Below, in pieces: positions 1 to 64,000 of a DNA stretch of 64,000 nt. The notes under the pieces are model-generated. The model made no database searches. It was not told the origin of the DNA and was given only the letters and a program-made list of their open reading frames with translations. How positions within the stretch are numbered: the stretch's first letter is position 1; each line of letters opens with the position of its first letter. The DNA comes from Rhodospirillaceae bacterium SYSU D60007. GTDB lineage: Bacteria; Pseudomonadota; Alphaproteobacteria; Reyranellales; Reyranellaceae. The stretch spans positions 1-64,000 of the forward strand of contig QOCQ01000022.1 of the NCBI GenBank assembly GCA_003574685.1, given 5' to 3'. The translations under genes were made by a program, and so were the position numbers.

Positions 1-44
1 GTGTAACCGATGTATCCGGTCCAAACTGTTACCTATGTATCCGG
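1..44. repeat. Tandem 19-bp near-repeat, possible IS terminus
   Basis: Two near-identical 19-mers with a 25-bp period are seen: GTGTAACCGATGTATCCGG at 1-19 and CTGTTACCTATGTATCCGG at 26-44. Short direct repeats of this type are found at the ends of some transposons of the IS481/IS21 kind, so this may be the right end of an element lying left of the window. That link is from memory of such termini. No transposase is in view. Confidence 0.3.
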
Positions 45-56
45 CCGTACACCCCT

Positions 57-82
57 CCTCTCCCCGCCTTCGCGGGGAGAGG
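57..82. terminator. 11-bp GC hairpin downstream of the large flavoprotein
   Basis: The arms CCTCTCCCCGC (57-67) and GCGGGGAGAGG (72-82) pair perfectly around a 4-nt loop, about 35 bases past the stop of the leftward gene ending at 118. There is no T-tract on either side. It may stabilise the mRNA 3' end or be a shortened relative of the dispersed GC palindromes found later in the window. Confidence 0.35.
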
Positions 83-117
83 ACAAAGAGCGCCAGATTT
101 CTCCGGACAGCCCTGCG

Positions 118-3100
118 CTACGCTGCGGCGATGGCGCGCAGGCCAGCGCGGCGCAGCGAACGGTCGATCCACTGCAAGGCCACCTTCTCCTGCACGCTGT
201 TCTGGGTCAGGCGCTGGCGCAGGCAGTGGAAGTCGACCCGGTCCAGCGGCTGGTCCTGGTTGAAGCAGGAGAACACGATGGTCTCGGCGCCGGTTTCGGG
301 ATCGACCTGGCGCTGCAGGCACTGCGCGCAGATCTCCTTCATCATGCACTGCATCGGGCTGTTGATGCTGGCGATCGCCTTGTGCTTCGGGTCGAGGAAG
401 GGCGCGAGCAGGCCGTGCCGGGCCTGGCGCACGGCGTTCATCATGCCGTCCGAGCCGATCACGATCAGCCGGTTCACCTCGCGGAAGGGGATTGGCTGCT
501 CGCCCAGCTCGCCAGCGGCGTAGAGGCGCATCGCCTCGACGATATTGGTCGCTGCCGCCTTGTCCTGCGGCCGTCCCGGCATGAAGCCGGGGGCCTCATC
601 GCAGCACCAGACGATCACGTCAGCGGCGGCTTCGATCTCCTCGATCTTGTAGCGGTCGCGCATCTGCTTGTAGCCGGCAAAGTACAGCACCTTGCTGCCG
701 GCCTTGCGGAAGGCGGCACCGATCGAGAACAGCACGGCATTGCCCAGGCCGCCGCCCACCAGCAGCACGGTTTCGTCCGGCTCGATCTCGGTCGGCGTGC
801 CGGTCGGGCCCATCAGGACGACTTCCTCGCCCGGTTCCAGGAAATCGCACAGATCCGATGACCCGCCCATTTCCAGCGTGATCAGCGACAACAGGCCCTT
901 CTCACGATCGACCCAGGCGCCGGTCAGCGCCAGGCCCTCCATCGACAACAGCGTGCCGTCGACGCGGTGCGCGTGGAACTCGTAGTTCTGCAGCCGGTAG
1001 AACTGCCCCGGCGCAAAGGCACGGGCCTGCGCCGGCGCGCGTACGACGATTTCCACAATGGTCGGCGTCAGACGGTTCACGACATGGACCGAAGCGCGCC
1101 AGTCGTCGTTGGCCGCGGCAAGGATCGCTTCGGGCGCACGCGCGGCGGCCGGCAGCTTCGCCATCACCCGGCTGACGACGGGATAACCCTGCTTGGTGCC
1201 GCCCATCGCCTTCACGACGTTGCCTGCGAACGAGGGGTGCAGGTCGCCGAAAAACGACACCATGCGGCCATCGCCGTGGCGGTAAGTCAGTACCCGCACG
1301 GCCGTGGGCTTGGCGACACGCTCGGGCGCGCAGGGCTCCCCGTTCTCGTCCAGCGCGCGGAAATACTTGCCGTCGAGCATCATGTGCTCGGGATCCTCGC
1401 GCGCCAGCACCGTGTTGGGCTGCGTGCCCGCCGCCACCAGGATGGCGCGGGCCGGCAGGCTCGCCTCGATGCGCTCACCGCCCTGCTCGCCGGTCACACG
1501 CAGCGCACTGGCATGGCCGTACGCGTCGATCTCCACGCCCACCGGCGAGAGACCCTCGGCGAAGCGGATGCCTTCCTCCATCGCCTTGTGAACCTCCTCG
1601 TGGTTCAGCGTGTAGGAGGGCGAGTCGATCAGCCGGCGGCGATAGACGATGGTAACGCCGCCCCAGCCATTGATCAGGCCCACGAGATCGGGGTCGCGGC
1701 CCTCGCGGCGCGCCGCCTCGCGCTCGGCGCGGATGGCGCGTGCATGGGCGATGAACTCATCGGCAATGGTGCGTTCCTCGACGCTCCAGTCCTCGCGCAC
1801 GGCCGTCTCGCCGCGTTCGGCGACCAGTGCCTCGTGCCGTGACAGGAACTTCTCGACCTGCAGCGGATAGTAGGCCAGCGACTCCGTTGCGGTATCGATT
1901 GCCGTCAGGCCGCCGCCGATCACCACGACCGGCAGACGGATCTGCAGGTTGGCGATCGAGTCCTTTTTCGCTGCGCCGGTGAGCTGCAAGGCCATCAGGA
2001 AGTCGGACGCCACGCGCACGCCGCGCGCCAGCTTGTTGGGCATGTCGATCACGGTCGGCTTGCCGGCGCCGGCGCAGAGCGCGATGTGATCGAAGCCCAT
2101 CGCAAAGGCGCTCTCGATGGTGACGGTGCCGCCGAAGCGCACGCCGCCGAACATCGAGAACGCCTCGCGGCGCTCCAGCAGCAGGCGGATCACCTTCAGG
2201 AAGTTCTTGTCCCAGCGCACGGTGATGCCGTACTCGGCGACGCCGCCAAAGCCCGCCATCGCCCGGTCGCCGAGATCCTCGTGCAGCTCGTCCATGCTGC
2301 GGATGGGCCGGAACGGCACGCGCGCACCGTTGGGCTTCACGCCGGAGATTTCCGCCTCCAGCGGCTCGATCTTCAGCCCGTCGATGGCCACCACCGCATG
2401 ACCGTCATTCATCAGGTGGTGCGAAAGGTTGAAGCCCGCCGGCCCCAGCCCCACCACCAGCACGGTGCGGCCGCTCGGCACCATGGGCAGCGGACGGCGC
2501 AGGTCGAGCGGGTTCCAGCGCGTGAGCAGCGAATAGATCTCGAAGCCCCAGGGCAGCGCCAGCACATCCTTCAGCGTGCGCGTCTCGATCTGCGGGATGT
2601 CGACCGGCTCCTGCTTCTGGTAGATGCAGGCCTTCATGCAGTCATTGCAGATGCGGTGGCCTGTCGCGGCGCAGAGCGGATTGTCCACCGCCACGATGGC
2701 GAGCGCCCCCACCGAGAAGCCCTGGCCTTTCACCAGGTTCATCTCGGAAATCTTCTCCTCCAGCGGGCAGCCGGCCAGCGTCACACCGAAGGGCGATTTC
2801 TGGAAGGCGCCCGTCTTCTTGTCGCGCAGCCCCTTCGAGCAGCTATCCTTGCCCTGGTTGTGGCACCAGATGCAGTACTGCGTCTGATCCAGCGCGTGGT
2901 TGAGATCGAAGCCGGGGTCGGTCAGCGCGAAGCCTTCGCGATGCCGCTGCAGGACCTGCGGCAGCTTCAGCCTGGTGATGCCGTCGATGACCTCGGTTTC
3001 CAGCGGCACGAGATGCTCGAAGTCGAGCTTGTGCGGCTGCTTGAAGAGCACGCCCGGGCGATGCCGCTTGCGGCCCTCGGCGGCATGCAGCGCCCAGGCC

Positions 3101-3636
3101 GCATAGCGTGTCAGCGCCTCGATCTCGGGCGTGGGCTGCGCGACCTTGTATTCGCTGCCCAGCAGCCGGTGCACCGCCCGGGCAAAGGCCAGCTCGCGCT
3201 CTTCCAGGTCGTGCGAGGCATCGGCCATGTCGAGACCGACCACGGTATTCGCCGCCGCGCTCACGGTAACACCGTCGAGTCCGGCGGCTTCCGGTGCCTT
3301 GATGGCGCGCGCCGCATGGCGCTGCACAAAGAGCCGCTTGCAGTCGTAGATCGGCATCAGCCGATCATGCTGTGCGCGCAGGGCGGCGGCTTCGGCCGAC
3401 ACGCCGAACAGGTGCGCGACAAAGTCCTCAAGGTGCGGGGCGAGGTCGATCAACAGCGTCGACTCGTCCTTGTTCGCCAGGGCGTCGGGGTTGGCACGGG
3501 CGGTAACGAACCGGTTGTGCAGCTCGGCATTGGCAGCCGCCAGCGACGCGACGAAAGCGGCATCCAGCCGCGCCAGACCGTCGCGGCGGTAGAGGTCCTC
3601 GAAGGCCAGACCGTGCTGAAGGCTGAGGGCGGTCAT
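118..3636 (-). CDS. NfnAB-like FAD/NAD(P)-dependent oxidoreductase (GltD-type plus PyrK/FNR-type fusion)
   Basis: A very large flavoprotein (~1172 aa). The N-terminal ~250 residues match nothing I recognise. Next comes a cysteine-rich Fe-S region of GltD/DPYD type (about residues 255-340, with CIWC, then CNDC and a further Cys). A dinucleotide fold follows with VVGLGPAGF near residue 396 and a second one with VVIGGGLTAID. The last ~300 residues resemble the ferredoxin-reductase-like PyrK/NfnA module, with LLVGGGLGNAVLF and a C-terminal Cys cluster containing CAQC. The order matches NfnB fused to NfnA, the two subunits of NADH-dependent ferredoxin:NADP oxidoreductase. The partner and direction of electron flow are unknown. 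I chose the ATG at 3636 (GGGAG upstream) over a TTG seven codons earlier. It is a monocistronic leftward gene. Confidence 0.75.
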   Translation of the reverse strand: MTALSLQHGLAFEDLYRRDGLARLDAAFVASLAAANAELHNRFVTARANPDALANKDESTLLIDLAPHLEDFVAHLFGVSAEAAALRAQHDRLMPIYDCKRLFVQRHAARAIKAPEAAGLDGVTVSAAANTVVGLDMADASHDLEERELAFARAVHRLLGSEYKVAQPTPEIEALTRYAAWALHAAEGRKRHRPGVLFKQPHKLDFEHLVPLETEVIDGITRLKLPQVLQRHREGFALTDPGFDLNHALDQTQYCIWCHNQGKDSCSKGLRDKKTGAFQKSPFGVTLAGCPLEEKISEMNLVKGQGFSVGALAIVAVDNPLCAATGHRICNDCMKACIYQKQEPVDIPQIETRTLKDVLALPWGFEIYSLLTRWNPLDLRRPLPMVPSGRTVLVVGLGPAGFNLSHHLMNDGHAVVAIDGLKIEPLEAEISGVKPNGARVPFRPIRSMDELHEDLGDRAMAGFGGVAEYGITVRWDKNFLKVIRLLLERREAFSMFGGVRFGGTVTIESAFAMGFDHIALCAGAGKPTVIDMPNKLARGVRVASDFLMALQLTGAAKKDSIANLQIRLPVVVIGGGLTAIDTATESLAYYPLQVEKFLSRHEALVAERGETAVREDWSVEERTIADEFIAHARAIRAEREAARREGRDPDLVGLINGWGGVTIVYRRRLIDSPSYTLNHEEVHKAMEEGIRFAEGLSPVGVEIDAYGHASALRVTGEQGGERIEASLPARAILVAAGTQPNTVLAREDPEHMMLDGKYFRALDENGEPCAPERVAKPTAVRVLTYRHGDGRMVSFFGDLHPSFAGNVVKAMGGTKQGYPVVSRVMAKLPAAARAPEAILAAANDDWRASVHVVNRLTPTIVEIVVRAPAQARAFAPGQFYRLQNYEFHAHRVDGTLLSMEGLALTGAWVDREKGLLSLITLEMGGSSDLCDFLEPGEEVVLMGPTGTPTEIEPDETVLLVGGGLGNAVLFSIGAAFRKAGSKVLYFAGYKQMRDRYKIEEIEAAADVIVWCCDEAPGFMPGRPQDKAAATNIVEAMRLYAAGELGEQPIPFREVNRLIVIGSDGMMNAVRQARHGLLAPFLDPKHKAIASINSPMQCMMKEICAQCLQRQVDPETGAETIVFSCFNQDQPLDRVDFHCLRQRLTQNSVQEKVALQWIDRSLRRAGLRAIAAA

Positions 3637-3775
3637 GCCAGCTCCCGCAGCCCCCAAGGCTGCGATTGTTTGTATACGAACGATATTCGATTGTAACCGA
3701 GGCCAGTGGCCTGTTCAAACAAGCTGGCGCCGCAGCCCGGATTAGCCCAGTTCATGCGGTACATGTAGGCGTTCG

Positions 3776-3802
3776 GAGCGCGCGACTCCAGTCGCGCTGC
3801 TC
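3776..3802. repeat. Short GC palindrome of the GACTCC-GTC type
   Basis: GAGCGCGCGACT and AGTCGCGCTGCTC form an imperfect inverted repeat. The same core (GCGCGACTCC-GTCGCGC) recurs at 23984-24004, so this is one copy of a dispersed palindrome. It sits immediately at the broken 3' end of the VapC remnant. Confidence 0.45.
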
Positions 3803-3940
3803 ATGGGCACTTGTCCAGGCAGGTCAAACCGGCAACGGAACCTGTCGCAGCTTTGCAGGCGGCCAGCCAGCTTGCGCACGAGCCGTTGCGGCTTCGTTCG
3901 AGAGCGCAGCGATGATCAGCGACGTGTCGGGATAGAGCAT
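3801..3940 (-). pseudogene. VapC-like PIN-domain toxin remnant, frameshifted and truncated
   Basis: The ATG at 3940 overlaps the antitoxin stop by one base (TGATG), the usual toxin-antitoxin coupling. The first ~23 residues begin MLYPDTSLIIAALSNEAAT, the typical PIN N-terminus with its first acidic metal ligand. The frame then changes to a nonsense tail stopping at 3824. In another frame the text continues as WLAACKAATGSVAGLT and stops at 3801, which resumes the family pattern. The gene therefore has a frameshift near 3868 and has lost about two thirds of a normal ~130-aa VapC. It cannot make an active RNase. A short GC palindrome abuts the break. Confidence 0.65.
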
Positions 3941-4182
3941 CAGTAGCGGTCGCCATCGCGCATCGACCGCGCGACGTCGGCGGCGTTTTGCACCTGCGGC
4001 GGCATGGCGGCCGTCAGTGCCCGGAGCATCTTGCCGTCGATCCGCTTGCGGGGTCTGGTCACGGCGGTGAGGCGGGCCACCGCCTTGCCACGCCGGGTGA
4101 TGTCGATCGCATCGCCCGCCGCGACCCGATCAACGAGCTCGCTCAGATGCGCCTTGGCGTCCGTCAGACTGATTGCGTTCAT
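3940..4182 (-). CDS. Phd/YefM-type prevent-host-death antitoxin
   Basis: An 80-aa protein starting MNAISLTDAKAHLSELVDRV, followed by GDAIDITRRGKAVARL. This is the classic Phd/YefM DNA-binding N-terminal fold. The C-terminal ~35 residues would wrap the toxin. Normally it represses its own operon and neutralises a VapC/PIN RNase. Here the downstream toxin is broken, so it survives as an orphan antitoxin, possibly repressing other loci. The size is normal for the family. Confidence 0.85.
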   Translation of the reverse strand: MNAISLTDAKAHLSELVDRVAAGDAIDITRRGKAVARLTAVTRPRKRIDGKMLRALTAAMPPQVQNAADVARSMRDGDRY

Positions 4183-4334
4183 GCCATCTTCTTGACCATC
4201 TGGATGGTGAGATAATGCATCGCGTCAGGCTGTTCCAGCGTGGAATGCGGGGCGCGCAGGGATTTTGCCGCGGCAAGGGCGGTCGGGGTGCCGCGTCCTG
4301 CTACGGCAAAAGAATGAGCGAATCGTAAAGCGGA

Positions 4335-4357
4335 GCGAACCGGGTAATCAGGTTCGC
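4335..4357. other. 7-bp inverted repeat GCGAACC/GGTTCGC
   Basis: Perfect 7-bp arms separated by 9 nt, lying in the 348-bp gap between the antitoxin and kup. There is no T-tract. It could be a weak terminator for kup readthrough or a protein-binding site. The rest of 4183-4374 shows nothing I recognise. Confidence 0.3.
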
Positions 4358-4374
4358 ATATAATCCCAAATCTT

Positions 4375-4512
4375 CCTTCCCCCGGAGGGGGAAGGTGCCC
4401 GAAGGGCGTAAGGGGGATGTCTCAACCCGCTCGGTGCCTCGCCTCTGACGTCGTGCTTGTGGAGGCATCCCCCTTCCGGCGCTGGCCCGCCACCTTCCCC
4501 CTCCAGGGGAAG
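4375..4512. repeat. Dispersed ~135-bp palindromic element, copy R1
   Basis: Begins with the hairpin CCTTCCCCCGGAGGGGGAAGG, then GTGCCCGAAGGGCG and AGGGGGATG, a variable centre, and ends with CATCCCCCTTCCGGCGC and CCTTCCCCCTCCAGGGGAAG. The two ends are inverted copies, so the whole folds into a long hairpin. Further copies lie at 7096, 13135 and 51340. It sits just downstream of the kup stop. Confidence 0.8.
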
Positions 4513-4530
4513 TATTCCCGTGCGTGGCGG

Positions 4531-6570
4531 CTACACCTCGACCTGGCCGCCGAGCTCGACGGCGCGGTTGGGGGGGATGCGGAAGAAGATCTTGGATGCC
4601 AGCGCCGTGGTGGACAGGAAGATGAACAGCGCCTGGCGTACCCGCCCAAGCGTCGAGCGCACGGCCGGCACCAGGCTCTCGCGGCCGAGGAAGAACGAGG
4701 TCTGCATCTCGTCATAGGGCAAGCCATGCACGCGGCAGCGCGCCAATGCGCCAGGTACGTCGGGCTGCTCCATGAAGCCGTAGCGCAGCACGACCGAGTG
4801 GAAGCCCTTGCCCAGCCGGCGCACATCCACGCGGCTGGCCTCGGATACGCGCGGTACATCGACCGTCAGAACCTGCAGCAGCACGACGCGCTCGTGCAGC
4901 ACCTTGTTGTGCTTGAGGTTGTGCAGCAGCGCCAGCGGTACGGTGCTGATGTCGCCGGTCATGAACACGGCCGTGCCGGCCACCCGCAGCGGCGCCTCGC
5001 GCATGGTCGAGAGGAAGAGGTCCACGGGCATGGCACTGCCGTGCAGCTTTTCGTAAAGCACGGCCCGGCCGCGCCGCCAGGTGGAGATGACAAACCAGGC
5101 GCCAAGCGCGACGACGACCGGGAACCATCCGCCCTCGGGGATTTTCAGGCAATTGGCGGCGAAGAAGGCGACGTCGATCAGACCCAGGCCAGCGAAGGTG
5201 GCAATCGCCAGCCATTTGTTCCATTTCCAGATCCGCACGGCAACGATGGCCGCCAGGACCGCGTCGATCGACATGGCGCCCGTCACGGCGATGCCGTAGG
5301 CCGCGGCGATGTCGGTCGACGAGCCAAAGCCGATCACCAGGGCAATCACGCCCGTCATCATGATCCAGTTCATGCGCGGCACGTAGACCTGCCCGATCTC
5401 TGTCTCGGACGTATGCCGGATGATCATGCGCGGCAGCAGCCCGAGCTGGATGGCCTGCTGGGTCAGCGAAAAGACGCCGGAGATCATCGCCTGCGAGGCA
5501 ATGATGGCTGCCGCGGTGGCAAGGCCAATCATCGGAATCAGGGCCCAGCCCGGCATCTGCTCGAAGAACAAGTGGTCCAGCGCCGCCGGCTCGCGCATCA
5601 GCAGGGCGCCCTGGCCGAAATAGTTCAGCACCAGCGCCGGCAGCACGACGCCCAGCCAGGCGATCCGGATCGGCTTGCGCCCGAAATGCCCCATATCGGC
5701 GTAGAGCGCTTCGCCGCCCGTGATCGCCAGCACGATGGCCCCCAGCGCGATGAACGTCGTCCATCCGAGCTGGTCGATCAGCACAATCCCGTACCAGGGG
5801 TTGAGGGCCAGCAGGACTGACGGATTGTGCGCGATGTGCCAGACCCCAAGGCAGGCCAGCACCGCAAACCAGACGCACATGATGGGGCCGAACAGGCGGC
5901 CGACCCGCCCGGCGCCACGGGCCTGGATCAGGTAGACCAGCGTTAGGATCACGACGGCGATGGGGACAACGAAGCTTTCCAGTCCCGGCTCGTAGGCTTG
6001 CAGGCCCTCGACCGCAGAGAGCACGGAAATGGCGGGCGTAATCAGCCCGTCGCCGAAGAACAGCGTGAGGCCGATGATCGAGACCACGAGAATGACTGCC
6101 CGTTGCCGGACGGCTTTGGCCGAGAGCGCCCCCGACGCCAGGCGGGCCAGCGCCAGCACGCCGCCCTCGCCGCGGTTGTCGGCCCGCAGGATGAGGACGA
6201 CATACTTGAGCGTGACTGTCAGCAGCAGGGCCCAGAAGATGAGCGAGAGCACACCGAGGATCGCCGCGGGATCGTGCGGCGACAGGCCGCCCTCGGGGCG
6301 AAACGCCTGCCGGATCGTGTACAGCGGACTGGTGCCGATATCGCCATAGACCACGCCCAGCGCCGCCAGCGTCAATGCCGGCAGCGCGCCCTTCGGGTGG
6401 TGGCGGTCGGCGGCGGCGCTCTCCGGATTGTGCTCCGGCAGCATCGCGTCCCGCGGCTGCGCGCTGCTCGAGAGCGGATCCGCGCTCGGCGCATCGAGAA
6501 CCTCGGGCTGGTGGGACGGCGCGGCCGGCCCCGACAGGGCACCGGGGGCGGCGCTATCCGAAGAAGTCAT
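4531..6570 (-). CDS. kup: Kup-family low-affinity potassium transporter
   Basis: A 679-aa inner-membrane K+/H+ symporter. After a ~60-residue hydrophilic Pro/Ala/Ser-rich N-terminus comes the family signature GVVYGDIGTSPLYTIRQAF, then about twelve hydrophobic segments and a ~150-residue cytosolic C-terminus ending EVELGGQVEV. GDGLITPAISVLSAVEG and GGEALYADMGHFG are also characteristic. The length is a little above E. coli Kup (622 aa) because of the N-terminal extension. The start is not strongly fixed by a ribosome site, and an internal Met near residue 43 is possible. It is a single gene with a good promoter ~85 bp upstream. Confidence 0.95.
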   Translation of the reverse strand: MTSSDSAAPGALSGPAAPSHQPEVLDAPSADPLSSSAQPRDAMLPEHNPESAAADRHHPKGALPALTLAALGVVYGDIGTSPLYTIRQAFRPEGGLSPHDPAAILGVLSLIFWALLLTVTLKYVVLILRADNRGEGGVLALARLASGALSAKAVRQRAVILVVSIIGLTLFFGDGLITPAISVLSAVEGLQAYEPGLESFVVPIAVVILTLVYLIQARGAGRVGRLFGPIMCVWFAVLACLGVWHIAHNPSVLLALNPWYGIVLIDQLGWTTFIALGAIVLAITGGEALYADMGHFGRKPIRIAWLGVVLPALVLNYFGQGALLMREPAALDHLFFEQMPGWALIPMIGLATAAAIIASQAMISGVFSLTQQAIQLGLLPRMIIRHTSETEIGQVYVPRMNWIMMTGVIALVIGFGSSTDIAAAYGIAVTGAMSIDAVLAAIVAVRIWKWNKWLAIATFAGLGLIDVAFFAANCLKIPEGGWFPVVVALGAWFVISTWRRGRAVLYEKLHGSAMPVDLFLSTMREAPLRVAGTAVFMTGDISTVPLALLHNLKHNKVLHERVVLLQVLTVDVPRVSEASRVDVRRLGKGFHSVVLRYGFMEQPDVPGALARCRVHGLPYDEMQTSFFLGRESLVPAVRSTLGRVRQALFIFLSTTALASKIFFRIPPNRAVELGGQVEV

Positions 6571-6650
6571 GCGTATGAAGGTCCCGGCCGGATGGCACCA
6601 TCGCTCGTCGTCCGGCCCGATCCTAGGGGACCCTGGCGACGTGGGGCCGC

Positions 6651-6679
6651 GTGATGCGCCCGCCCGTGCCGCAAGTCAA
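6651..6679 (-). promoter_or_regulatory. Probable sigma-70 promoter of kup
   Basis: On the minus strand TTGACT (6679-6674) and CATCAC (6656-6651) are separated by exactly 17 nt. They lie ~80 bp upstream of the kup start and read toward it. The -35 box is near consensus; the -10 is weak. Confidence 0.5.
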
Positions 6680-6769
6680 GGGAGGCGGTGGCGCATGCCG
6701 TGCCTGCGCGCGATGAACGTGAAATTTCAATGAGTTGAGTTACTCTCGCCGGGAAAAATGGAGGACGCG

Positions 6770-7078
6770 ATGGCGGAACGCGCAGAGGACGCACGACGGC
6801 CACAGGCCAGGAGCACGCGGCAGCTCGAAACCGACCGTGCCATTGTCACCGAATGGCGCTTTCCGCCGGGCGGCCATACCGGCTGGCATCGTCACGGCTA
6901 CGACTACATCGTCGTTCCCGTCACCACGGGGGACCTCGCGATCTGGACCGGCGAGCAGGAAATCCGCGCGCCGCTGGCTACCGGCGTCTCCTACACACGC
7001 GCCGCCGGCGTCGAGCACGACGTCATCAATCCCAATGATTTCGAGTTCGTCTTCATCGAGATCGAGCTCAAGCCGTAG
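6770..7078 (+). CDS. Cupin-domain protein
   Basis: A 102-aa single-domain cupin. GGHTGWHRHGYDYIVVPVTTG supplies the first cupin motif (G..HxH...E-like), and GVEHDVIN the second motif His. A metal centre is therefore likely. The ligand or reaction is not evident. The ATG at 6770 has GGAGG five bases upstream and is preferred to the in-frame ATG at 6758, which overlaps that site. It is a stand-alone gene divergent from kup. Confidence 0.75.
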   Translation: MAERAEDARRPQARSTRQLETDRAIVTEWRFPPGGHTGWHRHGYDYIVVPVTTGDLAIWTGEQEIRAPLATGVSYTRAAGVEHDVINPNDFEFVFIEIELKP

Positions 7079-7095
7079 CACCGCCACGTCCTCTG

Positions 7096-7222
7096 CCTTC
7101 CCCCGGAGGGGGAAGGTGCCCGAAGGGCGGAAAGGGGGATGGTGCAACACCTGCGGCGTCGTGCTTGTTGAGGCATCCCCCTTCCGGCGCTGGCGCGCCA
7201 CCTTCCCCCTCCGGGGGAAGGG
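7096..7222. repeat. Dispersed palindromic element, copy R2
   Basis: Same ends as R1: CCTTCCCCCGGAGGGGGAAGG at the left, and TCCCCCTTCCGGCGC plus CCCTCCGGGGGAAGG at the right. The centre is shorter. It fills the gap between the convergent cupin and zinc-ribbon genes and could act as a two-way terminator. Confidence 0.8.
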
Positions 7223-7257
7223 AAACACGGCACGCGCTGGGGGCGCGCCACTCCACG

Positions 7258-7665
7258 CTAGCTCCCGGTTTCGCTTTCGCTTTCTTGTTCTTGCGCCATG
7301 CTGCGCATCACGTGGTCCTGATAGCGCTGCAAGGCCTCGAGCGACTGCTCCAGCACTTCCAGCAGTGCTTCGGCGCGGGTGGCGTCCCGGCCTGCATGGT
7401 GCAGCCGCCGCACCAAAGCCTGCTGCCGCTCTACCCGCAGCTCGGCCTCCGCCACGAAGCGGCTCACGCGGTCGTGGGCCTCCGGCTGCCGCCGTCGCGG
7501 CGCCACGGTCACCCGCATCAGGTGGTAGCAGCGCGGGCATTCGAAGCAGTAGCGCGTGTAGAGCCGCTTGGTGGGGTGCGGCTCAACCGAGGCTACGTAG
7601 GTACGCGCGCTGCACCGTTCACAGGCTGGTCCGGCGGGTAGTTTGGTGAACAGGCCTTCCGGCAC
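7258..7665 (-). CDS. Zinc-ribbon plus helical-tail protein (paralogue A), sigma-factor-linked
   Basis: A 135-aa protein from a GTG start at 7665, with GAGGA seven bases upstream. It overlaps the 3' end of the sigma-factor gene by 73 bp. ACERCSAR and FECPRCYHLM give a four-Cys zinc ribbon in the first ~45 residues. The C-terminal half is a predicted helix hairpin (RVERQQALVRRLHHAG, then LEVLEQSLEALQRYQ). A clear paralogue is encoded at 14668-15099, next to a response regulator. Function unknown. Overlap with a sigma factor suggests a regulatory accessory, which is inference. Confidence 0.7.
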   Translation of the reverse strand: MPEGLFTKLPAGPACERCSARTYVASVEPHPTKRLYTRYCFECPRCYHLMRVTVAPRRRQPEAHDRVSRFVAEAELRVERQQALVRRLHHAGRDATRAEALLEVLEQSLEALQRYQDHVMRSMAQEQESESETGS

Positions 7666-8273
7666 GACGACGTCCTCGCACCCGGTCCATCTTCCCCGTT
7701 GGCGGATTTTAGGCGCCTGCCGCCAGGCGGCGCCGCACCGTGGAGCAGGGCCTGCTCCAGCGCGTCGCGGGCGCGCGATACCCGGCTCTTGATCGTTCCG
7801 ATGGAGACCCCGGCACTGCGCGCGATCTGTTCGTAGCTGGCGCCGCAAACCACGGAAAGAACGAGGGCTTCCCTGTGCGGAAGCGACAGTTGCCCGAAGG
7901 CCCGCACGAACTCGCGCATCACCAGCCGTCTGTCCTGCGTCGCCGGCGAGGACAGTGCGTACTCGACATCGCCATCGAGCTCGACAGCCTGGTATCGTGC
8001 CCGAAGGGTGGAGATGAACTCATTGCGGGCAATGCGGAATATCCAGGCATCGAAGCACCCGGCGCGGAACGTGGCCCGGGCGGCGAGCGCCTTCAATACG
8101 GTCTGCTGTACGAGATCATTGGCGCGATCGTGGTCGCGCGCCAGCGCCAGCGCGTAGCTTCGCAGCCGCGGCAAGACGGCCTGCAGCGCCGCGTGAAAGC
8201 TGATCGGGTCCAGGACTGCCTTGGAAAGCTGCGCGTCGGGTGGGCGCCGGTGGCCCGATATGTCCCGGTACAT
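7593..8273 (-). CDS. ECF-family RNA polymerase sigma factor
   Basis: 226 aa. Region 2 is visible as LRSYALALARDHDRANDLVQQTVLKAL followed by FDAWIFRIARNEFI. Region 4 is LSLPHREALVLSVVCGASYEQIARSAGVSIGTIKSRVSRARDAL, a good helix-turn-helix. The tail after ~residue 185 is low complexity and overlaps the next gene, so it may be non-essential. It resembles the EcfG-like group, but no NepR or PhyR gene is adjacent. It shares an overlap with the downstream zinc-ribbon gene, implying coexpression. Confidence 0.85.
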   Translation of the reverse strand: MYRDISGHRRPPDAQLSKAVLDPISFHAALQAVLPRLRSYALALARDHDRANDLVQQTVLKALAARATFRAGCFDAWIFRIARNEFISTLRARYQAVELDGDVEYALSSPATQDRRLVMREFVRAFGQLSLPHREALVLSVVCGASYEQIARSAGVSIGTIKSRVSRARDALEQALLHGAAPPGGRRLKSANGEDGPGARTSSCRKACSPNYPPDQPVNGAARVPT

Positions 8274-8482
8274 GCTTCACGCTCCAGCCAGGGGAGACGC
8301 ATGTGGCGGAAGCCATTGCCTCCGTGCGTACTATGGCGCGGCCGTGGGCATATTCCAGAACAAATTCGCGCCGGCAGGTTGTCTTCTCCCCGAGCGAGCG
8401 TCCACGCATCAGAAGCAGAAGTCCTGCGCGCTGGGCACCCGATGCGCGCTGCGGCGTTCGAGCCACATACCCGGAGGTGCCC

Positions 8483-9085
8483 ATGGCGAAGTCCAGGATT
8501 GTCGCGATCGGGGCGTCATCCGGCGGGGTCGAGGCACTGAAGTACCTCGCCGGCCGTCTGCCGCCCGACTTTCCGGCGCCCATCGTTGTCGTTCAGCATC
8601 TCTCGCCTGAGAGCCCGGGTTACTTGCCGGAAATCCTCAGACGCGCCGGGCCGCTTTCGGCACAAAACGGCATCGAGAGGGACGTGCTGAAGGCAGGGCA
8701 CATCTATGTGGCGCCGCCGGACGGTCATATGCTGGTGGGAAAGGGCGGATACATTCGGCTTGGCCGGGGCGCGAAGGAGAACCGCGTGCGGCCCGCTATC
8801 GATCCACTGTTCCGGTCCGCCGCCCTTGCCTATGGCAATGGCGCCATCGGCGTGGTCCTGACGGGATCGCTGGACGATGGCACCGCCGGGCTCGCTGCCA
8901 TCAAGGGGTGCGGCGGCACGACCGTCGTCCAGGATCCGGCGGATGCGGCCGTGCCGTCGATGCCGCAGAGCGCATTGCGGCATGTGATGATCGATCACGT
9001 CGTGCCGCTGAGCGGCATGGCAACCTTGCTGGAGCGGCTGGTGAAGGCTGATCCACCCGCCGACATGCAGAGGGAGGCGCTATGA
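8483..9085 (+). CDS. Stand-alone CheB-type methylesterase domain
   Basis: 200 aa, with only the catalytic domain and no receiver. The catalytic triad motifs are present: Ser in IGASSGG, His in VVQHLS, Asp in LTGSLDDGTAG. The family removes methyl groups from chemoreceptor glutamates or, in non-chemotaxis variants, works on unknown signalling proteins. No receptors or flagellar genes are near. GGAGG lies 6 bases before the ATG at 8483. Full-length relatives carry a C-terminal zinc-ribbon tail that here is split off into the next, overlapping frame. Confidence 0.8.
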   Translation: MAKSRIVAIGASSGGVEALKYLAGRLPPDFPAPIVVVQHLSPESPGYLPEILRRAGPLSAQNGIERDVLKAGHIYVAPPDGHMLVGKGGYIRLGRGAKENRVRPAIDPLFRSAALAYGNGAIGVVLTGSLDDGTAGLAAIKGCGGTTVVQDPADAAVPSMPQSALRHVMIDHVVPLSGMATLLERLVKADPPADMQREAL

Positions 9086-9514
9086 GACGCGAGCTGGATG
9101 TGGAACTGAAAGCGGCAACGGGCGAAGCAGCCGAAGCCGATGTTGCCGGGCTGGGCGAGCCGTCGCTGTTCACCTGTCCGGAGTGTCATGGTGCGCTGAT
9201 CGAGCTGCGTGAGAAGATACCCCTGCGCTATCGCTGCCATACAGGTCATGCGTTCACCGCTGGCAGCCTCGCTGCTGCCCTGCGCGAGAGCACCGAAGCG
9301 TCTCCTTGGGTCGACGACGCGCGCCTTCCAGGAAACCGCCATGTTGATGCGACGCATCGCGCAGCACGCCAACACGCGGGAATCGGTCAGCCTCGTCCGG
9401 GATCTCGAGCGCTACGCCGAAGAGGCCGAACGTCACGCAAGGGCCTTGCAGCAGATGCGACTTGAGGCGCCGGAGCTATCCCGGATCGAGGGGGCCGATG
9501 GAAAAAGCCGCTAG
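9082..9514 (+). pseudogene. CheB-associated zinc-ribbon tail, frameshifted
   Basis: Starts in an ATGA overlap with the methylesterase. The first frame gives LGEPSLFTCPECHGAL and RYRCHTGHAF, the CxxC/CxxxH zinc ribbon usually fused to the C-terminus of such CheB proteins. After ...STEASPW the frame (stop 9465) becomes nonsense, while the other frame continues as STTRAFQETAMLMRRIAQHA and a helical tail ending at 9514. Removing one G from the GGG at 9308-9310 restores a single ~143-aa protein. Either a mutation or a base-calling error explains it. Confidence 0.7.
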
Positions 9515-9587
9515 CAGGACTGACGCAGCCCCGCTTGGTTAAAGCCGGCGGGCAGTAGTAGGATCGTCCCGGCCATGGGAGGGTGGC

Positions 9588-12500
9588 TTGGCCGATCACA
9601 GTCCAGCGTTCGTCGTCGGGATCGGTGCCTCTGCCGGCGGGGTGGAGGCACTGCGCGGCTTCTTTCGCCACATGCCGCCCGACAGCGGCATGGCATTCGT
9701 TTGCGTCACGCATACCGGACGAGGGCAACATAGCGTCCTGCCGGAGATCGTCGGCCGCGGTACGCCAATGCCGGTACGCACCGTTGCCGAAGGGATGCAG
9801 ATCGAAGCCGACCATGTCTATATCTCGCCGCCGGGAGCCATCGTGACTGTCGGTAACGGGATTTTTCATGTGCAGACGCTGACGTCGTCCGTCGAACGCA
9901 AGCCCATCGACGTTTTTCTTTCCTCACTTGCACACGGTTACGCCGAAACGGCGATCGGCGTTCTGCTCTCGGGCAGCGGCACCGACGGTGCGCTCGGCAT
10001 CAAGGCCATCAAGGAACATGGCGGACTGACGCTGGCCCAGGTCTCGGACGGGACGGGATCCATGCATGCCAGCATGCCTGACGCGGCGATCGCAGCCGGC
10101 GTGGTCGACCTCATGTTGCCCGTCGAGCAGATGGCCGGCAGGTTGATCGCCTACAGGCACAGCTTCAGACCGGTTCCGACGGGTGAGGCAAGCGGGGACG
10201 ATTCCGACCTTCAGACAGATCCACAGCAGGAAATCTGCAAGATTCTGCTCGACCGGGTCGGTCATGATTTCAGCGGCTACAAGAAAAAGACGTTTATACG
10301 GGGGGTGCAGCGTCGCATGCAGGTGCTCCAGGTGCAGGAAATTGCCGCCTACTTCGATCGCCTCCGGTCCGACCCCGAAGAGGTAACGCTGCTGTTCCGC
10401 GACCTCCTGATCGGCGTGACAAACTTCTTTCGCGATCAGGAGGCTTTCGAGGCACTGGAGCAGCAGATCATCCCCACACTTTTGGAGAGCAGGGGTATCA
10501 ACGATACGATCCGCATCTGGGTGCCCGGTTGCGCGACCGGCGAGGAGGTGTATTCGCTCGCGATCCTGCTTCGCGAGCACGCACAGACCCGCAGCAAGCC
10601 GCCCAAGGTCCAGCTCTTTGCCACCGACATTGACGAGGCGGCGCTGGTGATCGCCCGAAGCGGCCGTTACCCGACCCAGTCGCTGGAAAATGTGTCGCCC
10701 CAGCGGCTGAAGCGCTTCTTCACGGGCGACGACGTCAGTCATGCAGTGAAAAAGGATATCCGCGATATGTGCATTTTCTCAATGCACAATGTCATTCGCG
10801 ACCCGCCATTCTCCCGACTGGATCTGATTTCCTGCCGCAATCTGCTGATCTATTTCGGCGCGAATTTCCAGGCTCATGTCCTGCCGGTCTTCCATTTTGC
10901 CCTGAAGCCAGGCGGTTTTCTATTCCTCGGCACGGCAGAGAACGTCAGCCAGCATGCCGACCTGTTCGTGCCAATCGATAAAAAGTTCCGCATATTCCAG
11001 CGACGCGACCAGGTCGTGCTGCCGCTGCCGCCTGCGCTGTTCACCGCCACCCGGCGGCACACGTCAGTCGGCCTCGACGGCCGCCACAACGACGCAGTGA
11101 GCGTAATGAACGTGCGCCGGGCCGTCGAGCTGCGCGTCATGGAGCGCTTTGCGCCCCCGCATGTGGTGGTGAACCGCGACGGTGATATCCTGCATTTCTC
11201 ATCGCGTACCGGGAGATACCTGGAGCCGGCAGCCGGTCTGCCGAACCGGCAGCTCGTCGCCATGGCACGCCGGGACTTGCGACTGGATTTGCGATCAGCG
11301 CTGCACGAAGCCGTGGAGAGGCGCCACCCGGCGGTGCGGCGCGATCTCTCGGTGGAGACGGAGGACCGGATCCAGCGCGTCGATCTGACGGTGGAACCGC
11401 TGGGGGACAACGAGAACGATCCGCTGTTTCTCGTGGTGTTTTTCGATGTTGGACCGCCAGTGCCGCCAACGGCCGCCGACCCGGCGCGCAGCAGCTCCGA
11501 CAAGGCCCTGGAACGGCTGGAGCAGGAGCTGCGCGACACGCGCGAGCGGCTGCATGCGACCATCGAGCAGTACGAGACGGCGGGCGAGGAGCTGAAATCC
11601 TCCAATGAGGAACTGCAGTCCATGAACGAGGAGCTGCAGTCGACCAACGAGGAGCTGGAGACGTCGAAAGAGGAGCTGCAGTCGGTCAACGAAGAGCTCC
11701 ATACCGTCAATGCCGAACTCAATTCCAATGTCGAACAGCTCGATCGTGCGCATAGCGACCTGCGCAACGTCTTCGACTCGACCCAGATCGCCACCATCTT
11801 CCTCGACAACAACCTCTGCGTTCGCAGCTTCACGCGCGCGGTGACCGCGATCTTCAACCTGATTTCCAGCGATCACGGACGGCCGTTGACCGACATCGTC
11901 AACCATCTCGCCCAGGGTAACGACCTGCGCCGCGACATTCTCACGGTGATCGAGACAGGACGTCCGGTGGAGCGCAACGTGAAGCGGGCCGACGGCAGCG
12001 CGCATTACATGATGCGGATCGTGCCGTATCAGGCACACAATCAATTCATTGACGGTGCGCTGGTCACGTTCGTGGACGTCACGCGCATCGTCGAGGCCGA
12101 GGCGCACCAGCGCATGCTGGTGGAGGAGCTGAACCACCGGGTGCGCAACATGCTGACGGTGATCGGCGCCATCGCCAACCAGACGATGGCGAGTGCCCGC
12201 ACGCCGAAGCTGTTCACTGAGGCGTTCCTAGGCCGCGTGAACGCGCTGGCGCAGTCCTACAGCCTTGTGTCGCGCGAGAACTGGCGCGCTGTCTCGTTGC
12301 GCGACATCATCATGACCGAGGTGGTGCCGCACATGACGGGCGACCGCAGCCGCGCCGACATCAACGGGCCGGATGTGAGACTCGACTCCGCGCGTGCACT
12401 GGGGCTCGGGCTGGTCTTTCACGAGCTGGCGACGAACGCCACGAAGTACGGCGCGTTCTCCGTTCCCGCGGGGAAGCTGCGCGTAACGTGGAGCTGCGAG

Positions 12501-12707
12501 CCGGACGAGATCGTGGTGCAGTGGCACGAGTCGGGCGTGCCGAATGTGCGGCCGCCCGATCATCGTGGCTTTGGCACCGAGCTGATCGAGCGGCAGCTCA
12601 GCGCCGGCTTCAGTGGCAGTGCGACGGCCGAATTCACGCCCGACGGCCTGCACATGCGTATCGCGATTCCGTGGCCGGGGCCGGAAGCGGTCGCGGGCAG
12701 ATGCTGA
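9588..12707 (+). CDS. CheB-CheR-PAS-HWE hybrid sensor histidine kinase
   Basis: 1039 aa. CheB methylesterase, residues ~1-190 ([21 protein letters not shown]). CheR methyltransferase, ~210-490 (TNFFRD and the SAM loop GCATGEE near 314). Long Glu-rich coiled coil, ~638-718. PAS, ~724-835. HWE kinase, ~840-1035, with phospho-acceptor [11 protein letters not shown]-box [14 protein letters not shown] and the WHE motif. The start is TTG at 9588, right after GGGAGGG. Such fusions couple methylation-type domains to phosphorelay; HWE kinases often feed general stress or light responses. No receiver is attached, so a separate regulator must be its target (one lies at 14304). The cytosolic location is inferred from the lack of membrane segments. 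Confidence 0.9.
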
Positions 12708-13117
12708 CCTGGGTCCTGTTCTGGCTCACGGTCGCACTCATCCCGTTCTCTCTTTGGCTGCACCACCCCGTTCCACCCTTTCCCTGGCATCACCGCGGCC
12801 CCGTCAAGACATCGCGCGCCTGGCTCTTCGGCCTGCTGGTGATCCTGCTGCGCTTCCTCGGCCAGTTTCCGGCCGTGGTCTCGATCGGCATTGGTCCCGC
12901 GTTGATTGACCTTGCGCCAGCGACGTGGCTGCTGCTGACCCTCGCAATGTTCCTCGCCGTCGAGGTCGGGCTGGCGCTGCTGCATCACGCCTGGATGGAC
13001 CGCGCCACCGGCGTCGACCGCCTGCAGCGCCGCTCCGTCCGCCTCCTCGGCCCCGCCTACTTCCTTGGCCTCGTCGCCGAGAGCACGGTCCTCTACCTCT
13101 TGCTACTTGCTACGTGA
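12701..13117 (+). CDS. Small integral membrane protein of unknown function
   Basis: 138 aa, overlapping the end of the kinase gene by 7 bp, so probably translationally coupled. There are three to four hydrophobic segments (residues ~2-18, 40-60, 70-98, 118-136) with a basic loop between. No recognised domain. Coupling to the kinase suggests it may tether or modulate it, which is inference from position. Confidence 0.65.
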   Translation: MLTWVLFWLTVALIPFSLWLHHPVPPFPWHHRGPVKTSRAWLFGLLVILLRFLGQFPAVVSIGIGPALIDLAPATWLLLTLAMFLAVEVGLALLHHAWMDRATGVDRLQRRSVRLLGPAYFLGLVAESTVLYLLLLAT

Positions 13118-13134
13118 CCTCGCCGGCTCATAGG

Positions 13135-13273
13135 CCTTCCCCCGGAGGGGGAAGGTGCCCGAAGGGCGGAAGGGGGATGGTGCAGCACGTTCGGTGTCTC
13201 GTCTTTAGCACTGTGTTCGTTGAGGCATCCCCCTTCCGGCGCTGGCGCGCCACCTTCCCCCTCCGGGGGAAGG
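13135..13273. repeat. Dispersed palindromic element, copy R3
   Basis: Same architecture as R1: left CCTTCCCCCGGAGGGGGAAGG and GTGCCCGAAGGGCGG, right TCCCCCTTCCGGCGC and CCCTCCGGGGGAAGG. It fills most of the 201-bp gap before the nitronate monooxygenase. Confidence 0.8.
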
Positions 13274-13318
13274 TATGAGGCTCTTGCCGGGTTTCGTGGC
13301 GCGGTCTAGTGCATCCCG

Positions 13319-14290
13319 ATGGACTTTCATGACCGTCTGTTGTTGCCGCTGATCGCGGCGCCGATGTTTCTGGTGTCGGGCCCGGACCTGGTTGTCGAGG
13401 CCTGCCGTGCCGGGGTGATCGGCGCCTTTCCCACCGTGAACTGCCGCACGGTGGAAGAGCTCGATGCGTGGCTGGCGGAAATGAAGCGCCGCATAGCCGA
13501 CGCCGAGCAGCGGACCGGGCGGCGGGCGGCGCCGCTTTGTCCCAATGTGCTGGTGCATCCCTCCAATGTCCGCCGCGACGCCGACGTCCGCACGCTGGTG
13601 GCGCATGGCGTCGAGCTGGTGATCGCCAGCGTCGGCAATCCCGCGCCCGTCATTCCGGCGCTGCACGATGCCGGTTGCCGCGTGTTTGCCGATGTCGCCT
13701 CGCTGCGCCACGCCGAAAAGGCGATCGAGGCCGGCAGCGACGGGCTGGTGCTGCTCACCGCCGGGGCCGGCGGCCAGACCGGGTGGGCCAATCCCTTCGC
13801 TTTCGTGCGCGCCGTGCGCGCCATGTGGGACGGGCCCATCGTGCTGGCCGGTGGCGTCTCCGACGGCCACGCCCTCTTTGCCGCCCGCGCGCTCGGCTGC
13901 GATCTCGCCTACATGGGCACGCGCTTCATCGCCACGCGCGAGAGCATGGCGGCAAACCGCTACAAGGACATGCTGGTGAACGCCCGGCTGGATGACGTGC
14001 TTCTGACCAAGGCGCTGACTGGCCTCGAAACCAACATCCTGCGACCCTCACTGCTGGCGGCGGGGCTTGATCCCGACAACCTGCCGGCGCGCGGCAGCAT
14101 CGACGTCAGCCAGGACATCGACCGCGGCGCGCGCGAGCAGGCTGAAAAGGGCGGCGCCCGGCGCTGGAAGGACATCTGGAGTGCGGGCCATTCCGTATCA
14201 GGCGTCGCCGATGTGCCGCCGGTCGCCGAGCTGGTGGCACGCGCCGCGGCGGAGTACGCCACCGCCAGGCAGGCCGCTGCAGGCTTCTGA
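13319..14290 (+). CDS. Nitronate monooxygenase family FMN protein
   Basis: 323-aa TIM-barrel flavoprotein. LIAAPMFLVSGPDLV at the N-terminus, LTAGAGGQTGWANPFAF (FMN/substrate loop) and VLAGGVSDGHAL plus GCDLAYMGTRFIAT (phosphate-binding region) fit the NMO/2-nitropropane dioxygenase family. These enzymes oxidise toxic alkyl nitronates such as propionate 3-nitronate. The length is normal. It stands between the kinase cluster and convergent regulators with no obvious operon partner. Confidence 0.85.
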   Translation: MDFHDRLLLPLIAAPMFLVSGPDLVVEACRAGVIGAFPTVNCRTVEELDAWLAEMKRRIADAEQRTGRRAAPLCPNVLVHPSNVRRDADVRTLVAHGVELVIASVGNPAPVIPALHDAGCRVFADVASLRHAEKAIEAGSDGLVLLTAGAGGQTGWANPFAFVRAVRAMWDGPIVLAGGVSDGHALFAARALGCDLAYMGTRFIATRESMAANRYKDMLVNARLDDVLLTKALTGLETNILRPSLLAAGLDPDNLPARGSIDVSQDIDRGAREQAEKGGARRWKDIWSAGHSVSGVADVPPVAELVARAAAEYATARQAAAGF

Positions 14291-14303
14291 CCAGCCATCC
14301 CGA

Positions 14304-14675
14304 TCAGCGCTCGCGCTCCTCCATCATGGCCCAAAGGGTCCGCACCACGTGCCGGGGATCAGACGGTTTTTCGACAAAGGGCCGCTCGATGTGGCGGCGG
14401 GGCACGATGGCACGGCTGTGGCCCGAGACGATGACAAAAGGGATGCCCGCCTCATCAAGGGCATCCGCGACAGGAAAAGACTTCTCGCCGTGCAGGTTGA
14501 GATCCAGCACGACACCGTCAGGATGCCAGCGGCGCACCTGTTCCAGGGCAGCCTGGACCGTGCCGGCTGTCGCGATATCCTTGCATCCCGCCTCGGCCAG
14601 GACGTCTTCGAGTTCCATCGCCAGCAGGATTTCGTCTTCGACAACGAGAACGCGGCGATCCCTCAGACTACCCAT
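14304..14675 (-). CDS. Single-domain response regulator (receiver only)
   Basis: 123 aa. VLVVEDEILLAMELEDVL gives the acidic pocket, VVLDLNLHGEKSF the phospho-accepting Asp, VIVSGH the Thr/Ser position and PFVEKPSD the conserved Lys. There is no output domain. This receiver type often partners HWE/HisKA_2 kinases, such as the one encoded at 9588. It overlaps the upstream zinc-ribbon gene by 8 bp, so they are cotranscribed. Confidence 0.9.
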   Translation of the reverse strand: MGSLRDRRVLVVEDEILLAMELEDVLAEAGCKDIATAGTVQAALEQVRRWHPDGVVLDLNLHGEKSFPVADALDEAGIPFVIVSGHSRAIVPRRHIERPFVEKPSDPRHVVRTLWAMMEERER

Positions 14676-15099
14676 CTGCGCCCATTCCTTGCCGGGCCAG
14701 ACGCCTGTAGGTCAGCAGGGCATGAAGCGTGCGGGCAAGCAGGTCGGCCAGAATTTCGGCCGCCCGGGTGTCGTGTCCGCGCAGCCGCATGCGCGCGATC
14801 AGTTCCCGCTGCCGCTCCACGCGCTCCCGCGCATGGTCGATGGCCCGTTCGATATGTGCCAGTTCGTCAGCGTCAGGGACGGCTTCACGCTCGGCGGAAG
14901 TCTGATGGCAGCATCGCGGGCATTCGAACACCTCGACAATATGGCGATGGCGTACGTCGTGCCGGTGTACGCCGATCAGCCGGCTACGGGCGCCGCAGCG
15001 CTGGCACCGCGGCCAGGCAGGCAGGGGCCCGGCGTATGCCGGCCTCAGCGGCTGTGTCGTAAAGGCCACGATCTCTACCGCCGGAGTTGAAGCTGCCAC
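14668..15099 (-). CDS. Zinc-ribbon plus helical-tail protein (paralogue B), response-regulator-linked
   Basis: 143 aa from a GTG start. PRCQRCGARS and FECPRCCHQ form the four-Cys ribbon (residues ~30-68). The tail ARERVERQRELIARMRLRG then LARTLHALLTYRR is a helical pair. Both halves align with the protein at 7258-7665 (shared FECPRC.H, RVERQ..L and AE.L spacing). It is sandwiched between a 51-aa membrane protein (25-bp overlap) and a receiver protein (8-bp overlap). A role as accessory to a phosphorelay is inferred only from context. An upstream alternative start was not seen. Confidence 0.7.
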   Translation of the reverse strand: MAASTPAVEIVAFTTQPLRPAYAGPLPAWPRCQRCGARSRLIGVHRHDVRHRHIVEVFECPRCCHQTSAEREAVPDADELAHIERAIDHARERVERQRELIARMRLRGHDTRAAEILADLLARTLHALLTYRRLARQGMGADG

Positions 15100-15230
15100 G
15101 TCGTCGGGCTGGGAGAGCCAGGCGCCTCAAGGCGCCCGGCGAGGTACCAGCCCAGAAGGGCCGATCCCATGAGACTTGCGCACATCATCAGGGCGGCCAG
15201 CCAGCCGGGATGCCGGTTACCCATGACCAT
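15075..15230 (-). CDS. 51-aa single-pass membrane protein
   Basis: Starts MVMGNRHPGWLAALMM, has one hydrophobic helix (~residues 10-32, ending LLGWYLAGRL) and a short polar tail. GGTGGAG precedes the ATG at 15230; the second Met, at 15224, is better spaced from it. It overlaps the zinc-ribbon gene by 25 bp, making a three-gene leftward operon with it and the response regulator. No family recognised. CTCAAG/CTTGAG arms (15246-15279) lie just upstream and could be an operator. Confidence 0.55.
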   Translation of the reverse strand: MVMGNRHPGWLAALMMCASLMGSALLGWYLAGRLEAPGSPSPTTWQLQLRR

Positions 15231-15296
15231 GTCTCCACCGGACCCCTCAAGAGTGCGGTCACCGCCGCAGCGCCTTGAGTGCCACATGAACGCCAC

Positions 15297-15328
15297 CCCG
15301 CCGCCAAAGTTGCGGCTTTGGCGGCGGG
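15297..15328. other. Perfect 13-bp hairpin without T-tract
   Basis: CCCGCCGCCAAAG (15297-15309) and CTTTGGCGGCGGG (15316-15328) pair perfectly around six bases. It follows the intrinsic terminator at 15350 in the leftward direction and may be a second stop signal or a boundary for the downstream operon. Confidence 0.45.
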
Positions 15329-15349
15329 CCACACAAAGGATACAGCACG

Positions 15350-15385
15350 AAAAAAGCCCCGCTGCGGGGGGAGTTGCAGCGGGGC
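15350..15385 (-). terminator. Rho-independent terminator (leftward)
   Basis: On the minus strand GCCCCGCTGC (15385-15376) pairs with GCAGCGGGGC (15365-15356) over a 10-nt loop and is followed by six Ts (15355-15350). A textbook intrinsic terminator. It can end both the TPR gene transcript (stop at 15517) and the short transcript predicted from the EcfG-type promoter at 15456. Confidence 0.85.
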
Positions 15386-15448
15386 CGAATGCGGGGACAG
15401 GAGCTTGGGGAAACTCCCGTCTGGAGGTCAGGGGAGCTGAGCCTCCTG
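15350..15448 (-). ncRNA. Candidate EcfG-dependent small RNA (~100 nt)
   Basis: Defined by an EcfG-type promoter upstream (15456-15480) and the intrinsic terminator at its 3' end. The predicted RNA has no good reading frame. Its 5' part can fold as GGAGG-CT-CAG pairing with CTG-A-CCTCC around a C-rich CTCCC loop, and it carries further CTCC and CCCC runs able to pair with ribosome binding sites. This resembles the general-stress RNA GsrN of Caulobacter in logic (sigma-T promoter, C-rich loop); no sequence homology is claimed. The transcription start is inferred, not observed. Confidence 0.5.
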
Positions 15449-15455
15449 AAGCATG

Positions 15456-15480
15456 AACGTCACCACAGGGCAAAAGTTCC
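15456..15480 (-). promoter_or_regulatory. EcfG-type (general stress) promoter motif
   Basis: Minus strand GGAAC (15480-15476), 16-nt spacer, CGTT (15459-15456). This equals the published alphaproteobacterial EcfG consensus GGAAC-N16/17-CGTT. It reads leftward from the 3' side of the TPR gene into the candidate small RNA. By chance the nine fixed bases would be rare in a window this size, and the position in a noncoding gap supports it. Confidence 0.6.
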
Positions 15481-15516
15481 CTGAGTCTGCGAAAATTCTT
15501 CGCGACGTGCCCATGG

Positions 15517-16455
15517 CTAAGGCTGCTGGATGCCGTAGCGGCCATACCGCTCAGCAATGGCGGGTTCCAGGTGCCGGGCGATCGCAATATCGGCGCCGCC
15601 GCCGGCCAGATCGCCTTTGGCCAGCTTGGCCACGCCGCGCAGGAAAAGGGCACCAACCATCGCGGGATTGCGGGTGAGCACGGTATTGAAGTCAGCGATG
15701 GCCTTGTCATGCTCGGCCTGTTTCAGATGCACCATGCCCCGCCCGACAAGGGCGTTGGTATCGGCGGGATTGAGACGGAGCGCCGCCTCGCAGTCGGCCA
15801 GGGCGTCGGCGGCCTGCGCCAGCGCCAACCGGGCGTGGCAGCGGTGGGTCAAGGCCGTGGCGTCCTTCGGGTCCAGCGCCACCGCCTTGTCGAAATCCAC
15901 GACCGCACGGCCAAAGTCGCCGCCTTCGGCAAAGGCCGTGCCGCGGTTGACGAGAGCGGGGGCATAGTCGGGATCAAGCCGCAGCGCCTGGTCGAAATCG
16001 ACAAACGCGCGCTCGCGGCGGCCGGTCGACAGCCATGCCATGCCGCGATTGTTGAAGAGGCGTGCATCGCCGGCCTTCATGCGGATCGCGGCGCTGTAGT
16101 CGGCGATCGCGCGGTCAAGGTCGCCCTTGTTCTTGTAGGCGAGCCCCCTGTCCGCGAAGAAGTCAGGATCCGTCGGGTTCAGCCGGATGGCGTCGCTGAA
16201 ATCCTCGATGGCGTGCTCGTTCTCTCCCTTGCGGATCCAGGCAAGGCCGCGGTTGTAGTGGGCGATGGCCCGGTTGCCCGGCGAGCCGCCCCCTGACCGG
16301 ATAAGGGCCGTGCAGGTCTCAATGGTCTGCTCGGCCGTCAATCCCGGCTGATAGCAGGCATTCGGCTGCAACCCGGTTTGCGCCGGCGCCGGCAAGGCTG
16401 CCAGCGCCAGCAATGCCGCGCCGCCCAGGCGCGTGCCGAGAAACCCCAATTCCAC
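15517..16455 (-). CDS. Exported TPR-repeat protein
   Basis: 312 aa with an N-terminal signal peptide (LGGAALLALAALPAPAQ, cleavage near residue 26) and at least six consecutive TPR units from ~residue 65 to 300 (e.g. AIAHYNRGLAWIRKGE, DFDQALRLDPDYAPAL). Probably a periplasmic scaffold. TPR proteins of this Sel1/lipoprotein-NlpI-like style mediate protein assembly but carry no catalytic clue. Single gene. Confidence 0.8.
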   Translation of the reverse strand: MELGFLGTRLGGAALLALAALPAPAQTGLQPNACYQPGLTAEQTIETCTALIRSGGGSPGNRAIAHYNRGLAWIRKGENEHAIEDFSDAIRLNPTDPDFFADRGLAYKNKGDLDRAIADYSAAIRMKAGDARLFNNRGMAWLSTGRRERAFVDFDQALRLDPDYAPALVNRGTAFAEGGDFGRAVVDFDKAVALDPKDATALTHRCHARLALAQAADALADCEAALRLNPADTNALVGRGMVHLKQAEHDKAIADFNTVLTRNPAMVGALFLRGVAKLAKGDLAGGGADIAIARHLEPAIAERYGRYGIQQP

Positions 16456-16555
16456 CCCTCGCGCGATTTTTGCGCGACCCTAGCCGCTCGCCATGCGCCG
16501 GGGAAGATGCCGGGCTGTTTACAACTCTCCTGGCTGGCGAGGCCAGGGAAGAAGG

Positions 16556-16975
16556 TCAGGCCGCGAGCTCCGACGGCATAGCCGGGGCACGTGCACCCAG
16601 TACTTCCAGCGCGGCTGGCAGACGGGCGGGCTTTGTCGGCTCGACGACAGTCCAGTGCACGGTGCCGCCATGGAACTTGCCGATGCGGCCGGTCACGATG
16701 CGGCCGTTGCCGGTGTCGCCTGCGTCCAGTCTGCCCATGGGGAAATCCGTCAGCACCAGCGTGTTGCGCCGCGCGTTGCCGATCTCCTGCTCCCAGACCC
16801 ACACGACATCATCATCCTTGACCTCGAACGGTCCGCTCCGCCCGAAGCCGGCCTTGCGCCAGGCGTGCTGGCTGTCCTCCTCGACCAGCCAGAGCTGCTG
16901 CGCAAAATCCAGTTGCAGGCCCGCGTAGCCGCGGGCCTTGCCGTCAGGGTCGTAGACGAACAGATCGAGACGCAT
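16556..16975 (-). CDS. Conserved-looking hypothetical protein
   Basis: 139 aa from the ATG at 16975, with GGGAGG a few bases upstream. No family recognised. The text is rich in Trp and acidic/basic patches (DDDVVWVWEQEIGNARRN, GKFHGGTVHWTVV), with no signal or membrane segment. The composition suggests a soluble beta-rich domain. Single gene. The 272-bp gap to its right (16976-17247) shows nothing I can identify. Confidence 0.5.
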   Translation of the reverse strand: MRLDLFVYDPDGKARGYAGLQLDFAQQLWLVEEDSQHAWRKAGFGRSGPFEVKDDDVVWVWEQEIGNARRNTLVLTDFPMGRLDAGDTGNGRIVTGRIGKFHGGTVHWTVVEPTKPARLPAALEVLGARAPAMPSELAA

Positions 16976-17247
16976 GGCAGGCCTCCCAGGGTGAGCTATC
17001 GATCGGTGGCGGGCATTGTTGCCGGCGGCGCCAGGTATCGATGGTGCGTTGCTAGACAGGGGATGTTTCCAAACGACTACACCGATGGTCCATTTTCGTT
17101 TCATCTGTTACGCGGCGCCGGACACATGTACGAACACCTGCGCCCCGCTGCGCCTTCCCCTGAGAAGATTGGCGGCTGTGGAATACTGACGCTGCCCGAG
17201 GGCTGCGGTGCGTTGGCGGCAGGAGCGCAGCATGGTAAGGCGCCGTC

Positions 17248-18126
17248 ATGATTGGACGCCGCCGCCTTGCCATCCTTGCCGCTGCGTCGGCGCCGCTGTC
17301 GTGCCGCGCCGCATCGGCCGATTCGGGCTTTCAGGCATGGGTACAGGGGGTGCGGCGCGAGGCCATGGCCAAGGGCATCGATGCCGGCACGCTCGACCGG
17401 GCCTTCCGCGGCATCGAGCCTATTCCGCGGGTGCTGGAGCTGGATCGCGCCCAGCCCGAATTCACGCTGACCTGGCAGCAATATCTCGAACGCGTGGTCA
17501 CGCCCGAGCGCGTCGGCCGCGGCCGGGAGCTGCTGCAGGCCAATGCGGCGCTGCTGAAAGGCATCGGCGATGCCTACGGTGTGCCGCCTGCCATCATCGT
17601 GGCGCTGTGGGGCGTCGAGAGCCAGTACGGCACGAAGATGGGGACCTACTCCGTGATCGGGGCGCTGGCGACGCTGGCCTACAACGGACGGCGGCCGAAG
17701 TTCTTTCGCGCCGAGCTGCTGGCAGCCCTGAAGATTTTGGCCCAGGGGCACATCACGCCCGAACGCATGCTGGGCTCGTGGGCCGGCGCCATGGGCCAGT
17801 GCCAGTTCATGCCCACCAGCTTCCTGGCGCGCGCCGTGGACGGGGACGGCGATGGCCGGCGTGACATCTGGGGCAGCCGCGCCGACGTCTTCGCGTCCGC
17901 CGCCAACTACCTGCGCAAGGCCGGCTGGCGGCCAGGTATGGGTTGGGGCGAGGAGGTGACGGGCCAGCGCGGCGTGTCGGCGCCGCCGGGCGGGCGGCTG
18001 GTCACGCCGGAAGGGGCGGGCGGACGGGTCTATCGGGTCACCGCCAATTTCGCCGCCATCCGCCGCTGGAATCCGTCCGACTTTTTCGCGCTTTCCGTCG
18101 GCATTCTCTCCGACCGCCTTGCCTGA
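17248..18126 (+). CDS. MltB-like lytic murein transglycosylase
   Basis: 292 aa, cleaving peptidoglycan glycan strands to 1,6-anhydroMurNAc ends. An N-terminal export signal spans residues ~1-24. ALWGVESQYGTKMGTYSVI holds the catalytic Glu (GVES), and GSWAGAMGQCQFMPTSFL and DGDGDGRRDIWGS are MltB signatures. It is shorter than E. coli MltB (361 aa) and lacks a C-terminal peptidoglycan-binding domain. The signal has no obvious lipobox Cys context at the usual place (SCRAAS is weak), so whether it is lipidated is open. Confidence 0.9.
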   Translation: MIGRRRLAILAAASAPLSCRAASADSGFQAWVQGVRREAMAKGIDAGTLDRAFRGIEPIPRVLELDRAQPEFTLTWQQYLERVVTPERVGRGRELLQANAALLKGIGDAYGVPPAIIVALWGVESQYGTKMGTYSVIGALATLAYNGRRPKFFRAELLAALKILAQGHITPERMLGSWAGAMGQCQFMPTSFLARAVDGDGDGRRDIWGSRADVFASAANYLRKAGWRPGMGWGEEVTGQRGVSAPPGGRLVTPEGAGGRVYRVTANFAAIRRWNPSDFFALSVGILSDRLA

Positions 18127-18141
18127 GCGCTACGGCCAACC

Positions 18142-18942
18142 TCAATCGGTGCGGCTGGCGCGAACGCGCTCGATGATGATGTTGGCGATCTCCAGCAGCC
18201 CCGCCATTTGCGGCGTCTCGTAAAGGCCCGGCAGCACGCCCGGCTTCGCCGGCTTGGCGCCGGCATAGATCTCGGTCAGCCGGTCGGCAGCATCTGTGTG
18301 CTTCATGCCCTTGACGATCTGCTTGCGGCTCGGGCTGACATCCGGCGTGTAGAGCTGCTGGTGCAATTCCGCCACGACCAGGACACACGGCGCATTGTCG
18401 TCGTGGAAGGCGCCCTTGTTCAGGTTCAGCGTGCCCAGCATGGACTTCTCGACGATGTGGTGCGCCTCCAGCGTCTTGGCCGAATAGAACTGGGCGTATG
18501 GAGTGAACAGGTCGCTGCGCCGCGGGTCCATGGTCGCGCCGGGAGTGACGCGCTGCTTCAGCAGGGCCAGATTGACCGGGTTGAGCTTGCCTTCCTTGAT
18601 GGCCTTCTTCTCGTCCTTGCGGAACCGCGCCGGGCCTGTGGAAAGCTCGGTCGGCGGTACGTCGGTGTGACGGCGGCCAAAAGCTGCGCCGGCTTCGCTG
18701 AACAGAATGCGCAGCGACTCGTCGGCGCGCAGATTGGTGGCGAGCCGCTGCAACTCCTTGTAGGAGCCAATGACCCAATGCCGGTCTTCCCAGTCGCTGG
18801 CGGCCGCCGCCGACGGCGGCTGGATGTGGATGGGCTGGCGCGCGAGGTAAACCTGATAAAGGGGATGCGGCTGCAACAGGCTGTCGGCCGTGCAAGCCTT
18901 GGTACGGATCAGCTCCCAGACGCCATTGCTGTTCCCGGTCAT
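18142..18942 (-). CDS. Hypothetical protein with possible AHH/HNH-type nuclease core
   Basis: 266 aa. Residues ~165-210 read LEAHHIVEKSML ... NAPCVLVVAELHQQLYT. The HH-I-V-E ... H spacing recalls the AHH/LHH branch of the HNH-EndoVII fold found in polymorphic toxins and phage proteins. The rest has no recognisable domain and no signal peptide. No immunity gene or secretion module is adjacent. The start codon and ribosome site lie inside a strong hairpin (18942-18976), suggesting tight translational control. Nuclease activity is inference; another HH-containing fold is possible. Confidence 0.5.
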   Translation of the reverse strand: MTGNSNGVWELIRTKACTADSLLQPHPLYQVYLARQPIHIQPPSAAAASDWEDRHWVIGSYKELQRLATNLRADESLRILFSEAGAAFGRRHTDVPPTELSTGPARFRKDEKKAIKEGKLNPVNLALLKQRVTPGATMDPRRSDLFTPYAQFYSAKTLEAHHIVEKSMLGTLNLNKGAFHDDNAPCVLVVAELHQQLYTPDVSPSRKQIVKGMKHTDAADRLTEIYAGAKPAKPGVLPGLYETPQMAGLLEIANIIIERVRASRTD

Positions 18943-18976
18943 GACTGACTCCAGGAAGGGCTGGAACGGTCAGTCA
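18942..18976 (-). promoter_or_regulatory. Hairpin covering the ribosome site and start codon of the 266-aa gene
   Basis: In the leftward mRNA, TGACTGAC (18976-18969) pairs with GTCAGTCA (18949-18942). An inner stem TCCAG/CTGGA closes a six-base loop. The 3' arm contains the GGAG ribosome site and touches the AUG. Such a structure would hold translation off until melted or bound. A DNA operator is the alternative reading of the inverted repeat. Confidence 0.5.
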
Positions 18977-19048
18977 GACTACCATCCGGGCGCGTCAAAC
19001 ACTACGAGAAAATACGTAAATACTCACCCATTTCAGGCCTTTTCCAGA

Positions 19049-19315
19049 TCAATGTACCTGGTACAAGGCGTCGGTGTAGCGGAACTCGGCGGGCTGGATC
19101 AGCCCGGCGCTGGCGATGCGCACGCGATGCAGCTTGCCGTCGAGATTGCGCTGCCAGAAGCCCAGGAAACGGGACAGCACGGGGAATTTCGGGGCGATGT
19201 CGAGATCCTGCCAGATGAAAGTCTGGAGAACGTGTGCGTGGTCCGGCATCCAGTAAAGGATCTCGGCCGTGGTCAGCCGGTAGTCCTTGAGCTGTTTCTC
19301 GAAAGCGGTGGTCAT
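19049..19315 (-). CDS. usg: Usg-family protein
   Basis: 88 aa. YRLTTAEILYWMPDHAHVLQTF and FPVLSRFLGFWQRNLDGKL match the small Usg family of alphaproteobacteria, first named beside trp genes. The biochemical role is unknown. It is normal in length, a single gene, transcribed away from groESL. Confidence 0.85.
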   Translation of the reverse strand: MTTAFEKQLKDYRLTTAEILYWMPDHAHVLQTFIWQDLDIAPKFPVLSRFLGFWQRNLDGKLHRVRIASAGLIQPAEFRYTDALYQVH

Positions 19316-19500
19316 GGAACGACGCTCCTTGACAACGCTAACACGGGTGAATAGTCACATGTTCCCGGGGCGACATCAAGATTCATCTTTACGAATCAAT
19401 GACTTGGCAGCAAATGGCAAGGAGTGCTGCCATTTCTGTCAATGGTATGCCGACCGGCGCTAGACCCCGGAAAAGAAAGCGCAATCCTGTTCGAGGACTC

Positions 19501-19567
19501 TTGACTCGCCGAAGGGCGGCGCCTACATCCCGCGCGCGCCTTGGCACTCATTTCAAGAGAGTGCTAA
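19501..19567 (+). promoter_or_regulatory. groESL heat-shock promoter with CIRCE operator
   Basis: TTGACT (19501-19506), 17-nt spacer, TACATC (19524-19529). Twelve bases later lies TTGGCACTC-N9-GAGTGCTAA (19541-19567), the CIRCE inverted repeat with one mismatch to TTAGCACTC. CIRCE is bound by the HrcA repressor, so HrcA control of groESL is expected. CTTG at the -35 also fits the alphaproteobacterial RpoH consensus, so dual control is likely. Confidence 0.92.
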
Positions 19568-19603
19568 CAGCGACTGGTTCAATGTCTGAGGAGGAGGGAG
19601 TCC

Positions 19604-19918
19604 ATGCAGTTTCGTCCGCTGCACGACCGCGTCGTGGTCAAGCGCGTCGCGGAAGAGGAGAAGACCAAGGGCGGGATCATCATTCCCGACACGGCCAAGG
19701 AAAAGCCCATGGAGGGCGAGGTGATCGCCGTCGGCCCCGGCGCCCGCGACGAGAAGGGCAACCTGGTGCCGCTCGACGTCAAGGTGGGCGACCGCATCCT
19801 GTTCGGCAAGTGGTCCGGCACCGAGGTGAAGCTCGATGGCGAGGAGCTCCTGATCATGAAGGAGACCGACATCATGGGCATCCTCGAGGCTCCGAAGGCC
19901 GCGAAGAGGGCCGCCTGA
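19604..19918 (+). CDS. groES: GroES co-chaperonin
   Basis: 104 aa, slightly longer than E. coli GroES (97 aa). [13 protein letters not shown] at the N-terminus, the mobile loop [24 protein letters not shown] and [20 protein letters not shown] are diagnostic. It forms the heptameric lid of the GroEL chamber. GGAGGAGGGAG lies just upstream of the ATG. First gene of the CIRCE-controlled operon. Confidence 0.98.
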
Positions 19919-19921
19919 TCG

Positions 19922-19951
19922 CCGTCCTGCGCTCCGCGCGGACGGTTTTTT
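19922..19951 (+). terminator. Intrinsic terminator-like hairpin between groES and groEL
   Basis: CCGTCC (19922-19927) and GGACGG (19940-19945) pair, with additional GCG/CGC pairing inside, followed by six Ts (19946-19951), 20 bases before the groEL start. It looks like an attenuator or processing site. A groES-groEL intergenic stem-loop is cut in a heat-dependent way in Agrobacterium, so processing is an alternative to termination. Confidence 0.65.
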
Positions 19952-19968
19952 GTTACCAGGAGACATGA

Positions 19969-21615
<1,647 letters not shown>

Positions 21616-21641
21616 TTCAGCGTCGTTTCGCGTTGCATGCC

Positions 21642-21671
21642 AGGGCCGGGGAGAAATCCCCGGCCCTTTCC
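21642..21671 (+). terminator. Rho-independent terminator of groESL
   Basis: AGGGCCGGGGA (21642-21652) pairs with all eleven bases of TCCCCGGCCCT (21657-21667) around a GAAA tetraloop, followed by TTCCTT. It lies 27 bp after the groEL stop. Confidence 0.85.
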
Positions 21672-21697
21672 TTCTGCGCCTGTGCCAGAGTGCGCGC

Positions 21698-22135
21698 ATG
21701 TGCGGCTCCGCGCGCAAGAACGGCTACCCGGTTTCGGTGAAGGGCGTGCTGCTGGTCGGCGGCCGCGTCTTGCTGCTGCGCAACGAGCGCGACGCATGGG
21801 AGCTGCCCGGCGGGCGGCCCGAGGCCGGCGAAACCTGGCAGGCAGCGCTGGTGCGCGAGCTGCGCGAGGAAACCGGTCTCGTTGTCGAGGCCGGCCCGGC
21901 AATCGCCGAGTGGCCGTACGAGGTGTTGCCGGGCCGCACCGTGTGGATCGCCGCCTTTGGCTGCCGGCTGCTGGCAGAAGCACCGCCGCGCGTCAGCGAT
22001 GAGCACCGCGAGCTGCGGCTTGTGGCGCTGGAAGCTCTCTGCGGCCTTGCCCTGCACGAAGGCTACAGACGCGCCATCGAAGCCTGGTGCGCCCGTCAAC
22101 CCGCCGTCCTGCCGCTCAGCGGAGTGTCCAGGTGA
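21698..22135 (+). CDS. Nudix hydrolase
   Basis: 145 aa. The Nudix box reads G-RPEAG-E-TWQAALV-RELREETGL (residues ~44-66), a full match to GX5EX7REUXEEXGU. It hydrolyses a nucleoside diphosphate linked to another group; the substrate is not predictable here. The last 20 bp overlap the convergent gene at 22116. It follows groEL but sits behind its terminator. Confidence 0.88.
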   Translation: MCGSARKNGYPVSVKGVLLVGGRVLLLRNERDAWELPGGRPEAGETWQAALVRELREETGLVVEAGPAIAEWPYEVLPGRTVWIAAFGCRLLAEAPPRVSDEHRELRLVALEALCGLALHEGYRRAIEAWCARQPAVLPLSGVSR

Positions 22136-23138
22136 TCGTACCGCCGGGATCGCCGGCCAGGGTCACGGTCATGAACCGGTCGTGTGCCAGCGCGGCACCA
22201 ACCCACAGCTCGTTCCAGGCGCGCAGGGTAGCCGCGGCATCACCCAGCGTCACTCCGTCCATCAGGCGCCACCCGTGCTGACGTACCGTGGCTGCAGTGC
22301 CGCCGGTGTCACACCTCACATCCTCGCCCTGCGCTTTCAGCAGCGCCGCAAGCCAGCGTGCGAAGCCGGCGGCTCCGCCGGCGCCCGGCGTCATGCCCAG
22401 CGCCAGCGCTGTCTCCTCGTGGAACTGCAGGCCAATCAGCCGCGCCGCGCGGCCGATCTCCGCCTCCGCGTCGGCGGTGCCGAGCAGCTCGATCAGAGTC
22501 GGTACGAGCGTGCGCACATACTCCATGGCGTAGGCGCGATGGGTGCGCAGCCGCCGGGCCTCGGGCCAGCTCGCGGTGTCGAGCCGGGGTTGGGTCGCCG
22601 GGTCAATGCGCGGCATCCGCTCTCCGGTCGCGAACTGCACCCGCTCGTGCGGCGCCAGCTCGCGGTCATGCTCGAAGTAATGGCCCTCCAGCCCCGGCGC
22701 ACCTGAGGTGATTGTGCCGGTGCATACGAAGCCCAGGCGCGGATTGCCCAGCGACACGCCATTGTGCCCGTGCCAGCCATGCAGCATGGCCGCGTTGACC
22801 TCGTGCGGTACGCCGCAGACGGCAGTGCCACGCCAGATCCAGCGCGGCGGCGGATAGCGCACCCAGGCCTTGCGATCCGATTCGCGGACATACTCCGTCT
22901 TCACGCCGCCCAGTGCATTCGAGTGATAGTGATAGAGGGCGCAGGCGACGGCATGTGGTTCCCCGTCCAGGCCCAGTTTGCGCAGCCCGGGAATGAACTT
23001 CTCCAGGTGTTGTCGGCGGAAGTGGCGGAAGACGAATTCCCGCGCCGTGCCGGCACCGCGCCGGCTCACCAGCGACAGCACGATACCGGTCATCAGCGCG
23101 TTATAAAGCGTGGCCAGCGCGCCATAGGCGGCTGACAT
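22116..23138 (-). CDS. Hypothetical soluble protein
   Basis: 340 aa from the ATG at 23138, which is preceded by GGAGAGGAC. An in-frame ATG at 23171 has a poorer site. No family recognised. It has repeated His/Trp-containing stretches (ALYHYHSNALGG, MLHGWHGHNGVSLG, GHYFEHDRELAPHER) that could be metal sites, and no signal or membrane span. Divergent from the alpha/beta hydrolase, with overlapping upstream regions. Confidence 0.55.
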   Translation of the reverse strand: MSAAYGALATLYNALMTGIVLSLVSRRGAGTAREFVFRHFRRQHLEKFIPGLRKLGLDGEPHAVACALYHYHSNALGGVKTEYVRESDRKAWVRYPPPRWIWRGTAVCGVPHEVNAAMLHGWHGHNGVSLGNPRLGFVCTGTITSGAPGLEGHYFEHDRELAPHERVQFATGERMPRIDPATQPRLDTASWPEARRLRTHRAYAMEYVRTLVPTLIELLGTADAEAEIGRAARLIGLQFHEETALALGMTPGAGGAAGFARWLAALLKAQGEDVRCDTGGTAATVRQHGWRLMDGVTLGDAAATLRAWNELWVGAALAHDRFMTVTLAGDPGGTITWTLR

Positions 23139-23210
23139 GTCCTCTCCGGGTGTCGCAGTCCTGTCGCTCATCCTGCTACGCTGTCCCTGCTAACGAGATT
23201 CGGGAGGACC

Positions 23211-23975
23211 ATGGCACAGTTCACATCCGATGGCTTCAATCTGGCGTTCGACGACAGTGGACCGCAGCGCACCGGTCGCACTGTGGTGATGGTGCACGGC
23301 TTCGCCTCCAACCGGCATGAGAACTGGCGCCGGGTCGGCTGGTACGACGCGCTCGACCGCAAGGCGATCCGCTGCGTGGCGCCCGACCTGCGCGGCCACG
23401 GCGCCAGCGACAAGCCGCACGACGCCGCCGCGTACGATCGGGCTGCCATGGCGGGCGATATCACTGCGCTGCTCGATCATCTCGAGCTGGAGCGGGTTGA
23501 CCTGGTGGGCTACTCGATGGGCGCCCGTCTGGCGCTGGCCGCGGCGCTTGCCAGCCCTACACGCATCCGCAACCTCGTGCTGGGCGGTGTGGGCGCCCGG
23601 CTGCTGGAGCCGCCAACGAATGACGGGCGGATGGCAGCGGCCATGGAAGCCGACGATCCCGCCAGCATCGGCGATCCCATGCTGCGCAGCTTTCGTCATT
23701 TCGCGGACGAGCAGCGCGAGGATCGTCTGGCGCTGGCCGCCTGCTCGCGAGCCGTCAGCGTGCCGATTGACGCCGCGGTACTGGCGCGCCTGCGGCTGCC
23801 GGTGCTGGTGGTGGCCGGCAGTCGGGACAACCTCGCCGGCAGCCCCGATACGCTGGCGGCAGCGATTCCGGGGGCACGCGCCGTCACCCTGCCAGGCTGC
23901 GATCATTTCGCCGCCATCCCGCACGCGCTCTTCAAGGCAGCCGTGTTCGATTTCCTTGAAGGCTGGATGGAGTAA
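23211..23975 (+). CDS. Alpha/beta-fold hydrolase
   Basis: 254 aa. VVMVHGFASNRHENW (oxyanion HG), GYSMGARLAL (nucleophile Ser in GxSxG), VVAGSRDNLAG (acid Asp) and GCDHFAAI (catalytic His) make a complete triad. A small esterase/lyase-type enzyme; the substrate is unknown. GGAGGACC precedes the ATG. Single gene. Confidence 0.88.
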   Translation: MAQFTSDGFNLAFDDSGPQRTGRTVVMVHGFASNRHENWRRVGWYDALDRKAIRCVAPDLRGHGASDKPHDAAAYDRAAMAGDITALLDHLELERVDLVGYSMGARLALAAALASPTRIRNLVLGGVGARLLEPPTNDGRMAAAMEADDPASIGDPMLRSFRHFADEQREDRLALAACSRAVSVPIDAAVLARLRLPVLVVAGSRDNLAGSPDTLAAAIPGARAVTLPGCDHFAAIPHALFKAAVFDFLEGWME

Positions 23976-23979
23976 AGCC

Positions 23980-24053
23980 GGGGGCGCGCGACTCCGGTCG
24001 CGCGTCTTCTCCGCACTCCATGCCATGACGCGTCACTGGAGTGACGCGCCCCC
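23980..24053. repeat. 74-bp REP-like palindromic element
   Basis: Outer arms GGGGGCGCG (23980-23988) and CGCGCCCCC (24045-24053) enclose two small palindromes, CGCGACTCCGGTCGCG and GCGTCACTGGAGTGACGC. The left half matches the palindrome at 3776. It lies between convergent genes and could terminate both. Its right half contains the stop codon of the SMP-30 gene. Confidence 0.7.
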
Positions 24054-24908
24054 AGCAGAGCCGAGCGCCACCTGTGCCGGCGCGAGCGGCAAACCGGGCA
24101 CGTCGACGCGTGTACGAAAGACGGTGCCGCAATTCTCGCGCGGGCCGCCGCGGGAACCCGTGACGATGTAGAGATCGCGCAGATCATCCCCTGCGAAGCA
24201 CAGGCTGGTGACCATGGGCAGCGGCACGGCAACGTCCATGCGGTGGCTGCCATCCGCGTCGAAGACGGCGACCCGTCCGCCATGTGCGTCGGCGATCCAG
24301 ACCGTACCGTCGCTGGCGATCTTCAGCCCGTCGGCGACGCCGTTCTCGCCCAGGCTCGCGAACTTGTGCCACGGGCCCACCGAGCCGTCCGGATTCACGT
24401 CGTAGACGCGCACCAGGCCGCCGCGCGCATCGGAGTGGTAGAGCCGCTTGCCGTCGGGCGAGAAGCCCAGCCCGTTGGTCAGCATGATGCCGTCGGAAAT
24501 GGTGCGCACGGACCCATCGAGATCGATCACGTGCAGATGGCCCGGCCGCGGCGGGTCGCCGCCGAAAACACGGTACGCCAGCGAGCCGACATAGATGCGG
24601 CCAGCGGCGTCGGTGGTCAGGTCGTTGAAGCCGATGGCCTCGGGCGTGACGTCGCTGGTCAGCAGGGTGCGGGTGGTACCGTCCGCCAGGTTCGCATGCA
24701 CGATGTCGCGGCCGCCCAGCACCAGGCCACCATCGGCGTGCAGCGCCATGCCGCCGATTCCGCGCCGCTTGGGAAAGGCCAGCGAAACCTTGCCGTCGCG
24801 GCCCAGCAGATGCACGCCGCCGTTCAGCACGTCGCTGAAATAGAGGCCTTTGGCGGCATCCCACACCGGGCCTTCGACCAGGCCGTAGCCCGTGCACATC
24901 TCCTGCAT
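24033..24908 (-). CDS. SMP-30/gluconolactonase/LRE family protein
   Basis: 291 aa from the ATG at 24908 (GGGGAG upstream). A six-bladed propeller family of Ca2+-dependent lactonases. GLVEGPVWDAAKGLYFSDVL carries the metal-ligand Glu, GFNDLTTDAAGRIYVGSLAYR the Asn, and GLGFSPDGKRLYHSDA with NGVADGLKIASDGTVWIADAHGG further ligands. It probably hydrolyses a sugar or other lactone. The C-terminal ~6 residues and the stop come from the REP-like repeat, so the native tail may have been replaced. It lies 16 bp after the DUF1330 gene on the same strand. Confidence 0.88.
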   Translation of the reverse strand: MQEMCTGYGLVEGPVWDAAKGLYFSDVLNGGVHLLGRDGKVSLAFPKRRGIGGMALHADGGLVLGGRDIVHANLADGTTRTLLTSDVTPEAIGFNDLTTDAAGRIYVGSLAYRVFGGDPPRPGHLHVIDLDGSVRTISDGIMLTNGLGFSPDGKRLYHSDARGGLVRVYDVNPDGSVGPWHKFASLGENGVADGLKIASDGTVWIADAHGGRVAVFDADGSHRMDVAVPLPMVTSLCFAGDDLRDLYIVTGSRGGPRENCGTVFRTRVDVPGLPLAPAQVALGSAGGASLQ

Positions 24909-24924
24909 GGCGCTCCCCTTTCGC

Positions 24925-25509
24925 TCACACGCCCTCGACCAGGATGGCGCGCGAGCTTGTGGCCGCGAGCCGCAGATCGTGCAGCGGTTTGTAGGCATCG
25001 CTGAAGTAGAACGCGCGCAGGGCCGCCATGTCGGGAAAGCCGACCACCGTAAGCCGCTCCGGCCGCCAGCCGCCCTCGATGGTTTCGGCCTTGTCGGTGC
25101 GCACGATGTAGCGGCCACCATGCTGCGCCACCAGCGCAGGCACCTCCGCGCGATAGGCAGCGAGCTTTTCGGCATCGGTGATGGAGAATTCCACCATCAG
25201 GAAGGCCCGCGAGGGGGCACAGGCCTCGCCTTCGGCTGCAACCGCCCTCGAGCGGCCGGCATCGAGCCGCATCTGCAAGACCGGCTGATATTCAGGGCAA
25301 CCGTAAAAAGCCCGGAGCGCTCTCATGTCGGGAAACTCGATGAAGACGATGCGCTGCGGCCGCCAGTCGCCCTCGACCGTCTCGGTGGCACCGCCGCGCA
25401 CAGTGAAGCGGCCGCCGAACTTCGCCACCAGCCCGGGCGTGTGCTTGCGATACTCGGCCATCAGCTCGGGATTGGTGGTCTCGACCTCGACAAGCAGATG
25501 TGCAGCCAT
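24925..25509 (-). CDS. Tandem DUF1330 protein
   Basis: 194 aa from the ATG at 25509 (GGAGAG upstream). Two copies of the ~95-aa DUF1330 domain in one chain: copy 1 has FGGRFTVRGGATETVEGDWRP, copy 2 has HGGRYIVRTDKAETIEGGWRP, each followed by a FPDM.ALRAFY segment. Most family members have one domain and form dimers, so this is a built-in dimer. Function is unknown (dimeric alpha-beta barrel fold). Likely cotranscribed with the SMP-30 gene. Confidence 0.85.
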   Translation of the reverse strand: MAAHLLVEVETTNPELMAEYRKHTPGLVAKFGGRFTVRGGATETVEGDWRPQRIVFIEFPDMRALRAFYGCPEYQPVLQMRLDAGRSRAVAAEGEACAPSRAFLMVEFSITDAEKLAAYRAEVPALVAQHGGRYIVRTDKAETIEGGWRPERLTVVGFPDMAALRAFYFSDAYKPLHDLRLAATSSRAILVEGV

Positions 25510-25568
25510 GGCGGCTCTCCGATCAAATGCAGTCACCATCTTCCCGCGCAGGCGCTGCCTGTCGTCTC

Positions 25569-26663
25569 CTAGAACACCCGGTGCACCCAGCCGTGGGGAT
25601 CAGGGGCGCGGCAGCGCTGGATTTCGATCAGGGCGGACTTCAGCCTGTCGGTCTGCTCGCCGGAGCCGCCGTTGCCGATGACGAAATCCCCGTCGCGGCT
25701 CTTCACGGTGCCGATCGGCGTCAGCACAGCGGCCGTGCCGCAGGCGAAGGTCTCCTTCAGGTGGCCGCTGGCGGCGTCAGCGCGCCACTGGTCGAAGGCA
25801 TAGGGCTCCTCGCGTACGGCGATGTTCATGTCTCTGGCCAGCGCAAGGATCGAAGCGCGCGTGATGCCGGGCAGGATGGTGCCGCCCAGCGGTGGCGTCA
25901 GCATCGAGCCGTCGTTGAAGACGAAGAAGATGTTCATGCCGCCCAGCTCCTCGATCCAGCGGCGTTCGACCGCATCGAGGAACACCACCTGTTCGCAGCC
26001 ATGGCGGCCGGCTTCCATTTGCGCCAGCAGGCTGGCGGCATAGTTGCCGCCGCATTTCGCCGCGCCGGTGCCGCCGGGGGCAGCGCGAGTCAGCTCCTGC
26101 GAGACCCAGACCGAGACGGCGCTGTCCTTCGACTTGAAGTAGGAGCCCACAGGCGAGGCAATGACTATGAACAGGTATTCCGACGACGGCTTGACCCCGA
26201 GAAACACCTCGCTGGCGAACATGAAGGGCCGCAAATAGAGGCTGCCGTCGCCGTCGGGTATCCAGTCCCGGTCGATGCGCACGAGCTGGTCGAGCGCGTC
26301 CACGAACACCTGCTCGGGCAGGCTCGGCATGGCCAGCCGTTCGGCCGATTTCTGGAAGCGGCGCGCGTTGTCCAGCGGACGGAACATCACGGCCCCGCCA
26401 TCCGCGGTGCGGTATGCTTTCAGCCCCTCGAAGATCTCCTGGCTGTAGTGCAGCACGGCCGACGCAGGGTCCATCGGAATGGGCGCGCGCGCCGTGATCC
26501 GTGCGTCGTGCCAGCCCTTGCCCTCGGTGTAGCGGATCACGACCATATGGTCGGTAAAGACGCGGCCGAAGCCCGGATCGCGCAGGATGGCGGTCCGCTG
26601 CTCCGGGGTGGTCGGCGCGGGATGCGGATGACGGACGAATTCAACAGGCGACGGCTGGGACAT
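25569..26663 (-). CDS. ilvE: Branched-chain amino acid aminotransferase
   Basis: 364 aa, PLP-dependent, transferring the last amino group of Leu/Ile/Val synthesis. It is of the longer class II BCAT type (SLYLRPFMFASEVFLGVKP; catalytic Lys in AAKCGGNYAASLLAQ, near residue 202; VFFLD-like VVFLDAVERRWIEELGGMNIFF; TPPLGGTILPGITR). The start is uncertain: ATG at 26663, or a GTG at 26699. It neighbours a dihydroxy-acid dehydratase gene on the same strand, supporting a branched-chain role. Confidence 0.93.
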   Translation of the reverse strand: MSQPSPVEFVRHPHPAPTTPEQRTAILRDPGFGRVFTDHMVVIRYTEGKGWHDARITARAPIPMDPASAVLHYSQEIFEGLKAYRTADGGAVMFRPLDNARRFQKSAERLAMPSLPEQVFVDALDQLVRIDRDWIPDGDGSLYLRPFMFASEVFLGVKPSSEYLFIVIASPVGSYFKSKDSAVSVWVSQELTRAAPGGTGAAKCGGNYAASLLAQMEAGRHGCEQVVFLDAVERRWIEELGGMNIFFVFNDGSMLTPPLGGTILPGITRASILALARDMNIAVREEPYAFDQWRADAASGHLKETFACGTAAVLTPIGTVKSRDGDFVIGNGGSGEQTDRLKSALIEIQRCRAPDPHGWVHRVF

Positions 26664-26768
26664 GGCGTTCTCGTTCGGGGCCTCTGCTGCGCTCGCCACG
26701 GGTAGTACAATGTCCCTTGCCGGCGCTCAACGCCAAGGTGATTGGGGCGCGTCTGCCTGCCGCGGGTA

Positions 26769-28487
26769 TCAGACCACGCAGCCGTAGTGGGCTGACGATA
26801 CCAGCCGGACATACTTGTGATGCACGGAACCGGGCCGCAGGCGTGCCGCCGGATCTGTGGGGTGTATCGCCACCATGCGCCGTGCGATCTCCTCGCTGGA
26901 AATATCCAGCGTGAGGGTTCGCGCCCGGGGGTCGATCACGATCGGATCGCCGTCGCGCACGGCCGCGATCGGGCCGCCGCGGGCCGCCTCCGGCGAGATA
27001 TGCCCGATCAGGATGCCGTGCGAGACGCCGGAAAACCGCCCGTCGGTGATCAGCGCCACATCTTCGCCCAGGCCGCGGCCCTGGAGCTGGATGGTCAGCA
27101 TCACCATTTCCGGCATGCCCGGGCCGCCCACCGGGCCGACATTGCGCACCACAACCACGTTGCCGGCCACGATCTGGCCGGCGCGGATGGCCGCCATGGC
27201 TTCGGCCTCGGACTCGAACACCCGCGCCGTGCCGCGGAATTCGCCCTTCTCCAGCGTCTTGCCCGAGAGCTTCAGCACGCAGCTCTCCGGGGCCAGATTG
27301 CCCTTCAGCACGCTGATGTGGTTGTTGGGCGGCGCGATCGGGCGGGCCACGGGGGCGACGATGTCCTGCTGACCGATCTGCTCCAGCGTCGGCACCGTCT
27401 CGAGATTCTCGGCCAGCGTGCGGCCGGTCACCGTCATCACGTCATCATGCAGCAGGCCGTTGCGCAACAGCTCCTTCATCACGACCGGCACGCCGCCGAT
27501 CGCATGCAGGCTGGTCATGGCATAGGGGCCGTGCGGCTGCAGGTTCGCGAGCAGGGGAATGCGTTCTCCAATCTCCTGGATCTGCTCGATCGTGAGCGCG
27601 ATCTGGGCCTCGCGGGCGATGGCCAGCAGATGCAGGTACATGTTGGTCGAGCCGCCCATTGCATAGACCGTGGCGATGGCATTCTCGAAGGCGCGCATTG
27701 TCATGACATCGCGCGGCCGGATGCCGGCCGCCATCAACCGGTAGAGGGCCTCGACCGAGGCGCGCGCCTGGGCCCGCACGTCCTCATGGATGTCGCTGCG
27801 CGCATCATGGTCGGCCGGATGCGAGGCGCCGTGCGGCAGCAGCATGCCGATGGCCTCGGCGATGGTGCTCATCGTGTTGGCCGTGAACATCGCGCCGCAG
27901 GTACCGCTGCCAGGCAGCACGTTGCGTTCCAGCTCCAGCAATTCGTCGGCCGAGATGCGGCCAGCCTCGGCGGCGGCACGCCCCTCGGCATAGTCCATGA
28001 TCGTCAGGTTCGTGCCCTTGGCTGCCCAAGGGCCGAACGTCACCCTGCCCGGCGAACTGGTGCCCGGATACAGCACCAGCCCGAAGGCATTGGTGCGCGC
28101 CAGCGGCATCAGGGCGGCAGCGCCCGTCTTGTCGCAACCCGAGATCACGATCATCGCGTCGCCGTGATGCGCGTAGTGGCCCATCTCGAAGCAATCCGCC
28201 ATCACATCGCGCGAGACGAGGCTGTAGCCGGCCGTCGGCGTGCCCTGGGTCAGCGCGTCGGAAACGGCGGGCGCACCGACGATCAGGCCCTGTCCGCCGC
28301 GCTCGGCGATCAGTTCGACCAGCAGGTCGGTGATGCTGCGCACGCGATTGTTGCACCGGTGCGCGTTCGTGTAGGCGCTGGCGATCGTCACCACCGCGCT
28401 GGCCTGCGCCGCGCGGTCGGGATCGAAGCCGGCGGCGCGAACCTCAACTCTCGCCTTCTTCCAGTACGTGCTGCTGTCTTGCGTCAT
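26769..28487 (-). CDS. ilvD: IlvD/Edd-family dehydratase (probable dihydroxy-acid dehydratase)
   Basis: 572 aa. Cys of the Fe-S cluster in [26 protein letters not shown] and [16 protein letters not shown]-terminal [22 protein letters not shown] is the strong family signature. The central motif differs from canonical IlvD (CDKNMPG), so a sugar-acid dehydratase is a possible alternative. The adjacent ilvE favours the branched-chain pathway. It is shorter than E. coli IlvD (616 aa), which suits the shorter [2Fe-2S] class; cluster type is inferred. Confidence 0.82.
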
Positions 28488-28617
28488 GAGGCGGCGGCCC
28501 CCACTCCAAAATCACATCGCAATGATCGCAGAATTGAGTGCGGCTGTAATAGGGCATATCCTGAATTCGCCAGTTTTATCGTGACGCGCCAGTCTGCGGC
28601 GCAAGAAGAGGTAGTGG

Positions 28618-29592
28618 GTGGATACCCTGGCCAAAGCGTCCAGCTGGGATTTTCGCCAGTTGTGGTTCGAAGACAGCGATGAACTTGCGGCGTTGCTTGG
28701 CCACCGGAACGTAGAGCTGACCAGACTGAGCCGGGCCGCAGGCAGGACCCGTTTTGTTTCAGGAAAGGTCGGGGATCTGAGTTTTCAAGCCATAAATGCA
28801 ACAGGGCGCCACCATCTGCGGGGCGGTCTGGCCGCCGGCACCGTGGTCATGCAGATTGACCTGGGCTCAAGCGCAGGGCGGCGAGTAGGCGGCCAGGCTA
28901 TCGGAGAAAACGAAATCGCGGTCGGATTGGGCGGCGCACAGCTTGATTTCCTGTCTGCAGAACATCATCGAGGCATGAACGTCAGCTTGCCGGAGGCGTT
29001 CGTTGTGACGGCCTTGCACCAGCGGGCGCCCGGATCGGAGAAGTTGCTCCGGGGGGCGGCACTGCAGGTTGCGGCGAGTGGCGATCTATGGCTGGTAAGA
29101 GTTCGCAGGCTGATGGCGGCGCTGCTCGAAGCGTACGCACAGCCCTCTGGGGCCTGCGCGGGCGATTATGCGTATGCCGACATTAGCGATACCCTTCTGG
29201 CAATACTCCTTGAGCCGTGGAGCCAGTCGGAGGCTACAGCCTTCCGGCCAGTGTACTATCAGCGCCTGCCCATTGTGCGCAGAGTGACCGACTTCATGCG
29301 TGCGAACCTGGGCGAACCGCTCTTGATGCACGACCTTTGCCATGCAGCGCGCGCCAGCGAGCGGGCGGTAGAGTATGCCTTCCGCGATGTCTGCGGCGTG
29401 GGTCCCAAGCAATACCTGAAGATGCTCCGCCTGAATCGAGTGCGTCGCGACCTCAAGGAATTGCCTGCCGACGTCGCGAGCGTCACCGGGATAGCCCATC
29501 AGTATGGCTTCTGGCACATGGGCCATTTCTCCAATGCCTATCGCCAACTCTTTGGCGAAACACCCCGTCAGACACGCGGATATCGGCGCTGA
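28618..29592 (+). CDS. AraC-family transcriptional regulator
   Basis: 324 aa from a GTG with AGAGG upstream. The C-terminal ~105 residues carry the double helix-turn-helix: LLMHDLCHAARASERAVEYAFRDVCGVGPKQYLKMLRL, then the second unit with GFWHMGHFSNAYRQLFGETPRQTR. The N-terminal half is an effector-binding region of the EutR-like kind with no known ligand. Divergent from ilvD (130-bp shared upstream region) and convergent with the sulfatase/cytochrome operon. Confidence 0.88.
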   Translation: MDTLAKASSWDFRQLWFEDSDELAALLGHRNVELTRLSRAAGRTRFVSGKVGDLSFQAINATGRHHLRGGLAAGTVVMQIDLGSSAGRRVGGQAIGENEIAVGLGGAQLDFLSAEHHRGMNVSLPEAFVVTALHQRAPGSEKLLRGAALQVAASGDLWLVRVRRLMAALLEAYAQPSGACAGDYAYADISDTLLAILLEPWSQSEATAFRPVYYQRLPIVRRVTDFMRANLGEPLLMHDLCHAARASERAVEYAFRDVCGVGPKQYLKMLRLNRVRRDLKELPADVASVTGIAHQYGFWHMGHFSNAYRQLFGETPRQTRGYRR

Positions 29593-29714
29593 GAAGAAGA
29601 TGAAAGCGACGGCGGTGCGTTGTCGGACGCTTTGGTCTCGTGCGGTCGAGTTGGAACGGCGGTGAAGAACGCATGCCAGCATGGACTTTACCCGGCTCGA
29701 GGCGGCCTCGGTCA

Positions 29715-32096
29715 TCATCCTCCCCGCTCGAGTTCGCGCACGAGTCGGGTCACGCCGGGATCATCAGGCAGGGCCTCCAGGAGTTGCCGGGCATAGCCAA
29801 GGGCCTCGCCCCTCGATCCATGTTCCCGGGCAAACGAGACAAGGGCGCCAAGAATATCCGGATTATAAGGGTGGCGCGCGTTCGCGGATATTAAGACTGC
29901 CATTGCTTCCCGGCGACGGCCCGCCGAATGCAGTGCGATAGCGTAGACATAGGCGTGGCGCGGGTTATCGGGAGCGGTCGCCGCCGCCTCACCAAGTTCA
30001 CGCAGGGCACCGGAAAGGTCGCTGGCACGAGCGAGCCGCAAACCCAGCGCGTGACGCAGCTCTGCTGCCCGCGGCAGCAACTCAAGGCCGCGGCGCAGTA
30101 CCTTCTCCCCTTCAGCGTCGCGTCCTTCCTGGCGGTGCAGGTCGGCGAGATTGATGTACGCGCCGACAAACTTCGGATCCAGCTCCAGCGCCTGCCTGTA
30201 GGCCAGGAGCGCTTCAAAGGGCTTGCCTTGCCGCAGGAGCAAATTGCCGAGAGTGACGTTGGCCGTGGGCCAATCCAGGTTCTGCTTCAGGGATTCGATA
30301 TAGGCGCTCGTGACGGTGTTGCGGATCGCGCGTTGTGCTGGCGGAAATTGCCCGTCCGGAATATCTGCAAGCAGACGAGCCGCCTCGAAGCGCACACTCT
30401 GTATGCCATCGCCCAGCAGCGAGATCGCTGAGTCCAGCCGAATGGCGGCAGGAAACGGCTCGACAAGGCCGAGCGCTGCGATCCGCACGAGCGGGTCAGG
30501 ATCGCGCAGCAAGGCCTGCGCCAGCGGCAGGAGGGCGGGCCGCATATGCGGTTGCGCGATAGTCGCGGCAGTAGCGCGCACGATCGGCGCATAGGAGGGG
30601 TCGCGTGCCAGCTCAAGCAATGACGGCAGGGCGCGCGCGCCCTGCGTCAAGCCTGCGTGCATCGCGAGTCCGTGCTGTGGCCGCTTACGCCACCCAGGGC
30701 CGTACCAGCGGTCCATTGCTGTCGCCGCCCACCCCGCGTCGCGGGTGGTGTGGCACGTGGTGCAGGCATTCGGTGCGTCGATGAGGTCTGATACATCCGG
30801 CCGCGGGATGCGAAAGCCATGGTCGCGGCGGGAGTCGATGATCATGTACTTCTGCGCGGGCATGTGGCACTCGACGCAAGCGGCGCCCTTGCCCGAGGCT
30901 GAATGGAAGTGGTGGCGGGGTGTGTCGAACGTAGCCGGGTCATGGCATCGGCCGCAGACCGCATTGCCTTCGATGCGGAGCTTCAGGGCATGCGGCTCGT
31001 GGCAATCCATGCATGTGACGCCATGCCGGTACATGCGGCTCTGCAGGAACGAGCCCCACGTATATACCTCGTCCCTTTGCTGGCCGTCGGCATGATAGTC
31101 GGGCGGAAGCAGCATGACCAGGCGATGCGTCTCCTCCAGCGGTGCACCAGGCGGCGTACCGTCCACTATTGTCGAGCGGCGCGCATGGCAGGCTGCACAG
31201 ACGTTCATCGGCGCCCGATCGGGCGGCGCGTTGCGCCGGGCGATCGGGCCGCCATGCTCGTCAAACCGCCAGGCTATGTCCCAGCCGCTCTGCAGGCGCA
31301 CTGCGAGGCCCTTGTCATTCGGCTGTCGGCTCCCACGCGCGGCCCACGTGACATGTCGCGAGCCAGGGCCATGGCACGCCTCACAGCCGACGTTGATTTC
31401 ACTGAAGCCGGTCCGATAGGTCCGCGTCTCGGCGTCGTAGCCCTTCCTGAGGTTGGTGCTGTGGCACTCCGCGCATTGCAGATTCCAGTTCTGGTACAGA
31501 CCCGTCCAATGCAGCGGGTCGCCAGGTGAGATCTTTTCGTCAGGGTTGAGGTGGAACCAGCGTTGCCCGCCTTCAGCCTTCGGACGGCTGTCCCAGGCTA
31601 TACCGAGGGCCTGCAAACGGCCGCCGGGAAAGGCGATGAGGTACTGCTGAAGCGGGTACACCCCGAAGGTGTACATTATCTCGAAATCGGCCAGCGTACC
31701 GTCGGCTCCCTCCGTCCGGACAAAGTATCTGTCGCCATTCCTGAAGAAGATGGACTCGATTCCGAAATGAACAAAACTGGCGTCGGCGAAGTCGCCCAGA
31801 ACGGAGCGACTATCAGCCCTCTGCATCGCCCTGTCATGATGCGAACCGGCCCACGCCTTGAGCTGATCCTGGTGGCACTGGCCGCATACGGCCGCCCCTA
31901 CATATGTAGGCGGCCCGCTCGCAGGGTGCGTCGCAACAGCGCTGGAGGGCGTCCCGGGTGGCAACCCGGGAGCGAGGATATGGTAACCCGCGAGCACGAG
32001 CGCGGCTGAGGCCAGAATTGCTGCGAAAAGCCCAGCTGCGCCATGCCTCCGCAGCAGCCCTGCCCGCGTGGCCAGCTTGCCGGGCGAATCCGTCAT
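29715..32096 (-). CDS. Octaheme cytochrome c with HEAT and TPR repeats
   Basis: 793 aa. An N-terminal membrane anchor or signal spans about residues 20-45 (GLFAAILASAALVLAGYHIL). Eight CxxCH heme sites lie between residues ~69 and ~445: CGQCH, CAECH, CEACH, CAACH, CMDCH, CGRCH, CVECH, CTTCH. Two or three HEAT-like repeats follow (~480-600), then four to five TPR units (~610-780). Periplasmic electron carrier or reductase of the cytochrome c554/octaheme group; substrate unknown. The ATG at 32096 has GGCGAGAG upstream. Last gene of the operon starting at 36567. Confidence 0.85.
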   Translation of the reverse strand: MTDSPGKLATRAGLLRRHGAAGLFAAILASAALVLAGYHILAPGLPPGTPSSAVATHPASGPPTYVGAAVCGQCHQDQLKAWAGSHHDRAMQRADSRSVLGDFADASFVHFGIESIFFRNGDRYFVRTEGADGTLADFEIMYTFGVYPLQQYLIAFPGGRLQALGIAWDSRPKAEGGQRWFHLNPDEKISPGDPLHWTGLYQNWNLQCAECHSTNLRKGYDAETRTYRTGFSEINVGCEACHGPGSRHVTWAARGSRQPNDKGLAVRLQSGWDIAWRFDEHGGPIARRNAPPDRAPMNVCAACHARRSTIVDGTPPGAPLEETHRLVMLLPPDYHADGQQRDEVYTWGSFLQSRMYRHGVTCMDCHEPHALKLRIEGNAVCGRCHDPATFDTPRHHFHSASGKGAACVECHMPAQKYMIIDSRRDHGFRIPRPDVSDLIDAPNACTTCHTTRDAGWAATAMDRWYGPGWRKRPQHGLAMHAGLTQGARALPSLLELARDPSYAPIVRATAATIAQPHMRPALLPLAQALLRDPDPLVRIAALGLVEPFPAAIRLDSAISLLGDGIQSVRFEAARLLADIPDGQFPPAQRAIRNTVTSAYIESLKQNLDWPTANVTLGNLLLRQGKPFEALLAYRQALELDPKFVGAYINLADLHRQEGRDAEGEKVLRRGLELLPRAAELRHALGLRLARASDLSGALRELGEAAATAPDNPRHAYVYAIALHSAGRRREAMAVLISANARHPYNPDILGALVSFAREHGSRGEALGYARQLLEALPDDPGVTRLVRELERGG

Positions 32097-32216
32097 GGGC
32101 TCTCGCCGCCGACGCCCCCTTCTACCGGCCACTCCCCGGCGGCGACGGCTCATCCCGCTCACCCGACGTGACGCAAGCGCGACCGACCCGGTCGCGCTTG
32201 CGAACAGCAACAGACC

Positions 32217-34574
32217 TCAGTGAAGGTACTTGATGTGCACCCGGTCAATTCGGCCATTGAACTTGAAAGGTGCACGGTCGAAATAGGCGAGCGATACCGG
32301 CGAGTAGCTATCGATGCCCACGTCGAAAGAATCGTTGGCGGTGAAGGCCAACGCCGCGGTTCGCGGCACACGTCCTTTCGCCATTTCGATGCCATTGACG
32401 CGGATCGAAATATCAGCCGCCCCTCGCGGAGCGGCGATGCGAGTTTCGACCTCAATTTTCACCTTGCCGAGCGGCAGCGGCGCTGCGCTTTCGAGACGCG
32501 TGCGCTCGATTTCGAAGAGGTTGTACTCGAAATTCAGCTTACCCTTGTCGATCCAGAGGGACAAGCCGCCAGAGAACGCGCCCAGCGCATAAAGCACACC
32601 CGTCGAGCCGGACTTGTGCTCGGCCTCTATGACGACCAGATTGCTGCGCGCGCCGACTTTCGGTCCGGCGAACTCGGGAATGCCGACCACGTCCTGCGTG
32701 TATTCGAATTCGGTCGCGGCGTTCTGCGGGGCCGATTGTGGACTCCAGACGACCGACCAGAGGCCCCCGCCGACGGGATAGACGAGATTGGCTTTCGCCT
32801 CCTTGTCGAACAGCTCCTTCATTCTGGCCAACCTCTCGGCATTCCTGCCGGCGAGATCGCTGGCCTGCGAGAAGTCAGAGCCCAGGTCATACAGAAGCCA
32901 GGTGTCCTTGTCGGGTGACCACGTGGCAATGCTGGGAGGCAAGCCGGGAACCCAGGGGATACGCGGTCCCCAGACAGCCGCGAACCAGCCCTCGAAGTAG
33001 ATCCCGCGATCGCCCATGATCTCGAAGTATTGGGCGCCCTTCCGACCGGGCACCGCCGCGTCGGCAAAGGTGTATTTCATGCTGATGCCGTCCATCGGCT
33101 GCTGGGTGACTCCATCGACCTTGCTTGGTGCCTTGATCCCGATCACATCGTACAGCGTCGGTACGATGTCGTTGACGTGATGGAACTGAGTACGCGGTGT
33201 CTTGTCAGCCTTGATCGACCGTGGCCACGAGATCGCAAGCGGCGTGCGCGTGCCGCCGAAATGCGAGGCATTGAGCTTGGTGCCCTGAAAAGGTGTGGAG
33301 CCGGCCCAAGCCCAGCCTGCGTGGTACATGTTGTCGGTCTTGTTGCTGCCCAGCACATCCAGGCCCCCAAGCTGGCCGAGAGCCCGTATGTGGTCCTTGA
33401 TTTCGGATGGAATCCCGTTCTGCGCAAGCAGCTCGCTGATGGTGCCGTGCTGACCTTCGGCGCTCGAGCCGTTGTCGCCCCAGATGTAGATGATCAGCGT
33501 GTTATCTCGCAGGCCAAGACGTTCGAGTTCGTCGACGAGCACGCCGGCCTGGGTGTCGGCATGCTCGGTAAAACCGGCAAACACCTCCATCAGCCGACGG
33601 TGGAACGGCTTTTCGTTCTCGGGAATGCTGCTCCAGGCAGCCAGCGTGGCCGGACGCGGCGTCAGTTTGGTGTCGCCGGGAATCCACCCAAGCTGCTTCT
33701 GGCGTTCGAAGATCTTTTCGCGCTCGACATCCCAGCCGCCATCGAACTTGCCTTTGTACTTGTCGGCCCATTCCTTGAAAATGTGATGCGGTCCGTGGGA
33801 GGCACCTGGAGCCCAGTACATAAAGAAGGGCTTGTCCGGGTACACGGCCTTGTGGCGGCGCAGCCAGCTCACCGCCTTTTCGGTCATGTCGCTGGTGAAA
33901 TGATAGCCCTCGCGGTGCGGCGCCGGCAGGCGGATTGTGTTCTCCACCACGGCCGGCTCCCATTGCGAGGATTCACCTGCCAGGAACCCGTAGAAATAGT
34001 CGAAGCCGACCAGACGGCCGGTTGGCCAGCGATCGAACGGTCCCTGGGTGGTGGTCTGCTCGGCCGGCGTGTTGTGCCACTTGCCAAAAGCGGCAGTCTC
34101 GTAGCCGTAGTACCCGAGCACCTTGGCGACTGACGCGGTGGTCGCTGGCCAATGACCGGTATAGCCGTCCCAGTCGTTCGCGAGCTCCGCGATCTGGCCG
34201 AAGCCAGCACGATGATGGTTGCGTCCGGTCAACAGGGCGGCGCGGGTCGGAGAGCACATCGCCGCGTTGTGGAAACTGTTGTACGAAATACCAGTGTTCG
34301 CGATGCGCGACAGCGTCGGCGTGTGGATGGGCCCACCGTATGTCTCGGGCAGCGCCGGACCGACGTCGTCAAGCATGATGATCAGCACGTTCGGTGCGTC
34401 GGCCGGCAGCCGGGCGACCGGCTTTGCGGGCGCATAGACCGACTGCGCGATGGTCGGTCCGGCCTTGCTGGCCGACGGCGCGGATGGAAACGGAAGGCTG
34501 TCCTGGGCCGAGGCGATCGCCGGCAGCAGGAAGGAAGCGAGGACGACAAGGGTTAACCTGGATAGCTTCATCAT
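32217..34574 (-). CDS. Exported arylsulfatase
   Basis: 785 aa. Signal peptide LVVLASFLLPAIASAQ (cleavage ~residue 20). Metal pocket MLDDVG; formylglycine site CSPTRAALLTGR near residue 107 (Cys type, needs the FGE maturase or anSME, not in the window); NHHRAGFG and GKWHNTP complete the active site. It hydrolyses sulfate esters in the periplasm. Longer than a typical ~550-aa AtsA; the extra ~220 C-terminal residues form a beta-rich domain (residues ~590-785). An adjacent in-frame Met at 34571 is equally possible. Part of the leftward envelope operon. Confidence 0.92.
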   Translation of the reverse strand: MMKLSRLTLVVLASFLLPAIASAQDSLPFPSAPSASKAGPTIAQSVYAPAKPVARLPADAPNVLIIMLDDVGPALPETYGGPIHTPTLSRIANTGISYNSFHNAAMCSPTRAALLTGRNHHRAGFGQIAELANDWDGYTGHWPATTASVAKVLGYYGYETAAFGKWHNTPAEQTTTQGPFDRWPTGRLVGFDYFYGFLAGESSQWEPAVVENTIRLPAPHREGYHFTSDMTEKAVSWLRRHKAVYPDKPFFMYWAPGASHGPHHIFKEWADKYKGKFDGGWDVEREKIFERQKQLGWIPGDTKLTPRPATLAAWSSIPENEKPFHRRLMEVFAGFTEHADTQAGVLVDELERLGLRDNTLIIYIWGDNGSSAEGQHGTISELLAQNGIPSEIKDHIRALGQLGGLDVLGSNKTDNMYHAGWAWAGSTPFQGTKLNASHFGGTRTPLAISWPRSIKADKTPRTQFHHVNDIVPTLYDVIGIKAPSKVDGVTQQPMDGISMKYTFADAAVPGRKGAQYFEIMGDRGIYFEGWFAAVWGPRIPWVPGLPPSIATWSPDKDTWLLYDLGSDFSQASDLAGRNAERLARMKELFDKEAKANLVYPVGGGLWSVVWSPQSAPQNAATEFEYTQDVVGIPEFAGPKVGARSNLVVIEAEHKSGSTGVLYALGAFSGGLSLWIDKGKLNFEYNLFEIERTRLESAAPLPLGKVKIEVETRIAAPRGAADISIRVNGIEMAKGRVPRTAALAFTANDSFDVGIDSYSPVSLAYFDRAPFKFNGRIDRVHIKYLH

Positions 34575-34623
34575 GGTTGGTCGTTCCGTAATCGCTGACG
34601 GGGAAGCACGGAAGACGTTGCCG

Positions 34624-34938
34624 CTAGGGGCATCTGTAGTAGATGCGGCCGTAGGCATCGACTGCCTGGTAACAGGTCGGCGCCGGTGCGACGGTCACCT
34701 GGGGAGGTGGGGCATAGATGGGCGCCGTTGCGGCCCCGGCCGCTACCGCCCGACGGGTCGTGCGGCGGGCGACACCGGCGTAGCTCAAGGGTGTTGCCGG
34801 TCGCCCAATACGGGCTTGTGCTTCGGAAATCGCGGAACCTGAGCCTGCCATCGGAACTTCTCCGTTCCACACCAGGCAACAGATGCCGGCGGCGACCGCT
34901 ATCGCGGTGCGCAGACATGCCTTGCATGAGCGGCTCAT
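34624..34938 (-). CDS. Small exported Cys-containing protein
   Basis: 104 aa. N-terminal hydrophobic segment with cysteines (CKACLRTAIAVAAGICCLV), then a low-complexity Ala/Pro/Arg stretch and a C-terminal CYQAVDAYGRIYYRCP whose two Cys may form a disulphide. The start overlaps the stop of the DUF2092 gene (ATGA). No family recognised. Probably a periplasmic accessory of the sulfatase operon. Confidence 0.65.
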   Translation of the reverse strand: MSRSCKACLRTAIAVAAGICCLVWNGEVPMAGSGSAISEAQARIGRPATPLSYAGVARRTTRRAVAAGAATAPIYAPPPQVTVAPAPTCYQAVDAYGRIYYRCP

Positions 34939-35747
34939 TTCTTGCCTCCATGGACAGTGCCTGCCGGAAGCTCATCGAGATGCGGCAGCTCCTTGAAGGC
35001 CACTTTCCTTGCGTTTGCCGGCGGCTTGAATGCGAACAAATCCGCGCCGAGCTGCGGATTGATCTTCCACGACTTCAGCACCAGCGTGTACTGCGGCGCA
35101 GCGGTCACTGCCTTGCTGGTGATGACGTATTTTCGCGGCAGGGGCGAGCCGATCTCGATCCAGATCTGCCAGTCGGTATCCTCGTTGCGGAACGCCAGAT
35201 GCTCGCATTCTACGCCGTCGATGACGGCGTGACCGATATACTTCGCATCGAGCACATCGGCGATCAGCACATCGTAGACGCCCGACAGCATTAAATCGGC
35301 GCCGGGTGCCTCGACGCCGACCTCGTGCCTGAGCTTGTCCATCAGCTTGTCGATCGATCCCGAGAAATCGGACTGGGCATACGCCGCGCCGGCACGGTCG
35401 TGCACCGTCAAAGTTTTGCCATCGTAGATCATCTCGACCTCGGAATAGCCACCCAGTCGCGCAGCATGCAGCCTGTCAGGCCGGCTCACGAGCAGGCGGC
35501 CGGAGCTGTTGAACTGGATCTTCTGCAGGTCGGGTGTGATGATTTCGATGCTGGAATCGAACTCGACAGAAAATGCCTTCTGGCCGGCCAGATAGGCGGC
35601 CATCGATCGCAGGATCTTGCGCGCCGGATCTTCCGGGGCCTGAGCCGCGGCAACGCCCACCAAGGCAGTAGTTAACAGCACGGCGGCCACGGCGATCCCC
35701 CATCTGGCCACGAGCATGACTGACCCGATCGATCTGTTGATGCGCAT
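34935..35747 (-). CDS. DUF2092-family exported protein
   Basis: 270 aa from the ATG at 35747, with GGAGG five bases upstream; an in-frame GTG overlaps that site. Signal peptide through ~residue 36 (ALVGVAAAQ). The body (KILRSMAAYLAGQKAFSVEFDSSIEI ... KIQFNSSGRLLVSRPDRL) matches the DUF2092/LolA-like fold, which suggests lipid or hydrophobic ligand handling between membranes. Second gene of the operon, between an outer-membrane barrel and the sulfatase. Confidence 0.82.
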   Translation of the reverse strand: MRINRSIGSVMLVARWGIAVAAVLLTTALVGVAAAQAPEDPARKILRSMAAYLAGQKAFSVEFDSSIEIITPDLQKIQFNSSGRLLVSRPDRLHAARLGGYSEVEMIYDGKTLTVHDRAGAAYAQSDFSGSIDKLMDKLRHEVGVEAPGADLMLSGVYDVLIADVLDAKYIGHAVIDGVECEHLAFRNEDTDWQIWIEIGSPLPRKYVITSKAVTAAPQYTLVLKSWKINPQLGADLFAFKPPANARKVAFKELPHLDELPAGTVHGGKK

Positions 35748-35796
35748 GAGAACCTCCACAACGCCCTCTGCCGTTCAGTGCCGGGGCTTTCAACGA

Positions 35797-36567
35797 TCAG
35801 AGCCGGAACGTGGCGCCGATGATCGGACCTGTCAGGTTGACCTTGATGTTGTCGCGCTTGACGCCGAGATGGCGCCAGCCGGCGCGCAGATCGACCCACT
35901 CCGTGGCGCGGTAGTTCACCGTGCCCAGAAGCTGCCAGGTGAGCTCGGAACTGCTGATGCCGAATGCTCCCAGGTCAAAGTAGCCGGTGACGCTCCAGCG
36001 CTCGGCCAGCGACAGGGTGGCCCGCACACCGATGATCGGATCGACGAAGGTCTTGTCGAACTTCGTCGAGACTGCCGGCAGCAGGCCCGCGTTCAGCCTC
36101 GTCTTCGAGGAGATCGACCACAGGCGCAACCCGGCGCCGACATCCGCCTTGATGTCAGGACTGTCGGACACGCGATAGAAGCCGGCAACGGCCACCATCA
36201 AGGTCGACATCTCCGACTTGCCGTCGTTGAACAGCAGGTTCCGGGTGTCGATACGACTCTCAAGCGGCAGGTACATCAGGTCGGCAACCAGACCAAAGCG
36301 CCCCTTCCTGATCTCACCGGCCGCGATGACCGGCACGCCGTCGAGATTCTCTATAATGTCCTTGAACTTCACGTCCACGGTGTGGGAGCTGGCGGCACGC
36401 GGCGGCGACACCTTGGCCTTCATGCCCGATGCCCAGAGATAGGGCGTGATGGCGAACTCCCACGGCGCCTCCTGTGCCGCCGAGGGCGACGACCACGCAA
36501 CTACCACGAACGCGAACAGTCCGCTGATCGCGCTCGCCAGAAGCCCGTTCCCGCTGACGAACTTCAT
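35797..36567 (-). CDS. Outer-membrane beta-barrel protein
   Basis: 256 aa. Signal peptide ending SSPSAAQ (~residue 32). The mature part has alternating strands and ends in IIGATFRL, the aromatic-x-aliphatic type C-terminus of barrels. Starts WEFAITPYLWASGMKAKV, as in a widespread proteobacterial outer-membrane family. Likely a porin or receptor for the sulfatase operon's substrate. First gene of the five-gene leftward operon. Confidence 0.82.
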   Translation of the reverse strand: MKFVSGNGLLASAISGLFAFVVVAWSSPSAAQEAPWEFAITPYLWASGMKAKVSPPRAASSHTVDVKFKDIIENLDGVPVIAAGEIRKGRFGLVADLMYLPLESRIDTRNLLFNDGKSEMSTLMVAVAGFYRVSDSPDIKADVGAGLRLWSISSKTRLNAGLLPAVSTKFDKTFVDPIIGVRATLSLAERWSVTGYFDLGAFGISSSELTWQLLGTVNYRATEWVDLRAGWRHLGVKRDNIKVNLTGPIIGATFRL

Positions 36568-36617
36568 CTGGTTCCCCCAAAGAGCCGTGCGTCATTCAAC
36601 GACCTTCGCCGCCGGTA

Positions 36618-36743
36618 CTCTATCCCGATCCCGCACGTTTCAGCTTTGCCGTCCAGCGTGGCCTGTGAACCGTACTGCGCAGACGCATCAGCTGAGGCCG
36701 TGGGTCCCGGTCAGCCAACAGAACGTGCGGGTTTGGGATAGAG
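36618..36743. repeat. 126-bp inverted-repeat (MITE-like) element
   Basis: CTCTATCCC-GAT-CCCGCACGTT (36618-36639) and its inverted partner at 36722-36743 match in 19 of 22 positions. They are separated by 82 bp with no coding potential. No target duplication is obvious. It lies just upstream of the outer-membrane barrel gene, so it may carry or disturb that operon's promoter. Confidence 0.5.
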
Positions 36744-37088
36744 GGCCAGGCATGGTGCTCGTTAGATTCGGCGATGAGCGGCCGGCGTCGCCAGCGTTGC
36801 AGTTCTGACCAGTTCGTCATGCCTGAATCCATGGAGCTTGGGGGACGCGATCATGTTGACGACCCGGACCGCCTCTGCCTGTGGCGACCTCGCCTGGACT
36901 CGGTTCGCCGTCCGTGTGGCGGGCCGCCGGATGGCGGCCGTCGGTTTGTTGATACTGGGTTGGAGGATTCGAGGTGTCTGACGGATTTCGTCCGGCTTTC
37001 GATTTGTATCAATCAGGTTGTTGTTCTTGGTAGTTAACCGAAACATTAGATGTATGATTGCAAAAGCTACCATTGGGGGATGGTCGGC
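36744..37088. other. Noncoding gap before the patatin gene
   Basis: About 345 bp without a credible gene. The last ~60 bases are AT-rich (GGTTGTTGTTCTTGGTAG, then TTAACCGAAACATTAG), a plausible promoter zone for the rightward patatin cluster, though no clear -35/-10 pair stands out. The upstream part is GC-rich and shows nothing I recognise. Confidence 0.4.
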
Positions 37089-38285
37089 ATGAACCTGATC
37101 GGACTGGTGTTAGGCTGCGGGGGGCTCGCGGCCAGCTTGGTGCTCGGCGCCTGCGGCCAACTGGAACGCATCCACGCGGTGCCCGCCGACTCGCTCGATC
37201 AGGTCAAGGTCGCCGGCATCAGCAACGCGCGGTTCTATGTTGATACCGGCGGCCCGGCGATGGCGGCCGAGGGCATCGCCGCCTATCAACGCGAGCTGGC
37301 ATGGCGCAAGAGCCAAGGACTTACAGGCCCCCTGCCGCCGGCGTACTTTCTGGCCATCTCCGGCGGCGGTGATGACGGCGCGTTCGGCGCTGGCCTGTTG
37401 ACAGGCTGGACCAAGCACGGCAACAGGCCCGAGTTCAAGCTTGTCACTGGTATCAGCACCGGTGCGCTGTCGGCGCCCTTCGCGTTCCTCGGACCGGAGT
37501 ACGACGAGGCGCTCGCGGCCGTCTACACCAAGACCAAGCCCGATGACATCTTCACCAAGCGCTCGTTCCTTGCTGCGCTCACCAGCGATGCGCTGAGCGA
37601 CAACGCGCCCCTCTACAAGACCATGTCCAAGTACCTGACCATGGACATGATGCGCAGGATTGCCGCGGAATACGACAAGGGCCGACTGTTATTGATATCG
37701 ACGACGCACTTCGATGCGGCCAGGCCGGTGATCTGGAACATCGGGGCAATTGCCAAGACGGATACACCCGAAGCGCTCGAACTGATCCGGAGAATTCTTC
37801 TGGCCTCGGCCGCCGTGCCTGCCGCCTTCCCGCCGGTCCTGCTCGATGTCGAGGTCAACGGCAAGGAGTACCAGGAAATGCACGTCGACGGCGGCGCCGT
37901 GGCACAAGTCTTCCTTTATCCGCCGACACTGCATCTCGCGGAGACGAGCCACCGCCAGCACGTCGAGCGCAAGCGGATAGCCTATGTGATCCGCAACTCC
38001 AAGCTCAATTCGCCTTGGGAGGACGTGCCGCGCAAGACGCTGACCATCGCCGGTCGCGCGATCTCCATGCTGATCGCCAGTAACGGCGTAGGCGACATGT
38101 ACCGAATCTATTCCACGACGCGGCGCGACGGCGTCAATTTCAACCTGGCCTACATTGATCGTGATTTCACCGCCGAGTATGTCGGGCCGTTTGATCCGCG
38201 CTACATGGTGCCGCTCTTCCAGTATGGTCATGAGCTGGGACAGCGCGGCTATCCCTGGAAGAAGGCACCGCCTGGCCTCGAATAG
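37089..38285 (+). CDS. Patatin-like phospholipase lipoprotein
   Basis: 398 aa. Lipoprotein signal with lipobox LGAC (Cys ~residue 22). Oxyanion loop SGGGDDGAFGAG (~residue 92), nucleophile GISTG (~120) and catalytic Asp in HVDGGAV (~266) complete the patatin dyad. A membrane-attached lipid acyl hydrolase. I chose the ATG at 37089 with GGGGGA eight bases upstream over in-frame ATGs at 37050 and 37080. First gene of a cluster of exported proteins. Confidence 0.88.
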   Translation: MNLIGLVLGCGGLAASLVLGACGQLERIHAVPADSLDQVKVAGISNARFYVDTGGPAMAAEGIAAYQRELAWRKSQGLTGPLPPAYFLAISGGGDDGAFGAGLLTGWTKHGNRPEFKLVTGISTGALSAPFAFLGPEYDEALAAVYTKTKPDDIFTKRSFLAALTSDALSDNAPLYKTMSKYLTMDMMRRIAAEYDKGRLLLISTTHFDAARPVIWNIGAIAKTDTPEALELIRRILLASAAVPAAFPPVLLDVEVNGKEYQEMHVDGGAVAQVFLYPPTLHLAETSHRQHVERKRIAYVIRNSKLNSPWEDVPRKTLTIAGRAISMLIASNGVGDMYRIYSTTRRDGVNFNLAYIDRDFTAEYVGPFDPRYMVPLFQYGHELGQRGYPWKKAPPGLE

Positions 38286-38349
38286 GCTCCGGTACGCCAG
38301 TTGGAGAGTGTCGGCCGCTCGACGTGAACACTGCAGGGGGGTAGGGGCC

Positions 38350-38835
38350 ATGAACAGAGACAACAGCACAGCGGCCAGATCCGCCGGCCCGGCCTCACTC
38401 GGGCGGCGACGCGCGGTCGTGAGTTTCGTGATGGCGCCTATCGGACTCTCGCTGCCGGCAAGGGGCATGGCGCAGACACCGTCCGGGACTGTCGAAATCA
38501 GCCAGGTGCAAATCGCGTTCCTCGTCAGCGGCAATCTCGGGAGCGGCCGGCTTCATTTCCAAGGGCGAACGTATCCCTTTTCGATCGGCGGGTTGGGCGT
38601 CGGCGGCATCGGCGTCAACAGGCTGGAAGCCGTCGGCTCGGTGTATGGTCTCAACCGCATCGAGCAGTTCTCCGGAGTCTATGGCGGCGCGCGGACGGGC
38701 GTCGCTGTGGGAGACACCGGCCGCGGCCAGCTCTGGCTGGAGAACGGCAATGGCGTGAAGATGCATCTGCGTGCCAGGCGAGAGGGATTGGCGCTGACGA
38801 TCGGCGGCGACGGCCTCGTCGTCCAGATGAAATAA
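38350..38835 (+). CDS. DUF1134-like exported protein
   Basis: 161 aa. A twin-arginine-like N-terminus (LGRRRAVVSFVMAPIGLSLP) ends near ARGMAQ, and the body reads FLVSGNLGSGRLHFQGRTYPFSIGGLGVGGIGVNRLEA, close to the DUF1134 pattern. RRR before the hydrophobic run makes Tat export possible. Function unknown. A GGGG-rich ribosome site precedes the ATG at 38350. Confidence 0.7.
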   Translation: MNRDNSTAARSAGPASLGRRRAVVSFVMAPIGLSLPARGMAQTPSGTVEISQVQIAFLVSGNLGSGRLHFQGRTYPFSIGGLGVGGIGVNRLEAVGSVYGLNRIEQFSGVYGGARTGVAVGDTGRGQLWLENGNGVKMHLRARREGLALTIGGDGLVVQMK

Positions 38836-38851
38836 GACGCTGGAGGCGAAG

Positions 38852-39388
38852 ATGATCGCAGCATCCATCACCCGAACCATCCTGTCGGCTCTCCTGGTTG
38901 CGGCCGTGTTGCCGCCGGCCCTGGCGCAGTCCGAGGAAAACGGGATCAATGCCTCGTCGGTTGTGCGCGGCAAGGGCACGGGGTTCCGGGTCGCGGAAAA
39001 AATTGGGACCTTCGTCGGCACGCTTGAGGGGCCGTTCTATGTCGAGGGTTCCGAAGGCCCCGTGCGCGCCGGGACGCTCGTCTGCTCGGCGGCACTGGAG
39101 ATCAAGACCGAAGATCGCGCACATCAGGGCAGCGGGCGCTGCCTTATCATGGCGGAGGAGGGCGGCGAGGTCTTTGGGCAATACAGCTGCACTGGTCATT
39201 TCCTGGTCGGCTGCAGCGGCACCTTCACGATCACCGGCGGGACGGGCCGCTTTGCCGGCATCACCGGCGGCGGACCCATGACCGCGCGCACGAGCGTTGG
39301 CAAGTTCGGTAGCGGAACGTCAGTGACCCGCGACCTTGAGGTTGAGGGCATCGTCTTCTGGCGCGACCTGAAGTACAAGCTGCCCTGA
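38852..39388 (+). CDS. Exported protein of unknown function
   Basis: 178 aa. Signal peptide ILSALLVAAVLPPALAQ (cleavage ~residue 26). The mature part is Gly/Thr-rich beta sequence (GGTGRFAGITGGGPMTAR) with four Cys likely forming disulphides. This GGTGRFAGITGGG phrase recurs in secreted allene-oxide-cyclase-like barrels, a tentative link. 16 bp after the DUF1134-like gene. Confidence 0.7.
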   Translation: MIAASITRTILSALLVAAVLPPALAQSEENGINASSVVRGKGTGFRVAEKIGTFVGTLEGPFYVEGSEGPVRAGTLVCSAALEIKTEDRAHQGSGRCLIMAEEGGEVFGQYSCTGHFLVGCSGTFTITGGTGRFAGITGGGPMTARTSVGKFGSGTSVTRDLEVEGIVFWRDLKYKLP

Positions 39389-39422
39389 GTTCGTACCGCA
39401 GCCCGACACACGGGAGTGGGCC

Positions 39423-39826
39423 TTGGAACAGACGCATCCCGCCGCACCCGGACACCTGCCGGGATTCATCATCAGCCCCGGACAAATTGACTATCTGTTC
39501 GTCGTGACGATTGTCCTTCTCATCGGGATCGTCCTCCTCATCGGCCTTCTCATCTAAATCTCCATGCGCTTCCCGAGCGGATCGCGCATCGAACCAACAA
39601 AGTACAGATGGAGATTGTGGCCGTCCTGGCCCTGCTCGCCCTGTTTACCCACGAGCACTTGTTCTGGATCGCGGCCCTGGTTCTCGCTTTCGTTCGGTTT
39701 CCGGACCTCTCGATCCCGATTGCTTCGATGGCCGAGTCCCTGCAGGGCGTCCCTCCCGATGGGAGCTGCATGGCCAACGCCTACACGGACAACTATCACG
39801 ACATAACGTCGGGCAACCTAGCGTGA
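39423..39826 (+). pseudogene. Small two-helix membrane protein, frameshifted
   Basis: From a TTG at 39423 (GGGAG upstream) the frame reads HLPGFIISPGQIDYLFVV and one helix, then stops at 39557. In another frame, directly adjoining, the text reads LNLHALPERIAHRTNKVQ followed by MEIVAVLALLALFTHEHLF and stops at 39826. In relatives I recall, these two halves form one ~130-aa protein (first helix, LHALPE linker, second hydrophobic region). A one-base loss near 39548-39556 would explain the split. Function unknown. Confidence 0.6.
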
Positions 39827-39964
39827 CGCGTTTGCTCTTTCTCCATGCGGTACATACAATTGGCGCCGTGCATGCCGTAATACTACGGATCCAGGCTGTG
39901 CTGCTTCCGGTGCAAACGCTGGTCTTCAGCGGCCACTGAACGCATGGAGACAAACCATCACGTC

Positions 39965-41200
39965 TCACAGCTCCACGTCGCCGGCCAGGAGGCGCTGCGC
40001 GATGGTGCGGCGCAGGATTTCGTTGGTGCCGTCGGCGATGTTGACCGCGCGCAGATCGTGCCAGGCGTGGGTGAGGTGCATTTCGTTAGTAAGCCCCATG
40101 GCGCCATGCGTCTGCATCGCGCGATCGACGGCGCGAAGCCCCACCTCGACCGCATAGGTCTTGGTCATCGAAAGCTCCTTGATGGCGCGCTCCCCGCGGT
40201 CCAGCAACTGCGCCACGTTGAGACCCATCAGGTGCGAGGCGTGCAGCTCCATGGCCGATTCGGCCAGCGGGAAGGTCACCCCCTGGTAGTCGGCGATCCT
40301 GTGGCCGAAGGCCTCGCGCTGAGCCGCGTAGTCGAGGGCTTTCTGCAACGCCCAGCGGCCCAGCCCCACCGCACGCGCCGTGTTGTAGACGCGTCCCAGC
40401 GACACGCCGAGCAGGCCGATCCTGAAACCCTCATGCAACTGGCCGACGAGCTGGTCAGGCTCGACGCGTACGCCGTCGAACACAAGCTCGCCCTCGTTGC
40501 CGCCGGCGTGGCCGAACATGCGGATCACGCTCTCCAGCCGGAACCCTTCGGCCCTTGTCGAGACTAGGAACGCGCTGATGCCGCCCGTCTTGCTGCGCGC
40601 CCGCTCTGGATCGGTGACAGCGAACACGATCACCCAGTCGGCCTGCGGCGAGTTGGTCGTCCAGATCTTGCGGCCGTGCAGGCGCCAGCCGTTGCCGTCC
40701 GGCACCGCGCGCGTGCGGATCATCGCCGCATCGGAGCCGGCACCGGGTTCCGACAGGCCGAAACACATCGAGGTGCGCCCGGCCATCATGTCGGCGAGGA
40801 TGGTTTCACGCGCCTGCGGCGTCACCTCGCGCAGCACGACGCTGGGGCCGAATGCCCAGTGGCTCAGCACATGGGCGCCCAGCCAGTGCTGCATGCCGCA
40901 TTGCCTGTAGATCTGCTCCCAGGCGACGAAGTAGGCGAGCAGGCCCAGTCCGCCGCCGCCCAGCGCGGTTGGCGTGCACATGGTGTAGTAGCCGGCACTG
41001 GCGGAGGCCATGCGCACCTCGCGCATCAGCGCCACCGCCTCGGGCACGTAACGCCCGTCGCGTGCGTAGAGGCGATGCGGATCGGTGAGCAGCGCGTGGT
41101 TCTTCTCGTGCCGGGGCGCCACCTCCGCACGGATGAACGCCGCGATTCCCTCGCGGACGGCGGCGATCTCTTCCGGCAGTTCGAAGGCTATGGCCGCCAT
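39965..41200 (-). CDS. Acyl-CoA dehydrogenase
   Basis: 411-aa FAD enzyme oxidising acyl-CoA to enoyl-CoA. MCFGLSEPGAGSDAAMIRT (FAD-binding signature), GWRLHGRKIWTTNSPQADWV, RMFGHAGGNEGELVFDGVRV and the C-terminal THGAMGLTNEMHLTHAWHDLRAVNIADGTNEILRR are all standard. The catalytic base position near the C-terminus has no typical YEG; specificity is undetermined. It lies 9 bp after a pirin gene on the same strand. Confidence 0.92.
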   Translation of the reverse strand: MAAIAFELPEEIAAVREGIAAFIRAEVAPRHEKNHALLTDPHRLYARDGRYVPEAVALMREVRMASASAGYYTMCTPTALGGGGLGLLAYFVAWEQIYRQCGMQHWLGAHVLSHWAFGPSVVLREVTPQARETILADMMAGRTSMCFGLSEPGAGSDAAMIRTRAVPDGNGWRLHGRKIWTTNSPQADWVIVFAVTDPERARSKTGGISAFLVSTRAEGFRLESVIRMFGHAGGNEGELVFDGVRVEPDQLVGQLHEGFRIGLLGVSLGRVYNTARAVGLGRWALQKALDYAAQREAFGHRIADYQGVTFPLAESAMELHASHLMGLNVAQLLDRGERAIKELSMTKTYAVEVGLRAVDRAMQTHGAMGLTNEMHLTHAWHDLRAVNIADGTNEILRRTIAQRLLAGDVEL

Positions 41201-41209
41201 GCAGGCTCC

Positions 41210-42073
41210 TCAGAAGCGGCCGGAATTGTAGTCCTGGATCGCCTGCACGATCTGCGCCTGCGTGTTCATCACGAACGGGCCGTACTTCGCGATCGGCTCG
41301 CGCAACGGCCGGCCGGCCACCAGCAGCAGGCGGGCGGGCGCATTGCCCCGGGCAGCAACGACGATGGTGTCGCCGCTACTCAGCACGCCGATCCTGCCGC
41401 GCTCCAGCGTCCTCGGGTCATCACCCTGGCCGACCTCGATCGTACCCTCGAACGGGTAGAGGAATGCGGTGTAATCGGCTGGCAGCGTGTGCCGAAACCT
41501 GCCGCTTGCCGGCAGGCTGACATCGAAATAGGTCGGGTCGGTTGCGATCGCCTGAACGGCGCCCTCGATGTTGCCCAGGCGGCCTGCAATCACCTTGGCT
41601 TGCGCGCCGCCGGGCAGGTCGATCACCGGGATCGCTTCGGGCTCGATGTTCTGGTACCGCGGGGCCATCATCTTGTCGGTTGCCGGCAGGTTCACCCAGA
41701 GCTGGAAGCCCCACATCAGGCCGTCTTCCTGTTCGGGCATCTCGGAATGCACAATGCCGCGGCCGGCGGTCATCCATTGCACGCTGCCAGGGCGCAGCAG
41801 GCCGCTGTTGCCCTTGTTGTCGCCATGCCGCATGCGGCCGGCGAGCATGTAGGTCACCGTTTCGAAACCGCGATGCGGATGGTCGGGAAAGCCGGCGATA
41901 TAGTCGCATGCCGAGTCGGAGCGGAACTCGTCGAGCATCAGGAACGGGTCGAGGTCGGCAAGGCCCGGGCGGCCGATCAGACGGTTCAGCCGCACGCCGG
42001 CACCGTCACTGGCAGGCATGCCGGGCACTGCCCGTTCGACACGACGCGTGCCGGAGAGGCCGGAGGATGACAT
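41210..42073 (-). CDS. Pirin family protein (copy 1 of 3)
   Basis: 287 aa, bicupin. Metal ligands in HPHRGFETVTYMLAGRMRHGDN and GIVHSEMPEQ (HxH...H...E). C-terminal cupin GPFVMNTQAQIVQAIQDY. Pirins bind Fe and act as quercetinases or regulators. The ATG at 42073 with GGAAGGGG upstream is favoured over 42097. Cotranscribed with the acyl-CoA dehydrogenase. Two more pirins lie at 60343 and 61343. Confidence 0.9.
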   Translation of the reverse strand: MSSSGLSGTRRVERAVPGMPASDGAGVRLNRLIGRPGLADLDPFLMLDEFRSDSACDYIAGFPDHPHRGFETVTYMLAGRMRHGDNKGNSGLLRPGSVQWMTAGRGIVHSEMPEQEDGLMWGFQLWVNLPATDKMMAPRYQNIEPEAIPVIDLPGGAQAKVIAGRLGNIEGAVQAIATDPTYFDVSLPASGRFRHTLPADYTAFLYPFEGTIEVGQGDDPRTLERGRIGVLSSGDTIVVAARGNAPARLLLVAGRPLREPIAKYGPFVMNTQAQIVQAIQDYNSGRF

Positions 42074-42181
42074 GGCCGCGGCGCCCCTTCCCTGCATGAG
42101 GATACTGCGGCGTGATATGGGCCGCGGCTGTGCGCGGTGCAACCGTTTCACCGGCGCGGCCTGGTGAAGTATGAAGCCCGC

Positions 42182-42415
42182 ATGAACAGCGATTTTCGTT
42201 TCTGGCAGTTCTTTGGCACGGTCTGGCTGCTGGTCGGGGTCGGCTGGTGGGGAGGCAGCCTCATCACGATCCTGATGGTGGTGCAGGAGGACCAGGTACG
42301 CGCCATTCTGGCCTGGGCGTTTTTCGCGATCGGTCTCGCCATATCCATTGCCGGCGGCACCATCGCCTGGCGCGCGCGCCGGGCTGCCGCGCACCGCCAG
42401 CATCCGGAGCCGTGA
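42182..42415 (+). CDS. Small two-helix membrane protein
   Basis: 77 aa: MNSDFRFWQFFGTVWLLVGVGWW, a second hydrophobic stretch LAWAFFAIGLAISIAGGTI, then a basic tail. Inner membrane by the positive-inside tail. No family recognised. Convergent with the rhodanese gene two bases away. Confidence 0.55.
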   Translation: MNSDFRFWQFFGTVWLLVGVGWWGGSLITILMVVQEDQVRAILAWAFFAIGLAISIAGGTIAWRARRAAAHRQHPEP

Positions 42416-42417
42416 CG

Positions 42418-43275
42418 CTAGGTAGTGCTCATTGGCAGGGCGGGATCTGCTGCCCATTCCTGCAGCGAGTTATCGTAGACCGTAACGTCGTTGCGGCCCA
42501 GCAAGGCGGTCAGCGCGAAGGCATCGCCTGTAGCTGCTATGCCGCCCCCGCAATATGCCACCACGCGCTTGCCCGGCGCTGCACCGCGGCTGTCGAAGAT
42601 GGCGGCAAGCTCAGCGGGCGGCCTGAACGTGTTGTCGGCATTGAACAGCGCCACCGCCGGCACGCTCACGCTGCCGGTAATGTGGCCGGGACGGCCGTAG
42701 TGGATCGCGCTGGTGCCGTCGTGCTGTTCCGGCCGCAGGCAGTTCACGACCACCGAGCCGCGATCCGCGAGCGCCGCCAGCACGCCCTGCTTGTCGACAA
42801 GGAGTTCGGGTCGCGGGCGGGCCGTCAATGCGGCGGATGGGTAAGACCGCGGCACTGTCTCGAGGGGGCGGGCCTCAGCCATCCACTTCTTGAGGCCCCC
42901 GTCTAGCACGGCCGCCCGATCAAAGCCGATGGTGCGCAGCAGCCACCACACGCGCGTTGCCCACCATATGTCGCCGTCGCAATACAGCACCACCTCGCTG
43001 TCGTCACCGACCCCCTTGCCGGCAAAGGCGCGGGCCAGAGCCTCGGGCGGAAGCGCGGTGAAGCGCAGGCCGCTGGTCTGGTCGGAGAGGTCTGTCTGCT
43101 GGTCCAGCAGCACGGCTCCGGGAATGTGGCCGCGCTCCGTGTAGAGCCGCTGGCCCTTCTCCACCGTGAAGCCGCCCTCGGGCCGTGGCCTCAGGAACGT
43201 CGTGCAGTCGAACAGCCGAAGTGCCGGTGCCTGCAATCGGTCAGCCAGCTGTGAAGTCGAGATGAGTCCGCCCAT
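42418..43275 (-). CDS. Tandem-rhodanese sulfurtransferase
   Basis: 285 aa from the ATG at 43275. Two rhodanese domains: the first ends with VVLYCDGDIWWATR, the second with VAYCGGGIAATGDAF; the latter Cys is the likely persulfide carrier. It lacks the CRxGxR loop of classical TST or the CG(S/T)GVTA loop of MST, so the donor (thiosulfate or mercaptopyruvate) cannot be assigned. Single gene. Confidence 0.85.
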   Translation of the reverse strand: MGGLISTSQLADRLQAPALRLFDCTTFLRPRPEGGFTVEKGQRLYTERGHIPGAVLLDQQTDLSDQTSGLRFTALPPEALARAFAGKGVGDDSEVVLYCDGDIWWATRVWWLLRTIGFDRAAVLDGGLKKWMAEARPLETVPRSYPSAALTARPRPELLVDKQGVLAALADRGSVVVNCLRPEQHDGTSAIHYGRPGHITGSVSVPAVALFNADNTFRPPAELAAIFDSRGAAPGKRVVAYCGGGIAATGDAFALTALLGRNDVTVYDNSLQEWAADPALPMSTT

Positions 43276-43420
43276 GCCAGTTCTCCAGGCCCGGGCGCCA
43301 GCGCCCGCGATATGCGCGGGCATTCTGCCAGAAATATAGTATTTAGAGGCTCCTCCGTTGCCGGCCAGGTGCAGGTCGCAATTGCACCGGCCGGCGGGAG
43401 GATGCGTTCGTATATAAACC

Positions 43421-43435
43421 TTAACGAACGGTTAA
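43421..43435. promoter_or_regulatory. Palindrome TTAAC-N5-GTTAA
   Basis: A perfect 5-bp inverted repeat in an AT-rich stretch (TATATAAACCTTAACGAACG) within the 253-bp gap between the rhodanese start and the terB end. It may be a promoter/operator of the rhodanese gene. The rest of the gap shows nothing I recognise. Confidence 0.3.
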
Positions 43436-43528
43436 TTTGTACAGGCACTCACTCCGCTGTGTCAATGTTGTGATAGGCTGTGACAGGGCCGTGGACGCGG
43501 CGAAGGTACCCATTTTGGGCGGCCCATT

Positions 43529-43933
43529 TCAGGGTCTGGCGTAACGCGCCCGCGCCGCCGTCTCCAGGGCCGCGCAGGTCAGCGAATCAATGTCGAACAA
43601 CTCGGCCAGCAGGTCCAGCACGCCGATTTCCGTATCGTGCACCTTGCGCTCCGCGGCAATCATGTCGCAGGCGAGCGCGTAGGCTGTCTCGCCGAAGCCG
43701 CGGGGCACCGTCTTGCGGATGAAGGCCGCCACCTTGTCCAGCCCGCCATCGGCGCCCAGGGCGGTGGCGCAGCTTTCCGTCACCTTGGGCAGACGGTCCA
43801 CCCGGAAGCCGCGAAAGACAGGCAGGTGCTCGACCAGATCGCGCATCGCATCAACCTCGGCCGGCGAGAGGTCGCGGTCGGCGCCGGCTGCCAGAACCAT
43901 CGTCCAGATCAAACCTTCCTGCAGCGCCGACAT
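43529..43933 (-). CDS. TerB-family tellurite-resistance-like protein
   Basis: 134 aa, all-helical. LIWTMVLAAGADRDLSPAEVDAM and ACDMIAAERKVHDTEIGVLDLLAELFDID match the TerB fold, with acidic pairs that could bind metal. Function in most contexts is unknown. It follows amiR by 18 bp and so is probably expressed with the amide sensor pair. Confidence 0.8.
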   Translation of the reverse strand: MSALQEGLIWTMVLAAGADRDLSPAEVDAMRDLVEHLPVFRGFRVDRLPKVTESCATALGADGGLDKVAAFIRKTVPRGFGETAYALACDMIAAERKVHDTEIGVLDLLAELFDIDSLTCAALETAARARYARP

Positions 43934-43951
43934 CGTGCAATTCCTCGCAAA

Positions 43952-44599
43952 TCAGGGATTTGCACCCGGTGTGCCTGCCCTGCCGCGGCCGGTCAAGGGC
44001 GGCTGGCCGGGAAGCGGGCAGGGCAGGGCGAACTCGCCAGCGAGGAAACCAGCGCTGAGCGCTTCGATTGTCAGGCGGCGCGACATGGCGGCCCGCTGAA
44101 GGATGCGAAAGGCCTCCACCTCGCCCACGCGCGCCTCGTGCATGACCCGCAGCACGGCCGAGAACAGGATGCGCCGCGACCGCAACCGCTCCTCGGCGGC
44201 GCCAAGCCGGTGGCGCAACAGGCGAAGCGCGGCAAACTGGTGCATGGCGATCGCGATGGAGGAATAGATCCCGGTGGGACGGACCGGCTTCATCAGGTAG
44301 GCCGACGGCTCGCAAGCCAGCATCGCTTCCAGCCGGCTGGGCGTCTCGGAACCGATGACCGCCACCACAGGAAGGTCGAGGCTACGAAGCGCCCCTTCAT
44401 GCTCGACGGCATAGCCCTGGTCGGCGTCGAAGAAGAGGATATCGGCCGATTGGCATTGAGGCGGGCTCGTGCAGTTGCCCACGGTCACGCCAAGGCCGAG
44501 AAACTCAAGCTGGTTTTTCAGGACCGTGAGGTCGCGTCCCGGCGGGTGCTCGACCAGCGCATGCAGGCCCCGAAACGAGCGCAGATGCCGTCGCCTCAT
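43952..44599 (-). CDS. amiR: AmiR-like ANTAR-domain antiterminator
   Basis: 215 aa. Pseudo-receiver in the first ~120 residues (ADILFFDADQGY, VVAVIGSETPSR, AYLMKPVRPTG), without a canonical phospho-Asp set, as in Pseudomonas AmiR. Coiled helix ~125-150 and C-terminal ANTAR (SAVLRVMHEARVGEVEAFRILQRAAMSRRLTIEAL, ~150-195). AmiR binds nascent leader RNA and prevents termination when AmiC releases it in the presence of amide. Starts inside the amiC stop (ATGA). Confidence 0.87.
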   Translation of the reverse strand: MRRRHLRSFRGLHALVEHPPGRDLTVLKNQLEFLGLGVTVGNCTSPPQCQSADILFFDADQGYAVEHEGALRSLDLPVVAVIGSETPSRLEAMLACEPSAYLMKPVRPTGIYSSIAIAMHQFAALRLLRHRLGAAEERLRSRRILFSAVLRVMHEARVGEVEAFRILQRAAMSRRLTIEALSAGFLAGEFALPCPLPGQPPLTGRGRAGTPGANP

Positions 44600-45789
44600 T
44601 TGACGATTCGCAACGAGGCTGCAGGCGCAGGCGCGCCATCGCGGTGCGCCACTGCCCCGGTCATGTCGTCCAGGTCGAGCCAGGTGAGATAAGGGTCAGG
44701 CTTCACCGGCGCGGCCGCCGCATGGAGAATCTCGAAGCTGAAGCCCGGTCGCGACCGGGCCAGCCTGGGCGTCAGATAGCTATGGTTGTTATCGGGATCG
44801 ACACGGACCATGCCCTGCGGGGCCGGAAGTTCTTCGTGGTAGGTCGCCTCGCGCACGCGGGCAACCTCCGACGTCCCGGCCCGGCGAATGGCCCGCGCCA
44901 GCAGCATGCCGCAGAGATAAGAAGCTTCGGCATCGACCGATGGCAGATTGCCACTGCCGAACATCTCCCGATAGCGCCGGACAAAGGCACGATTCTCCGG
45001 CGAGTCAATGCTTGCGAAGTACACCGATGACGTGATGTGCCCCACCGACGCACGCCGGCCGATCAGTCGCAGCTCCGGTTCGCACAGGCTGCAGCTCAGG
45101 ATCAGCGGACGCGGCTCGCGGCGGTCGCGCTGACAGGCACGATGCAGTTCCCGGTAGAACCGGTAGCTGGCCTCGCCCACCAGCGTATTGAAGATGATGG
45201 GCGGCCTTCGCTCGATGATCTCCTGGACGATATGGCTGATCTCCGTATCCCATAGCGGCACGAGGCGCTTGGCGATGATTCCGCCGCCTGCCGCCGAGAC
45301 GATCTCCTGGAGGACGCGCGTGGTTTCCCAGGTCCAGAGGTAGTTGGCGCCCACGCAATACACGTGGTTGCCCATCGTCTCGATCATGTGGCGCGCAAGC
45401 GGCACGATGTGCTGGTTGGGTGCCGCGCCGACGTAGATCACGTTATCGCTGTTCTCGAAGCCTTCGTAGCGCGCCGAGTGCCACAGCATGCGATCGTAGC
45501 GCTCGATCAGCGGCAACACCTGCTTGCGCGATGCCGAGGTATAGCAGCCGACGATGTGCCGGACCGCCTTGTCGCGGATCAGGATCTCGCAATGCTCCTG
45601 GTAGTTCTCGAGCTCGCCGCCGGGATCGAACACCAGGGGAGCGAGCCGGAAGTCGAACTCGGCGCTGCTGTTGACGTGGTCGATTGCCAGGGTCAGGCCG
45701 TTGAGCATTTCGCGGCCGACCAGGCCGTAGGGCCCGGTCAGCGAATAGAGTACGCCGATGTGAACCGTTTCGCGTCGGCGCTTTGCCAT
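44596..45789 (-). CDS. amiC: AmiC-like cytosolic amide sensor (periplasmic-binding fold)
   Basis: 397 aa, Leu/Ile/Val-binding fold (IGVLYSLTGPYGLVGREMLNG ... VFDPGGELENYQEHCEIL ... IVGCYTSASRKQVLPLIERYD). There is no signal peptide, and the next gene is an ANTAR protein, so it is the sensor AmiC rather than a transport receptor. It would hold AmiR inactive until amide binds. The ATG at 45789 (GAGAG upstream) is preferred. Divergent from the amidase operon. Confidence 0.87.
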   Translation of the reverse strand: MAKRRRETVHIGVLYSLTGPYGLVGREMLNGLTLAIDHVNSSAEFDFRLAPLVFDPGGELENYQEHCEILIRDKAVRHIVGCYTSASRKQVLPLIERYDRMLWHSARYEGFENSDNVIYVGAAPNQHIVPLARHMIETMGNHVYCVGANYLWTWETTRVLQEIVSAAGGGIIAKRLVPLWDTEISHIVQEIIERRPPIIFNTLVGEASYRFYRELHRACQRDRREPRPLILSCSLCEPELRLIGRRASVGHITSSVYFASIDSPENRAFVRRYREMFGSGNLPSVDAEASYLCGMLLARAIRRAGTSEVARVREATYHEELPAPQGMVRVDPDNNHSYLTPRLARSRPGFSFEILHAAAAPVKPDPYLTWLDLDDMTGAVAHRDGAPAPAASLRIVK

Positions 45790-45866
45790 GGTGTCTCTCG
45801 CCCGCTGCAAACGTGGCAGTGCAAATCAGGCGGCGTCAAGCTGCATTGCTTGCAATGACAAACACG

Positions 45867-45896
45867 TTGACAAATCTGTGCAGCGCAACTGAGTAT
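45867..45896 (+). promoter_or_regulatory. Candidate promoter of the amidase operon
   Basis: A perfect TTGACA (45867-45872), then 17-18 nt, then TGAGTA/GAGTAT (45890-45896). It reads toward the amidase genes, placing a leader of about 200 nt before the first start codon, which holds the attenuator described next. Confidence 0.5.
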
Positions 45897-45919
45897 TGAG
45901 CAACAATCACATGCGCGCA

Positions 45920-45933
45920 GGACAATGGCGTCC
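45920..45933 (+). promoter_or_regulatory. ANTAR-type hexaloop hairpin (P1 candidate)
   Basis: GGAC-AATGGC-GTCC. The six-base loop has A at position 1 and G at position 4, the conserved bases of ANTAR-protein RNA targets. It lies in the leader downstream of the promoter. A second canonical hexaloop was not found between it and the terminator. Confidence 0.45.
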
Positions 45934-46035
45934 GCTATCGCGCGCTTCGTGATCCGCATGCAGGCGTCCGTGTGCGCCTGGGGGTACAGCGAACATCCGG
46001 AGCCGATCGGGCTCCGACCGGCAAGAGGGCCTCAA

Positions 46036-46065
46036 GGCTTCGCAAGAAGCCGACGGGGCTTTTTT
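46036..46065 (+). terminator. Leader attenuator: competing hairpin and intrinsic terminator
   Basis: Terminator: AGAAGCC (46045-46051), loop GACGG, GGCTTTT (46057-46063), T-run to 46065. Upstream GGCTTC (46036-46041) can instead pair with GAAGCC (46046-46051) over GCAA, which uses up the 5' arm of the terminator. The two folds are mutually exclusive, the arrangement expected for antitermination. It ends 36 nt before the amidase start codon. AmiR is the likely controller. Confidence 0.7.
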
Positions 46066-46101
46066 GCTTGGGCGTATGGTAGCGACGGGGGATGACGCGG
46101 C

Positions 46102-47607
46102 ATGCCGGCACGACTGCCCAGCATTCAGCAATTGCGGGATATATCTGCATCATTCGGGCTCGCTCTCGGTGACGATGATCTTGCATCATTTCGGGAGCTG
46201 ATGCGCGGACCGCTCGCATCGTGCGCACGTCTTGACGCGCTGGTCGAACCGAAGCTGCCGGTAAAATACGCACGTACGCCCGGCTATCGCCCGTCCGCCG
46301 AAGAGAATCCCTTCAATGCCTGGTACTGGAAAACGCAGATCACGGGCGCGCCGACCGGCCTGCTGGCCGGCAAGAAAATCGCCATCAAGGACAATATCTG
46401 CGTTGCCGGCGTGCCGATGATGAATGGCTCGGCGCTGCTGGAAGGCTATATGCCGGAAATCGATGCAACGATCGTCACACGCATCCTCGACGCGGGCGGA
46501 ACCATCGCCGGCAAGGCCGCCTGCGAGGATTTGTGCTTTTCGGGCGCGAGTCACACCTGCGCGACAGGGCCGATCCTCAATCCCCACAACCCCCGGCACA
46601 GCGCGGGCGGCTCCTCGGGCGGCAGCGCCGCTCTGGTTGCAGCCGGCGAGGTGCCGATGGCCATCGGCGGCGACCAGGGCGGCTCCATCCGTACGCCGTC
46701 GAGCTGGTGCGGCATCTATGGCCTGAAGCCGACATGGGGTCTCGTGCCGACCACCGGCTCGATGCCGATTTCCTATTCGGTGGACCATTGCGGACCGATG
46801 TGCGCCTCGACCGAAGACGTGGCACGTCTGCTGGCCGTCATTGCGGGCCACGACGGTTACGATCCGCGTACCCAGCTCGCCAGGACTGGCGACTATCTGG
46901 CGGCTGTGGGCCAGGGGGCACGCGGCCTGCGGATCGGCCTGCTGAAGGAGGGCTTCGGGCACCCCGAGAGCGATCCCGAGGTCGATCGCATCGTTAGGGA
47001 TGCGATCGGGTCGCTCGCGGGCGACGGGGCCACCATCTCGGAGGTCTCGATCCCGATGCACTACGAGGGCCCGCACATCTGGAGCGGGATCATCCTCGAG
47101 GGTGCCGCCGAGATGATGCTGAAGGGCTACGGCGTCGGCAACAACGTGGCAGCCTACTATCCACTGTCGATGCAGGAAGCTTTCGCGCGCGGCATGGCGT
47201 CACGGCTGAATGATGCCTCCGAGACCGTGAAGCTCGTCCTGCTGCTGGGCGAATACCTCCATCGCCATTATCACAACCGCTACCATTCAAAGGCGCAGAA
47301 CTTGCGCGTGTTGCTGCGCGACGCCTACGACCGCGCGCTGCGCGACGTCGATATCCTTGCCATGCCGACCATCCCCTTTACCGCCACGCCGCTACCGGAA
47401 GCCGATTGTCCCAGGGCCATCTACGTCGATCGCGCGCTCAACATGCAAGCCAATACCTGTCCGTTCGACGTCAGTGGCAATCCAGCGTTCACCATCCCCT
47501 GCGGGAAGAAGGACGGCCTGCCTGTCGGTCTCATGCTGGTCGGGCGTCACTTCGAGGAAGCACAGCTCATCCGCGCCACGGCTGCGCACGAAGCGAGGAA
47601 ATCATGA
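46102..47607 (+). CDS. Amidase-signature enzyme (short-chain/nitrile-pathway amidase type)
   Basis: 501 aa. Ser-Ser-Lys triad: Lys in KKIAIKDNICVAG, Ser in HSAGGSSGGSAAL and Ser in GGDQGGSIRTPSS. An N-terminal ~90-residue helical extension (ending NPFNAWYWKTQI) marks the Rhodococcus-type amidases acting on simple aliphatic or aryl amides. Hydrolyses amide to acid plus ammonia. First gene of the operon, under the attenuator. Overlaps the next amidase by ATGA. Confidence 0.9.
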   Translation: MPARLPSIQQLRDISASFGLALGDDDLASFRELMRGPLASCARLDALVEPKLPVKYARTPGYRPSAEENPFNAWYWKTQITGAPTGLLAGKKIAIKDNICVAGVPMMNGSALLEGYMPEIDATIVTRILDAGGTIAGKAACEDLCFSGASHTCATGPILNPHNPRHSAGGSSGGSAALVAAGEVPMAIGGDQGGSIRTPSSWCGIYGLKPTWGLVPTTGSMPISYSVDHCGPMCASTEDVARLLAVIAGHDGYDPRTQLARTGDYLAAVGQGARGLRIGLLKEGFGHPESDPEVDRIVRDAIGSLAGDGATISEVSIPMHYEGPHIWSGIILEGAAEMMLKGYGVGNNVAAYYPLSMQEAFARGMASRLNDASETVKLVLLLGEYLHRHYHNRYHSKAQNLRVLLRDAYDRALRDVDILAMPTIPFTATPLPEADCPRAIYVDRALNMQANTCPFDVSGNPAFTIPCGKKDGLPVGLMLVGRHFEEAQLIRATAAHEARKS

Positions 47608-49004
47608 GCGCCGACGATCTTCACTATCTGGAACTCACGGAAGTCGCGCGCCGGCTGCGCGTCGGTGCGCTTTCCCCGGTGGCACTCACACGTGCCCTGC
47701 TGCAAAGAATTGAAAGGCTCGACGGTACGCTCGGAAGCTACGCCACCGTCACCGCCGATCTTGCGATGGAGCAGGCGCGCAAGGCGGAGGAGGAGATCGG
47801 TCGTGGCATGTACCGCGGCCCGCTGCATGGCGTGCCGATTGCCGTCAAGGACCTCTGCTATACCAGGGGCATTCCGACGGCGGCCGGGATGGCGATCCAT
47901 GCCGATTTCAGACCGGACTACGACGCAACGGTCGTGGAGCGCTTCGCCCGGGCCGGTGCCGTTCTGCTCGGCAAGCTGCAGCTTACCGAAGGCGCGTTTG
48001 CCGACCATCACCCGTCAGTCACGCCGCCCGTCAATCCGTGGCACAAGGACCACTGGTCCGGCGCCTCGTCGAGCGGCTCCGGTGTCGCTACCGCTGCGGG
48101 GCTGTGCTTCGCCTCGCTGGGCTCCGATACGGGCGGGTCGATCCGCTTTCCCTCCGCGGCCAACGGGGTGACCGGCCTCAAGCCGACCTGGGGCAGGGTC
48201 AGCCGCTACGGCGTTTTCGCGCTCGCCGAGTCACTGGATCACATCGGGCCGATGACGCGCAGTGCCGCCGATGCGGCGGCTGTGCTGGGCGGGATCGCCG
48301 GCGCCGATGCCAACGATCCCACCGCACGCCACGAGGCGGTGCCCAACTATCTTGCCGGTCTGGAGCGCGGCATCCGTGGTATTCGGGTCGGCGTCGATCG
48401 CCAGTTCAACACCGCTGGCGTCGACGAGGACATGATCCGGGTCGTCGATGACGCGGTCGCGGTACTGTCCGAACTGGGCGCCGACATCCGCGAAGTCAAA
48501 TTCCCCTCGCCGGACGAGGTCGTGAAGGTGTGGCTGCCGCTATGCGCCGTCGAGACGGCCGTCGCACATGAGGCGACATTCCCGAAGCACGCGGAGCATT
48601 ACGGACCTGCGCTGCGTGGCATCATCGAGATGGGACGTGCGCTTTCGGGCTTCGATCTCACGAAGATCCTGATCGCGCGCGAGGCGTTCCGCGGGCGCGT
48701 GGCCGCCTTCTTCCAGGGTGTCGACCTGCTGGTCATTCCGGCGCAGTACGTCGCATCGCCGACGAAGGCGACCATGGCCACGTTGGGACAGGACGAGAAG
48801 GCGCTGGAGATGCTGCTGCGATTCACGTCCCCCTTCGACATGACCGGCAGCCCCACGATCACGCTGCCTGGTGGCTTTACGTCCGCGGGGCTGCCGATCG
48901 CCTTCCAGCTCGTGTCGCGGCACATGGAGGAGGACCTTCTGCTGCGAGCTGGCCACGCCTTTCAGCTCGCGACCGACTGGCACAAGCGCCGGCCACCCGT
49001 CTGA
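47604..49004 (+). CDS. Second amidase-signature enzyme (GatA-like size)
   Basis: 466 aa from an ATGA overlap. Lys in VPIAVKDLCYTRG, Ser in WSGASSSGSGVA, Ser in SDTGGSIRFPSAAN give the full triad. Shorter than its neighbour, lacking the long N-terminal extension. It resembles GatA-family hydrolases but there is no gatB/gatC nearby, so it is a catabolic amidase. Two amidases in tandem suggest different amide substrates or consecutive steps. Confidence 0.9.
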   Translation: MSADDLHYLELTEVARRLRVGALSPVALTRALLQRIERLDGTLGSYATVTADLAMEQARKAEEEIGRGMYRGPLHGVPIAVKDLCYTRGIPTAAGMAIHADFRPDYDATVVERFARAGAVLLGKLQLTEGAFADHHPSVTPPVNPWHKDHWSGASSSGSGVATAAGLCFASLGSDTGGSIRFPSAANGVTGLKPTWGRVSRYGVFALAESLDHIGPMTRSAADAAAVLGGIAGADANDPTARHEAVPNYLAGLERGIRGIRVGVDRQFNTAGVDEDMIRVVDDAVAVLSELGADIREVKFPSPDEVVKVWLPLCAVETAVAHEATFPKHAEHYGPALRGIIEMGRALSGFDLTKILIAREAFRGRVAAFFQGVDLLVIPAQYVASPTKATMATLGQDEKALEMLLRFTSPFDMTGSPTITLPGGFTSAGLPIAFQLVSRHMEEDLLLRAGHAFQLATDWHKRRPPV

Positions 49005-49025
49005 AGTGCAGCCCAGGATACCGCC

Positions 49026-50030
49026 ATGACAAGCAACGACTGGCTCTCGCGCTCGATCATGAACCGGCGCGGCAAGGCGGCCGGTGCCGTCGGCAAAACG
49101 CATGCCCTTACAGAAGAGCTCCAGGCAGAGTTCCATTTCACCATAGGCCCCTATTCGAAGCCCGTGCTGAGCGTCAGGCCCGGCGATCGGGTCGTCGTCG
49201 AAACGCGCGATGCTTTCAGCGGCCGCATCCGCACCGAAGCCGACAAGCCGAGTGAGAAGATCCGCCTACCCTTCGCCAATCCCCAGAATGGTCCGATCCT
49301 CGTGGAAGGCGCCGAGCCGGGCGATGCGCTGGCTGTTCATATCGAATCGATGCTGCCGCGCGGTGAGCAGCCCCGCGGCACCTGTGCCCTGATCCCGGAG
49401 TTCGGAGCGTTGACAGGCACCTACTACACGGCAACGCTCAATCAGCCTCTGCCGGAGATGGTGCGCAAGATCCTGGTGGACGAGAAGACCGTCCACTGGA
49501 GCGACAGGGTAAAGCTGCCCTACAAGCCGCATATCGGCACGCTGAGCTGCTCGCCGGAAATCGATTCGATCAGCTCCCTGACCCCTGACAATCACGGCGG
49601 CAACATGGACCTGCCAGACATGGGTCCGGGGACGGTCACGTATCTGCCGGTTCGCGTGCCGGGCGCGCGACTCTTCATCGGCGATGCCCATGCTTGCCAG
49701 GGGGACGGCGAGGTCTGCGGCGTGGCGGTGGAGCATGCCAGCACAACCACGATCCGGGTCGACGTCATCAGGGGCTGGACGATCGAATGGCCGCGGCTGG
49801 AGGCGGAGGACCTCATCATGGCGATCGGCAGCGCGCGGCCGCTGGAGGACGCGGCACGGATCGCCTACCGCGAGCTGATCCGCTGGATGGCGGCGGATTA
49901 CGGCTTTGAGCAGCTCGATGCGTACATGATGCTGAGCCAGTGTGGCAGGGTGCGGCTCGGCAATTTCGTCGACCCGAAATACACGGTTGGTGCCGCGGTG
50001 CTCAAAAAATATCTCCCGAATTTGGCGTGA
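49026..50030 (+). CDS. Acetamidase/formamidase (FmdA/AmdA family)
   Basis: 334 aa. SKPVLSVRPGDRVVVETRDAFSG, PRGTCALIPEFGALT, GDAHACQGDGEVCGVAVE and the C-terminal GFEQLDAYMMLSQCGRVRLGNFVDP are the family hallmarks. A metal-dependent hydrolase of formamide or acetamide, unrelated to the signature amidases. 21 bp after the second amidase, so the operon encodes two mechanisms of amide hydrolysis. Confidence 0.9.
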   Translation: MTSNDWLSRSIMNRRGKAAGAVGKTHALTEELQAEFHFTIGPYSKPVLSVRPGDRVVVETRDAFSGRIRTEADKPSEKIRLPFANPQNGPILVEGAEPGDALAVHIESMLPRGEQPRGTCALIPEFGALTGTYYTATLNQPLPEMVRKILVDEKTVHWSDRVKLPYKPHIGTLSCSPEIDSISSLTPDNHGGNMDLPDMGPGTVTYLPVRVPGARLFIGDAHACQGDGEVCGVAVEHASTTTIRVDVIRGWTIEWPRLEAEDLIMAIGSARPLEDAARIAYRELIRWMAADYGFEQLDAYMMLSQCGRVRLGNFVDPKYTVGAAVLKKYLPNLA

Positions 50031-50075
50031 ACGGCGGGCCGGTCATCGGCCGCCCAAGGGGAAGAGGAGGAGGTT

Positions 50076-51314
50076 ATGGCTGAGGTCGGGCGAACAGTGA
50101 GGCGTGTCGGCATCTTCGCCGCCACGACGCTGGCGATGGCCGCGTGGCCGGCGCTGGCACAGCAGCCAATCAAGGTAGGGCTGCTCGAAGACGTCTCGGG
50201 CGACATTGCCCTGATGGGCAAGCCGAAGCTCAACGGCTCGCAACTGGCGGCCGAGGAGATCAACAAGGCGGGCGGCATCATGGGCCGCAAGATCGAGCTG
50301 CTCCACCTTGACCCGCAGATGGACAACGCTCGCTACCAGGAGTTCGCGCGGCGACTGCTTCAGCGCGACAAGGTCGATGTGCTGATCGGCGGCATCACCA
50401 GCGCCTCGCGCGAAGCCATACGGCCGATCGTCAACCGGACCGATGTGCCCTACTTTTACACCAACCAGTACGAAGGCGGCGTTTGCGATGCGAGCACCAT
50501 CAGCATCGGCGCCGTACCCGAGCAGCAGTTCTCGACTCTCATTCCATGGATGGTCGAGAAGTTCGGCAAGAAGGTCTACACCATTGCCGCCGACTATAAT
50601 TTCGGCCAGATCTCGGCGGAGTGGACCCGCGATCTGATGAAGAAGCTGGGCGGTCAGGTCGTCGGCGAGGAGTTCATCCCGCTGGGCGTGTCGCAGTTCG
50701 GCCAGACGATCCAGAACATTCAGCGGGCGAATCCCGACTGGATCATGGCGCTGAACGTGGGTGCCTCCCAGGATTCGTTCTTCGAGCAGGCCGCCGCCGC
50801 CAAGCTGACCATCCCCATGGGCAGCTCCATCAAGGTCATGCTGGGCTTTGAGCACAAGCGCTTCCCGCCGCCGGCCCTGGCGCAGATGCATGCTACGGCG
50901 AACTGGTTTGAGGAGGTCGACACGCCGGCCGCAGCCGATTTCAAGAAGCGGTGGCGGGCGAAGTTCCCGAACGAAGCCTATATCAACGACATGGGCTACA
51001 ACGCCTATACCGCGCTCTACATGTACAAGACGCTGGTCGAGAAGGCGAAGTCGACGAAAAAGGCCGATCTCCGCAAGGTCATTGCGACAGGCGAGGCCTG
51101 CATCGATGCGCCGGAAGGGAAGATCTGCATCGATCCGAAGAGTCAGCACACCTCGCATCACATGCGCCTGATCGGCGTCAACCCGGATCACTCCGTGCGC
51201 GTCATCAAGGATTTCGGCCTGATCAAGCCCTACTGGCTGGGCGAGATCGGCTGCGACCTCACAAAGAAGGACCCGAAGGCGCAGTACACGCCCACCAGCC
51301 TGCCAAAGAAGTAG
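50076..51314 (+). CDS. ABC transporter substrate-binding protein (amide/urea type)
   Basis: 412 aa. Signal peptide ending AAWPALAQ (~residue 29). Type I periplasmic-binding fold: IKVGLLEDVSGDIALMGKPKLNG, AAEEINKAGGIMGRKIEL, FYTNQYEGGVCD, IAADYNFGQ. Close in pattern to the urea/short-chain amide receptors and to the cytosolic AmiC next door, but exported. Delivers ligand to the permeases encoded downstream. Confidence 0.9.
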   Translation: MAEVGRTVRRVGIFAATTLAMAAWPALAQQPIKVGLLEDVSGDIALMGKPKLNGSQLAAEEINKAGGIMGRKIELLHLDPQMDNARYQEFARRLLQRDKVDVLIGGITSASREAIRPIVNRTDVPYFYTNQYEGGVCDASTISIGAVPEQQFSTLIPWMVEKFGKKVYTIAADYNFGQISAEWTRDLMKKLGGQVVGEEFIPLGVSQFGQTIQNIQRANPDWIMALNVGASQDSFFEQAAAAKLTIPMGSSIKVMLGFEHKRFPPPALAQMHATANWFEEVDTPAAADFKKRWRAKFPNEAYINDMGYNAYTALYMYKTLVEKAKSTKKADLRKVIATGEACIDAPEGKICIDPKSQHTSHHMRLIGVNPDHSVRVIKDFGLIKPYWLGEIGCDLTKKDPKAQYTPTSLPKK

Positions 51315-51339
51315 CGATGCGCGCGCCTTGCTTCAGGGA

Positions 51340-51474
51340 CCTTCTCCCGGAGGGGGAAGGTGGCGCGCAGCGCCGGAAGGGGGAGACCTCAACACGCACG
51401 GTGCCAAAGAGACACTGAACGTGTTGCACTATCCCCCTTCCGCCCTTCGGGCACCTTCCCCCTCCGGGGGAAGG
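51340..51474. repeat. Dispersed palindromic element, copy R4 (inverted orientation), inside an operon
   Basis: Left end CCTTCTCCCGGAGGGGGAAGG then TGGCGCGCAGCGCCGG; right end TCCCCCTTCCGCCCTTCGGGC and CCCTCCGGGGGAAGG. The inner marks are swapped relative to R1-R3, so it is in opposite orientation. It separates the substrate-binding gene from the first permease and will form a long hairpin in the operon mRNA. Confidence 0.8.
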
Positions 51475-51497
51475 TAGTTCATGAAATTGCGCACCTC

Positions 51498-52364
51498 ATG
51501 TTCGCTGAGATCTTTTCGATCCTGTATCAGTTTGCAGATGTCTTTGCGTTCCTCATTCTGGCCGCCGCGGGGCTTGCCATCATTTTCGGGATGATGGGCA
51601 TCATCAACATGGCCCATGGCGAGTTCATTACCTGCGGCATCTACGTTACCGTCATCTGCGTACAGCAGGGGATGCCGCTGCCGCTGGCCCAGGCCATCGG
51701 GGCATTGTCGGCGGGCTTGGTGGGCATCGCGCTCGAGCGCACCATCATCCGGCACCTCTATCATCGCCCGCTCGACTCGATTCTTGCCACCTGGGGGATC
51801 AGTCTGATGGTAACGCAGGGAATGCTGTTGCTGCTGGGGTCGAGCTGGCGCGGCATCGGCACACCACTGGGCAGCTTCCAGGTTGGCGACTACACCTTTT
51901 CGACCTATCGCCTCGTGCTGTTCGGGGCTGCCATCGGTGTGCTCGCAGGGCTGTATCTCGTGTTCATGCGGACGGGTTACGGCATCATGGCGCGGGCGAC
52001 GATGCAGAATGCCGAGATGGCCCAGGCGCTGGGGGTCCGCACGCAGCACATGTATGCCGCCAGCTTCGGGATGGGCGCTGCGCTGGCAGGCCTGTGCGGT
52101 GCGCTATACGCCCCGACCATGACACTGATTCCCACCATGGGCATCACCTTCATCATTGAGTCGTTCGTCACGGTAGTGGTCGGAGGCGCAAACGTGCTTC
52201 TGGGCACGGCGCCGGCCGGCATTCTGCTGGCAGTCGTCCGCACGGCGCTCAATGCCTGGTACGGCCAGATCGCTGGCCAGATCGGGCTGCTGATCGCCGT
52301 CATCGTCGTCATCCGGCTTCTGCCCGAGGGCGTGTCGGGCTGGCTGTCGCGCCGGGAGCGCTGA
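51498..52364 (+). CDS. ABC permease, LivH/UrtB type
   Basis: 288 aa with ~8 membrane helices. GIINMAHGEFITCGIYVTV and ATMQNAEMAQALGVRTQHMYAASF are the LivH hallmarks. Forms the transmembrane pore with the next gene. The ATG at 51498 follows the R4 repeat by 23 bp; no strong ribosome site is visible, so translation may depend on upstream structure. Confidence 0.9.
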   Translation: MFAEIFSILYQFADVFAFLILAAAGLAIIFGMMGIINMAHGEFITCGIYVTVICVQQGMPLPLAQAIGALSAGLVGIALERTIIRHLYHRPLDSILATWGISLMVTQGMLLLLGSSWRGIGTPLGSFQVGDYTFSTYRLVLFGAAIGVLAGLYLVFMRTGYGIMARATMQNAEMAQALGVRTQHMYAASFGMGAALAGLCGALYAPTMTLIPTMGITFIIESFVTVVVGGANVLLGTAPAGILLAVVRTALNAWYGQIAGQIGLLIAVIVVIRLLPEGVSGWLSRRER

Positions 52365-52369
52365 GTTGC

Positions 52370-53440
52370 ATGCGAGGCTTCTTCGGATCGCTGAACGGAC
52401 CGCAGACGCTGGGGAATGGCCGTAGCTTCTGGACGTGCTTCGCGGCCGCGCTTGTCGTCGCGCTGGTCTATCCGGGCTTCTCCGATCCCTACAGCGTGGG
52501 CAATGTGGCCTATCTGCTGATCTTCACCCTGATGGCGCTCGGGCTCTCGCTGATGTGGGGCTATACGGGCATGTTCTCGTTCGGGCAGACCGCCTTTTTC
52601 GGCGTGGCCGGCTACAGCTATGGCGTCCTTGCGATCAATCTCGATGCCAGCGGCGCAATGACGCTGTTTTGCCTGCTCGGCGCCATCGCGGTTGCGGCCC
52701 TGTTTGCGGCCCTGCTCGGATACTTCCTGATCTGGGGGCGCGTCAGCGGCGTGTTTTTCGGGATCGTCACCTTCGCGACCACGCTGGCGCTGGCGGCGTT
52801 CTTCGGCCAGACCGCTGGACCGGAATGGGCGATCGGCACCGCTCGGTTCAACGGATTCAACGGCATGATCGGCATGCCGCCGCTGATGCTGCCATGGGTC
52901 GGCGAGGAAGACATCGTTCTGGAGGGCAATGCGCTCTACTACTTCGTGCTGGCGCTCGTGCTCGCGATCTATCTCGGGCTGCGCGCGCTGGTGAACAGCC
53001 GGTTTGGCAATGTCCTCGTCTCGATTCGCGAGGATCCGCTGCGCGCCGAACTGCTCGGCTATGACGTACGAAAGTACCAGCTTGCGTCGTTCGTCATCGG
53101 CAGCTCGCTGGCGGCACTCAGCGGGGTTCTCTACACCGCATGGGGCCAGTTCATTCCCCCCGCGTCGATGGGCCTTCCGGCCGCGGCGATGCCGATCATC
53201 TGGGTGGCATTCAGCGGCCGGCAGGACCTGACGGCGACTCTGGCGGGCACATTCCTGCTGCTGCTGGCGTTCCAGACGATCACCGTTTACAGCCAGCAAT
53301 ATGCGCTGATCCTGATGGGTTTCGTGCTGCTGGTAACTGTGTTGCTCGTTCCAGCGGGATTCATTATCGGCATCGGCCGCCTGCTGGCCGGGTTTGCGGG
53401 ACGCGACAGGGCCGGGACCCGGCAGGATGTTCCGGCATGA
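52370..53440 (+). CDS. ABC permease, LivM/UrtC type
   Basis: 356 aa, ~9 helices. LMWGYTGMFSFGQTAFFGVAGYSYG and SIREDPLRAELLGYDVRKYQLASFVIG are typical of LivM. Five bases after the first permease. Its stop overlaps the ATPase start (ATGA). Confidence 0.9.
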   Translation: MRGFFGSLNGPQTLGNGRSFWTCFAAALVVALVYPGFSDPYSVGNVAYLLIFTLMALGLSLMWGYTGMFSFGQTAFFGVAGYSYGVLAINLDASGAMTLFCLLGAIAVAALFAALLGYFLIWGRVSGVFFGIVTFATTLALAAFFGQTAGPEWAIGTARFNGFNGMIGMPPLMLPWVGEEDIVLEGNALYYFVLALVLAIYLGLRALVNSRFGNVLVSIREDPLRAELLGYDVRKYQLASFVIGSSLAALSGVLYTAWGQFIPPASMGLPAAAMPIIWVAFSGRQDLTATLAGTFLLLLAFQTITVYSQQYALILMGFVLLVTVLLVPAGFIIGIGRLLAGFAGRDRAGTRQDVPA

Positions 53441-54159
53441 CGCCGATTTTGCAGACGGAGCGGCTTCACAAGCGCTTCGGCGGGCTGGCGGCCGTCGCCG
53501 ATGTGAGCATCGACATTGCGGCGGGCGAGATACATTGTCTCATCGGGCCGAACGGCGCCGGCAAAAGCACGCTGTTCAGGCTGGTGACGGGAACGTACCC
53601 GCCGACGTCAGGCGAGGTGCTGTTCAAGGGCGAGAATGTCACGCAGCGCAAGCCCTATGAGCGGGTCACCCGCGGCATGAGCATCAAGCTGCAGGTGCCG
53701 AGCGTGTTTCGCGAGCTGCCGGTGAATCAGAACCTCGATATCGCCCTCCAGCGGAAGCTTCCGACTGCCGCCGTTCCCCGCGAAAGGGCGCGCCTGCTGG
53801 GATTGCTGCAGCTCGAGGACGAAGCCCACCGGCCTGCCGGCATCCTGTCCCACGGGCAGCAGCAATGGCTGGAAATCGGCATGGCGCTGGCACTGGAACC
53901 CTCGTTGCTGCTTCTCGACGAACCCACGGCGGGAATGTCGCCCCAGGAAACCGAGCGCACGGGCGAACTGATCAAGCGCCTCAACGCGCAGGGCATGACC
54001 GTGCTGGTCGTGGAGCACGACATGACCTTTGTGCGGCAGATCGCCCTGCGGGTCACCGTGCTTCATCTCGGGCGTGTGTTCGCACAGGGCAACATCGAGC
54101 AGGTCATTGCAGATCCGCGGGTCGAAGAGATTTATCTGGGCAAGGGCCATGTCGGCTGA
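53437..54159 (+). CDS. ABC ATPase, LivG/UrtD type
   Basis: 240 aa. Walker A GPNGAGKST, Walker B LLLLDEPTAGM, H-loop VVEHDM. The signature is LSHGQQQWLEIGMALA, the form I associate with UrtD (urea/amide importers) rather than the LSYGxQRRLEIARAL of LivG. Starts at 53437 in an ATGA overlap. Confidence 0.9.
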   Translation: MTPILQTERLHKRFGGLAAVADVSIDIAAGEIHCLIGPNGAGKSTLFRLVTGTYPPTSGEVLFKGENVTQRKPYERVTRGMSIKLQVPSVFRELPVNQNLDIALQRKLPTAAVPRERARLLGLLQLEDEAHRPAGILSHGQQQWLEIGMALALEPSLLLLDEPTAGMSPQETERTGELIKRLNAQGMTVLVVEHDMTFVRQIALRVTVLHLGRVFAQGNIEQVIADPRVEEIYLGKGHVG

Positions 54160-54862
54160 ACCGGTGCTGGACGTCGTGGGTCTTCACGCCGCCTATGGCA
54201 GTACGCCCGTCCTGCGCGGCATCGACATGCATCTCGGCAAGGGCGAGATCGTGAGCCTCATCGGCCGCAACGGTGTGGGCAAGACCACGACCATGCGCTG
54301 CCTGATCGGCCTGGTGCGGGCCACGGCGGGCCATATCCGTCTTCGCGGCCAGGCCATCACGCATCTGCCGCCGGCTGACCGAGCGCGCCTGGGCATCGGC
54401 TATATTCCGCAGGGCCGCCAGGTATTTCCGCGCATGACCGTCGAGGAAAATCTGCGGGTAAGCCAGCTCGCCGGCGGGAAAAGCGACCCGCAGATGATGG
54501 AACGCGTCTTCGCCTATTTCCCGATCCTGAAAGAGCGGCGCCGGCAGTCGGCCGGCACGCTCAGCGGCGGCGAGCAGCAGCAGCTCGCCATTGGCCGCGC
54601 CATGGTCGGCAACCCCCTGCTGTTGTTGCTTGACGAGCCGTCAGAGGGAATACAGCCGTCCATTGTCCGGATGATTTGCGAAGCACTGAAGTCGATCCGC
54701 GACCAGCTTGGCGTGACGATCCTGTTCGTGGAGCAGAACCTCGATACGATCATGGAGATCAGCGAACGGTGCTATGTTGCGGACAAGGGCACCATCGTGG
54801 CCGAGATCGGCCGGCAGGAGCTGCATACAAGCGAGGCGGTCCGGCGCCATCTGCTTATCTGA
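54149..54862 (+). CDS. ABC ATPase, LivF/UrtE type
   Basis: 237 aa. Walker A GRNGVGKTT, signature LSGGEQQQLAIGRAMVGNP, Walker B LLLLLDEPSEGIQPSIV. The EGIQPSI phrase is typical of UrtE. Overlaps the previous ATPase by 11 bp. Completes a five-gene importer. Confidence 0.9.
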   Translation: MSAEPVLDVVGLHAAYGSTPVLRGIDMHLGKGEIVSLIGRNGVGKTTTMRCLIGLVRATAGHIRLRGQAITHLPPADRARLGIGYIPQGRQVFPRMTVEENLRVSQLAGGKSDPQMMERVFAYFPILKERRRQSAGTLSGGEQQQLAIGRAMVGNPLLLLLDEPSEGIQPSIVRMICEALKSIRDQLGVTILFVEQNLDTIMEISERCYVADKGTIVAEIGRQELHTSEAVRRHLLI

Positions 54863-54895
54863 CCCTGCCGGCTCAGGGTTGAAAGGGAGGAACCC

Positions 54896-55651
54896 ATGGA
54901 CCTGAAGCTTGCAGGGATGGCCGCGCTGGTCACCGGCGGCACCAAGGGGATAGGACGCGCGATTGCACGCCAGTTTGCCGGCGAAGGCTGCCATGTCGCC
55001 GTCTGCGGCCGCGACGGCGATGCGGTTCGGGACACGGTCGGGGAGCTGGCGCGCAGCGGTGTCAAGACGCACGGCCAGCCGATTGACGTCGCCGATCCGG
55101 CAGCGCTCAAATTGTGGGTCGAGAGCAGTGCGCGCGCGCTCGGCGGTATCGACATCCTGGTGTGCAATGTCAGCGCCCTTGCGGTCGGCGATACGCCGGA
55201 AAGCTGGGACAAGTCCTACCGCACCGACATGATGCATACGGTCAACGCCGTATCGGCCGCGCTGCCCTCGCTCGAGAAATCCAAGGCCGGCTCGATCACG
55301 ATCATTTCGAGCGTGTCGGGATTCGAGGTCGACTTCGCCGCCGGCTCCTACGGTGCGACGAAGGCTGCCCTGCTCCACTACGCCAAGGGCCTGAGCCGGC
55401 AACTGGCACCAAAGGGAATCCGCGTCAACGCGGTGTCGCCGGGAAACACCTACTTCGAGGGCGGCATCTGGCAAAATATCGAGAAGACCATGCCTGACCT
55501 GTTCAAGACGACGCTGTCGGTCAATCCGTCAGGACGCTTCGGCACGGCCGAAGAGGTCGCCTTCGGCGTGGTGATGATCTCAAGCCCGCTGGCCAGCCGC
55601 ATCTCGGGCACGAACCTGGTGATCGACGGGGCACTGACCAGCGCCGTGTAG
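54896..55651 (+). CDS. Short-chain dehydrogenase/reductase
   Basis: 251 aa. Rossmann motif VTGGTKGIGRAIA, active-site Ser in IISSVSGFEV, YGATK catalytic Tyr/Lys, VSPGNTYFEGG. An NAD(P)-dependent oxidoreductase of unknown substrate. GGGAGG precedes the ATG, 33 bp after the last ATPase, so it may act on the acid or alcohol released from the amide. Confidence 0.9.
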   Translation: MDLKLAGMAALVTGGTKGIGRAIARQFAGEGCHVAVCGRDGDAVRDTVGELARSGVKTHGQPIDVADPAALKLWVESSARALGGIDILVCNVSALAVGDTPESWDKSYRTDMMHTVNAVSAALPSLEKSKAGSITIISSVSGFEVDFAAGSYGATKAALLHYAKGLSRQLAPKGIRVNAVSPGNTYFEGGIWQNIEKTMPDLFKTTLSVNPSGRFGTAEEVAFGVVMISSPLASRISGTNLVIDGALTSAV

Positions 55652-55664
55652 CGGCGGCGCCTGC

Positions 55665-56603
55665 GTGCACGTCCTGCTGACCGTCGCCTTTCCCATCTTC
55701 GCGCTGGTGGGCATTGGCTGGATCGCGGGCCGGCGCCGGCTGCTGGGCCCGCACGGAACGGTGGCGCTGAACGGCTTCGTGGGCTGGTTTGCGCTGCCGG
55801 CCATGCTCTTTTCCGCCGTGGCCAACGTCAGCCTGTCGGACGTGTTCAACGGACCATTCGTCGCCGTGTTCGGCGGCAGCATGCTGCTGACCTACGTCGC
55901 CGGTATGATCGCGGCGCGTCTGGTGTCGCGGGCGCGGCTGGCCCAGATGAGCCTGTTCGGGCTGGCGGCCTCGTTCGGAAATGTCGGGTATATGGGCATT
56001 CCCCTGTGCGTTACCGCCTTCGGCCCGGAGGGTGCGCTGCCGGGTACGCTGGCTGCCATCCTGGGCGCGGCCGTCATGCTCACCTTTGGGCTGATCCTGG
56101 TCGAGATCGATGTGCAGCATGGCCAGGGCCCGCTTGCCGCGCGCGGCCGCGTGCTGCGCGCCGTGCTGCGCAGCCCGATCGTGCAGGCGGTAACCCTTGG
56201 GGCCATCGTGAGTGCGCTGCAGATCGCGCTGCCCGAGCCAATCATGCGCTTCCTCGACATGCTGGGCGCGGCGGCGGCGCCTTGCGCCCTGTTCGCGATC
56301 GGGCTGTTTCTGTCCGACAAGGGCCTGGGCACGGCGCGCCTCGAAGTGGGTCTCGCGAGCATCGGCAAGGTGCTGCTGCAGCCACTGATCGCGCTGGCGT
56401 TGGTGCCCTTCTTCCTCGATCTCGGCACCATGTGGGGCAAGGCGGCGGTGCTGTGCGCGGCGTTGCCGACGGCGGCCAATGCTTTCGTCGTCGCCAAGGA
56501 ATACGACACCTTTGTCGAAGGCGCGTCGGGGACGATTCTGGTGTCCACTGTCGCGTCAGTCGCGACGGTGTCGGCCCTGCTGGTGCTGCTGCGAGTCGGT
56601 TGA
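55665..56603 (+). CDS. AEC-family (auxin efflux carrier-like) transporter
   Basis: 312 aa from a GTG, ~10 helices. GFVGWFALPAMLFSAVANVSL and LFGLAASFGNVGYMGIPL are family features, with the C-terminal ALPTAANAFVVAKEY. Probably exports or exchanges a carboxylate (e.g. malate-type). 13 bp after the SDR gene, so plausibly the last gene of the amide operon. Confidence 0.85.
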   Translation: MHVLLTVAFPIFALVGIGWIAGRRRLLGPHGTVALNGFVGWFALPAMLFSAVANVSLSDVFNGPFVAVFGGSMLLTYVAGMIAARLVSRARLAQMSLFGLAASFGNVGYMGIPLCVTAFGPEGALPGTLAAILGAAVMLTFGLILVEIDVQHGQGPLAARGRVLRAVLRSPIVQAVTLGAIVSALQIALPEPIMRFLDMLGAAAAPCALFAIGLFLSDKGLGTARLEVGLASIGKVLLQPLIALALVPFFLDLGTMWGKAAVLCAALPTAANAFVVAKEYDTFVEGASGTILVSTVASVATVSALLVLLRVG

Positions 56604-56699
56604 AAAGGGGCGGCGCTTTTCACAAAGCGTTTGGTATGGCGCGCGATTGGTGGTCATACTTGCGTGCCACTCGAAGCCGCATTGCCGGAAGGAGGGGGG

Positions 56700-57116
56700 A
56701 TGTTCCAGGAGTTCAAGCAATTTGCAATGAAGGGCAACGTCGTTGATCTCGCCATCGGCGTGATCATCGGCGCGGCTTTCGGCAAGATCGTCGAGTCCCT
56801 GGTCGCCGACATCATCATGCCGATCATCGGCCTGTTTGGCTCTGTCGACTTCTCCAATCTCTACATCGTGCTGAAGGGAACGGTGCCGGAGGGGGCATCG
56901 CTGGCCGAAGCCAAGAAAGCGGGCGTGGTGCTGGGCTACGGCAATTTCATCACCTTCGCGATCAATTTCCTGATCATCGCCTGGGCGCTGTTCCTTGTGG
57001 TCAAGGGCATCAACCAGATGCGGCGCAAGGAAGAGGCGGCACCCAGCGCGCCACCGCCACCGCCCACCCGCCAGGAAGAGCTCCTGATTGAGATTCGCGA
57101 TGCGCTGAGAAAATAG
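56700..57116 (+). CDS. mscL: Large-conductance mechanosensitive channel MscL
   Basis: 138 aa. [40 protein letters not shown] is the TM1 pore signature; [22 protein letters not shown] is TM2. Pentameric emergency osmotic valve. GGAGGGGGG precedes the ATG. A Pro-rich link before the C-terminal helix is usual. Confidence 0.97.
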
Positions 57117-57125
57117 CTGCCAGTT

Positions 57126-59948
57126 TTAATATCCGCGCGCTTCCAGAAAGGCGCGGGTTTCACGCACGGCGTCCGCGAGGCCAAGCCGCTCGACCGGCAC
57201 GCCCGGCGGGAAGGCGGCCAGCAGCCGCGAGGGCAGGCGACTGTCCAGCATCACGAACACGCCATGGTCGTCGGCACGGCGGACAAGACGGCCGAAGGCC
57301 TGCTTCAAGCGGAAGCGCGCCAGCATGTCGTCATAGGCGTTCGGCGCGTTGCCCTGGGCGCGATGGGCAAGCTTGCGCGCGCGGTGGAGGATGTCGGGCC
57401 GCGGCCAGGGCACGCGGTCGAACACGATCAGCCGCAGCGAACGGCCGGGCACATCCACGCCGTCGCGCACCGCGTCGGTGCCTAGCAGGCAGGAACGTTC
57501 TTCGGCGCGGAAGATGTCGACCAGCGTGGCGGCATCCATGCCGCCTACGTGCTGGGCGTAGAGCGGGATGCCTTCCGCCTCCAGCGGCACGGCGATCCGC
57601 TCGTGCACCACGCGCAGTCGGCTGATGGCGGTGAACAGGCCCAGTCCACCACCATCGGCCGCCAGGAACAGCTCGCGATAGGCCGCCGCGACCTGATCGG
57701 GCGAGTCGCGCGCCACGTCACGGACAATCATCACGCGGGTTTGCGCGGGATAGTCGAACGGCGAGGCAACGGCGGCGCGGATGGCAGGCGCCGCCAGATG
57801 GCGTGCACCGGTGCGTGCCTCGGCCGCCTGCCAGTCCGCCGCGTCCTGCGTGGCGATCCCGACCGGCGGCGAGGGCGGCGGATCATTGGCGCCTGTCCAG
57901 TCGCGCAGTGTGGCCGACGTTACGACAACGCCATGTGCGGGCTTGATTACCGCTTCGGCAAACGGCTCCATGGGGTCGAGATAGTGACGGTACATGCCGA
58001 CATCCGTCTCGCGGCCCTCGATACGGCCGAGCGCAAACCAGTCGACGAACGCCTCGCCGCTGCTGTCGGCCTCGATCTGCCGCAGCATGGCGATCCATGC
58101 CCTGATCTGCAGTTCGCAGCGGTTGAGCAGAGCGCGCGAGACGCCCTCGATGCGGTTTCGGGTTGACGTATCAAGCTCTGCCGCTGAGTCATCGAGCTTG
58201 CCGCGCAGAAGCTGCCGCAGGGCCATGGCCGGCCGCAGCAGGCGCTCCAGCGACTCGGCGAAGCGCTGCGCGGCATCGACAAGCCCAGGCGCGGGCGGCC
58301 GCACGTCGCACTCGATGCCATAGGCGCTCTCGTCTCCCGTGGCGCGCGCCAGCACCTGCTGGCGCACAAGGGCGAGAAACTCCTCGGCGGCGCCCAGCAC
58401 CGTGCCGTCCGCCAGCCGCGTCTGCCAGTTGGCGGCGGGCAATTCGCGCGCAGCCATCAGCACAGCCCGTAGTGCGCCACTGATCGCCGCGTCAGCCTCG
58501 GCCAGATCACCCAGGCGCCGTTCCAGCCCGCGCGCGCGGCTGCCCCGACGGCCTTCGGCGCCCAGCAGCCAGCGTCGCAGATCCGAGGTTTCGATACCGG
58601 TGAGATGGGCGGCAAAGGCGCCATCGGCGGCATCGAAAAGGTGGTGGCCTTCGTCGAAGACATAGCGGCTGGGCCGGGAATTGTCGTCCAGTCCGCCCAT
58701 GGCCGCCTGCACCATCACCAGTGCGTGGTTGGCGATTACGATGTCGGCGTGCCGCGCGCGACGGATGGTGCGTTCGACGAAGCAGCGCCGGTAGTGCTCG
58801 CAGCCGGCATAGACGCATTCGCCGCGATGGTCCGACAGGCGCATGACGCGGCTGCGGCCGATCAGCGCCAGCAGCCAGGCTGGCAGGTCGCCGCCCGTCA
58901 TGTCGCCATCGCGCGTGGCCGCGATCCAGCGCGCCAGCAGGCCAAGTCCCGGCGCATTGGCCGGGTTGGTGATGGCGCGCCGTGTCGCTTCCTCATAGTT
59001 CAGCAGACAGAGGTAGTTCTCGCGGCCCTTGCGGATGACCACCTTGCTGCGCTTGGCCATGCGGTCGGGATGCAGCCGGTCGAGCTCGGTATCGATCTGG
59101 CGCTGCAGGTTGCGCGTGAAGGTGGCAATCCATACCGGTGCGCCGTTGCGCTCCGCCCACAGCGAGGCAGGCGCCATGTAGCCCAGCGTCTTGCCGACGC
59201 CGGTGCCGGCTTCGGCCAGCACCACATGCGGCTCGCCGTCGCGTTCGCGGGGCCGGAACGCCAAAGACACGGCCGAGGCGTAGTCGCTCTGCGTCGGCCG
59301 TGCTTCGGCCGCCATGCCGCCGCGTGCCAGCAACTGCGCCAGTCGCTGGCGCGCTTCCGGTGGTTCCACTGCATGCGCGGCGGGGGGCGTGGCCGGCGGG
59401 TCGTCCTCCCACATCGGCAAATGCTTCCAGGTGTCGAGCCCCGCATAGCCGCGCGGGCGCGGTGCATCAGCCGGCACACCCAGCGCCTGCAGGACCTGCG
59501 TTCCCCACGGCCAGCCGCCGTGATGCATGGCCAGTGCAAGCGTCTGGGTTTCCGGCGGTTCGCGATGCGCACGGTCCGCCAGCTCTTCCAGCAGCGCCGT
59601 CGTTGCGGCGATCAGGGTCCGCGCTTCCGCCTCCGCCCCTTCGGGCATCGGCAGGTCAAGCGCCTCCGCGAGGCCGCGTACCGTGGGCAGGCAGAAGGTC
59701 GCCGGGCGTATGAAGGCGAAAAGCTCCAGCGCATCGCGCGCCGCCAGCGCATCGAGGCCCAGCCGTGCGGCCACCGCCAGCCGGTGGCAGACGACCGGCA
59801 TCTCCTGCCGGGCGCGGGTGCGTGCCGCCTCGTGGCTCAGCACCTCGACGGCGCCATCCCAGCTTGCCCAGGCCGCAATACGCACCGTCGCCACCAGCGC
59901 CGAGAGTCGGGCAGGGCTGCGCGTGTCGGGCGGCAGGGGCGGGTTCAT
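57126..59948 (-). CDS. DinG/XPD-like ATP-dependent DNA helicase
   Basis: 940 aa, superfamily 2, 5'-3' type. Walker A AEAGTGVGKTLGY (~residue 248), Fe-S Cys set near 315 and in GECVYAGCEHYRRC (~377-390), DEGH box FDEGHHLFDAA (~435), C-terminal motifs LLGTDAVRDGVDVPG and KQAFGRLVRRADDHG. The ~200-residue N-terminal region is a non-catalytic extension absent from E. coli DinG (716 aa); its fold is unknown. Acts on forked DNA, R-loops or D-loops. Confidence 0.9.
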   Translation of the reverse strand: MNPPLPPDTRSPARLSALVATVRIAAWASWDGAVEVLSHEAARTRARQEMPVVCHRLAVAARLGLDALAARDALELFAFIRPATFCLPTVRGLAEALDLPMPEGAEAEARTLIAATTALLEELADRAHREPPETQTLALAMHHGGWPWGTQVLQALGVPADAPRPRGYAGLDTWKHLPMWEDDPPATPPAAHAVEPPEARQRLAQLLARGGMAAEARPTQSDYASAVSLAFRPRERDGEPHVVLAEAGTGVGKTLGYMAPASLWAERNGAPVWIATFTRNLQRQIDTELDRLHPDRMAKRSKVVIRKGRENYLCLLNYEEATRRAITNPANAPGLGLLARWIAATRDGDMTGGDLPAWLLALIGRSRVMRLSDHRGECVYAGCEHYRRCFVERTIRRARHADIVIANHALVMVQAAMGGLDDNSRPSRYVFDEGHHLFDAADGAFAAHLTGIETSDLRRWLLGAEGRRGSRARGLERRLGDLAEADAAISGALRAVLMAARELPAANWQTRLADGTVLGAAEEFLALVRQQVLARATGDESAYGIECDVRPPAPGLVDAAQRFAESLERLLRPAMALRQLLRGKLDDSAAELDTSTRNRIEGVSRALLNRCELQIRAWIAMLRQIEADSSGEAFVDWFALGRIEGRETDVGMYRHYLDPMEPFAEAVIKPAHGVVVTSATLRDWTGANDPPPSPPVGIATQDAADWQAAEARTGARHLAAPAIRAAVASPFDYPAQTRVMIVRDVARDSPDQVAAAYRELFLAADGGGLGLFTAISRLRVVHERIAVPLEAEGIPLYAQHVGGMDAATLVDIFRAEERSCLLGTDAVRDGVDVPGRSLRLIVFDRVPWPRPDILHRARKLAHRAQGNAPNAYDDMLARFRLKQAFGRLVRRADDHGVFVMLDSRLPSRLLAAFPPGVPVERLGLADAVRETRAFLEARGY

Positions 59949-60011
59949 GGCAACGGCATAGCATACCCGTCCCGCCGTTTGCCGTCGTTGTGAGAGACGC
60001 TGAAAGGAGGG

Positions 60012-60329
60012 TTACGGCGAGTCCCCTGGAGCAGTCGTCATGACGTCCTGCCACTCCGGATGCTTCTTGTACTGAGCGCGCACGTAGGGACAGATGGGTG
60101 TGATCCGGAAGCCCGATGCGCGAGCATCGGCGATCATGAACTCGACCAACGCCAGCGCCGCGCCGGTCCCGCGCATGCTCTCGGGCGCGTTGGTGTGGTC
60201 CGCGCTGATGAGCGCCGGTCCCTTGACCGTGAAGGTGATCTCGGCCTCGCCGTCGGTCCCGTCGATCCGGCCGACATAGCGACCGGCTTCGCCGGTGACG
60301 GCCTTCTCGATGCGAATCTTGCCAGTCAT
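60012..60329 (-). CDS. GNAT-like small N-acetyltransferase (COG2388/NATD1 type)
   Basis: 105 aa from the ATG at 60329 (GAGAGGG upstream). ALISADHTNAPESMRGTGAALALVEFMIADARASGFRITPICPYVRAQYKKHPEWQDV matches the reduced GNAT family (acetyl-CoA loop RGTGAAL, terminal PICPYV..Y..HPEW). Substrate unknown. It ends the pirin operon, 13 bp after copy 2. Confidence 0.85.
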   Translation of the reverse strand: MTGKIRIEKAVTGEAGRYVGRIDGTDGEAEITFTVKGPALISADHTNAPESMRGTGAALALVEFMIADARASGFRITPICPYVRAQYKKHPEWQDVMTTAPGDSP

Positions 60330-60342
60330 TGATCGTTCCCTC

Positions 60343-61278
60343 TCAGGACGGCAGCGGGATGAATTCCGCCCGATCATCGGGCGGCAGGTCAAACAGGCCT
60401 TGCCCCCAGGCGCCGCGGCGCCACTCCTCTTTGGCCGCTTCGATCTTATCGCGGCTGGAGGCGACGAAGTTCCACCAGATATGGCGCGGTCCACCCAGCG
60501 TGGCACCGCCCAGCGCCATCAGCCGGGCGCCCTGCGGTCCCGCGGCGACCGTGATACGGTCTTTCGGCCGGAACACCATCATCTGGCCGGCTTTGAAATC
60601 CTGGCCGGCGATCGAGACGCTGCCCTCGACGATATACAGGCCGCGGTCCTCGTGGTCGTCCGGCAGCGGAAAGCGGACGTTGGGCTGCAACGTAACGTCA
60701 GCATAGAACGTGTCGGAGAACACGCTGGCGGGCGCCGTCCGGCCCCAGGCGCGGCCCAGGACCAGCCGCACGCTGAGGCCGTTGTCCTCGATCAGGGGCA
60801 GCGTGTCCTTGCCATGATGCTCGAAGCTCGCCGCCACGTCTTCCTTGTCCTCGGGCAATGCCACCCAGGTCTGGATACCGAACAGGCTGTGCGGACCCTT
60901 GCGCGTAGCCGCACTCGTGCGCTCGGAATGCGTGACGCCGCGTCCGGCGACCATCCAGTTCACCGCACCGGGCAGGATGATCTGATTGGTGCCAAGACTG
61001 TCGCGATGCTGGAACTCGCCCCGGTAGAGGTAGGTGACCGTGGCAAGCCCGATATGCGGATGGGGCCGGACATCGACACCCTTGCCGGTAACGAACTCGG
61101 CTGGCCCAGCCTGGTCAAAGAAGATGAACGGGCCGACCATCTGCCGCTTGGGCGCCGGCAGCGCGCGGCGCACCTCGAAATCGCCAAGGTCCCGGGCCCG
61201 CGGCACGATCAGGGTTTCAATGGCATCGACACCAATGGCATCCGGACACCCCGGTTCCAGAGACGGATTCCAGCTCAT
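60343..61278 (-). CDS. Pirin family protein (copy 2 of 3)
   Basis: 311 aa. VRPHPHIGLATVTYLYRGEFQHRDS and GRGVTHSERT supply the metal His/Glu set; the C-terminal cupin has GPRHIWWNFVASSRDKIEAAKEEW. This subgroup (IWWNFV.S) differs from copies 1 and 3. Follows copy 3 by 64 bp on the same strand. Confidence 0.9.
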   Translation of the reverse strand: MSWNPSLEPGCPDAIGVDAIETLIVPRARDLGDFEVRRALPAPKRQMVGPFIFFDQAGPAEFVTGKGVDVRPHPHIGLATVTYLYRGEFQHRDSLGTNQIILPGAVNWMVAGRGVTHSERTSAATRKGPHSLFGIQTWVALPEDKEDVAASFEHHGKDTLPLIEDNGLSVRLVLGRAWGRTAPASVFSDTFYADVTLQPNVRFPLPDDHEDRGLYIVEGSVSIAGQDFKAGQMMVFRPKDRITVAAGPQGARLMALGGATLGGPRHIWWNFVASSRDKIEAAKEEWRRGAWGQGLFDLPPDDRAEFIPLPS

Positions 61279-61342
61279 GGCGGGCTCCTTTCAGTTGGCG
61301 CAGTTTGCAACGGCTCCGGCCGTGGGCCGGAGCCGTCCCTGA

Positions 61343-62221
61343 TCAGGCGGCTGGCGCGGCATTCAGCTTTCCGAACTTGCCGGCCTGGAACTCGACGATG
61401 GCCTGCCGGATTTCATCAGCAGTGTTCATGACGAACGGACCGTGTGCGACAACCGGCTCGTCGATGGGCTCACCTGTCAGGACCAGCAGCCTCGCGTCAT
61501 TGTTGGCCTCGATGGTGACGCCGCCGCCTTCGCGGCCGAGCAGCACCATCTGCGCCGAACGGGCGATCTCCTGACCGTTGACCTCGACGGTACCCGATAG
61601 CACGAGCACTGCCAGCGTGTGGCCTTCCGGCACATCCAGCGTCACCGTCTTGTCGCGCATCAGCCGCAGATCCCAGATGTTGATCGGCGTGAAGGTGCGC
61701 GCCGGACCTTTCGCCGTACCGAAGTTGCCTGCGATCACGCGCAGCTTGCCGGCGGACCCGGGTAGCTCGACGTTCGGGATGTCCTTGTCGAGCAGGGTCT
61801 GGTAGCCAGGCTTCGTCGGCTTGTGCCGTGCCGGCAGGTTCACCCAGAGCTGAACCACTTCGAAGGTTCCGCCTTGCGCTGCGAAAGCAGGCGAGTGGAA
61901 CTCCTCGTGCACGATGCCAGCGCCAGCCGTCATCCACTGCACATCGCCCGGCCCGATCAGCCCGCCGGCTCCCGTCGAGTCGCGGTGCTCGACCTCGCCT
62001 TCGTAGACGATGGTGACCGTCTCGAAGCCCTTGTGCGGATGCTGGCCCACGCCGCGACGCTGCGTTGTCGGGGCGAATTTCGCCGGGCCCGCGTAGTCCA
62101 GCAGGATGAACGGACTGACGTGCTGGCCCTGATCGTGGTGCGAGAGGATCGTGCGCACCGGGAAGCCGTCGCCGACCCAGTGCGAGCGCGGGGCGCTGTG
62201 GACGCCAAGGATACGTCTCAT
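61343..62221 (-). CDS. Pirin family protein (copy 3 of 3)
   Basis: 292 aa from the ATG at 62221 (AAGGAGAC upstream). HPHKGFETVTIVYEGEVEHRDS and GIVHEEFHSP give the Fe site, and GPFVMNTADEIRQAIVEFQAGKFG the C-terminal cupin, close to copy 1. Divergent from a LysR regulator that probably controls it. Confidence 0.9.
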   Translation of the reverse strand: MRRILGVHSAPRSHWVGDGFPVRTILSHHDQGQHVSPFILLDYAGPAKFAPTTQRRGVGQHPHKGFETVTIVYEGEVEHRDSTGAGGLIGPGDVQWMTAGAGIVHEEFHSPAFAAQGGTFEVVQLWVNLPARHKPTKPGYQTLLDKDIPNVELPGSAGKLRVIAGNFGTAKGPARTFTPINIWDLRLMRDKTVTLDVPEGHTLAVLVLSGTVEVNGQEIARSAQMVLLGREGGGVTIEANNDARLLVLTGEPIDEPVVAHGPFVMNTADEIRQAIVEFQAGKFGKLNAAPAA

Positions 62222-62314
62222 GTTTGCTGTCTCCTTCCGCCGAAGCGGATGCTTTCCGGAGACGAACGTATGGACAGGACGATAGACCCGCCAGATATCG
62301 GAGTTTGACCGGTC

Positions 62315-62332
62315 CGTCCTAAAAATAGGACG
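62315..62332. promoter_or_regulatory. Palindromic operator in the pirin-lysR gap
   Basis: CGTCCTA-AAAA-TAGGACG, a perfect 7-bp inverted repeat ending 8 bases before the lysR start. It is the only clear palindrome in the 119-bp divergent region, so a LysR autoregulatory or pirin-control site is likely. Confidence 0.55.
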
Positions 62333-62340
62333 ATGAGGCA

Positions 62341-63297
62341 ATGCAAGACCTCAACGACCTCTACTACTTCGTCCAAGTGGTCGATCACGGAAGCTATGCA
62401 GCGGCGGGCCGTGCGCTGGGCATGCCGAAATCGAAGCTGAGCCGGCGGATCATCGCGCTCGAGGACCGTCTGGGTGTCCGTCTTCTCCAGCGTTCCACGC
62501 GCAAGCTCACCGTTACCGAAATCGGCCAGGAATACTACCGGCATTGCGTGGCGATGCTGATCGAGGCGAACGCCGCGCAGGAAGCGATCGACCGGTCGCG
62601 CTCCGGACCGCAGGGCCTGATCCGGGTGAGCGCACCGCCGGCCCTGGTCTGCTTCGAGATCGGCGCGATGATCGCGCGGTACATGGCAGCCAACCCGCGT
62701 GTCACGGTCGAGCTGGAGAGCACCAGCCGCCGCGTCGATATCATCGGCGAAGCGTTCGACGTAGCCATCCGCGTGCGGTTTCCGCCGCTTGAACAAACCG
62801 ATCTGGTGATGCGCACGCTGGGCGAAAGCCCGCAACGTCTGGTCGCCAGCCCCCGACTTCTGGCAGATCGCAAGCTGCCGCTCGTGCCGGCCGATCTCGC
62901 CACGTTGCCCAGTCTCGACTTCGCACCCATGCTGCCCCGCCATATCTGGCAACTGGAGAGTGGCGAGGGCGGCACTGTCCGCGTGCCGCACAAGCCGCGG
63001 CTTGTCACGGACGACATGTCCCAGCTCCTGCACGCCGCCCTCGAAGGTGTCGGAGTCGTGAAGCTGCCGAACATGGTCACCGACGGGCACATCGCATCGG
63101 GTCAGCTCATCGATGTCACGCCCGGCTGGGCGCCGCAAAGCGGCATCGTGCACGCGGTATTTCCTTCGCGTCGGGGATTGCTCCCATCCGTCCGCGGCCT
63201 CATTGACTTCCTCGCGGCCGAGTACGCGCGGCTGAATGCCAAAGTGCCGCAAGAGAAGCGTGCAGCAGGCGTTGACGCTGCATCGGGCCATCCGTAG
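62341..63297 (+). CDS. LysR-family transcriptional regulator
   Basis: 318 aa. The winged helix at the N-terminus reads [40 protein letters not shown] and [15 protein letters not shown]. The effector domain is of the CrgA/YafC group ([17 protein letters not shown]). GAGG precedes the ATG. Adjacent and divergent to the two-pirin operon. Confidence 0.92.
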
Positions 63298-63350
63298 GTT
63301 GGCCGTTTCCCTTCCGAAGGGGAATTGCAGGGTTTCCGAGAGCAAACGTC

Positions 63351-64000
63351 ATGAGCACGGAGCGAGAGCTGGCGCAGCAGGCACGGGCCTGGCCCTTCGA
63401 GGAGGCGCGCAAGATCATCGCGCGCCTCGGCGGGGCTGACGTGTCGAAAACGCCGGCCAAGGGCTACGTGCTGTTCGAGACGGGCTATGGTCCCTCCGGG
63501 CTGCCGCATATCGGCACGTTCGGCGAGGTCGTGCGCACGACGATGGTGCGCCAGGCGTTTCGGCGCCTGTCGGACATTCCGACGCGGCTGTTCTGCTTCT
63601 CCGACGACATGGACGGGCTGCGCAAGGTGCCCGACAACGTGCCCAACAAGGAGATGCTGGCCGCCCATCTGGGCAAGCCCCTGACTTCGGTGCCCGATCC
63701 GTTCGGCAGCGAACATGGCAGCTTCGGTGCCGCCAACAATGCGCGGCTGCGCGCTTTCCTCGACTCGTTCGGCTTCGAGTACGAGTTCCAGTCGGCGACC
63801 GACTGGTACAAGTCGGGGCGTTTCGATCCGATGTTGCTGGCGATGCTCCGGCACTACGACGGGATCCAGACGGTGATGCTGCCGACGCTGGGCCAGGAAC
63901 GTCAGCAGACCTACAGCATCTTCCTGCCGATCTGCGGCAAGACGGGCCGCGTGCTGCAGGTGCCGGTCGTGAAAACCGATGCGGACGCCGGCACCATCGT
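63351..64000 (+). CDS. lysK: Class I lysyl-tRNA synthetase, 5' part
   Basis: The first ~216 codons are present and the gene runs off the window. [25 protein letters not shown] holds the HIGH-like signature of the class I Rossmann fold; [19 protein letters not shown] is the class I LysRS specific phrase. Typical of alphaproteobacteria, which use class I rather than class II LysRS. The KMSKS loop lies beyond 64000. Confidence 0.95.

What the first reader, a model, noticed from the sequence alone, without database searches (positions are those of the whole stretch)
15350..15480. Candidate general-stress small RNA with EcfG promoter and intrinsic terminator
A GGAAC-N16-CGTT motif and a perfect leftward terminator bracket ~100 noncoding bases whose 5' part folds with a C-rich CTCCC loop. 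Alphaproteobacterial stress RNAs such as GsrN share this logic. It lies just downstream of a TPR gene and upstream of a phosphorelay-type operon.
Basis: partly seen in the sequence, partly recalled or inferred. Interest (0 to 1): 0.72.

Follow-up and report, generated by a model that had tools for sequence, protein, structure and literature searches.

The report
Stress-switched small RNA with C-rich loops
A short stretch between genes of an unnamed alphaproteobacterium probably makes a small regulatory RNA under stress; it resembles known RNAs that block ribosome sites on messages, and looks like a stress-controlled sibling of another RNA found in most of its relatives.

Summary
On the minus strand, GGAAC-N16-CGTT (15480-15456) precedes about 100 nt that fold into three hairpins and end in a perfect terminator. 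The motif alone is not beyond chance; the motif plus terminator, the fold (z -6.6) and conservation are. A covariance model of the RNA without its promoter found a relative in one same-genus genome (E 1.3e-6), in another gene context, with its own GGAAC-N16-CGTT at nearly the same distance (29 against 28 nt). Searching outward revealed a second RNA with related loops in 68 of 75 genomes of the bacterial family, this one included, under a different conserved promoter block and without a Rfam match at curated cut-offs. The window RNA is best read as an EcfG-driven sibling of it. Its loops are C-rich, as in ar14, sX13 and GsrN; it matches ar14 end to end at 44.5 bits (cut-off 58.8), so it is ar14-like, not filed as ar14. 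Likely action, inferred: C-rich loops pair with G-rich ribosome sites during stress. The TPR gene and response-regulator operon do not flank the relative. Expression, EcfG dependence and targets are untested; NepR was found, EcfG itself was not located.

The parts
15456..15480 (-). EcfG-type promoter motif: -35 GGAAC (15476-15480), N16, -10 CGTT (15456-15459)
   Evidence: same motif before the relative in G003
15349..15452 (-). small RNA as modelled; start predicted near 15449, not mapped
   Evidence: fold z -6.61; models R1, R2, R3 and ar14 match it
15423..15446 (-). hairpin 1, GGAGG/CCUCC stem, loop CUCCC (15436-15432)
15396..15421 (-). hairpin 2, apical UUUCCCCAAG (15413-15404; unpaired CCCC in the best fold)
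   Evidence: related loop in R3-type RNAs
15350..15386 (-). intrinsic terminator, loop AACUCCCCCC (15375-15366), six U
15517..16455 (-). TPR protein gene upstream of the RNA (context; not conserved beside the relative)
14304..14675 (-). single receiver-domain protein downstream (context)
14668..15099 (-). 143-aa ORF overlapping the receiver gene, no Pfam or NCBIfam match (context)

Best explanation
A trans-acting small RNA, transcribed under stress from an EcfG promoter and ended by its own terminator. Its three hairpins present C-rich loops (CUCCC, UUUCCCCAAG, AACUCCCCCC) that pair with G-rich translation starts of messages and mostly lower their translation. It is a relative of a family-wide C-rich-loop RNA that the same genome carries under another promoter; the shared loop sequences mean that stress adds to, or extends, the same regulon. 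Shown in sequence: promoter motif, fold, terminator, one same-genus relative with the same promoter, relation to the second RNA. Inferred: transcription, EcfG dependence, targets, direction of the effect.
For: Fold z -6.61. Motif plus terminator 1 real, 0 of 600 simulated windows. R1, built without the promoter, finds G003:C34 at E 1.3e-6 among 75 genomes, and a GGAAC-N16-CGTT starts 29 nt before that match, 28 nt in the window. 4 of 31 pairs changed on both sides between the two. NepR, the anti-sigma factor of EcfG, found with 39.4 bits, cut-off 25.7. R3, built from other genomes, has the window RNA as this genome's second match, 37.4 bits, E 2.9e-6. Runs shared with the sibling: CCCCAAGC and CTCCCCCCG. 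C-rich loops of sX13, NfeR1 and GsrN act on G-rich or ribosome-site sequences in the literature (passages).
Against: No transcript data. The EcfG motif is barely enriched genome-wide (99 against 82). Only one relative of the EcfG-driven type was found: 2 of the 4 genus genomes in R2's search of 40. With two sequences the covariation is modest (28 of 500 shuffles as high). The terminator loop of the relative lost its C run, and that relative matches R3 only weakly (19.8 bits) and was missed by the genome-scale R3 search. EcfG and PhyR were not located; the ORFs tested around nepR showed no sigma factor.
Confidence: 0.62

Rival explanations
1. The segment is the 3' end of the TPR message: the terminator ends that transcript, any short RNA is a processed 3' UTR fragment, and the EcfG motif is a chance match.
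For: The TPR stop (15517) is only 36 nt before the motif on the same strand; the motif alone is expected by chance about 0.35 times per window; no terminator-like site was listed between them.
Against: The relative in G003 follows an unrelated 109-aa ORF yet keeps motif and spacing.
Confidence: 0.2
2. It is a leader or attenuator of the downstream small ORFs and receiver gene.
For: Same strand; the 143-aa ORF starts about 250 nt after the terminator.
Against: A further perfect 13-bp inverted repeat lies between; a different gene, an EamA transporter, follows the relative.
Confidence: 0.06
3. It is a real small RNA, but similarity to the family-wide RNA and to ar14 is convergence on C-rich loops, so it is not a sibling by descent and need not share targets.
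For: Outside the loops the window RNA and the sibling share little; R1 gave the sibling type only E 0.006 to 0.01; an unrelated EcfG-motif segment with three C-rich hairpins exists in G094; R3 also gives weak hits in other families.
Against: R3 ranks the window RNA far above the rest of its own genome (E 2.9e-6), with matching order of hairpin 2 and terminator.
Confidence: 0.3

Closest known systems
ar14 small RNAs (Rfam RF02344; NfeR1 of Sinorhizobium meliloti)
   Same: Three hairpins with C-rich loops and a terminator; end-to-end match of 44.5 bits, E 1.3e-6 in the genome and the best ar14 hit in 75 genomes, next 30.5.
   Different: Below the cut-off of 58.8; lacks the CCUCCUCCC motif said to be ultraconserved; NfeR1 has an RpoD promoter (PMC10746234, passages), not an EcfG motif.
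sX13 of Xanthomonas (RF02232)
   Same: Three stable stems with 4C, 4C and 5C loops (PMC3771888, passages); full-length alignment with UCCCCAAG matched.
   Different: 25.1 bits against a cut-off of 50; a gammaproteobacterial RNA; no EcfG promoter reported in the passages seen.
GsrN of Caulobacter
   Different: GsrN has six C in the 5' loop; here the longest C run is in the terminator loop. Not compared by sequence; nepR lies on another contig.
RNA of model R3 (this report), family-wide sibling
   Same: Hairpin-2 and terminator loops related; 37.4 bits.
   Different: 30 of 30 aligned copies have TTGsGNCTAGC upstream and none an EcfG motif; an extra small hairpin; single-stranded 5' C-rich motif.
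CcsR (cuckoo) RNAs of Rhodobacter
   Same: Stress-induced, C-rich motif.
   Different: CCUCCUCCC motif absent; RpoHI/RpoHII promoter and DUF1127 neighbour there (PMC10253847, passages), none here in the 8 proteins tested.
RpoE2-dependent small RNAs of Sinorhizobium
   Same: General-stress sigma motif before small RNAs: 23 predicted, 8 intergenic regions with array support (PMC3616915, passages).
   Different: Not compared by sequence here.

Membership tests
ar14 (RF02344) | Score at or above Rfam's gathering cut-off (58.8) | tested here: not met
   44.5 bits, positions 1-123 of 123
ar14 (RF02344) | CCUCCUCCC in the unpaired region of each hairpin | tested here: not met
   absent from the sequence; loops are CUCCC, CCCC, AACUCCCCCC; feature from PMC10746234
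ar14 (RF02344) | Three hairpins | tested here: met
sX13 (RF02232) | Score at or above the gathering cut-off (50) | tested here: not met
   25.1 bits
sX13 (RF02232) | Three stems with C-rich apical loops | tested here: met
   feature from PMC3771888
GsrN | Transcription from an EcfG (SigT) promoter | tested here: inconclusive
   motif present; activity not testable here
GsrN | 5' hairpin loop with six tandem C | tested here: not met
   5' loop is CUCCC; the six-C run is in the terminator loop
GsrN | Sequence similarity to GsrN | not tested
   no GsrN sequence was fetched
GsrN | Location beside the general stress genes (usual, with C. crescentus an exception) | tested here: not met
   nepR is on contig C1, the window on C15
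CcsR / cuckoo RNAs | CCUCCUCCC motif and DUF1127 neighbour | tested here: not met
   motif absent; no DUF1127 in the 8 neighbouring proteins scanned; no CcsR match at E up to 1
EcfG regulon | Promoter consensus GAAC-N16,17-C/GGTT | tested here: met
   consensus from PMC4814048
EcfG regulon | General stress regulators in the genome | tested here: inconclusive
   NepR found; EcfG and PhyR not searched genome-wide, none seen among ORFs scanned near nepR
EcfG regulon | Loss of transcription without EcfG | not testable with these tools
   needs an experiment

The most novel reading that the evidence does not exclude
The genome carries a two-RNA riboregulator: a family-wide C-rich-loop RNA under its own conserved promoter and an EcfG-driven sibling with overlapping loop sequences, so that the general stress response tunes a standing post-transcriptional regulon by means of a promoter-switched copy. 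Neither RNA reaches the cut-off of a described Rfam family.
Probability: 0.35. Interest if true: 0.62.

Novelty: new variant of a known kind. Interest (0 to 1): 0.48.

Why it matters
If true, the general stress response of alphaproteobacteria can plug into a standing C-rich-loop RNA regulon by promoter exchange, in a lineage beyond Caulobacter and rhizobia. It also points to an RNA conserved across a whole bacterial family and not in Rfam, whose targets can be sought through shared loops. The kind itself (stress-sigma RNAs with C-rich loops) is already known.

Tried and rejected
blastn of the RNA in 61 genomes (own plus 60 relatives) found only itself, so covariance models were used. The TPR protein search in 61 genomes gave many TPR paralogues and no clear orthologue (best non-self 219 bits, 42% identity, against 689 for itself). 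The receiver protein in genome contigs gave 5 distant loci that I did not use. Plasmid records: no match. Rfam at gathering cut-offs: nothing in the window. Weak ar14 hits elsewhere (13 besides the window) had no EcfG-like motif in the 100 nt before them.

Pattern searches for further EcfG-driven copies: motif plus CTCCCC (32 of 75 genomes, many matches plainly unrelated) and motif plus CCCCAAG (21 matches in 18 of 75 genomes against 11 for the reversed control). In one search I folded nine of the first set and overlooked one; a systematic screen (53 loci, 69 motif places, two places counted twice) found 11 terminator-ended segments. Besides the window and G003:C34, one had C-rich loops in all three hairpins: G094:C102 (L090), z -5.65, with a weaker U tail, 53 nt before a gene with an MgtC domain. 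It matches neither R2 nor R3 nor Rfam there, and could be a leader; I list it as a possible analogue only. This set was chosen for C-rich downstream sequence, and covers only the loci returned. The fold of L199 used wrong coordinates and is not used; L185 folds no better than shuffles.

The first R1 alignment put hairpin 2 of L103 on hairpin 1, so L101, L102 and L103 were aligned anew for R3. The sibling as a mere ccmA leader was considered and doubted. Taxonomic identity of the genome was not established; a literature search on one guessed genus name gave nothing useful.

Full report
What is there. On the minus strand, 36 nt after the stop of a TPR gene (15517), lie GGAAC-N16-CGTT (15480-15456) and about 100 nt ending in a perfect intrinsic terminator. 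The published consensus of EcfG promoters is GAAC-N16,17-C/GGTT (PMC4814048, passages). The 104-nt segment folds into three hairpins at -51.9 kcal/mol, z -6.61, none of 200 shuffles as good. All three loops are C-rich: CUCCC, CCCC within UUUCCCCAAG, and AACUCCCCCC.

Is it more than chance? The promoter motif alone is not: 0.35 expected, 29 of 100 shuffles, and 99 in the genome against 82 for the reversed control. The combination of motif and strong terminator is met once in the real window and in 0 of 600 first-order simulated windows; real DNA has more terminators than simulated DNA (3 against 0.1), which explains part of the contrast.

Conservation. A covariance model of the window RNA alone, without promoter (R1), was run on 75 genomes of the bacterial family, the own included. 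The best other match, E 1.3e-6, is in a same-genus genome (G003:C34:38365-38478, L100). A GGAAC-N16-CGTT starts 29 nt before that match, against 28 nt in the window. That segment folds with z -4.15. Between the two, 96.8% of cells form standard pairs and 4 of 31 pairs changed on both sides; with two sequences this is modest (28 of 500 shuffles as high). Loops 1 and 2 keep their C-rich sequence; the terminator loop of the relative has lost its C run. The gene context differs: an unmatched 109-aa ORF before it and an EamA transporter after it, though a receiver protein 47% identical to the window's lies about 6 kb away. A model of both sequences (R2) found nothing else convincing in 40 family genomes, including the two other genus members held (next E 0.68).

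A second, family-wide RNA. Weaker R1 hits in G009, G013 and G020 (E 0.006 to 0.01) shared the hairpin-2 and terminator loops. A model of these three (R3) matched 69 of 75 family genomes at E up to 0.1, 68 of them at 2.4e-19 or better, this genome included at C14:81424-81541. The window RNA is the second R3 match of this genome, 37.4 bits, E 2.9e-6; the EcfG-driven relative in G003 scores only 19.8 bits. I aligned 30 of the 68 copies plus the window RNA (29 distinct rows): every cell forms a standard pair and 9 of 20 pairs changed on both sides, no shuffle of 500 as high. Five of those nine owe their only two-sided change to the window RNA; helix 1 does not vary among the family-wide copies. 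The alignment was fitted to the structure and leans towards it. All 30 copies have TTGsGNCTAGC upstream and none an EcfG motif; the window RNA is the reverse. Of 34 loci, 27 have ccmA directly downstream on the same strand, 2 about 2 kb downstream, 1 on the other strand and 4 (all four of one genus) not at all within the stretch held, so the RNA is probably not merely a ccmA leader (ccmABC named). Of the five copies scanned (L101, L102, L103, L152, L166) none reaches a Rfam cut-off; the only match on the RNA is ctRNA_pGA1 at E 0.52 on L102. In 385 genomes of the class, R3 also gives weaker hits in 7 genomes of other families, C-rich RNAs or segments without an EcfG-like motif in the 110 nt before them.

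Known relatives. Rfam ar14 matches the window RNA end to end with 44.5 bits, below its cut-off of 58.8; it is the best ar14 hit among 75 genomes, the next having 30.5. The hallmark CCUCCUCCC is absent. sX13 gives 25.1 bits. GsrN shares the promoter logic and C-rich loop, but was not compared by sequence. So the RNA works like these and is filed under none of them. EcfG-type (RpoE2) promoters before small RNAs are known in Sinorhizobium (PMC3616915, passages), so the kind is not new.

How it probably works. Stress frees EcfG from NepR (general knowledge; NepR found), EcfG transcribes the RNA, and its C-rich loops pair with G-rich translation starts. That mode is described for sX13, NfeR1 and GsrN and is inferred here. 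GsrN activates katG, so the direction can differ between targets. Runs shared with the sibling, CCCCAAGC and CTCCCCCCG, predict overlapping targets. The window also holds a kinase with an HWE domain (9588-12707), a type that often feeds the general stress response (recalled), which is suggestive only.

Limits. No transcript data, no targets, EcfG and PhyR not located (looked at 20 ORFs near nepR), two sequences of the EcfG-driven type, organism unnamed. Searches for an earlier description; no listed title or abstract named an EcfG-driven ar14-like RNA, in a library of open-licence papers only. All papers cited were seen as passages, none as a whole.

Noticed in passing
L152:1501-1618 + (G000:C14:81424-81541): A C-rich-loop RNA in 68 of 75 genomes of the bacterial family, often directly before ccmA, with no Rfam match at cut-off; the likely sibling of the window RNA.
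   Followed up: partly
upstream of R3-type RNAs, e.g. before L152:1501: TGTGA-N7/8-TCACA inverted repeat within 90 nt upstream of 22 of 30 copies, a possible regulator site.
   Followed up: no
L090:1402-1560 - (G094:C102): EcfG motif followed by three hairpins with C-rich loops before an MgtC-domain gene; same plan, no match to models R2 or R3; RNA or leader.
   Followed up: partly
window 15297-15328: Perfect 13-bp inverted repeat with a 6-nt loop and no T run, between the RNA and the downstream ORFs.
   Followed up: no
window 15075-15230 -: 51-aa ORF with a hydrophobic stretch, overlapping the start of the 143-aa ORF; no NCBIfam match.
   Followed up: no
window 14304-14675 - and 9588-12707 +: The receiver protein matches PRK13435 and the PhyR receiver below cut-offs; a CheB/CheR/PAS/HWE kinase lies nearby.
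   Followed up: no
L111:7699-8412 - (G000:C1): nepR beside a single receiver gene; no sigma factor among 20 ORFs scanned there; a GGAAC-N16-CGTT points away from it.
   Followed up: partly
L176 and L177 (family f115): Related C-rich RNAs in two genomes of another family, with a shared upstream block.
   Followed up: no
L168 (G031:C227:3832-3951 -) and L165 (G003:C42:9992-10069 -): Second R3-like copies, 44.4 and 34.8 bits, with no EcfG motif seen in the 100 nt printed upstream.
   Followed up: no
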